From the NCBI GenBank assembly GCA_016935195.1, contig JAFGRL010000187.1, positions 1 to 32,798 of the forward strand: a stretch of DNA of 32,798 bases, given 5' to 3'. Shown piece by piece: positions 1-32,798 of the stretch. The notes below the pieces were generated by a model, which made no database searches, had not been told where the DNA came from, and saw nothing but the letters and a program-made list of their open reading frames with translations. Position 1 is the first letter of the stretch; each line of letters opens with the position of its first letter. Origin of the DNA: Sedimentisphaerales bacterium (lineage in GTDB: Bacteria > Planctomycetota > Phycisphaerae > Sedimentisphaerales > Anaerobacaceae). The position numbers were made by a program, and so were the translations under genes.

Positions 1-278
1 CCTTCGCTCCGCTCAGTCGGACAGGTTTAGCTTAAACAAGAAAGGATATGGAAACGGAAAGTGACAACTTTAAACCAGAACTTGACACTGGCTTCTGACT
101 CCTGACCACCGAACCCTGAACCCCACCCCCCAAATCCCATAATTTTTGCAAATCCTTCTCCCAAACCCCCTGCGCAGCGCATGTGATTGATTTTCGGCAA
201 TGACGTAAAACTGTCCGATTTTGCACTATTATTGGCAGGCAAATGAGAAATGCAAGTATATTGATATGCGTCCGGGTA
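1..278. other. Intergenic stretch downstream of the sigma factor gene
   Basis: No convincing gene is seen here. Two short overlapping minus-strand frames have no recognisable protein content and are poor in coding signal. The stretch 90-135 is C-rich on the plus strand. An imperfect inverted repeat pairs 11-28 with 207-224 (14 of 18 positions match), which could be the ends of a decayed palindromic element, but the support is weak. Confidence 0.4.
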
Positions 279-1100
279 TTATTCTTCGTTCATAAATTCG
301 CATAGTTTTGTAAGAGCGCTTCGCTGAATCTGCCGGATGCGCTCGCGGGTCAGGTCCATTCTTTTTCCGATTTCCTTTAAGGTCAACGCCCTGCCGCCAT
401 CGAGTCCGTAGTGCAGCCTGAGGATATCAGCCTCGCGTGAATCAAGCTCATGGAGCAGTTGGAGAACCTTAGTTTTCTGCTCCTGTTTAACCAGGTCATC
501 TTCGGGTGCCCCAATGCTTTCATCTTCGAGGATATCTTCGAGAGCCTGGTCGCTGTCAGCCTCAATATCATCACCGGCATCATTGACCGAGCCAAGGATG
601 TTAACTGCTTCGTTTATTTTATTTGCCTTGCGAAGCTTGACCCCCATTGCACCGGCCATCTCTCTTATTGTCGGTTTCCTGCCTAATTTATTTTCCATCT
701 CTGCTGCGATATGGCGCCATTGGTTTATCAACGCCACCATATATGTTGGTATATGTATAGGCTGGACATTTTCAAGCAGGGCACGTTTAATGCTCTGTTT
801 AATCCACCACGCACCGTATGTGCTAAAACGTGTCCCTCGGTTTGGGTCAAAATAATCCACCGCCCTTATAAGGCCGAGATTGCCCTCTTCAATCAAATCA
901 CCAAGGCTCATCCCCCTGTCGGCATACTTCTTTGCGATATTGACAACCAATCTGAGGTTGCTGCGCACAAACTGCTCCCTTGCCCAGGGATTGTTGTGCT
1001 CTGTTACCATCCTGCCCAAAGTTTGCTCATCATTCAGGGTCAACAGAGGCGATTCATCAATTTCTTTGAGGTATTCTTTTATTGTGATATCAAACGCTAT
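279..1100 (-). CDS. RNA polymerase sigma factor, sigma-70 family (RpoD/SigA-like, no region 1.1)
   Basis: A primary-like sigma factor that directs RNA polymerase to promoters. Region 1.2 reads DITIKEYLKEID. Region 2.1-2.2 follows (NLRLVVNIAKKYADRG), then the -10 recognition helix (GTRFSTYGAWWIKQSIKRAL), a region 3 segment, an acidic linker, and region 4.2 with the helix-turn-helix LTLKEIGKRMDLTRERIRQI. The first canonical start is a TTG at 1043, but it has no ribosome-binding site and would delete region 1.2. The frame stays open upstream, and a GGAGGT lies 6 nt before an ATA codon at 1100-1098, giving 273 residues. No ATG, GTG or TTG exists between the upstream stop and 1043. I therefore extend the gene to ATA, which may be a rare AUA start or a G-to-A change or error. 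It could be a group 2 or group 3 sigma rather than the housekeeping one, because planctomycetes carry several. Confidence 0.88.
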   Translation of the reverse strand: MAFDITIKEYLKEIDESPLLTLNDEQTLGRMVTEHNNPWAREQFVRSNLRLVVNIAKKYADRGMSLGDLIEEGNLGLIRAVDYFDPNRGTRFSTYGAWWIKQSIKRALLENVQPIHIPTYMVALINQWRHIAAEMENKLGRKPTIREMAGAMGVKLRKANKINEAVNILGSVNDAGDDIEADSDQALEDILEDESIGAPEDDLVKQEQKTKVLQLLHELDSREADILRLHYGLDGGRALTLKEIGKRMDLTRERIRQIQRSALTKLCEFMNEE

Positions 1101-1106
1101 GGCGGC

Positions 1107-1112
1107 ACCTCC
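1107..1112 (-). promoter_or_regulatory. Shine-Dalgarno site of the sigma factor gene
   Basis: GGAGGT on the minus strand, 6 nt before the ATA codon at 1100-1098. It is a textbook site at ideal spacing, and it is the reason for preferring a noncanonical start over the TTG at 1043. Confidence 0.55.
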
Positions 1113-1159
1113 AGTCAGTGAATATGTCAGACGATGAGATTTTTCAAAAATATCCTGCT

Positions 1160-1165
1160 ATTATA
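1160..1165 (-). promoter_or_regulatory. Possible -10 box for the sigma factor gene
   Basis: A perfect TATAAT on the minus strand about 60 nt upstream of the proposed start. No good -35 lies at 16-18 nt (the best is a TTGGAT at 20 nt), so this is tentative. Confidence 0.3.
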
Positions 1166-1267
1166 GGACAAAAATATACGAAGAAATCCAACATTACAGA
1201 ATATCGGTTAGATTTAAGAGCGGGTTTAGCTGAGGTTTTCCCCTGCGGTGATTATAGGTGCCGCCCC

Positions 1268-1945
1268 TTAACTGCAAAGGTCCTGCAACTGTTGTATGGT
1301 CAACTCATCGAGCCTGCTTACAGTTTTTTCAGCCATAGTCAGCTCCTCGGCATCGTAAGAATTCGTAACTGCAATGGTGTGCATTCTCGCAGCCTGGGCG
1401 GCTTCCAGTCCCCAATGCGAATCTTCAATCACAATACATTGTTCATTTACAATCGGATTCGAACGATTCCGGTTTAGTTTCTCCAAAGTCACCAAAAAAC
1501 ATTCAGGATTGGGTTTTCCTTTTTTGACCTGTTCGGCGGAGACTATCTGCTCGAAAAAATCCCGCAAGCCGGATTGTTCCAGCAAAAGCTCAATCTCTGC
1601 CAATAGTGCTCCGGAGCATACCGCCATCGGTATCCTGTTCTGGCCAAGTATATTCAAAAAATCACGTACGCCTTCAATTACACAGCCGCCATCTCGCAGC
1701 AGCCGAGCAAAAGTCTTCTCTTTCTGGGCCACAAGCTCGCTTACCTGCTTTTCAGCCAGACCCAGCCGCTTGCTTACCAGTAATTTGAAACAGTCCAAAT
1801 CGGTCAGCCCTAAAAAATCCCTGTAATAGTCCTTAGGCTTTATCTCAATGCCATATTGAGCCAATACCATATTAAATGACCGCAAATGCAGAGATTCGGA
1901 GTCTGCAATAACACCGTCAAAATCAAATATAACCGCTCCAAGCAT
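1268..1945 (-). CDS. HAD-superfamily hydrolase, beta-phosphoglucomutase/phosphatase-like
   Basis: A 225-residue cytoplasmic HAD subfamily I enzyme that probably dephosphorylates or isomerises a small phosphorylated metabolite. Motif I is FDFDGVIADSE, with nucleophile Asp8 and acid/base Asp10. A helical cap follows (about 15-90). Motif II is the VCSGA segment, the motif III lysine is in KKGKPNPECF, and motif IV is VIEDSHWGLEAA. Length and cap type fit the beta-phosphoglucomutase/phosphoglycolate phosphatase group, and the substrate cannot be told from sequence. It starts 10 nt after the acyl-CoA dehydrogenase stop, so it is probably the last gene of the etfBA-dehydrogenase transcript, though a functional link is not obvious. 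Confidence 0.85.
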   Translation of the reverse strand: MLGAVIFDFDGVIADSESLHLRSFNMVLAQYGIEIKPKDYYRDFLGLTDLDCFKLLVSKRLGLAEKQVSELVAQKEKTFARLLRDGGCVIEGVRDFLNILGQNRIPMAVCSGALLAEIELLLEQSGLRDFFEQIVSAEQVKKGKPNPECFLVTLEKLNRNRSNPIVNEQCIVIEDSHWGLEAAQAARMHTIAVTNSYDAEELTMAEKTVSRLDELTIQQLQDLCS

Positions 1946-1955
1946 ATCCTTGCCC

Positions 1956-3764
1956 CTAATCGATTTCTACCGGCCCGACAACAGCTTCGTAATCCATAAA
2001 TGTCGATTTATCGCCGCTGCATATCAACTCGGCTAATGCTTTTATTTTCGGAGTATTCTTACAAATGAATCTACGTGCAACCATTGCCTTACGCTCTTTC
2101 ATAGGCACCATCAGGCCATTATTTGCTTGGCCTGTTCGGCCGGCCATTGGCACTTCCATATTAACCTGCGTACCGGCCTGGGAACACAATAGATAGCCCA
2201 TAATCAAATCTATCGCAATATCCACTAATGCTCTGCCGTAAAGGTCCATATATTCGGTGCCGTTTTCTTTAACGAAAACAACTGCATCCTTTAGTTGCCC
2301 CAGACCTTCGCCAAGTTTCTCTACTAAATCCTTAACCGCCGGTTCGTAATCCTGTCCTGCAAGTTCGTTGATAAACCTCTCAGCAGTTCCACTGCAGACG
2401 CCTCTGACAGCCGCTACAATCTGAAGCTGGCTGGTCCCTTCGTAAATTATGGTAATCCTTGCATCTCTGGAGTGACGTTCACAGGCATAGTCCCGCATAT
2501 AGCCGCTTCCGCCGAGAACCTGAATCGAATCGTAAGCAACTTTATTAGACATTTCCGAGCAGTAATACTTACTCATCGGCGTAAGCATCGCGGCGAATCT
2601 CTTGTATTTTCTTGTGTCGTTCTTAAGCTGTTTAGCTGCGGCCTTATCGGCTGGTGGATTGCCATCAAGCATCTTTGCATATCCAATCTCCATATCTACC
2701 ATACGGCAGGTTTCATACAAAAGGGCCCTGCCCGCCTCGATTGCTATTTTCATATCAATGAGCATATCCCTCACAGCCGGCAGCTTTTCAATCCTTACGC
2801 CAAACTGGGCTCTCTCAGCCGCATAGTCCCGTGCAACACGAAAAGCTGCTTCTGCAATACCAACTGACTGAGCGGCAATACCAATACGCGCACCATTCAT
2901 CAGACTCATAACATATGTTACCAGGCCACGCTGTCTTTCACCAATAAGCTCGCAGGGGGTATTATCAAAAAATATCTCGCACGTAGGCGAGCCGTGAATG
3001 CCGAGCTTATCTTCGAGTCTGCGAATGTGAATCGTCGCCCCCCGCCGGCAAACAAACAAACTTAATCCTAGTCCGCCGCTTCTTTCGGGCTCACTACGTG
3101 CCAAAACCAAAAGCACCTCACCACATCCGTTAGTTATAAATCGCTTTACACCGTGCAGAAACCAACTGCCACTATCATCCTGAAATGCGTGCAGCTTGAT
3201 TGCCTGCAAATCCGAGCCGGCGTCCGGCTCGGTCAGAGCCATCGCACCGGTAACTCGGCCAGCCGAGAAATCATGCAGATACTTCTGTTTAATCTCTTCG
3301 GAGGCGAAGGCATTGATTGTCTCGGCGATTCCCTGCAGGCCGAATATGTTCATAAGTGCAGCATCTGCACGGGAAACAATCTCTATCGCTATTGAATAAA
3401 CGGTGGTCGTAAAATTCAGCCCGCCGAATCGATGCGGCAAAGTAAAGCCCATTACATCAGCCTTGGCAAGCTTATCAAGAGATTCACTGATACCTTTGGC
3501 GTACGTTACGGTATGGTCTTCATTGAGAGTTGGCCCCTGACGGTCTACGTCTTCGGCCCGAGGGGCAATAAAGTCCGCACTTAACTGGCCGAGCGAATCC
3601 AGCACCATATCGTAATTCTGGACGGCCTCGGCTGCATCACGCGGAGCGTATTCGAACTCATCAGCAAACCTGAATTTTTCCTCCGAAAGCTCCGCCAGTT
3701 TTCCTAAGTCTATATGCCTGATAAGAAACTGAATATCGTCATTATCTTTATAAAAGTTTGTCAT
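1956..3764 (-). CDS. Acyl-CoA dehydrogenase, long form with C-terminal extension
   Basis: An FAD flavoenzyme that oxidises an acyl-CoA to the 2-enoyl-CoA and passes electrons to ETF. It has 602 residues against about 380-400 for the short form. There is an N-terminal extension, the FAD-binding stretch ALTEPDAGSD (about 176-185), the middle beta domain, and the catalytic base Glu442 in IIYEGTSQLQ. The extra C-terminal domain of about 110 residues matches the layout of the 600-residue acyl-CoA dehydrogenases (C-terminal acyl-CoA dehydrogenase-like domain). It sits 14 nt after etfA and 10 nt before the HAD gene, so electrons very probably go to the adjacent EtfAB. Substrate chain length cannot be assigned. 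Confidence 0.93.
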   Translation of the reverse strand: MTNFYKDNDDIQFLIRHIDLGKLAELSEEKFRFADEFEYAPRDAAEAVQNYDMVLDSLGQLSADFIAPRAEDVDRQGPTLNEDHTVTYAKGISESLDKLAKADVMGFTLPHRFGGLNFTTTVYSIAIEIVSRADAALMNIFGLQGIAETINAFASEEIKQKYLHDFSAGRVTGAMALTEPDAGSDLQAIKLHAFQDDSGSWFLHGVKRFITNGCGEVLLVLARSEPERSGGLGLSLFVCRRGATIHIRRLEDKLGIHGSPTCEIFFDNTPCELIGERQRGLVTYVMSLMNGARIGIAAQSVGIAEAAFRVARDYAAERAQFGVRIEKLPAVRDMLIDMKIAIEAGRALLYETCRMVDMEIGYAKMLDGNPPADKAAAKQLKNDTRKYKRFAAMLTPMSKYYCSEMSNKVAYDSIQVLGGSGYMRDYACERHSRDARITIIYEGTSQLQIVAAVRGVCSGTAERFINELAGQDYEPAVKDLVEKLGEGLGQLKDAVVFVKENGTEYMDLYGRALVDIAIDLIMGYLLCSQAGTQVNMEVPMAGRTGQANNGLMVPMKERKAMVARRFICKNTPKIKALAELICSGDKSTFMDYEAVVGPVEID

Positions 3765-3778
3765 CTACCTTTCCAGTC

Positions 3779-4834
3779 TTAACTTCTTACTACAGTCGAT
3801 TCCTTAAGGCCTTTTTCCTTTATGGCTTTGAGCATTGTTGGTACGACTTCATTTAAATCACCAATTATCCTGTAGTGGGCAACCTGAAATATAGGAGCCG
3901 CAGGGTCATTATTTACAGCAACAATCTTCTGGCTCTGGTGCATCCCTGCCTGATGCTGAATTGCACCGCTGATCCCTATTGCTATATAAAGACTTGGCCT
4001 GACAGTAGTGCCGGTCTGGCCGACCTGATGGTCGCTGTCGATGAAACCCAAATCAACCGCCGCTCTGGTAGCTGCCGGTGCTGCGCCGAGGCAATTTGCC
4101 AAATCCCAGATAAGCCTGAAATTTTCTTTACTGCCCAAGCCCGCTCCGCCGGCAACGATTATTCTCGCAGCTTTTAGGTTCACTTTCTTTGGCCGCTTAT
4201 GTTCTTCGAGAATCTCTAAGGGCATATCCTCTTTTGATAGATGCACCTTTTCCTCGACCATTTCACCTTCCCTGCTAAGATCTGCCTCCGGCCGAACCAT
4301 TACTCCCTCACGGACCGTTGCCATCTGAGGCCAACGGTCATAGTTTATAATCGTAGCTATTATGTTCCCCCCAAAAGCAGGCCTGATTTGAAACAGCAGA
4401 TTCTCATAGACCTGCCCACTTTTTAACGGAGCATGATCACCAATCTGCAAATCTGTACAGTCGGCCGTTAGTCCTGCTTTTATCGCACTTGCAATTCGAG
4501 GGGCCAGGTCACGGCCTGTTGCGGTTGCACCGTAAAGCACAATTTGCGGCTTATGTTTTTCAATCAAACCGCAGATTACCCTGGCGTAACTATTCGTCTG
4601 ATAGTGTTCAAGGAAAGGATGTTCTGCTACGTATACCTTATCCGCACCGTACTGCACCAGGGTCTGGAAGTTTTGCTTGACATTATCACCCAGCAGAACC
4701 GCTGACAATTTAACATTGAGTGTATCAGCAAGCTGCCGGCCTTTACTGAGCAATTCAATCGGTGTATCATCGATCCGGCCGTTATGCTGCTGGGCAAACA
4801 CCCAAACCTCACCGTTTTTATTGACCTCAATCAT
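3779..4834 (-). CDS. etfA: Electron transfer flavoprotein, alpha subunit
   Basis: The FAD-carrying subunit of the soluble ETF heterodimer, which takes electrons from acyl-CoA dehydrogenases. It has 351 residues. The N-terminal half is an adenine-nucleotide-alpha-hydrolase-like domain (about 1-200). The C-terminal FAD domain begins at AARIIVAGGAGLG and contains the signature VGQTGTTVRPSLYIAIGISG and the end motif VAVNNDPAAPIFQVAHYRIIGD. The ATG start at 4834 is clear. It lies 44 nt downstream of etfB and 14 nt upstream of the dehydrogenase in one minus-strand operon. Confidence 0.95.
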   Translation of the reverse strand: MIEVNKNGEVWVFAQQHNGRIDDTPIELLSKGRQLADTLNVKLSAVLLGDNVKQNFQTLVQYGADKVYVAEHPFLEHYQTNSYARVICGLIEKHKPQIVLYGATATGRDLAPRIASAIKAGLTADCTDLQIGDHAPLKSGQVYENLLFQIRPAFGGNIIATIINYDRWPQMATVREGVMVRPEADLSREGEMVEEKVHLSKEDMPLEILEEHKRPKKVNLKAARIIVAGGAGLGSKENFRLIWDLANCLGAAPAATRAAVDLGFIDSDHQVGQTGTTVRPSLYIAIGISGAIQHQAGMHQSQKIVAVNNDPAAPIFQVAHYRIIGDLNEVVPTMLKAIKEKGLKESTVVRS

Positions 4835-4878
4835 AGCCTCTTAACCTTGAAACAATTCTTTCAATACAAAACAAAATC

Positions 4879-5790
4879 TCAAGCAATTGTTTTGTCTTCT
4901 ATGAGTTCGTGAACCAAATCAGCGATTCCCTGCTCACTCGGCTCAACCTCTTTACTCTCTTTTGCTGTAAGTACAACGCTTTGAATACGATGTACTTTGG
5001 TCGGCGAGCCGCTTCTGCCACACCAGTTTAAATCTGCTTCAAGAAAATCCAAATCCCAGTGTTTAATCAACAATCCTTTTTGATTTAATTGACTGCATTG
5101 TTGCTCAATCAGCTTTTTAATTTCAGCTTCGCTGAGTTCTGTTTTCTGAATTCTGACCTCCTGCTCGACCTCGATTGGTGTGCGTGCCTTTTTATATTTC
5201 ATCATTTTCTTAGCTGCCCGGACCCTCGGCTCATTTGCCTCACTGGTAACGGTCAGAAGTACCGGCAGGGCAGTCTTAACCTGCTGCCAGCCATTGCCGA
5301 TATTTCGGCGGGCTGTAATAATATCGCCTTTTAGGCCGATAAGCTTCTCAAGATATGTAATCTGCGACACACCGAGCTTTTCGGCAAGCTGAGGGCCGAC
5401 CTGGGCCGTATCACCGTCAATTGCCTGTCTGCCGCAAAGCACTATGTCATATCCGATTTTTTTGACCGCACAGCTAAGGATATAGCTGGTCGCCAGTGTA
5501 TCACTTGCCGCACAGCGAGCGTCGGTTATCAATATCGCATCATCGGCCCCCCGGTAAAGTGAATCACGCAGCACAGCCGCAGCAGATGGCGGCCCCATCG
5601 TTATTACGGTAACCGCTGAGCCATACTGCTGCTTAATCTCAAGTGCCAGCTCGAGTGCATTCAAATCTTCCGGATTGAAAATCGCCGGCAGCGATCCCCT
5701 GTTAACCGTGCCGTCATCGTTCATCGCCTGGCCGGTAACCCTTGCTGTATCAGGCACTTGCTTAATCAAAACAACACAATTATACGCCAC
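4879..5790 (-). CDS. etfB: Electron transfer flavoprotein, beta subunit
   Basis: The AMP-binding subunit of ETF, partner of the downstream EtfA. The protein begins VAYNCVVLIKQVPDTARV, the usual EtfB N-terminus, so I start at the GTG at 5790. A GGAG lies 7 nt upstream, and the 26 extra residues of the longer open frame look like untranslated A/T-rich leader. The result is 303 residues, longer than the usual 250-265. The family signature region ILCGRQAIDGDTAQVGPQLA is intact. The extra length is a C-terminal tail after the KKMMKYKKA segment, rich in charged residues. It is the first gene of the etfB-etfA-dehydrogenase-HAD operon. Confidence 0.94.
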   Translation of the reverse strand: MAYNCVVLIKQVPDTARVTGQAMNDDGTVNRGSLPAIFNPEDLNALELALEIKQQYGSAVTVITMGPPSAAAVLRDSLYRGADDAILITDARCAASDTLATSYILSCAVKKIGYDIVLCGRQAIDGDTAQVGPQLAEKLGVSQITYLEKLIGLKGDIITARRNIGNGWQQVKTALPVLLTVTSEANEPRVRAAKKMMKYKKARTPIEVEQEVRIQKTELSEAEIKKLIEQQCSQLNQKGLLIKHWDLDFLEADLNWCGRSGSPTKVHRIQSVVLTAKESKEVEPSEQGIADLVHELIEDKTIA

Positions 5791-5845
5791 TTTAAATCTC
5801 CAAAAAAAATTTGAAAAAAAAGATAATCCAAACCCGTGGCGCATT

Positions 5846-5873
5846 AGTTTATCCGAATTTGGCGCCAAGTCAA
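5846..5873 (-). promoter_or_regulatory. Promoter of the etfBA operon with a palindromic spacer
   Basis: On the minus strand a -35 TTGACT (5868-5873) and a -10 TAAACT (5846-5851) are separated by 16 nt, about 50 nt upstream of the etfB GTG start. The perfect 10-bp palindrome TTGGCGCCAA (5859-5868) fills much of the spacer, as an operator for a dimeric repressor would. The promoter call is by pattern only. Confidence 0.5.
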
Positions 5874-5938
5874 TCTTAAAGACTCCCGAGCTTAATATTA
5901 CTGTGCTGTTTACGTAGAACGGGGTAGGATAGCTTATC

Positions 5939-6181
5939 TACTCAAACTGACCGACTCGCCGTGCTGCGCTCGCCCGAAGCAAGTCGCAGCAGGTGGCCAG
6001 TTTGAGAATGCAAAAACAAAGACGTAAAATGCAAAATTGCCGTCCTAAGTCCTTGGGACTCCTGACGGAGAATCCGCCTGCGGCAGATGACTGGTTTGAT
6101 TAAACTTTTTGTGTTACAGAACATATTGTTAAATAAATGGTTACGTCAATTTTTTTTACCATAAATCGGTCAGTTTGAGTA
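5939..6181. repeat. MITE-like element bounded by 16-bp perfect inverted repeats
   Basis: TACTCAAACTGACCGA at 5939-5954 is repeated exactly in inverted orientation at 6166-6181. A third, shorter inverted copy (CAGTTTGAG, 5998-6006) closes an inner hairpin with 5941-5949, which itself contains a 7-bp stem TGCTGCG/CGCAGCA (5962-5968 and 5985-5991). No coding frame of substance lies inside, and no clear target duplication is visible. It sits between the divergent etfB and PLP-enzyme genes. Confidence 0.5.
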
Positions 6182-6403
6182 AATTATATAGTGAAATTGC
6201 TGACCATTGAGCTATTTTTTCTCAAATGATACGAGCCGTGAAGATATTACGAGAAGCCACTCAAAGGTCAAAAGTACACCTTTTGTAAGGAAGCTTAAAA
6301 AAAAGCTTTCTAAGAAAATAGTGGCAGTTTATCTTTGTTGCGCGTTAGAATGAAGTTTTGTCGAATTATTGATTCTGCAGTCCTTTTGAGGTAAAAAGAG
6401 AAA
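6182..6403. other. Intergenic leader region before the PLP enzyme gene
   Basis: An A/T-rich stretch of about 220 nt with no gene. It holds a small inverted repeat AAGCTT/AAGCTT at 6291-6308. A GAGG about 13 nt before the ATG may serve as a weak ribosome-binding site. I looked for a SAM-type riboswitch because of the sulfur-amino-acid gene downstream and did not recognise one. Confidence 0.3.
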
Positions 6404-7549
6404 ATGAGGCAAAGAGAACACCTTACACCGTATGGTAATAAACCGATGGTTACGCCGATAGTATCTTCGGTGAACTATGAATACGTTTCATTTGAGATAC
6501 TGCGCGAGATAACGGAAGGGGAAATTGACGGCTACACTTATCACCGCGACGACAATCCTACGGTTCGTGCGGTTGAAAAAGAGATTGCTTTGATGGAAAA
6601 AGCGGCGGACTGTGTAATTTGTACCTCCGGCATGGCCGCATCAACAATGATTTTTCTGACATATTTAAAGGCAGGTGATAACCTTCTGACTTTTCACGAT
6701 ACCTATGGTGCCATATACAAAGTTGCATTGATTCTTGAAAAATTGGGTGTGGAAATAACATGGCTTGACGCTGCTGAGGAAAAGAAGGTCGCCGAGTATA
6801 TAAAGCCGAATACCAGAATGATTTTCTGTGAAACCCCAAGCAATCCTCTGGTTAAAATTGTAGATATCAGATACCTCCGACAGCAGGCTGACCGGGTAGG
6901 AGCAATGCTTATTGTGGATAATACATTTGCCACTCCTTACCATCAATTACCTTTGACATTAGGTGCAGATTTGGTGGTCCACAGCGCAACCAAAGGGCTT
7001 GGTGGTCACAACGACCTTATGGCCGGTGCAGTAGCCTGCTCAACCAAAGATCATTACGACCAGTTGTGGTTTACGCGTCAGGCAATAGGTACAACCTTAG
7101 ACCCCTTCCCAGCCAACCTGCTGGAGCGAGGTTTGAAAACCTTTGAGATACGCGCTGCAAAAATGGCAGAAAATGCGATGGCTATCGCGGAATTTCTTTC
7201 AAGCCATCCGAAAATTACAAGAGTTTATTACCCGGGTCTGAAAAACGACCCGGGATATAAAACCGCGTGCAGGCAGATGAATAACGGCTTCGGAGGTATG
7301 CTGGCTTTTGATGTCGGCAAAAAGCAACTCCATGCCAAAAAATTTGTTGAAAAACTCGAGGTCATCTACCACGCAGTAAGCTTAGGATGTACCGAGACGC
7401 TGGTTTGTTTGCCTGTGCTTACTACAATGCTGTATCTGCCTCAAGAACTAAGGACGATATTTGGAGTCAGGCCAAACACCGTTCGCCTCTCTGCAGGAAT
7501 CGGTGATACAAAAGAGCTTATTGATGACCTGAAACAGGCTCTCGGCTAA
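6404..7549 (+). CDS. PLP-dependent trans-sulfuration enzyme (cystathionine gamma-synthase/lyase or methionine gamma-lyase type)
   Basis: A cytoplasmic fold-type I PLP enzyme of the Cys/Met metabolism family, 381 residues, which is full length. The phosphate-binding loop SGMAA is at 75-79, the PLP aspartate is in VDNTFATPYH (171-180), and the Schiff-base Lys197 is in HSATKGLGGH. The C-terminal substrate-binding stretch LGCTETLVCLP and VRLSAGIGD are typical. The family includes synthases, beta/gamma-lyases and methionine gamma-lyase, and these cannot be separated reliably from sequence alone. It is a single-gene unit, with no sulfur-assimilation partner next to it. Confidence 0.88.
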   Translation: MRQREHLTPYGNKPMVTPIVSSVNYEYVSFEILREITEGEIDGYTYHRDDNPTVRAVEKEIALMEKAADCVICTSGMAASTMIFLTYLKAGDNLLTFHDTYGAIYKVALILEKLGVEITWLDAAEEKKVAEYIKPNTRMIFCETPSNPLVKIVDIRYLRQQADRVGAMLIVDNTFATPYHQLPLTLGADLVVHSATKGLGGHNDLMAGAVACSTKDHYDQLWFTRQAIGTTLDPFPANLLERGLKTFEIRAAKMAENAMAIAEFLSSHPKITRVYYPGLKNDPGYKTACRQMNNGFGGMLAFDVGKKQLHAKKFVEKLEVIYHAVSLGCTETLVCLPVLTTMLYLPQELRTIFGVRPNTVRLSAGIGDTKELIDDLKQALG

Positions 7550-7567
7550 ATATTTTGACATTTGGCC

Positions 7568-7595
7568 TTGACGGCTTGGTGTTTGAAGTGATAAT
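7568..7595 (+). promoter_or_regulatory. Possible promoter of the TPR lipoprotein gene
   Basis: A -35 TTGACG (7568-7573) and -10 GATAAT (7590-7595) are separated by 16 nt, about 110 nt before the lipoprotein ATG. Both hexamers match five of six sigma-70 consensus bases. Confidence 0.4.
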
Positions 7596-7708
7596 TTACC
7601 ATTGGTTATGCCTTAGTTTTAAGGCTATCAGTTTTTGGCTGGCACCCTTTAGCGATAGGCAGTTAACCTTACCTTCAGGGAATTGTTGAATATTGAAAGG
7701 AGGCCATT

Positions 7709-8506
7709 ATGGCAAGGAACATTCTTACCACAGTAGTCGTCGTTTTTTTGCTTGCACTAACCGGCTGTCACGGCGTAGATGCCGGCAGAAGTCAAATCCT
7801 CCCATCCTACGCTAAGCAGCCCCCTTCGGCTGTTGCTTCGGTCGATATTATCAGCGCCAGCGAGGCTGATATTATCGAGCAGGTTGCAATACATCGACAG
7901 GCATACCGGCAGGGACTTCAACTGCTGGTAGAGCACTACAACAAAATTGGGGACAATATGCGACTCAACTGGGCAAAGAATGAACTTCAAGCATTGGATA
8001 AAACGCCCCAATACAACTACATAATTGAAGCCAGCATCGCAGGCCCTAAACTTAAGGCCAGCACTTCTATCACCGAGGCAGATTATATGTACAGAGAAGC
8101 CGCCAGGCTCGAAAAGGAAGCAGGAGGCCTGGTCATTGTCAAGAATGAAGACCTGCTGCGGACAGCTCTTGATTATTACAACCAGCTTATACGCAAACAT
8201 CCATCGAGTGATAAAATTGACGATGCGGCATTTAGAGCAGCAGGAATCCTTGAGCATTTCAAAGACTATACATTAGCTCTTCTATATTACAAAAGGGCTT
8301 ACCAGTGGGACCCCCGTACGATTCACCCTGCCAGATTTAAAGCGGCATATATCTTAGACAGACATCTTCACCGCAGACTTGAAGCATTAGAGCTTTATCA
8401 GCAATCAATTGCAAAAGAGCAGCTGCTGCCCAAGTACAAGGAATTCGCACAAGGACGTGTAAAAGATTTGACCTCCGGTGTCCGAACCTCTGAAACAAGT
8501 AAGTAG
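7709..8506 (+). CDS. Lipoprotein with tetratricopeptide-like repeats
   Basis: 265 residues. A signal peptide (MARNILTTVVVVFLLALTGC) ends in the lipobox LTGC, so Cys20 should be lipidated and the protein anchored facing the periplasm. Residues about 125-255 are helical pairs of TPR type (DALDYYNQLIRKHPSS, FKDYTLALLYYKRAYQWDP, RRLEALELYQQSI), resembling the repeats of BamD/YbgF-like envelope proteins. No catalytic motif is seen. A strong AAAGGAGG lies just before the ATG. It is followed by a hairpin terminator, so it is probably transcribed alone. A scaffold role in the envelope is inferred only from the repeat type. Confidence 0.8.
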   Translation: MARNILTTVVVVFLLALTGCHGVDAGRSQILPSYAKQPPSAVASVDIISASEADIIEQVAIHRQAYRQGLQLLVEHYNKIGDNMRLNWAKNELQALDKTPQYNYIIEASIAGPKLKASTSITEADYMYREAARLEKEAGGLVIVKNEDLLRTALDYYNQLIRKHPSSDKIDDAAFRAAGILEHFKDYTLALLYYKRAYQWDPRTIHPARFKAAYILDRHLHRRLEALELYQQSIAKEQLLPKYKEFAQGRVKDLTSGVRTSETSK

Positions 8507-8550
8507 GTATCTATGTGAATTTTCAGCAATAAGACAAAGACGCTGATTTC

Positions 8551-8580
8551 GAGCCTGGCTGTATGTCAGGCTCTCTTTTT
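8551..8580 (+). terminator. Rho-independent terminator after the TPR lipoprotein gene
   Basis: A 7-bp stem GAGCCTG (8551-8557) / CAGGCTC (8567-8573) with a 9-nt loop is followed by TCTTTTT. It ends only 10 nt before the tilS ATG, so tilS probably depends on readthrough or its own start nearby. Confidence 0.75.
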
Positions 8581-8590
8581 ATAAACGAAT

Positions 8591-10024
8591 ATGCTTACAG
8601 AATGCGAGAAAAAAACAGTAAACTTCATAGAGACAAACAACCTGTTTAAGCAGGACGATAGAATTTTGTTGGCTGTCTCAGGTGGAGCAGATTCTACAGC
8701 CCTTTTAAACACGATTTACACCCTCAAAGAAGAGAAAATCCTCAATTGTCAGCTTTTCTGTGCTCACATTAACCACCAGCTAAGAGGCAAGCAGGCTGAT
8801 ATTGACGAGCAGTTCGTGATAAATCAGGCCAGCAAACTTTCTGTACCTATAACAACCAAAAGAGTAAATGTTCGCAGCTTCGCAAAAACGAACAAATTGT
8901 CCATAGAAACAGCGGCTCGACAGTTGCGAATTCAGAATTTACTTGAAATTGCGGCCGGCAATAAATGTAACCGTATAGCCACAGGCCATCAAAAGAACGA
9001 CAACGCAGAAACCGTTCTGCATAGACTTATCCGAGGAACAGGCTTTCGTGGCCTTGCCGGCATTTGGCCTGCCCGACTTTTCGAAGACAATATTCTCTTT
9101 GTCAGACCCTTGCTGTTTGTAAGCAGAAACGAGATTATCAAATACCTGCAGAAAAAAGGTCTGGAATGGCGACAGGATCGCACGAACCAGGATTGCAGCT
9201 TCAGGCGAAATTACATTCGGCATAAACTGCTCCCCGCCTTACAGCAGCAATCCAGCAACTCGGTTGTAGAGCAGTTATTTGCTCTTTCTCAATCAGCTCT
9301 TGGCCTTTATCAGTTAATCTGCCGAAATGTCGATGAACTTTGGCCAAGACTAACACGTTGTGATGCTAAAAACGTGGTACTGGACATAAATATGTTTTCA
9401 ACCCAGCCTGCTTTGGTTCAGATTGAGCTGATTCGGCGAGCTCTTATGCAGACAGGAAGTGGCGAAAGGGATTTGGCCTGCAAGCACTACAAAATGATAC
9501 TACATTTAGCTCAGCAGAATGGCGGCAGCAAAAAAATCGATTTGCCGGGCGGATTTACGGTCTGGAACCAGCCGGACAGCTTAACTTTTTCAAAAAGACA
9601 TGACCGAAAAGCTCTTGATGCACAAGATATGACTTTCAAAAAAATCAGGATTCCGGGGCAAACAAAATTTGCAAGATATACGGTAAATTCAACTGTTCTT
9701 GAACGGCAAATTCAGCCTTCACAGCTCAAAGACAATACAAATCGTTTCGTTGAATGGCTTGATTACGATAAGCTAAGGCCCCCTCTTGAAATTCGTTTTC
9801 GACGCCCTGGTGACAGATTTATCCCTTTAGGCTTCTCTGCAGAGAAAAAGGTTGGAAAGTTTTTGACTGCTCAGCACGTACCTCAGGAAATCCGAAGAGA
9901 GTTATTAGTTGTTGCAGACGCTGAAAAAATAATCTGGCTATGCCCGGTCCGCATAAGCGAGCAGGCCAAGGTCACTTATAAAACGCAAAAAATCCTTCAA
10001 TTGCAAATAACCGGCGGTAGATAG
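8591..10024 (+). CDS. tilS: tRNA(Ile)-lysidine synthase
   Basis: Uses ATP to attach lysine to C34 of the tRNA-Ile with CAU anticodon, so that it reads AUA instead of AUG. It has 477 residues. The N-terminal PP-loop ATPase domain has the motif LAVSGGADSTALL (about 28-40) and the HINHQLRGK and GHQKNDNAETVLHRLIRG stretches of the family. The middle and C-terminal tRNA-binding domains carry the family ending RFRRPGDRFIPLGFSAEKKVGKFL. The ATG at 8591 has no clear Shine-Dalgarno because the terminator sits directly upstream. AUA decoding is of extra interest here, as the sigma factor gene in this window seems to begin with AUA. Confidence 0.95.
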   Translation: MLTECEKKTVNFIETNNLFKQDDRILLAVSGGADSTALLNTIYTLKEEKILNCQLFCAHINHQLRGKQADIDEQFVINQASKLSVPITTKRVNVRSFAKTNKLSIETAARQLRIQNLLEIAAGNKCNRIATGHQKNDNAETVLHRLIRGTGFRGLAGIWPARLFEDNILFVRPLLFVSRNEIIKYLQKKGLEWRQDRTNQDCSFRRNYIRHKLLPALQQQSSNSVVEQLFALSQSALGLYQLICRNVDELWPRLTRCDAKNVVLDINMFSTQPALVQIELIRRALMQTGSGERDLACKHYKMILHLAQQNGGSKKIDLPGGFTVWNQPDSLTFSKRHDRKALDAQDMTFKKIRIPGQTKFARYTVNSTVLERQIQPSQLKDNTNRFVEWLDYDKLRPPLEIRFRRPGDRFIPLGFSAEKKVGKFLTAQHVPQEIRRELLVVADAEKIIWLCPVRISEQAKVTYKTQKILQLQITGGR

Positions 10025-10083
10025 TCGTTATGCACAGCATGCCTTACAGCAGTGAATAGTTTTTAGGAGGCCGCATAAATGAT

Positions 10084-10147
10084 CTGAGCAACTCAACATG
10101 GAACTTTTCACTTCTGCAGGAAATTTGAGCTATTCAAATTAGTCTAT
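10084..10147. repeat. 64-bp direct repeat, copy A
   Basis: Matches 10947-11010 at 54 of 64 positions without gaps, in the same orientation. The shared cores are CTGAGCAAC, CTTTTCA and TTCTGCAGGAAA. Copy A lies between tilS and the 3' end of the shikimate kinase gene. Confidence 0.75.
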
Positions 10148-10202
10148 CAGGCAATACTTTCTATATGATTGGCTGATGTCGTTGCTTTCATAAGAACTTG
10201 AT

Positions 10203-10670
10203 TCAAAGTACGCTAAAGATTGCTTCAACACTTTGTTCGTGGCCTAAACCTGATAGATTGATGATTCTATCTGCCCATTTTTCGTATAACCAAATGCGTC
10301 TTTCATACAAAGAAGCTAACGATTCACCTGGTTCCAGCACCACACCGCGGGCATTAAGGTTGCCCAGCCTTTTTTCCAGTTCTCCCAACGGCAGCTGCAT
10401 ATAAATGATGCTGCCGGTGTTTTGCAGATGCTTCATCCCTTTGTCATAATAAACCACGCTGCCGCCGGTAGCGATTACCGCGTCCTTTATATCCAGACGC
10501 TGTATATACTGACACTCAATTTCACCGAATCGGCCCATCCCGTACTCTTCAATCAACCACTGCAAGCTTTTGCCCTCACCGGCCTGGATGAAAAGGTCTG
10601 TATCCACAAAATGAAATCCCAATCGCTTGGCCAGAAGTACACCCACAGTGCTCTTGCCGCAGCCCGGCAT
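10203..10670 (-). CDS. aroK: Shikimate kinase, with an in-frame TGA at the P-loop glycine
   Basis: Phosphorylates shikimate with ATP in the aromatic amino acid (chorismate) pathway. From the ATG at 10670 the product is 155 residues and begins MPGCGKSTVGVLLAKRLG, with shikimate-binding DTD (about 23-25), FGEIE, ATGGSVV, and the lid ARGVVLEPGE. The reading frame continues upstream as MENVKSNIVLI from an ATG at 10706, but the next codon, which should be the invariant first glycine of Walker A (GMPGCGKS), is TGA (10673-10671). A single base change from GGA would give this. The stop touches the internal ATG, so reinitiation is possible, but that product lacks the first beta strand and the loop glycine and would probably be poor or dead. 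Base error, nonsense mutation or a true short form remain open. Confidence 0.85.
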   Translation of the reverse strand: MPGCGKSTVGVLLAKRLGFHFVDTDLFIQAGEGKSLQWLIEEYGMGRFGEIECQYIQRLDIKDAVIATGGSVVYYDKGMKHLQNTGSIIYMQLPLGELEKRLGNLNARGVVLEPGESLASLYERRIWLYEKWADRIINLSGLGHEQSVEAIFSVL

Positions 10671-10706
10671 TCAAATCAATACAATGTTTGATTTGACATT
10701 TTCCAT

Positions 10707-11006
10707 CTTAAGCGATTGGTTATTTAACAAAGCCTTAAAATTCCACAATAATATCAAAAAGTCAGGCTCTTATAACTTATTATAGCAACAAATTTTAAAC
10801 AATTGCCAAAAATGTTTACAAAACTGCCAAAGAATCAGGCGGGCGGGAGAGGCTTAAAGGTGGTGCGCACCGGTTGATGCTGGCAAGGCTTGTAGAAAAA
10901 CAAAGACTGTAAGAAAGCAGGTTTTTTGGAACTGCGTTAATGTGGTCTGAGCAACCCGACATGAAACTTTTCAATTCTGCAGGAAAATTGATCAATTCAT
11001 AATAGT
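10707..11006. other. Intergenic stretch between shikimate kinase and the sigma remnant
   Basis: About 300 nt without a gene. It contains most of repeat copy B at its right end. The rest is A/T-rich with a short G/C-rich patch at about 10838-10885. No promoter was picked out with confidence. Confidence 0.35.
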
Positions 11007-11010
11007 TTAT
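10947..11010. repeat. 64-bp direct repeat, copy B
   Basis: The partner of the copy at 10084-10147 (54/64 identical). Here it covers the last codon and stop of the truncated minus-strand gene, so a 3' region may have been copied or may have recombined. Confidence 0.75.
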
Positions 11011-11315
11011 TTGGCGTTGAAAATATAGTTAGGGTCAAAAATATTCTTCTCGAATACAGGCTCGGTATCGAGAATAATCCTTTTGTCTGTAATTTGTCCA
11101 AGATAATGTTCATTGTTGAATTTGCGTTCATGGCGAATATGGCTTGGGTACCATTGGCCGGCTGGTGTCTGCTTTACCTCTAATGTTACCGTTCTGCTCT
11201 TCGTGTCATCAGGATATCGACCTTTTTCCATTTCCTGCTCGTGCTCCATTAGCAGATAATCTTTGGATGGGTCAAACCAGTACCTGTCAATTGTTGCTCC
11301 GATTATCTTCTGCCC
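11007..11315 (-). pseudogene. C-terminal remnant of an unidentified protein, fused by deletion to an ECF sigma gene
   Basis: From about 11309 to 11007 the minus strand reads KIIGATIDRYWFDPSKDYLL and continues through MEHEQEMEKGRYPDDTK to FDPNYIFNAK. This is a coherent soluble protein end that runs well upstream of its first ATG (11249), so it is the tail of a longer protein. Its upstream part is replaced, out of frame, by the start of an ECF sigma gene. I do not recognise the family. The DRYWFDP...DYLL style recalls extracytoplasmic regulator or lipoprotein-sorting-like proteins encoded after planctomycete ECF sigma factors, which would fit a deletion within one operon. Function is not assigned. 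Confidence 0.55.
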
Positions 11316-11512
11316 TTTGTTACCTGCCGGGCTACAGCCAGAAATATAGATGAAGTCAAGTCTTCGGCAATTTCTCTGTCGAAGAGCCGATGAACGCAGA
11401 AGCGGAAAATACGCTCATAATAAAGCTCATAAAGCTCTCCGAGAGCATCAGCATCCGTGCGGGCCCGCAGGATTAGGCTGTCGCTATCCGTTTGTTTCGC
11501 GTTTTTCACCAT
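11303..11512 (-). pseudogene. Truncated ECF-type sigma factor (region 2 only)
   Basis: 69 residues with an intact start (ATG at 11512) and the sigma-70 region 2.1-2.2 pattern DALGELYELYYERIFRFC...REIAEDLTSSIFLAVA. After that the sequence changes to QVTKGRR and stops. The rest of region 2 (including -10 recognition) and all of region 4 are missing. A full ECF factor is about 170-200 residues. The downstream DNA codes for the tail of another protein in a different frame, so this is a deletion junction rather than a point frameshift. The product could not function as a sigma factor. Confidence 0.75.
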
Positions 11513-11580
11513 AACAATAGCTGCTACACTACTTAAATTGCGCAGGATGCCAATATGTTACATTGATTTACAAAAATATC

Positions 11581-11609
11581 TTGCAAAATAGGACGGACTT
11601 AAATAAAGT
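11581..11609 (+). promoter_or_regulatory. Possible promoter of the gap-pgk-rpe cluster
   Basis: A -35-like TTGCAA (11581-11586) and -10-like TAAAGT (11604-11609) are 17 nt apart. Both are moderate matches, about 110 nt before the gap ATG. Confidence 0.3.
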
Positions 11610-11622
11610 AGCGAACCTGCGT

Positions 11623-11658
11623 GCTGTTAGTCTTGTAGAAAAAGGCTTACCTAACAGC
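11623..11658 (+). other. Leader hairpin upstream of gap
   Basis: A perfect 8-bp stem GCTGTTAG (11623-11630) / CTAACAGC (11651-11658) encloses a 20-nt loop, just downstream of the predicted start of transcription. It could stabilise the mRNA or act in regulation. There is no T-run to make it a clear terminator. Confidence 0.35.
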
Positions 11659-11717
11659 TAAAAATGTGCCAAATCGTCAATAGTTTTTCAGTTACAAAGG
11701 ATTAAGGAGTTTAAGAA

Positions 11718-12731
11718 ATGTCAACAAAAGTGGCAATTAACGGATTCGGACGAATCGGAAGAGCGGTAACAAGGATTATTATGGCCAGAGATGGCGAGCT
11801 GGAGCTGGTGGCAATTAACGACCTTTCGGATGCCAAGAGCCTTGCACACCTGTTCAAATACGACACCGTGATGGGCAAATGGGCCGGTACTGTCGAAGCC
11901 AGGGACAGCTCTCTTGTCATAAACGGTAAAAAAATCGATGTACTCTCAGTCAAGAATCCGGCAGAGTTGCCCTGGAAAGATATGGGTGTAAAAGTGGTCC
12001 TCGAATCTACCGGAGTTTTCCGCACTGCTGAATCACCTAAGGGTGGATATGCGGACCATCTCAAGGCCGGCGCCAGTAAGGTCGTCCTCAGCGTTCCGGC
12101 AAAAGACGACATCGACGCAACAATTGTATTGGGTGTTAACGACGAGGTATTGACCAGCGATGTCAAATGCGTTTCCAATGCAAGCTGCACAACCAACTGC
12201 CTTGCGCCTCTGGCAAAGGTAATCAACGATGCATTTGGTATAGAGCAAGGCCTGATGACAACTATCCACGCCTATACAAGTGACCAGCGAGTAGCAGATA
12301 TGATCCATAAAGATCTCCGCCGGGCTCGGGCAGCGGCAGCGAACATCATTCCTACCACTACCGGTGCGGCCAAGGCTATCGGCAAGGTCATCCCTGAACT
12401 GGATGGTAAGCTTGACGGTTTTGCTATCAGAGTCCCTGTGCCGGTCGGCAGTATCGTTGACCTGGTGGTTAATGTCAAAAAAGACATAACCGCCGACGAG
12501 GTAAACAAGGTGGTAAAAACAGCAGCTCAAGGGCCAATGAAGGGTATCCTGGTTTACTGCGATGAGCCGATAGTCAGCAGTGATATCGTTAATCACCCTG
12601 CGTCGAGCATTTTCGATTCACTCTGCACAATAGTTATAGGCAGGACAATCAAAGTGGTCAGTTGGTATGATAACGAGTGGGGATACTCGAACCGGACCGT
12701 TGACATTATGGAAAGAATGTCGGCGATGTAA
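11718..12731 (+). CDS. gap: Glyceraldehyde-3-phosphate dehydrogenase, type I
   Basis: Glycolytic and gluconeogenic enzyme that interconverts glyceraldehyde-3-phosphate and 1,3-bisphosphoglycerate with NAD(P). It has 337 residues, which is full length. The Rossmann motif INGFGRIGR is at 7-15. The active-site SNASCTTNCLAP has the catalytic Cys157. The C-terminal NEWGYSNR is also present. An AAGGAG lies 8 nt before the ATG. It is followed after 47 nt by pgk and then rpe, so it is probably co-transcribed. Confidence 0.97.
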   Translation: MSTKVAINGFGRIGRAVTRIIMARDGELELVAINDLSDAKSLAHLFKYDTVMGKWAGTVEARDSSLVINGKKIDVLSVKNPAELPWKDMGVKVVLESTGVFRTAESPKGGYADHLKAGASKVVLSVPAKDDIDATIVLGVNDEVLTSDVKCVSNASCTTNCLAPLAKVINDAFGIEQGLMTTIHAYTSDQRVADMIHKDLRRARAAAANIIPTTTGAAKAIGKVIPELDGKLDGFAIRVPVPVGSIVDLVVNVKKDITADEVNKVVKTAAQGPMKGILVYCDEPIVSSDIVNHPASSIFDSLCTIVIGRTIKVVSWYDNEWGYSNRTVDIMERMSAM

Positions 12732-12778
12732 AAAGTAGCGTACAACTGATACGACACAAGTTACTGATAGGTAAAAAA

Positions 12779-14017
12779 ATGGCAAGGAAGACTGTTGCAG
12801 ATATTGACGTGCAGGGCAAGCGCATCCTGATGCGGTGCGACTTCAATGTCCCGCTGGATGAGAATTGTAATATTACCAGTGATGACCGAATTGTTAAGGC
12901 TTTACCCACAATCAAGAATATACTTGATCGCGGTGCGTCTTTGATTCTTATGAGCCACCTTGGAAGACCGGGCGGCAAAAAGGTGCGGAAACTATCTCTT
13001 GCGCCGGTTGCAGAACGACTTTCACAACTTTTGAGCAAGGACGTAGTTTTTGCAAGCGATTGTATCGGAGATGAGGTTAAGGCCAAGGCTGAAGCACTCG
13101 GCAGCGGCGATTGTATGCTTCTGGAGAACCTGCGCTTTCATAAAGAGGAGACAATCAAAGACAAAGCGGCCAAAGAGGACACACAGCTTCGGCAAGCCAA
13201 AGATAATTTCGCCAAACAATTAGCTCAGATGGCAGATATTTACGTGGACGATGCTTTTGGCACCGCTCACAGAGATAATGCCTCGATGTACACAGTGCCG
13301 ATTATGATGGAAGGCAAACCTCGCGTTATCGGTTTTCTCATAGAAAAGGAATTGAAGTTCCTTGGCCAGACGCTGGCCAATCCACAAAAACCTTTTGTTG
13401 CCATCCTCGGCGGCGCGAAAGTTTCAGACAAAATAGGTGTGATCGAAAACCTCTTAGAGAAAGTCGATCGCATCCTCATCGGCGGCGCAATGGCCTATAC
13501 CTTCTTCAAGGCTCAGGGCCTGGCCGTGGGCAAAAGCCTATGTGAAGACGACTTTCTGGATAAAGCAACAGACCTTCTCGAACATGCCGAGGAACTTGGT
13601 AAGGAAATAGTCCTGCCGGTTGACACTGTGGTCGCGAAAGAATTCAAAGCCGAAGCTGAGCATAAGGTAGTTGTCGGAGATATAGAAGCCGGCTGGGAAG
13701 GTTTGGATATCGGGCCTGAGAGCAGAAAATTATTTGATGAAAAACTCGAAGGTGCGAAGACAATTGTCTGGAACGGACCAATGGGCGTCTTTGAATTGCC
13801 ACCATTTGACGAGGGTACAAAGGCAGTTGCTTTAGCAGTGGCTGACGCAACCAGTAAAGGTGCTCGTAGTGTCATCGGCGGAGGCGACAGCGCTTCTGCT
13901 TTGCAGAAACTCGGGCTGGAAAACAGGGTAAGTCATATCTCGACAGGTGGTGGAGCTTCGCTGGAATTTTTAGAGGGCAAAAAATTCAAGTGTCTTGAAA
14001 TCCTCGATGAAAAGTAA
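12779..14017 (+). CDS. pgk: Phosphoglycerate kinase
   Basis: Moves phosphate between 1,3-bisphosphoglycerate and ADP, the next step after GAPDH. It has 412 residues, about 15 longer than many bacterial PGKs. The N-terminal signature is RCDFNVPLDE, followed by the substrate-binding SHLGRPGGK. The hinge and nucleotide domain have LGGAKVSDKIGVIENLL, WNGPMGVFE and the ending GGGDSASALQKLG...STGGGASLEFLEG. It lies directly behind gap on the same strand. Confidence 0.97.
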   Translation: MARKTVADIDVQGKRILMRCDFNVPLDENCNITSDDRIVKALPTIKNILDRGASLILMSHLGRPGGKKVRKLSLAPVAERLSQLLSKDVVFASDCIGDEVKAKAEALGSGDCMLLENLRFHKEETIKDKAAKEDTQLRQAKDNFAKQLAQMADIYVDDAFGTAHRDNASMYTVPIMMEGKPRVIGFLIEKELKFLGQTLANPQKPFVAILGGAKVSDKIGVIENLLEKVDRILIGGAMAYTFFKAQGLAVGKSLCEDDFLDKATDLLEHAEELGKEIVLPVDTVVAKEFKAEAEHKVVVGDIEAGWEGLDIGPESRKLFDEKLEGAKTIVWNGPMGVFELPPFDEGTKAVALAVADATSKGARSVIGGGDSASALQKLGLENRVSHISTGGGASLEFLEGKKFKCLEILDEK

Positions 14018-14089
14018 ATGGTAACCGGCAAAACAACCTGAGGGAATAAAACATACAAAATAGTTTTTGAAATCATACAAGTTATATCA

Positions 14090-14770
14090 ATGCAGCTACC
14101 TAAACCTGGAACAATTGAAATCGTACCATCCATTCTCAGCGCCGATTTCGCCAGGTTAGCTGACGAAATAGCAGAGATTGAATCGGCCGGCGTTAAAATG
14201 GTGCATCTTGATGTGATGGACGGGCACTTTGTCCCGAATATTACGATTGGGCCATTAGTTGTTGAGAAGCTTCGAGGCTGCAGCAAGTTAGTTTTTGACA
14301 GCCATTTAATGATTAGTGAGCCGGAAAAATATGCAGAACGGTTTGTCAAGGCCGGTACCAACCATTTGACGTTTCACATCGAAGTCGCAAATGAGCCTCG
14401 CAAACTAATTGACAAACTACACGACTGGGGCGTGACAGCAGGAGTGTGCATTAATCCTGAGACTCCAGTGGAAACTATAAAGGAGGTTGCGCCATTATGT
14501 GATATGGTGTTGGTTATGACGGTGCATCCTGGATTTGGTGGTCAAAAGTTTATTGCCGAAGCAGCCAAAAAGATTGTAGAGGTAAGAAAAATAGTAGGCC
14601 CTGATATCAGGGTCGAAGTTGACGGAGGTATAAACACAAGAACAACCCCAACGGTGGTTTCGTACGGTGCTGATACGCTTGTGGCCGGCGATGCAATATT
14701 CTCACAGCCGGACCGTCCGGCAGCAATAAATTCAATACGGCTGGCAGCCGAGAACTCTCGTACCGATTAA
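14090..14770 (+). CDS. rpe: Ribulose-phosphate 3-epimerase
   Basis: Interconverts ribulose-5-phosphate and xylulose-5-phosphate in the pentose phosphate pathway. It is a 226-residue TIM barrel with the family marks PSILSADFARL, the metal-binding VHLDVMDGHFVPNIT (about 38-52), the MTVHPGFGGQKF loop and VEVDGGIN near the phosphate site. It is the third gene of the gap-pgk-rpe carbon cluster, 72 nt after pgk. Confidence 0.95.
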   Translation: MQLPKPGTIEIVPSILSADFARLADEIAEIESAGVKMVHLDVMDGHFVPNITIGPLVVEKLRGCSKLVFDSHLMISEPEKYAERFVKAGTNHLTFHIEVANEPRKLIDKLHDWGVTAGVCINPETPVETIKEVAPLCDMVLVMTVHPGFGGQKFIAEAAKKIVEVRKIVGPDIRVEVDGGINTRTTPTVVSYGADTLVAGDAIFSQPDRPAAINSIRLAAENSRTD

Positions 14771-14793
14771 GCGTTAGTTATCGAGACCTTTTG

Positions 14794-14822
14794 TTGTCTT
14801 TTCGATTGAGATTTGTTATACT
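14794..14822 (+). promoter_or_regulatory. Promoter of accD
   Basis: A -35 TTGTCT (14794-14799) and -10 TATACT (14817-14822) with an exact 17-nt spacer, about 35 nt before the accD start. It separates accD from the rpe transcript. Confidence 0.5.
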
Positions 14823-14856
14823 GTAAGGCAAAAGAGGCATCGCCTAAAATTCGCAA

Positions 14857-15714
14857 ATGTTATCAAAAATGGCACAGGAACAAAAATCAAAATGGAATGG
14901 TTTTTCGCTTAAACCTCGAAGAGAGATGCCGGAAGGCCTGTGGATACGATGTCCAGCCTGTGAACATATGCTCTACAAAAGTGCCGTCGAAAAAAATCTT
15001 AACGTCTGCCCACAATGCAATCACCATTTCAGAATATCAGCCAAAATAAGGATTAAGTACCTTGCTGATGAAGGCTCTTTTGCTGAGATACTGCCCAACT
15101 TAACGGCTGAGGACTATCTCAAGTTCAAATTCAGGGGCACTACATACAAACAACGATTGGCTGCTGAGCAGAAGAAAAGTAACGCAAAAGAGGCTATTCG
15201 AATAGGCAGGGCCTTTATCAAGGGAAGAGCTGTGGCCCTGGCCGTTATGGAACCTAATTTTTTAATGGGTTCAATGGGGGCGGTGGTCGGCGAAAAATTC
15301 TGTTCGGTGGTCGATTTGGCTATAGACCAGAAGCTTCCTTTGGTAGCAGTATGCTCTTCAGGCGGGGCAAGAATGCATGAAGGAGTAATCTCGCTCGGTC
15401 AGATGGCCAAGACATCGGCAGCTATTGCGAAGTTTGACGAAACCGGCGGACTGTTCATTTCCATTCTGACCGACCCCACCACCGGCGGAGTTACGGCCAG
15501 CTTTGCAACGTTGGGCGACTGTATAATAGCCGAACCCGGGGCACTGATTGGATTTGCCGGGCCGCGCACTATAGCCGAGACTATAAAAGTGGAGCTGCCG
15601 GAGGGCTTTCAGACCGCAGAATTTATGCTCGAGCACGGCTTTGTCGATATGATAGTCGAGCGCAAGAATCTGCGCAGCGAAATCGCACGCCTGATAGACT
15701 ACTGCCGAAAATAA
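14857..15714 (+). CDS. accD: Acetyl-CoA carboxylase, carboxyltransferase beta subunit
   Basis: With AccA, transfers the carboxyl group from biotin to acetyl-CoA to make malonyl-CoA, the first step of fatty acid synthesis. It has 285 residues, which is normal. The N-terminal four-cysteine zinc finger is intact (CPAC...CPQC, about 32-54). The crotonase-like core has VCSSGGARMHEG, ILTDPTTGGVTASFA and GFAGPRTIAETI. The start may be the ATG at 14857 or a second ATG four codons on (14869), and neither has a strong ribosome-binding site. No accA is seen nearby. Confidence 0.95.
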   Translation: MLSKMAQEQKSKWNGFSLKPRREMPEGLWIRCPACEHMLYKSAVEKNLNVCPQCNHHFRISAKIRIKYLADEGSFAEILPNLTAEDYLKFKFRGTTYKQRLAAEQKKSNAKEAIRIGRAFIKGRAVALAVMEPNFLMGSMGAVVGEKFCSVVDLAIDQKLPLVAVCSSGGARMHEGVISLGQMAKTSAAIAKFDETGGLFISILTDPTTGGVTASFATLGDCIIAEPGALIGFAGPRTIAETIKVELPEGFQTAEFMLEHGFVDMIVERKNLRSEIARLIDYCRK

Positions 15715-15828
15715 CTTATACCTCAGAGCAACTGACACCTCATATCCTATCTGACGGCGACAACATCCGGAAGGTATGCAACTTGATAATGTTCTAAAAT
15801 CTCTTCTTTCACTTGAGGTAAAAAGGCT

Positions 15829-15834
15829 TATAAT
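15829..15834 (+). promoter_or_regulatory. Possible -10 box upstream of hisC
   Basis: A perfect TATAAT 29 nt before the hisC ATG, inside an inverted repeat CTTGAG/CTCAAG. The -35 (CTTTCA at 17 nt) is weak. Confidence 0.3.
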
Positions 15835-15863
15835 CTCAAGCTGATAATGACATTGGAGCGAAT

Positions 15864-16910
15864 ATGGGTTATTTTCGCAAAAATATTGAACAGGCAGAGG
15901 GCTACACGCCGGGCCTGCAGCCGCATCGGGCCGAGGTTACCAAGCTCAACACCAATGAAAATCCTTATCCACCTTCGCCAGCAGTATTGGAGGTTCTTTC
16001 GCAAATTACCTCAGAGCAGCTTCGACGATACCCCGACCCTAATGCGGATGAATTTCGCCAGGCTGCTGCACGGATAAACGGTGTTGAGCCCGGCTGCATT
16101 ATGTGCGGAAACGGTGGCGATGAGCTGCTGAAAATAGCCTTGCAGGCTTTCTGCGACAATAAACGGCCGGTCTCTTTCGCGGTGCCTACATACACGTTAT
16201 ACGCAGTTCTTGCTAAACTGAACAACTGCAAAGCGATTGAAGTAGCCTTCGATAAGGAATTTAATCTGCCTGCAAAGCTCTCGGCAACCCCTGCTGCTTT
16301 GACGATTGTCTGCAATCCTAACGCGCCCACCGGCAGCATCGTTAGCAGAGAAGAAATGGTTTGCCTTGCAGATGAGATAAAGGGGGTCTTGCTGGTTGAT
16401 GAAGCGTATGTGGATTTTGCGCAAGACAACTGCACAGAGCTGATTAAGGACTTCAAGAACGTTCTTATTATTCGCTCAATGAGTAAAGGTTACGGTCTTG
16501 CCGGAATCAGGTTCGGCTACGCCATTGCCCAGCCGAGTCTGATAGCAGGCCTGATGAAAGTCAAGGACTCTTACAATGTCAACACAGTTTCCATCGCCGC
16601 TGCTGCCGCTGCAATAAAAGACCAGAAATATTTCAGGCGAAACATTGAAAAAACCAAAAAGGAACGTGAAAGATTAACTGAACAATTGCGCCAATTAGGT
16701 TTTACAGTTCCGAAAAGCCACGCAAATTTCGTATTAGCAGAAAATAGTGGCTACAAAGCTGCCGAAATTTATGATAAATTATTGCAGCGGGATATTCTGG
16801 TAAGGTTTTTCCCTGTGCCCGGCCTGGAAAATAAATTGAGAATAACCATTGGTACAAGCCGGCAGAACGATATCCTGCTTGATAACCTAAAAGAAATATT
16901 ACCTCATTAA
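15864..16910 (+). CDS. hisC: Histidinol-phosphate aminotransferase
   Basis: A PLP aminotransferase (fold type I, class II) that converts imidazole acetol-phosphate to histidinol-phosphate in histidine synthesis. It has 348 residues. It shows the N-terminal LNTNENPYPPSPAV, the CNPNAPTGS motif (150-158), the PLP aspartate in LLVDEAYVDF and the Schiff-base Lys208 in SMSKGYGLAGIRFGY. The hisB gene follows after 10 nt, which supports hisC over another aromatic aminotransferase. The ATG follows a weak GGAG. Confidence 0.93.
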   Translation: MGYFRKNIEQAEGYTPGLQPHRAEVTKLNTNENPYPPSPAVLEVLSQITSEQLRRYPDPNADEFRQAAARINGVEPGCIMCGNGGDELLKIALQAFCDNKRPVSFAVPTYTLYAVLAKLNNCKAIEVAFDKEFNLPAKLSATPAALTIVCNPNAPTGSIVSREEMVCLADEIKGVLLVDEAYVDFAQDNCTELIKDFKNVLIIRSMSKGYGLAGIRFGYAIAQPSLIAGLMKVKDSYNVNTVSIAAAAAAIKDQKYFRRNIEKTKKERERLTEQLRQLGFTVPKSHANFVLAENSGYKAAEIYDKLLQRDILVRFFPVPGLENKLRITIGTSRQNDILLDNLKEILPH

Positions 16911-16920
16911 GGATGCCCTT

Positions 16921-17505
16921 ATGGAAAACAGAACTTCACAAATCCAAAGGCAGACAAAAGAAACTGATATCAAAATCGAACTAAATCTGGACGGGACCGG
17001 AAAGTACGATATCAACAGCGGCATCGGCTTTTTAGACCATATGCTTGCACATCTAAGCAAACACAGTAAAATCGATCTTTCAATTAAAGCCAGAGGCGAC
17101 CTGGATGTTGATGCTCACCACACAGTCGAAGATATAGCAATATGTTTAGGGCAATGCCTGTCAAAGGCACTTGGTGATAAAAAAGGTATTGCCAGGTACG
17201 GCCACAGCTCGGTGCCAATGGAGGAAGCAATGGCAAACATAGCTGTCGATTTGTCAGGGCGGCCCTTTTGTGTGTACAATGTTGATTATCGAACTGATAA
17301 GATAGGAGATTTCGATGTTCAGTGTCTGGAGGAACTGCTCCGCAGCTTCGCAAATAATGGTATGCTGAATCTGCATATAAACGTACCATACGGAACAAAC
17401 AGCCATCACACAGCCGAAGCAATTTTCAAAGGGCTCGGCCGGGCTCTGGCCCAGGCAGTAAAAATCGTCGCTGAAGATATACCGAGCACGAAAGGCATCC
17501 TGTGA
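16921..17505 (+). CDS. hisB: Imidazoleglycerol-phosphate dehydratase
   Basis: Removes water from imidazoleglycerol phosphate in histidine synthesis. It has 194 residues, the stand-alone form without the phosphatase domain found in enterobacteria. The two manganese-binding signatures DAHHTVED (about 61-68) and NSHHTAEA (about 160-167) are intact, as are FLDHML near the start and the ending PSTKG. AAGGA lies before the ATG. Its TGA overlaps the GTG start of ispF, so the two are probably translationally coupled. Confidence 0.96.
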   Translation: MENRTSQIQRQTKETDIKIELNLDGTGKYDINSGIGFLDHMLAHLSKHSKIDLSIKARGDLDVDAHHTVEDIAICLGQCLSKALGDKKGIARYGHSSVPMEEAMANIAVDLSGRPFCVYNVDYRTDKIGDFDVQCLEELLRSFANNGMLNLHINVPYGTNSHHTAEAIFKGLGRALAQAVKIVAEDIPSTKGIL

Positions 17506-18014
17506 TAGAAGAACACGACCATTCATATCGGATTGGAATCGGCACGGATATTCACAGGCTAATCGAAGGCAGGAAACTTATGCTCGGTGGGGTTTATGTG
17601 CCGTACCCGGCCGGGCTGGCCGGCCACAGTGACGGTGATGTAGGTATGCATGCAGTCATCGATGCACTTCTGGGCGCAGCAGGTATGGGCGATATTGGAA
17701 CATTGTTTCCGTCTGATGACCCCAAATATAAAGACGCAGACAGCAAAGGGCTGCTGCTTGATGTTAAGGAGCGAATCGAAGAGAAACGCTGGACGATAGT
17801 CAATATAGATTTGACAATTCACGCTGAGCAGCCCAGGCTGGAACGGCTAAAAGCTCAGATGAAAAGATGTATTGCCAGCCTTTTAGGAATTGATTTTAAC
17901 GCTGTCAATGTTAAGGCAAAAACAAACGAAGGATTGGGCGAAATAGGCTCCGGCGAAGCAATTGCCGCTACTGCAACTGCTCTTTTGAGAAAAAAGATAA
18001 AGAGAACGTTGTGA
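17502..18014 (+). CDS. ispF: 2-C-methyl-D-erythritol 2,4-cyclodiphosphate synthase
   Basis: Cyclises the CDP-methylerythritol phosphate intermediate in the MEP isoprenoid pathway. It has 170 residues, which is normal. RIGIGTDIHRL holds the zinc ligands Asp16 and His18, and GHSDGDVGMHAVIDALLGA carries the third ligand, His50, and substrate contacts. IGTLFPSDDPKYK and the C-terminal KAKTNEGLGEIGSGEAIAA follow. It starts at a GTG that overlaps the hisB stop (GTGA). No ispD fusion is present. Confidence 0.96.
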   Translation: MIEEHDHSYRIGIGTDIHRLIEGRKLMLGGVYVPYPAGLAGHSDGDVGMHAVIDALLGAAGMGDIGTLFPSDDPKYKDADSKGLLLDVKERIEEKRWTIVNIDLTIHAEQPRLERLKAQMKRCIASLLGIDFNAVNVKAKTNEGLGEIGSGEAIAATATALLRKKIKRTL

Positions 18015-18055
18015 TTGAGAATTCGATTAAGAAGTTTTAATAAGGTGTTATTCAT

Positions 18056-19546
18056 ATGGGACTAAAGGTTTATAACAGCCTGACGAGAAAAAAAGAGACT
18101 TTCAAGCCTTTGAAAAAAGGCAGTGTGGGAATCTATGTATGCGGGCCGACGGTATATGGACATGCACACTTAGGGCATGCGAAAAGTTATGTAAGCTTCG
18201 ATGTGCTGGTTCGCTACCTTCGCTATCTCGGCTATAGCGTTACCTACGTACAAAACATAACGGATGTCGGGCACCTGACCGACGATGCCGACGAAGGTGA
18301 GGATAAGCTTGTGGTGGCGGCAAAAAAAGAAAAAAAACACCCGATGGCATTAGCAGAGTATTACACTCGCAGCTACTTTGAGGATATGGACAGATTAAAC
18401 TGCGTCCGCCCGGATATAAGCCCGCGTGCCAGTGGCCATATAATCGAGCAGATAGAATTAGTCAAAATCCTCCTGGAGAAAGACTACGCCTACGAGGTCA
18501 ACGGCTCGGTTTATTTCAATGTAACAAAGTTCAAGGATTATGGAAAACTTTCGGGGCGAAATATTGAGGAAATGCTGGCCGGTGCACGTGTTGAGGTCTC
18601 GCCGGAAAAGAAGAATCCCGCAGACTTTGCCCTGTGGAAAAAGGCAGAGGCTAACCACATTATGCAGTGGCCAAGTCCCTGGGGACCTGGCTTTCCAGGC
18701 TGGCACCTTGAATGTTCGGTAATGGCTATGAAATATCTCGGAAAAACCATCGACATCCACGGCGGCGGCCTGGAAAACCAATTCCCGCACCACGAATGTG
18801 AAATCGCCCAGGCTGAGGCTGCCAATGACGTTCAGTTCGCCAGATACTGGATGCACAATAATATGGTTACCGTTGATGGTCAAAAAATGGGCAAGAGCCT
18901 TAACAACTTTATTACTTTAAAGCAGACCTTCGAAGGCTCCCACGAGAGATTAACCAAGAGTTATCAGCCAATGGCAGTTCGGCAGCTAATCCTGAACAGT
19001 CACTACCGAAGTCCCCTTGATTTTTCCGATGCTGCATTATTTGCCGCACAAAGCGGCAATAATAAAATCAAAGAAACAGTTATAGAAGTGAGAAGAAAAT
19101 CGCTTCAGGCTCCGGATGACGAAGCTGACGAAAAAGTTTTGGCACAGCTTGCCGAACTGAAAGATAAATTCGAAGCAGCTATGAACGACGACCTTAACAC
19201 TTCCATAGCCTTGTCGGTTTTGTTTGAGCTTGTCCGTATGGCAAACAATGTTGCCGAACAGAAGCAAACAACAAAAAAGACTCTCGATGCCATAGATAAT
19301 GCTTTCAGAAGCTTAGGCGGCGACTGCCTGGGACTTGAATATCCGGAAGCTGACAACATTACTGAGGAAAGATTTAATCAAGTGGTTGATGTTAGTGTCA
19401 GAATACGAGATAGGGCACGCAGAAAAGGGGATTTTGAGATAGCTGATGCCAGCCGTGCGGAATTGCATGATTTGGGTATTGAGTTGCACGATGGACTTGA
19501 GGGAACAAAGTGGGACATTATAGAGACCGAACCAGCAGGAGACTGA
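18056..19546 (+). CDS. cysS: Cysteinyl-tRNA synthetase
   Basis: A class I synthetase that charges tRNA-Cys. It has 496 residues. The zinc ligand Cys29 is in [15 protein letters not shown], with the HIGH-type motif at 36-42. [18 protein letters not shown] (Cys220) and the [18 protein letters not shown] stretch (Cys248) supply the other zinc ligands. The KMSKS-type loop is KMGKS (277-281), an allowed variant. A helical anticodon-binding domain ends the protein. It lies 41 nt after ispF. ruvC begins 1 nt after its stop. Confidence 0.97.
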
Positions 19547-19547
19547 A

Positions 19548-20045
19548 ATGAAAATCCTCGGAATTGACCCAGGCCTGAAAGTTTGTGGGTATGCATGCCT
19601 GCAAACAAATGAAACAGAAAGAGAGATCCTTGAAGCAGGTGTAATTAAAACAGATGAGCGATTACACTTAGAGGCCAGGTTAAATCAGATAAGCTGCGAT
19701 ATTAGTCATCTGCTTGATAACCATAATCCGGATGTTGTGGCTGTGGAAGAATTGTATTCACACTATGCTCATCCGAGAACGGCAATACTTATGGCACACG
19801 CACGCGGGGTTATTCTGCAAAAATGTGCCGAACGCACAATCGAGATAAAAAGTTTCAGCCCTACACGTATCAAAAAGGCTGTAACGGGCAATGGCAGAGC
19901 ATCAAAACAGCAGGTTCAAAGAACAATCCGGAGTATTTTTAAACTGACTGAAATTCCTGAGCCTAACGATATTGCCGATGCCATAGCAGCAGCTCTATGC
20001 TGTGGAAATTCCAATTATGCTTTACAGAAATATCTGGTTCATTGA
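19548..20045 (+). CDS. ruvC: Crossover junction endodeoxyribonuclease RuvC
   Basis: Cuts Holliday junctions during recombinational repair, working with RuvAB. It has 165 residues with an RNase H-like fold. The catalytic acids are visible: Asp7 in LGIDPGL, a glutamate in VAVEELYSH (67 or 68), and Asp141/Asp144 in NDIADAIAAAL. It starts 1 nt behind cysS and is followed by ruvA and ruvB, a complete resolvasome set in the order C-A-B. Confidence 0.97.
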   Translation: MKILGIDPGLKVCGYACLQTNETEREILEAGVIKTDERLHLEARLNQISCDISHLLDNHNPDVVAVEELYSHYAHPRTAILMAHARGVILQKCAERTIEIKSFSPTRIKKAVTGNGRASKQQVQRTIRSIFKLTEIPEPNDIADAIAAALCCGNSNYALQKYLVH

Positions 20046-20097
20046 TTAAGTACAACGGAACTTAAATTAACAGAACGATAGGCGAGACTAACGGACG

Positions 20098-20727
20098 ATG
20101 ATAGCAAGTATCAAAGGAAAGCTCATCAAACTCGACAGCGACAACTGCATGATAGAAGTCGGCTCGATTGGATATGAGGTGATGCTGCCTGGCTATTGTG
20201 TCAGCAGCCTTTCAGAAAAAATCGGCAGTGAAATCAGCCTCTGTACAATGGAATACTATGAAGGAACACCAGCAGGTGGTAACTTGATACCCAGACTGGT
20301 AGGCTTTCTTAATTCCGGCGAGAGGGACTTCTTTGTAAAGTTTATAAGCGTCAAAGGAATAGGCATCAGAAAAGCACTTCGACTTCTAAGCATCCCCATA
20401 GCGACCGTTGCAACAGCGATAGAAGCCGGCGACGATAAGGTCTTGATGAGCCTTGAAGGTGTAGGAAGAAGAATGGCCCAGCAGATTATTGCAGAGCTTA
20501 AAGGGAAACTGAAAGTCTTTGCCATCGGTGCCGAGCCTGCAGGGCAGGCCGAGCACATTTTCAAGCCATTCCAAACCGAAGCACTTGAAATACTGATAGC
20601 CTGGGGAGAAAAAAGAGCCGAAGTAATAGAACTTATTGAATTAGCCTGCCGGAGACATCCGCAGGTCAATTCTGCAGAGCAGTTGGTGCCTTTGATATAT
20701 AGACTTAAGCAGGGAGTTGAAGTTTAA
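20098..20727 (+). CDS. ruvA: Holliday junction branch migration protein RuvA
   Basis: The tetrameric junction-binding subunit that loads the RuvB motor. It has 209 residues. The OB-fold N-terminus is MIASIKGKLIKLDSDN...GYEVMLP. The two helix-hairpin-helix motifs VKGIGIRKAL (about 85-94) and LEGVGRRMAQQIIAELKGKL follow. A flexible linker leads to the C-terminal RuvB-binding domain. It lies 52 nt after ruvC and 39 nt before ruvB. Confidence 0.96.
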   Translation: MIASIKGKLIKLDSDNCMIEVGSIGYEVMLPGYCVSSLSEKIGSEISLCTMEYYEGTPAGGNLIPRLVGFLNSGERDFFVKFISVKGIGIRKALRLLSIPIATVATAIEAGDDKVLMSLEGVGRRMAQQIIAELKGKLKVFAIGAEPAGQAEHIFKPFQTEALEILIAWGEKRAEVIELIELACRRHPQVNSAEQLVPLIYRLKQGVEV

Positions 20728-20766
20728 AATAGTCAGTACTCACAGGAAACAGGACGTTTAAGCGCA

Positions 20767-21813
20767 ATGGCGATAGGTAGAGTTATAAGCAGACAGTCAC
20801 TGAACGAATCCGAAGAAAACTTCAATATCTCGCTTCGGCCAAGGTGCCTGGATGAATGTGTAGGCCAAAGTGAAGTTAAGCAGAAACTTTCTATAGCAAT
20901 CCAGGCCGCAAAACAAAGACAGGAACCGCTGGAACACATACTGTTCTATGGCCCTCCCGGACTGGGTAAGACCACCCTGGCAAATGTAGTAGCTAATGAA
21001 ATGGGAGTGAAGATTCGCTGCACATCGGGGCCGGCACTGGTAAAACAGGGCGACGTGATGGGGCTTTTAAGTAATATAAACACAGGCGAAGTATTATTTA
21101 TCGACGAAATACATAGATTGAGCACCCCTGTCGAAGAGTTTATATACCCGGCAATGGAGGATTTTAAGGTTGACTTCACTGTTGATAGCGGGCTTCACGC
21201 AAAAACAATAAATTTTCCCCTGAAGCGATTCACTCTAATTGGTGCAACAACACGAGCAGGACTATTGAGTGCCCCTTTGCGCAGCCGGTTCGGTATGCTT
21301 TACCATTTGAACTTTTATAGTGCAAAGGACCTGTCCACTATTCTTAAGAGGTCTGCTGAACTTTTACAGTTGCAATGCGACGATGGCAGCCTTGAATTAA
21401 TTGCCGCACGCTCACGCGGCACACCCCGTATAGCAAATCGCCTGTTAAAACGCGTACGCGATTACGCACAGGTTAAAGGCACAGGCGTACTGAGCGTGCC
21501 GGTCGTTGAAAATGCACTAAAGATGGAACAAATTGACTCACTTGGCATGGATGAACTGGACAGGGCTTTTTTACGCGCTCTGGCCAACGTATATGAAGGC
21601 GGCCCTGCCGGCATTGAGGCTATCGCCGCAACACTCGGCGAAGAGCGCGATACGCTTGAGGACGTAGTTGAACCATACCTGCTGCAGATAGGTTTTGTCC
21701 GGCGAACAAAACGAGGCAGGGAAATTACCAAGACAGCCTGTGAACATCTGAAGATAAAGTATCACAAGGCTGATAAAACCGGCGAACAACCAAGTTTCTT
21801 TAAGAACATATAA
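20767..21813 (+). CDS. ruvB: Holliday junction branch migration helicase RuvB
   Basis: A hexameric AAA+ ATPase that drives branch migration on RuvA. It has 348 residues. Walker A GPPGLGKTT is at 62-70, and Walker B FIDEIHR at about 111-117. Sensor 1 GATTRAGLLSAPLRSRFG has the arginine finger region, and sensor 2 is in RGTPRIANRLL. The C-terminal winged helix ends after EPYLLQIGFVRRTKRGRE. It is the last gene of the plus-strand housekeeping block and is followed by a long hairpin. Confidence 0.98.
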   Translation: MAIGRVISRQSLNESEENFNISLRPRCLDECVGQSEVKQKLSIAIQAAKQRQEPLEHILFYGPPGLGKTTLANVVANEMGVKIRCTSGPALVKQGDVMGLLSNINTGEVLFIDEIHRLSTPVEEFIYPAMEDFKVDFTVDSGLHAKTINFPLKRFTLIGATTRAGLLSAPLRSRFGMLYHLNFYSAKDLSTILKRSAELLQLQCDDGSLELIAARSRGTPRIANRLLKRVRDYAQVKGTGVLSVPVVENALKMEQIDSLGMDELDRAFLRALANVYEGGPAGIEAIAATLGEERDTLEDVVEPYLLQIGFVRRTKRGREITKTACEHLKIKYHKADKTGEQPSFFKNI

Positions 21814-21832
21814 CAAAGTGAAAAAACGACCA

Positions 21833-21886
21833 TCGATTGTCATTGCGACTAGCTTGCAATGACAATCGACGGTATCTTAATTTTTT
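21833..21886 (+). terminator. Hairpin terminator after ruvB, made of a dispersed repeat
   Basis: A perfect 14-bp stem pairs 21833-21846 with 21856-21869 (TCGATTGTCATTGC and its complement, 9-nt loop), followed 11 nt later by a run of T. The stem contains TGTCATTGCGA, also found at 25098 and 31271, so a mobile palindrome may have become the terminator. Confidence 0.6.
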
Positions 21887-22177
21887 AGAATCTCTAAGGA
21901 ACAATCAAAATAACACGGCTTTTGTGTTTTGTCATGAGATGCTAAATTGCTGCTAAATTAAGGAAAGGACAATTAACAATGCTCAGCGACTGTCTTGAAA
22001 ATCAACATTTTTTATAAAATTTTTGGCTGCCATGATTGATTATTTTTCAGCATGGCATTCATTATACACAACAATTTTCTCATGGTTGCAATAATTACCG
22101 TATGGCCATTATCGGCAGCTAAATCACTTGAGCACTCTAAATACGAGATACGATTCTGTAGTCTGTATCTATGCAGC
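21887..22177. other. Intergenic stretch between convergent ruvB and ilvN
   Basis: A/T-rich, with no gene supported. A 12-codon frame at 21979-22017 follows a GGAAAGG but is too short to claim. The inverted repeat TGCCATG (22028-22034) / CATGGCA (22051-22057) may help end the ilvBN transcript coming from the other side. Confidence 0.35.
22028..22057 (-). terminator. Possible terminator of the ilvBN transcript
   Basis: A 7-bp stem TGCCATG/CATGGCA with a 16-nt loop, about 120 nt beyond the ilvN stop, followed on the minus strand by GCCAAAAATTTTAT. The U-tract is poor, so this is tentative. Confidence 0.25.
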
Positions 22178-22663
22178 TTAATCTGATTTGCTCTGGCGTA
22201 GCATCGCTATGGTTCCGGTTCTTGCCATGGCCTTGATGCCGTACGGCCTGCAAACGTTGATAAAGGCCTCAATCTTATCTTCCGGGCCGCTTGCTTCAAT
22301 CATCACAAATCTCGGGCCAATATCGACAACCTTTGCCCTGAAAGTCTCGACCAGTGCTAGTATTTCCGGCCTTTTCTCGGGCGGCACAGAAATAAGAACG
22401 AGCAGCAGATCCCGGGCAACTACCGGCTGGCCTACAAAGTCCTGAACCTTAACAACCGGAACAAGTTTGCTCAATTGCTTCCTGACCTGCTCTACAATCT
22501 TATCATCGCCGACGACAACAATTGTCATTCGACTAAGTTTGGCATCTTCTGTTCTGCCAACAACCAAAGAATCGATATTGAATCCTCTGGCTGCGAACAT
22601 GCCGGCTACGTGAGCAAGAACGCCGGATTTGTTTTCTACCAATGCGCTGATTATGTGTTTCAT
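22178..22663 (-). CDS. ilvN: Acetolactate synthase small (regulatory) subunit
   Basis: The regulatory partner of IlvB in valine, leucine and isoleucine synthesis. It binds valine for feedback inhibition and raises catalytic activity. It has 161 residues. The N-terminal ACT domain begins MKHIISALVENKSGVLAHVAG with FAARGFNIDSLVVG. The C-terminal domain holds RPEILALVETFRAKVVDIG and ends near MARTGTIAML. It lies 57 nt downstream of ilvB on the same strand. The family name ilvH is also used for this form. Confidence 0.95.
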   Translation of the reverse strand: MKHIISALVENKSGVLAHVAGMFAARGFNIDSLVVGRTEDAKLSRMTIVVVGDDKIVEQVRKQLSKLVPVVKVQDFVGQPVVARDLLLVLISVPPEKRPEILALVETFRAKVVDIGPRFVMIEASGPEDKIEAFINVCRPYGIKAMARTGTIAMLRQSKSD

Positions 22664-22720
22664 TTTTATACCTGTGTTTCAGTTTGTGAATAAAACTACT
22701 GACCAAAAACATAGGATTTA

Positions 22721-24451
22721 TCAGGCCAGGCTCTCTAACATATCAAGGCCGTCCATTTCATTAAGACTCGCCCCGGCCGGGACCATAGGCCAGACGTTTT
22801 CCTCGCGGTCTATCTTGAAATCGACCACGCAGGGCCGTTTCTGGGCGAGCATATCCCCGATGGCTTTGGGAACATCAGTCTTTTTATCGACCGTCATTCC
22901 AACTGCACCTAAGGCCTCGGCAACCTTAGCGTATTCGGGATTAGCCAGATAACTTTTGGAGTAGCGCTTGTTATAGAAAAGCTCCTGCCACTGGCGTACC
23001 ATCCCCATATAGCCATTATTCATTATGCATACCTTAACTGGCAGTTTATGCTCAACGGCAGTGGCCAACTCTATCATTGTCATATTGAAGCCGTGTTCAC
23101 CATCGATGTCAACAACCGTTTCGTCAGGCCGGGCAACCTGCGCACCTATCGCAGCAGGCAGGCCAAAGCCCATAGTGCCAAGACCACCTGAACTTATAAA
23201 CTGTCTGGGCCGACTAAAGCGATAAAACTGAGCTGCCCACATCTGATTTTGACCGACACCTGTGGTAATTATTGCCTTTCCTTCTGTCTGGCGACAAAGC
23301 TCTTCGATTACATACTGAGGCTTTATACTCGATTTTTTCCGGTCATAGCTGAAGGGAAACTTCTTTTTCCACTCGGCAATTTTATCGAACCACTTTTTCC
23401 TGGGCTGATGTTTAACCTCTTTGATAAGCTCGGCCAGGATATCTTTGGCGTCCCCGACAACAGGGATGTCAACACGGACATTTTTGGATATGCTGGATGG
23501 GTCAATATCAACGTGAACTATCTTTGCACCCGGCGCAAAGGCTTTAAGTTTTCCCGTGATTCTGTCGTCGAACCTGGCACCGACCGCTATAAGCAGGTCA
23601 CATTCCTGGACCGCATAATTGGCATACGCCGAGCCGTGCATTCCCAACATATCCAGCGAGTGGGGTTTGTTCTGGTCAAAACTGCCCAGGCCAAGAAGTG
23701 TTGTCGTTACAGGTATATTGGCTTTGTCGGCTAATTTATTTAGAATCTCACTTGCATTGGCAATTATCACGCCGCCGCCGACATAAAGTACCGGCCGCTG
23801 CGCTTTGTTTATCGCTTCTGCAGCTCTGGATATTTGCCTGGCATTACCTTTAGTGCGGATACGATAACCCGGCAAATCTATCTCATCTAAAACACCTGCC
23901 GGGCATTCGGCAACCTCGACATCAACCGGTATATCTATGAGCACAGGCCCGGGCCTGCCTGTCGATGCAATATAGAATGCTTCGCGAACAATTCTTGATA
24001 AGTTCCTGACATCCTTTGCGATACAATTGTGCTTTGTTATGGGCCGGGTAATACCAGTGATATCGGCCTCCTGAAAGGCATCGTTTCCGATAAGCTCGGT
24101 ACGTACCTGGCCGGTTAGTGCAACGACCGGAACCGAATCCATCATCGCTGTTGCAAGGCCCGTAACCAGATTACAGGCACCGGGTCCGCTGGTGGCAACA
24201 ACTACGCCGACTTTGCCGTTGGCACGGGCGTAGGCATCAGCCATATGACAGCCGCCCTGTTCATGGCGGGGCACTATAAAGTTTATTGGCGCATCATACA
24301 ACCTGTCGAATAAGGGCAAAACCACGCCGCCGCAATAGCCAAACATCGTATCGACACCTAATTCTATCAGGGTATCGACTATAATTTGGGCGCCTTTTCT
24401 AAGAGGGATTTTGCGGCCGGACTCCGCCGCACTGGAGGATTTGGAACACAT
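22721..24451 (-). CDS. ilvB: Acetolactate synthase large (catalytic) subunit
   Basis: A ThDP- and FAD-dependent enzyme that makes acetolactate or acetohydroxybutyrate, the first common step of branched-chain amino acid synthesis. I start at the ATG at 24451 (MCSKSSSAAES), which has a GGAAAGG upstream, giving 576 residues. The longer open frame to 24550 would add 33 residues with no family content. The ThDP glutamate is in VPRHEQGGCHMADAYARA. ATSGPGACN and the C-terminal ThDP/Mg motif IDGEHGFNMTMIEL...NN are intact. It is a single transcript with ilvN. No ilvC is adjacent. Confidence 0.96.
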   Translation of the reverse strand: MCSKSSSAAESGRKIPLRKGAQIIVDTLIELGVDTMFGYCGGVVLPLFDRLYDAPINFIVPRHEQGGCHMADAYARANGKVGVVVATSGPGACNLVTGLATAMMDSVPVVALTGQVRTELIGNDAFQEADITGITRPITKHNCIAKDVRNLSRIVREAFYIASTGRPGPVLIDIPVDVEVAECPAGVLDEIDLPGYRIRTKGNARQISRAAEAINKAQRPVLYVGGGVIIANASEILNKLADKANIPVTTTLLGLGSFDQNKPHSLDMLGMHGSAYANYAVQECDLLIAVGARFDDRITGKLKAFAPGAKIVHVDIDPSSISKNVRVDIPVVGDAKDILAELIKEVKHQPRKKWFDKIAEWKKKFPFSYDRKKSSIKPQYVIEELCRQTEGKAIITTGVGQNQMWAAQFYRFSRPRQFISSGGLGTMGFGLPAAIGAQVARPDETVVDIDGEHGFNMTMIELATAVEHKLPVKVCIMNNGYMGMVRQWQELFYNKRYSKSYLANPEYAKVAEALGAVGMTVDKKTDVPKAIGDMLAQKRPCVVDFKIDREENVWPMVPAGASLNEMDGLDMLESLA

Positions 24452-24649
24452 TTTTAGCCACCTTTCCTGATAAACGTTACAGTTATTCCGGTCAATTACA
24501 GCGACGCTGGGCTTTTCCGAGTCAGCAGTCGTCCTTTCCACAAAAGACACCCCTGAACACGGATATTTCAGCCCTGCTGCAATCCCGTAACCACAGCAAA
24601 AGCTGTGTCTCAGGATAGTATTTACAGTTTTTTCAATAAATACAAACCA
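24452..24649 (-). promoter_or_regulatory. Long leader of ilvBN with hairpin
   Basis: About 190 nt lie between the predicted transcription start and the ilvB ATG. The hairpin CACAGC (24592-24597) / GCTGTG (24602-24607) with a 4-nt loop sits near its start. No leader peptide rich in Ile, Leu or Val was found, and I see no T-box signature. The length suggests post-initiation control. Confidence 0.3.
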
Positions 24650-24678
24650 AGTTTACCAAACCACAAAACATCTGTCAA
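24650..24678 (-). promoter_or_regulatory. Promoter of ilvBN
   Basis: A perfect -35 TTGACA (24673-24678) and a -10 TAAACT (24650-24655) with an exact 17-nt spacer on the minus strand. The -10 is the same variant as at the etf promoter. It is the best promoter match in the window. Confidence 0.6.
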
Positions 24679-24783
24679 GTCAAATCGTCAGAATGTTTAA
24701 CTAACTTTTAATTGTACCGTAGTTTGAATTGTGGCATATTTTGAAAAAATTCTCATAACTCTAACGGCCACAGGAGGTTAATA

Positions 24784-24989
24784 ATGCTTGTTTTGAGCAG
24801 AAAAAAAACGAGTCGATAGTCATAGGCGATGATATCGAGGTCAATATAACCGATATCCGCGGCGACAGGGTCAGACTCGCTATCAAAGCACCCAAAGAAA
24901 TTCCCGTGCACCGCAAAGAAATATACCTTGCCATCCAGGCCGAAAAAGTCCATCAGCTAAAGCTGCAACAAAACCTTAAGGAAGCCTGA
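24784..24989 (+). pseudogene. csrA: Carbon storage regulator CsrA, frame broken at an A8 run
   Basis: CsrA is a small dimeric RNA-binding protein that binds GGA motifs near ribosome-binding sites to control translation. An AGGAGG 6 nt before the ATG is ideal. The zero frame reads [11 protein letters not shown] then stops. If the A8 run (24801-24808) is read with one extra A, or with a -1 shift, the frame becomes MLVLSRKK then [20 protein letters not shown] then [20 protein letters not shown] and on to LKEA, 68 residues, a complete and well-conserved CsrA including the VHRKE RNA-binding element. The codons before the run form A-AAA-AAA in exactly the phase needed for a -1 ribosomal slip into AAC GAG. 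It could be recoding, transcriptional slippage, a sequencing error in the homopolymer, or a recent null mutation. The conserved downstream frame argues against an old pseudogene. Confidence 0.85.
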
Positions 24990-25097
24990 ACCTAAAATCT
25001 GTAAACAGATACGCCAATTTATATTAAATATCAAAATGCAAAAATCAAAATTACAATGTAAAAATCGTAACCGTTCACAGGTGTAAACCTCGTTTTT

Positions 25098-25193
25098 TGT
25101 CATTGCGAAAGGTTTTACGATGAAGCAATCTCTACTTATCAACCGTTGAGATTGCCGCGCCCTGCACCATACGGTACAGGGCTCACAATGACA
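25098..25193. repeat. Palindromic TGTCATTGCGA-family element, full-length copy
   Basis: About 96 nt bounded by TGTCATTGCGA (25098-25108) and an inverted near-copy, TCACAATGACA (25183-25193). Inside are the inverted pairs GCAATCTC/GAGATTGC (25125-25132 and 25148-25155) and GCCCTG/CAGGGC (25159-25164 and 25177-25182). It is a non-coding REP/MITE-like element. Similar TGTCATTGCGA palindromes are widespread in bacterial genomes. Confidence 0.65.
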
Positions 25194-25414
25194 TAAAATG
25201 TACATCTTAGCTGTGAACACTTACGGAATAACTAACTGCTCACATGGAGCCAAAAGCACCCAGGAGTGTAAACAACACGAGATATTAAACTGTTTGGCAT
25301 TTTGTACAGACTGTATAATCATTGTTGTTCCTATAGCCTTTCTGATAATATAGCGGAATTGGACTTGCAGAACAAAAGGACACAACCTATCACCTCTTGA
25401 TGGAGACCTGGACC
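25194..25414. other. Intergenic leader of the exported methyltransferase gene
   Basis: No gene. Two -10-like boxes occur on the plus strand, TATAAT at 25314-25319 and GATAAT at 25344-25349. The second pairs with a TTGTTG (25322-25327) at 16 nt spacing. Either could serve the downstream gene. Confidence 0.35.
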
Positions 25415-26743
25415 ATGAAGGCATTACGCACTTTTCTCGCCATAGGTGTAGTGGTGGCGGTTCTTGAGTGGTCATACGTCGGTTCTGCCGGAACCAACAT
25501 GCCACCCGTCCGCTTGTCCATTCCCTACGTGGTCAGTCGTAACGATGCTGTCCAGGATATGCTCTGGATGGCGAATGTTGGAAAGGACGATGTTGTGTAT
25601 GATCTCGGTTCGGGCGACGGGCGCATCGTGATTGCGGCAGTCCACGATTTCAGCGCTCGTCGAGCGGTTGGCATCGAAATGGCCCCCGAACGCATCCGGC
25701 AAAGCAGGGAAAACGCACAGAAAGCTGGAGTGACAGACCGAGTCGAGTTTATTCATGGCGATCTGTTCACGAACGACTTCCGGCAAGCCAGCGTCATCAC
25801 TCTGTTTCTTGGCCACCAGCCGAACATCAAGCTTCGCACCAAGATGCTCAGCATTCTCAAGCCTGGTACGCGCATCGTTTCCCATCAATTCAATATGGGT
25901 GAGTGGCAACCAGACAAGACGCAGACGGTTCGAACGGTTTATTTCGGGATGTACGGCACAATATTTAGTCCGTTCAGTGAGAACCTGTGCGTGCCCGACT
26001 ATACCGGTAACGAATTAGACCCTTATGAAGGTGACAGGATTTTTATGTGGGTGGTTCCGGCTCCGGTCGCCGGCATATGGCGGGCAGTGGTAGAGACAGC
26101 GCAGGGACAGCAGAATCTCCAATTGACTTTGCATCAGCGTCTGTCAAAGGTCTCCGGAAGGTTTCAGCTTTCCGGAAAGACGAGTCTGGAAGGACACGCA
26201 AATGTTGACTTATGGGGCAACCACATGCGGTTTTGGTGCACCCCCGCCGGCATGCCCTATGGCCAGTTAGAGCTGAGGTTCGATGGGCATGTGCACGGGA
26301 ATACGATGAAGGGAACTCTGGCGGTGAGGGATCGTGGTGATCTTAGTCAGTCCCAATGGCAAGCCCAACGAGACAAAGTGGACTACACCGGCACGTGGGA
26401 GTGGTCCTGCGCGACCGGAACACGTTCGGTCAGACTGCGTATTGAGCAGCACGATGGTCATTTGATTGCGACGTATCTGGATAGAGACCAAGCATTACCT
26501 GTTACAGATTTCTACGATTTCGGAGGAGGGTTCTACTTCACCCTCCTGATTGGTCGCAAAGCAAACAGCGTCAGAATGACGGAGGATACCGGCTGGTTGA
26601 TCGGCAAAGGACTTTTAGAAAACGGCCAGCTCAAAGGAACGATTGAGTTCTACCCATACGGAGACATGCCAGACATGGCTGGTGAAAGAAAAACATCCCA
26701 GGCCGTGATTCGGGATTGGGCGCCCCGCTTGATTAAGCCATGA
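25415..26743 (+). CDS. Exported class I SAM methyltransferase-like protein with a C-terminal extension
   Basis: I start at the ATG at 25415, with a GGAG 9 nt upstream, giving 442 residues. An N-terminal signal segment (MKALRTFLAIGVVVAVLEW, then GSAG) predicts export or anchoring. Residues about 40-170 hold a class I methyltransferase core: motif I VYDLGSGDGRIVIAA, an acidic post-II residue in VGIEMAPERI, and HGDLF. The order and the DLGSGDG form resemble DOT1-like and related families. The remaining 250 residues look beta-rich and have no family I recognise. The segments VSGRFQLSGKTSLEG and IEQHDGHLIATYLD look like repeats of one motif. The codon use is more G/C-rich than that of its neighbours, which suggests transfer. 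A SAM enzyme outside the cytoplasm would lack its usual cofactor supply, so its role is open. Confidence 0.75.
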   Translation: MKALRTFLAIGVVVAVLEWSYVGSAGTNMPPVRLSIPYVVSRNDAVQDMLWMANVGKDDVVYDLGSGDGRIVIAAVHDFSARRAVGIEMAPERIRQSRENAQKAGVTDRVEFIHGDLFTNDFRQASVITLFLGHQPNIKLRTKMLSILKPGTRIVSHQFNMGEWQPDKTQTVRTVYFGMYGTIFSPFSENLCVPDYTGNELDPYEGDRIFMWVVPAPVAGIWRAVVETAQGQQNLQLTLHQRLSKVSGRFQLSGKTSLEGHANVDLWGNHMRFWCTPAGMPYGQLELRFDGHVHGNTMKGTLAVRDRGDLSQSQWQAQRDKVDYTGTWEWSCATGTRSVRLRIEQHDGHLIATYLDRDQALPVTDFYDFGGGFYFTLLIGRKANSVRMTEDTGWLIGKGLLENGQLKGTIEFYPYGDMPDMAGERKTSQAVIRDWAPRLIKP

Positions 26744-27176
26744 GGGTCTCGGACTTGGAGAGGGACCCAGCAATCGTCTCTACTGTACGCGATACTCGCG
26801 CGCCCTCGAATGTCTTTGTCTGTGCCCGCGAAAGCTGGTATCTGCCTCTAACTTTTTCTTTATGTCTTTGTGCCTTATTCTTATCCCGAAATCCGTGTCA
26901 ACCTGTGCCAGTTCATACTGCTTTGGTTTCGGCAAATGTGTAAGGGTTTTTTTCATAGGGATATTATGGACGATGATTGGCGAGTAGTAAAATGGAAAAA
27001 GAATAATGACAAATCAACAGATTCCTCGACAAGCTCGGAATGACCCGTGAACCACGTTGGGTTCAGGGCATGGTTTTTAACAAAGTATTTTAATCTCTGT
27101 TTTTTTAGCCGAAAAGGTGTTTGTTAACAACAAATGTCGATGTAGTGGCAAATTTGCAGGTTGTTACTTTGCAGTA
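26744..27176. other. Intergenic stretch between the methyltransferase and the convergent glycosyltransferase
   Basis: No gene is supported. A possible 25-codon frame at 26966-27043 (MDDDWRVVKWKKNN...) follows an AGGG but is too short to claim. The hairpin CCC-TGAACC / GGTTCA-GGG at 27044-27068, followed by a short T run, may end one of the two converging transcripts. A frame at 26740-26943 overlaps the upstream stop but has no recognisable content. Confidence 0.35.
27044..27068. terminator. Possible terminator hairpin in the convergent gap
   Basis: The stem TGAACC/GGTTCA is extended by CCC/GGG with one bulged base, has a 6-nt loop, and is followed by CATGGTTTTT on the plus strand. Confidence 0.35.
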
Positions 27177-29600
27177 CTATCTGTCAACAACAGTCTTTGA
27201 AGCACCTTTCGGCCTGTTTTTGCTGATGTTTTCTTTTGATGAAAGCTCTTTAATTTTTACCGATTGTTTTTGGTGCACGGTCTGCTGCGCTGGGCGTTCG
27301 AGAAGCACAGAAACTGTTTTTGCTGAAGTCCTTTTGCGCTGCGTTTCGGCTGTTGGTTTAGTTTTCTCAATTATTGCGTAACTTTCAGCTAAGTTCAGGA
27401 GGCTTAACAGGAAACTGATAGTACTTTCTGCACCCTGGTTGGTATTGAGGCCCGTGGGAGTTAGGCCGTCATTACATCCCCTGGTTCTAAAATCATAAAC
27501 CGGTATGTGTAAATCATTTTCTCCAAGGAACCAGTCGAATGCCTTTCTTTGAAGTGTCAGGAATTTATGATTACCTGTAGCATCAAATGCAGCTCTTAAC
27601 ATCATAACGGTACTTGCAACCTCAATAGGTTGTTGATCGAATACAGCTCTAACACCTTTTCGTTCATACCATCCTTTGCAGCCGATGAAGCTGAAATGAC
27701 TGCCATTGAATGTGTTTTCCAGAAAAAATTCACAGGTTTTCTGGGCGATATTTAGGTATTTTTGTTTCTTGACAGTCAGGTAAGAAGCGAACAGTGCACA
27801 GGGTAAAATGGCATTGTCATAGGTGAGTATGTCCTCAAACCATTGCCAGTCGGGTAGATTATTTTCCCTGTATTGGGTTACAAGCTCATCGGCAGCTATT
27901 TCAAGCTGGCGTTTGATATCACTTGCGCCTGGAAACTGCTTCAGATAATCACACATTCCGAGTATTGAATAGGCCGTACCTCTGGGAAATTGCTTTTCAA
28001 CATGCACTGCGGACTTGTCGAAAGCGTCTTTGGCTATTGACAAATATGCAGGAGTGGGTGGCTTGGCAATAACCGTACCAAATGCCCATAGCAATCTGCC
28101 AAGGGCGTCGTTGGCCGGCTCATCATCTAACCATGTTCTGTCGTATCTCATAAAGTTCCTGACATTGCCTTCTTCGCTTTGAGAATACAAGATAAATGAC
28201 AGATATGTGTCAAGAAACCGTAGAGCATCGGGATCAGCATACTGAGCATAGTATTTTATCATAGCAATTGCTGCTCTTGCATTATCGTCGGTACAGTAGC
28301 CATGTTTTCGATTTGGACTGGTAAACGTTGCATGCTGAATTAGTCCGGTATCATCGGTCAGTCGCTTCAGATGGATTAAGGAAGGCTCAGGTACTTCGAG
28401 ATTTGAAAGAGTCCCTGGAACCGACACGGCTGCGGGTTTAAGCCTCACCGGTAGTCTCTTAGAACTGAGAAGCTTCCAATAGACCTGTCCATTTTTTGGC
28501 CAGGTTCGCAACCTGCCATAATCGTATGCCTTTCTTCGGAGCGAATAGAACAGCGGATCATCCTCAAGGATGTGTACTATAAGCTCGGTCATTTGTTTTG
28601 AATTGTTAAATGGCACAATTTTGCCCCGACCCTCATCCAGAAGCTCCAAAGCAGCCCAGTAGGGGGTTGAAACAACTGCCTTGCCTGTTCCAACAGCAAA
28701 TGATAGTGTGCCGCTGGTTAGACGCTGCTCATTCAGATATGGTGTTACGTAGATATCGGCCGCACAGAGAAAGTTATGCAGCTCTTCATCTTTTACGAAT
28801 CTATTGTGAAAAACAACGTGTTCGGAGCAGCCCAGCTCTTTGACCATTCTCTGCAGCTTGAATCTATAAGATTCGCCTTCCTGCTTCAACACCGCTGGGT
28901 GAGTCATCCCTAATATTATGTACAGTACCGATGGATCTGCCTCAATTATCTTGGGCATTGCCTTGAGCATTACTTCGATGCCTTTGTTTTTGTCAAGCAG
29001 ACCGAAAGTTAAAATTGTTCTTCTACCTTCCATTCCGAATTTATGCTTGTAATAGCTGCTGTCAACGAATGGAAGGTCTGGTATCCCGTGCGGGATAAGC
29101 CGGACTTTTTTGCCGGACACGTGGTAAATGTCTCGAAGCATATCTATACCGCGCTTATTCATAGTAATCACGGTCTGTGAGGCCTCACATACATCTACTA
29201 ATGACCTGTAGTAAGCCGGGTCCGGACTATCAAGAATAGTGTGGAGCGTTGTAATAACAGGAGCTTTAAGTTTATTAAGTAATAAATTTATGTATGAGCC
29301 TCCTTCACCGCCGAATAACCCGAATTCATGCTGTACACAAACCACATCAATATGGCTGAAATTAAGGTAGTCAGCCGCACAGATATAGTCATTTTTCACA
29401 TTTTGACGGACTTCGAACTTGACCGGATTGCTGTATTTGAGGTCGTTCTCTGACCTCATTGCCACCACAAAAGCCTCAAATTCGCCTTTAGCAGCGGCAT
29501 CAAGGCTGTTTATCAAGTCAGAGGTGAATGTTGCAATACCGCATTTTCGGGGCAAAAAAGAGGAAATAAAAGCTACTCTTTTCCTGGAACCCTTTCCCAT
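27177..29600 (-). CDS. GT4-type glycosyltransferase fused to an alpha/alpha-barrel domain
   Basis: 807 residues from the ATG at 29600 (MGKGSRKRVAFISSFLPRK). The first ATG, 13 codons upstream, has no ribosome-binding site. Residues about 1-400 form a GT-B glycosyltransferase: the N-terminal CGIATFTSDL loop, VVCVQHEFGLFGGEGG, LIPHGIPD, ILTFGLLDKNKGIEVMLKA, and VTPYLNEQRLTSGTLSFAVGTGKAVVSTPY. The last stretch sits at the usual EX7E region of GT4, but with Ser/Thr in place of the first Glu. Residues about 420-745 are a helical toroid typical of glycan-active enzymes (HGYCTDDNARAAIAM, WQWFEDILTYDNAILPCAL, NQGAESTISFLLSLL). The tail (about 750-807) is basic and low in complexity. Probably a cytoplasmic enzyme that builds or remodels an oligosaccharide. 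The sugar is unknown. Confidence 0.85.
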   Translation of the reverse strand: MGKGSRKRVAFISSFLPRKCGIATFTSDLINSLDAAAKGEFEAFVVAMRSENDLKYSNPVKFEVRQNVKNDYICAADYLNFSHIDVVCVQHEFGLFGGEGGSYINLLLNKLKAPVITTLHTILDSPDPAYYRSLVDVCEASQTVITMNKRGIDMLRDIYHVSGKKVRLIPHGIPDLPFVDSSYYKHKFGMEGRRTILTFGLLDKNKGIEVMLKAMPKIIEADPSVLYIILGMTHPAVLKQEGESYRFKLQRMVKELGCSEHVVFHNRFVKDEELHNFLCAADIYVTPYLNEQRLTSGTLSFAVGTGKAVVSTPYWAALELLDEGRGKIVPFNNSKQMTELIVHILEDDPLFYSLRRKAYDYGRLRTWPKNGQVYWKLLSSKRLPVRLKPAAVSVPGTLSNLEVPEPSLIHLKRLTDDTGLIQHATFTSPNRKHGYCTDDNARAAIAMIKYYAQYADPDALRFLDTYLSFILYSQSEEGNVRNFMRYDRTWLDDEPANDALGRLLWAFGTVIAKPPTPAYLSIAKDAFDKSAVHVEKQFPRGTAYSILGMCDYLKQFPGASDIKRQLEIAADELVTQYRENNLPDWQWFEDILTYDNAILPCALFASYLTVKKQKYLNIAQKTCEFFLENTFNGSHFSFIGCKGWYERKGVRAVFDQQPIEVASTVMMLRAAFDATGNHKFLTLQRKAFDWFLGENDLHIPVYDFRTRGCNDGLTPTGLNTNQGAESTISFLLSLLNLAESYAIIEKTKPTAETQRKRTSAKTVSVLLERPAQQTVHQKQSVKIKELSSKENISKNRPKGASKTVVDR

Positions 29601-30019
29601 ATGTAATCTCTCTCTTTTTTTTAGATAAACGGATATCATAAATTATAACCCGGAGCCCTTAAAGTGTCAAGGAAATTGAATAAAATAGCAGCTTAGAAGA
29701 CTTTTTGAGAATGTCTGTTCTTGAAAGAAATTGTGCATAAAACCAATTTTAAGTCAGCAGGATTGCTCTGTATCTTTTTTGCTGTTAATATAGGTAAAGC
29801 TGTCAAAGGGCGTTAAAACAGCGGCTGATTGAACAGCATTTGGATGTTATTGACTATGCGTTAATTTTTGGTAATATAGGCAAAAGAAGATAATGGTTAC
29901 AGGGCCGAATTAACAATAGAAATGTTACTCTTAATATAAGTTTATGTTACAGCAAGGCGAATATTAACGAGTTTACTGAATTTTTTGTAAGAAGTATCTT
30001 GATTAAGGAGCTAATAAGG
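29601..30019. other. Intergenic region between divergent glycosyltransferase and Gfo/Idh genes
   Basis: About 420 nt, A/T-rich, with no gene. The 8-base string TAATATAR appears three times on the plus strand at about 29786, 29872 and 29932. The middle copy belongs to a good promoter. The others may be alternative -10 boxes or chance in A/T-rich DNA. Confidence 0.4.
29850..29877 (+). promoter_or_regulatory. Promoter upstream of the Gfo/Idh gene
   Basis: A -35 TTGACT (29850-29855) and -10 TAATAT (29872-29877) with a 16-nt spacer, leaving a leader of about 135 nt before the ATG. Confidence 0.45.
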
Positions 30020-31222
30020 ATGTCAACTCTGAGCGAATTAAGAATCGGTGTTATCGGTGTAGGTGGCAGAGGCAGTCTCGCTGAATATGCTCATAAGCCA
30101 CAACAAAACGTACGTGTGGTAGGGGGGGCAGATATCGATGATGAACAGCTTGAATCTTTTAAAGAAAAATTTGGGCCAAAGGTTTTTTTAACGAACGATT
30201 ATCGCCGGCTGCTTGAGCGTGGGGACATAGATGCAGTCTTTGTAACCTCGCCGGACTTTTATCATGAAAACCAGGCAGTGGCAGCGCTAAATGCCGGAAA
30301 GGACGTTTACTTAGAGAAACCTATGGCGATAACAACTGCCGGCTGCGACAATATTCTTAAAGCAGCGCATGAGAACAAGAGAAAGCTGTATCTCGGTCAC
30401 AATATGAGACATATTTCTTTCATAAAGAAGATGATTGAGCTTATTGACAACGGTGCAATTGGCGAGGTCAAGAGCGTCTGGTGCCGACACTTTATCTCAT
30501 ATGGCGGTGATGCGTTCTTTCGAAACTGGCACGCCGAAAGACGATATACAAACAGTATATTGCTTCAAAAGGCATCGCACGATATTGACATTATCCATTG
30601 TTTCAGTAATGGTTATTCACAGACAGTTAATGCAATGGGTGCGCTGATGGTTTACGACAAGGTCAAGGACCGACACGCCCCAGGTGAAAAAGTTGATGTA
30701 GCGGCTCACTGGGACGAAGCACCGTGGCCTCCGCTTTCATTGAAGGGTTTGAATCCTGTCATAGACGTTGAGGATTTGAGCATGATGCAGATGATGATGG
30801 ATAACGGCACTTATGGCTGTTACCAGCAATGCAATTTTACACCGGACGCATGGCGAAATTACACGGTGATAGGTACCGAAGGGCGTATTGAAAGTTTTGG
30901 TGACCACCCGGGCGAATGTGTTGTTCGCCTCTGGAATCGCCGGACAACATACAATCCTTACGGCGATGAACAGTACTTTATGCCGCCTGAGGAAGGAACA
31001 AGTGCAGGCAGCGATCCGAAAATAGTTGCCGAGTTTTTAGATTACATTCGCAACGATGCAAAAATAACAACCTCAGCGGTTGCGGCTCGAAATGCTGTTG
31101 CTGCCGGCTGTGCCGCTACAGAGTCACTTAGAAATCAAAATAAGGCCGTAAATATAGAGCCCTTACCGAAGACATTGACGGATTATTTTACTAATGACGA
31201 GATACGCCCGATAGGCAGTTGA
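30020..31222 (+). CDS. Gfo/Idh/MocA-family oxidoreductase
   Basis: A cytoplasmic NAD(P)-dependent sugar or cyclitol oxidoreductase. The ATG at 30020 has an AAGGAG 9 nt upstream, giving 400 residues. The longer frame from a TTG at 29999 would run through that site. The Rossmann motif GVIGVGGRGS is near the start. EKPMAIT (about 97-103) has the family catalytic lysine. The second catalytic patch is QKASHDIDIIHCF. The C-terminal domain is the usual beta sheet with DVEDLSMMQMMMDNGTYG. The substrate is not predictable. It is divergent from the glycosyltransferase, and a shared carbohydrate role is plausible but not shown. Confidence 0.9.
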   Translation: MSTLSELRIGVIGVGGRGSLAEYAHKPQQNVRVVGGADIDDEQLESFKEKFGPKVFLTNDYRRLLERGDIDAVFVTSPDFYHENQAVAALNAGKDVYLEKPMAITTAGCDNILKAAHENKRKLYLGHNMRHISFIKKMIELIDNGAIGEVKSVWCRHFISYGGDAFFRNWHAERRYTNSILLQKASHDIDIIHCFSNGYSQTVNAMGALMVYDKVKDRHAPGEKVDVAAHWDEAPWPPLSLKGLNPVIDVEDLSMMQMMMDNGTYGCYQQCNFTPDAWRNYTVIGTEGRIESFGDHPGECVVRLWNRRTTYNPYGDEQYFMPPEEGTSAGSDPKIVAEFLDYIRNDAKITTSAVAARNAVAAGCAATESLRNQNKAVNIEPLPKTLTDYFTNDEIRPIGS

Positions 31223-31265
31223 TGATTTACAAGGCAATGATATTACTCTGTCGCACGTAATTTGA

Positions 31266-31305
31266 GAAATTGTCATTGCGAGCTCCTAAGGAACGTGGCA
31301 ATTTC
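31266..31305. repeat. TGTCATTGCGA-family repeat, short copy
   Basis: TGTCATTGCGAG (31271-31282) within a 7-bp inverted repeat GAAATTG (31266-31272) / CAATTTC (31299-31305), lying 3' of the Gfo/Idh gene. It could double as a terminator stem. Confidence 0.5.
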
Positions 31306-31443
31306 AAAACATCAATCGGTCATCTCTGAAAGTTCATCTTTTGTCAAGCGTATTTTACCCGCCGGGAGACGCACTTTCATATAATCAGTTTGAGTTAATA
31401 AAACACTAAATACTATTGCTAAGGGTGCTTTCTCTTTATATCT

Positions 31444-32676
31444 TCATTTTGTTGGCATTGGCCAAGAATCTGCCTGCTTTTTGAAGATAACTTTGCCTGG
31501 GATTTTTGCTGTGATGGGTTCTTTGCCTGGGAACTCGTATGTGATAGCGGCTTCAAATTCAAGGGGCAGAAGGTCCTGGGCTTTTATCGGTGCGGACGCC
31601 TTGACTTTAACGTCTATGGTTTTGAACAGCAGCGGCAGTACTGTTGTGTCGATAGATTGGGGTGTTGTGCTCAAGTTGGGGCGGGATTTGAATCGGCCTT
31701 TTACCTTCATCGGCAATGGGGAGAAGTTGGTAAATTTTAGTTTCGTGATACCTTCGGTGAACATTTCCTGGTCGATAGTTATCGGCTCGGACTGTATAAC
31801 CTCTCCGCTGTCGATTTTCTCTTTTAAAAATTTCGCTGCTGAGGCGATGTGATAAGGTGTTACATTCTCATCGTAAATTCCATCGAGCAGAAGATTTGCC
31901 AGCAGCGGTCCGTAATCTGTCATTGTTGCCCAGACTATATGGTCGAATGCACCGACGGTGGTTCCATTTAGTGAGCTGTTGCCTCCGGTTGTGGCAAGTC
32001 TTATAAACTTTCGTCCGTTTCGGATATTCATTGCGTACTGGTGTTCGTGGCCGGCAAAGACCGTGTAATTGCTCTCGGTGAGCAACTCTTCAAATTCGAG
32101 CCAGCTTTGATTGTCATGTTCCCACAAAGGCCTGTGCAAAAAGATAAGCGTCCATCGAACATTTGGGTTTTTTGAGAGGACGCCGCGGAAGTACTCTATC
32201 TGTTCATCGCTTAGTTGGCTTTCTTTGTGCTCTTTGTATCCACCTTCGGTATCAAGACATAAGAACAGCACGTTATGGTAGATGAAATGATAATATGGTC
32301 TTCCAAATCGCCGGTTCCATTCATCGAGCATTTGCTGATTGGCGATATCGTGGTTGCCGGGGACATAAAAAAATGGCATTTGCAGCCTTTCTATTAGGTC
32401 GTCAAATTCCTGCCATTGTCGCCCAATCTCTTCTTTGTCCTCGGTATAACCCTCGATGAGGTCGCCTATACAGATAACAAACTCCGGCCGGAGCAGGTTT
32501 ATTTTGCCAATTGCATCGGCAAAAACACCCGGTCGATGACCTCCGGTACGGTCGGAGACTATGACAAACTGGAAGTTCTCGGGCTTGTTGCCGAACTCGA
32601 GGTCTGTCCACGGATTTACCCTGCCGGTAATGTCTGTTCTAAAAGTGGTATCAGAGCTACTGCATCCTGATGTCAA
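31444..32676 (-). CDS. Metallophosphoesterase lipoprotein, 5' end uncertain
   Basis: 410 residues from a TTG at 32676. A calcineurin-like metallophosphoesterase domain covers about 35-270: the first metal motif appears as VSDRTGG (lacking the usual D-x-H histidine), then GDLIEG, PGNHD, LHRPL and AGHEHQY. About 110 residues of beta-rich C-terminal domain follow. Upstream of the TTG the same frame reads RLRRVRSLPLYILIVLFVLTSGC, a clear lipoprotein signal with n-, h- and lipobox parts, so the TTG start would cut off the signal. No ATG, GTG or TTG exists in that upstream frame. One extra T in the T6 run at about 32735 would connect to an ATG at 32771 (MSGSVNNNFNFF...). The true start is therefore unresolved. 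Confidence 0.8.
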   Translation of the reverse strand: MTSGCSSSDTTFRTDITGRVNPWTDLEFGNKPENFQFVIVSDRTGGHRPGVFADAIGKINLLRPEFVICIGDLIEGYTEDKEEIGRQWQEFDDLIERLQMPFFYVPGNHDIANQQMLDEWNRRFGRPYYHFIYHNVLFLCLDTEGGYKEHKESQLSDEQIEYFRGVLSKNPNVRWTLIFLHRPLWEHDNQSWLEFEELLTESNYTVFAGHEHQYAMNIRNGRKFIRLATTGGNSSLNGTTVGAFDHIVWATMTDYGPLLANLLLDGIYDENVTPYHIASAAKFLKEKIDSGEVIQSEPITIDQEMFTEGITKLKFTNFSPLPMKVKGRFKSRPNLSTTPQSIDTTVLPLLFKTIDVKVKASAPIKAQDLLPLEFEAAITYEFPGKEPITAKIPGKVIFKKQADSWPMPTK

Positions 32677-32715
32677 AACAAAGAGGACAATCAGAATGTA
32701 AAGTGGTAAAGACCT

Positions 32716-32735
32716 AACCCGGCGTAGCCGGAACC
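32716..32735. repeat. Palindrome in the 5' region of the metallophosphoesterase gene
   Basis: Around the core CCGGC-GTA-GCCGG (about 32719-32731), with imperfect AACC/GGTT extensions on both sides. It falls in the region that should encode the start of the signal peptide, so it may be an inserted palindromic element or a hairpin at the 5' end of the mRNA. Confidence 0.45.
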
Positions 32736-32798
32736 AAAAAAGTTAAAATTATTATTTACGCTGCCAGACATTTCTCCGACAATCCCTCAAATTGAAAA

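Follow-up and report, generated by a model that had tools for sequence, protein, structure and literature searches.

A premature TGA at the first Walker A glycine of a homoserine-kinase-like SKI-fold gene in a Sedimentisphaerales draft genome

The window, by which we denote the whole stretch of DNA analyzed here (32,798 nucleotides), carries on its reverse strand a SKI-fold kinase gene whose reading frame is interrupted close to its start (table 1). Its translation gives MENVKSNIVLI, a stop, and then MPGCGKSTVGVLLAK...FSVL up to the terminal stop, and the same frame is also given as MENVKSNIVLI, the stop and MPGCGKSTVGVLLAKRLGFHFVDTD.... The TGA falls within the Walker A motif GMPGCGKST, from which the first glycine is lost, with 11 codons from the native ATG to the stop; the complete pattern GxxxxGK[ST] of P-loop kinases is found in all relatives and is broken in this copy. 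The open frame downstream of the TGA gave a full-length match to Pfam SKI with 103.9 bits (E = 1.7e-29), and a Pfam SKI search of the genome returned this gene only. The translation bore out what the initial annotation had read from the locus, namely the position of the stop, its assignment to Walker A and the one-base difference from a glycine codon, and we confirmed that the TGA is a true departure from an invariant position in the assembly and not the product of a wrong frame. The gene is flanked by the two copies of a 73-nt direct repeat; at the search threshold applied, the genome yielded no further copy.

Table 1. Features in and around the interrupted kinase gene (positions in the window)
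Feature	Position	Strand	Basis
SKI-fold kinase gene, interrupted, homoserine-kinase-like; 168 codons including both stops	10203..10706	-	Translation; Pfam SKI; NF040667 as best NCBIfam model
In-frame TGA at the first Walker A glycine position	10671..10673	-	Sequence; Gly in 31/31 other distinct relatives
ATG abutting the TGA on its 3' side, the ordinary Met of GMPGxGKS, kept in nearly all relatives	10668..10670	-	Alignment of relatives
Open part, 155 codons: remaining P-loop and kinase body, other invariant residues unchanged	10206..10670	-	Translation; alignment
73-nt direct repeat, first copy, just past the kinase gene on its 3' side	10080..10152	+	Repeat search
73-nt direct repeat, second copy (82% identity), at the 3' terminus of the neighboring gene remnant	10943..11015	+	Repeat search
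Gene remnants: truncated ECF sigma N-terminus, then tail of a LolA-like protein in another frame	11007..11545	-	Translation

Relatives were taken from the same family and order as the source genome; a scan of genome contigs for further relatives returned distant ones only. The comparison with sister genomes that the initial annotation had proposed gave a uniform answer, as all 31 distinct relatives have a glycine codon where the source genome, and it alone, has TGA (GGT in 12, GGG in 10, GGC in 7 and GGA in 2), and the residues following that glycine are usually Met and Pro. Among the columns that are invariant in the other 29 sequences of the alignment, none is broken by the interrupted protein except the one occupied by the TGA. 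Substitutions relative to the nearest relative numbered 55, 30, and 89 at the three codon positions, mostly at third positions, with a low dN of 0.30 and a saturated dS. Because the invariant columns are intact and dN is low against a saturated dS, the kinase gene bears no independent sign of decay, and since its invariant residues are otherwise unbroken, the lesion is either very recent or a consensus error. A search of 89 family genomes for a second gene of this kinase type with an internal stop found none.

The initial annotation had named the gene a shikimate kinase (AroK), an identity that the family profiles do not favor. Among the NCBIfam models, the Desulfovibrio-type homoserine kinase NF040667 ranked first with 155.9 bits, and the best of the shikimate kinase equivalog models stayed at 78.4 bits versus a cut-off of 161. 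Four intact relatives agreed with this ranking (167-190 bits for NF040667 and 96-117 for the best shikimate kinase model), and the two controls, one a shikimate kinase encoded on its own and the other the kinase part of an AroK-AroC fusion, preferred the shikimate kinase models. As neither the interrupted gene nor the four intact relatives pass the curated NF040667 cut-off of 197 bits, we claim likeness to this family and not membership in it. At the residue level, we take the Asp of DxD, the Arg of FRxxE, the GGG motif, and the Arg of RPLL to be the shikimate-site residues of shikimate kinase, a set that the interrupted protein holds in part: the Asp of DxD and the Arg of RGVV are present, the Arg of FRxxE is replaced by Gly (mostly by Cys in the relatives), and GGG reads GGS, as in the homoserine-kinase-like branch. 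The protein thus shares with AroK/AroL the P-loop, the DTD motif, the Arg of the RGVV/RPLL region, and the lid-region Arg, but differs from them in lacking the FRxxE Arg and the GGG motif and in its far lower scores with the shikimate kinase models. With the Desulfovibrio enzyme DvMF_0971 it shares the SKI fold and a full-length profile match clearly above the shikimate kinase models, whereas its score lies under the family cut-off, its homoserine substrate is putative, and the stop is present only here. Judged from these comparisons, the interrupted gene probably belongs to a homoserine-kinase-like branch of SKI proteins and is not AroK. DvMF_0971, the founding member of NF040667, itself carried a shikimate kinase annotation at first and was later shown to complement an E. 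coli thrB strain (PMC5764234). The lesson for annotation is that the name shikimate kinase should be withheld from SKI-domain genes in this branch.

The distribution of the gene and the threonine pathway of the source genome bear on its dispensability. No SKI match was found in 57 of the 89 family genomes, and the homoserine-kinase-like gene is patchy, being absent from most of them. The source genome encodes hom, a TIGR02535 protein, and aspartokinase (lysC) in one operon-like row (contig C95, L099:11687-15578), and ThrC is also present. The TIGR02535 protein scored 511.8 bits against a cut-off of 446.3, and members of this family were found in 60 of the 60 relatives searched at E ≤ 0.001, with 53 over the cut-off. 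BT2402, a TIGR02535 protein of the phosphoglycerate-mutase type, is needed for threonine synthesis, yet it failed to complement E. coli thrB (PMC7311316). TIGR02535 is proposed as an alternative homoserine kinase, that is, for the same step as the SKI-type enzyme, from which it differs in its unrelated fold and in a role that is still putative; its placement beside hom and lysC would support a function in threonine synthesis. A GHMP-type ThrB or an archaeal-type shikimate kinase was also considered and rejected, the three GHMP proteins of the genome being a galactokinase, an HddA-like sugar kinase, and IspE. Since most family members lack the SKI-fold gene and this genome has the hom-TIGR02535-lysC operon, its loss is plausible.

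We therefore regard one nonsense change of recent date, in a homoserine-kinase-like SKI-fold kinase gene that the cell can do without, as the probable explanation, both for the base itself and for the account as a whole, with considerable room left for doubt. Ribosomes starting at the native ATG would be released by the intact RF2 once they had read 11 codons, and any restarted product, devoid of the first β strand and of the first GxxxxGKS glycine, would be expected to be inactive. The loss would be tolerated given the patchy presence of the gene in the family, with threonine served by hom-TIGR02535-lysC and ThrC. The stop, the conservation of the position, the profile-based family likeness, the operon, and RF2 are established by the data; from them we infer that the organism itself carries this base, that kinase activity is lost, and that redundancy covers the loss.

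A consensus or assembly error, or a base from a minority strain, in an organism whose kinase is intact is possible, though we hold it doubtful. A single base is at stake, the gene is elsewhere intact with its other invariant residues unchanged, and the source assembly, of the metagenome type, is a draft in 199 contigs whose contamination is 6.13%. A codon-score scan of about 315 kb of the genome, which required 50 codons on each side of a stop and is blind to stops as start-proximal as the kinase TGA, speaks against this reading: it gave no convincing mid-gene stop, so such errors are not frequent in the genome. Its top hits, judged by eye, were junctions between adjacent genes (AroA/AroC and TIGR02535/lysC). 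The neighboring genes are, moreover, truly decayed. The ECF sigma remnant retains a partial Sigma70_r2 match below cut-off (E = 2.2e-4), the LolA-like tail has a 28% match to a relative's gene, and the two were apparently joined through a deletion; this decayed stretch counts in favor of a genuine TGA. ECF sigma and LolA-like genes also occur near the kinase gene in relatives of genus g31. A conserved ECF sigma/LolA-like pair beside the kinase was nevertheless rejected, and we make no firm claim of synteny, because the remnant sigma best matches a gene on the other side. A frame with two stops at 24753-25505 of the reverse strand was likewise considered as a second interrupted gene and was ruled out by its negative coding score.

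That the interrupted gene was the sole shikimate kinase, its loss leaving an aromatic auxotroph, has a small probability. The genome has no other SKI match, and it encodes AroA and an unfused AroC of 440 aa side by side (G000 contig C21, L068:2827-5442), but the profiles prefer homoserine kinase, most of the branch lacks the FRxxE Arg and carries GGS for GGG, and the majority of the family has no SKI match at all. The initial annotation had inferred aromatic auxotrophy or a second kinase. The first inference fails because the protein is probably not AroK and because SKI proteins are missing from so many family genomes; hence, auxotrophy should not be deduced from SKI genes of the homoserine-kinase-like branch. 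As to the second, a search for another aroK or aroL returned neither a further SKI match nor a canonical AroK in this draft, AroA and AroC being present, and given the listed completeness of 96% a shikimate kinase gene may be missing from the assembly. The recognizable shikimate kinase of the relatives resides mostly in an AroK-AroC fusion, with the AroK domain at the AroC N-terminus in many of them (L028, L030, and similar loci; ORFs of ~522-560 aa), an arrangement dismissed for the source genome, where AroC stands unfused. AroA and AroC are kept here without a recognizable kinase, as may hold for most of the family, and it is conceivable, if rather unlikely, that a non-homologous, undescribed shikimate kinase is at work in the lineage; our literature search brought up no paper dealing with the absence of a shikimate kinase from bacteria of this kind. 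This raises the question of which enzyme phosphorylates shikimate in family genomes that have AroA and AroC and no SKI protein, a matter that does not hinge on the TGA in the kinase gene.

Termination followed by reinitiation at the abutting ATG, as the initial annotation suggested, is feasible on paper, since the ATG lies directly 3' of the TGA and the downstream frame is conserved. Its product, however, would be without strand 1 and without the first glycine of the P-loop, both of which every relative has. As the relatives have glycine usually followed by Met, the ATG encodes the ordinary second residue of GMPGxGKS and is no sign of an evolved restart site. No relative has a gene layout of this sort, and a functional shorter kinase made in this way is accordingly given a very small probability.

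Readthrough or recoding of the TGA, by selenocysteine or by a suppressor tRNA inserting an amino acid, is very unlikely and has next to no claim on our belief, for although the frame stays intact past the TGA, no tRNA-Sec was found in the genome at gathering score (the best three near-misses being two tRNA-Ser and one tRNA-Leu), the RNA 3' of the TGA folded no better than its shuffles (z 0.15 to 0.66), and every relative has glycine and nothing else at the position. The combination of a tRNA-Sec and a SECIS-like hairpin after the TGA, expected of a selenoprotein, was not detected here, and no Rfam match was detected near the kinase gene. A profile search placed RF1 and RF2 over their cut-offs; TGA terminates 42 of the 145 long ORFs having a stop in the 315-kb genome sample as well as several conserved genes of the window, which upholds the earlier exclusion of a general TGA-to-glycine recoding. 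The TGA is then an ordinary single-nonsense interruption, most likely the recent loss of a gene absent from most relatives or else an assembly error, and neither a new decoding trick nor evidence of auxotrophy.

Two further observations were made among the SKI proteins of the relatives. The other internal stops in the 89-genome search all came from one genome, G021, and from pieces of other SKI proteins; on its contig C326, an intact copy is accompanied by SKI-domain gene fragments (4523-4925 and 6911-7141) interrupted by TAG and TGA, which are apparently decayed duplicates. The kinase gene of genome G058 (L020/L024) carries an in-frame insertion of about 23 residues, NPVRDKVSETPDGRQRRPVSNGM, which is possibly a translated repeat element.
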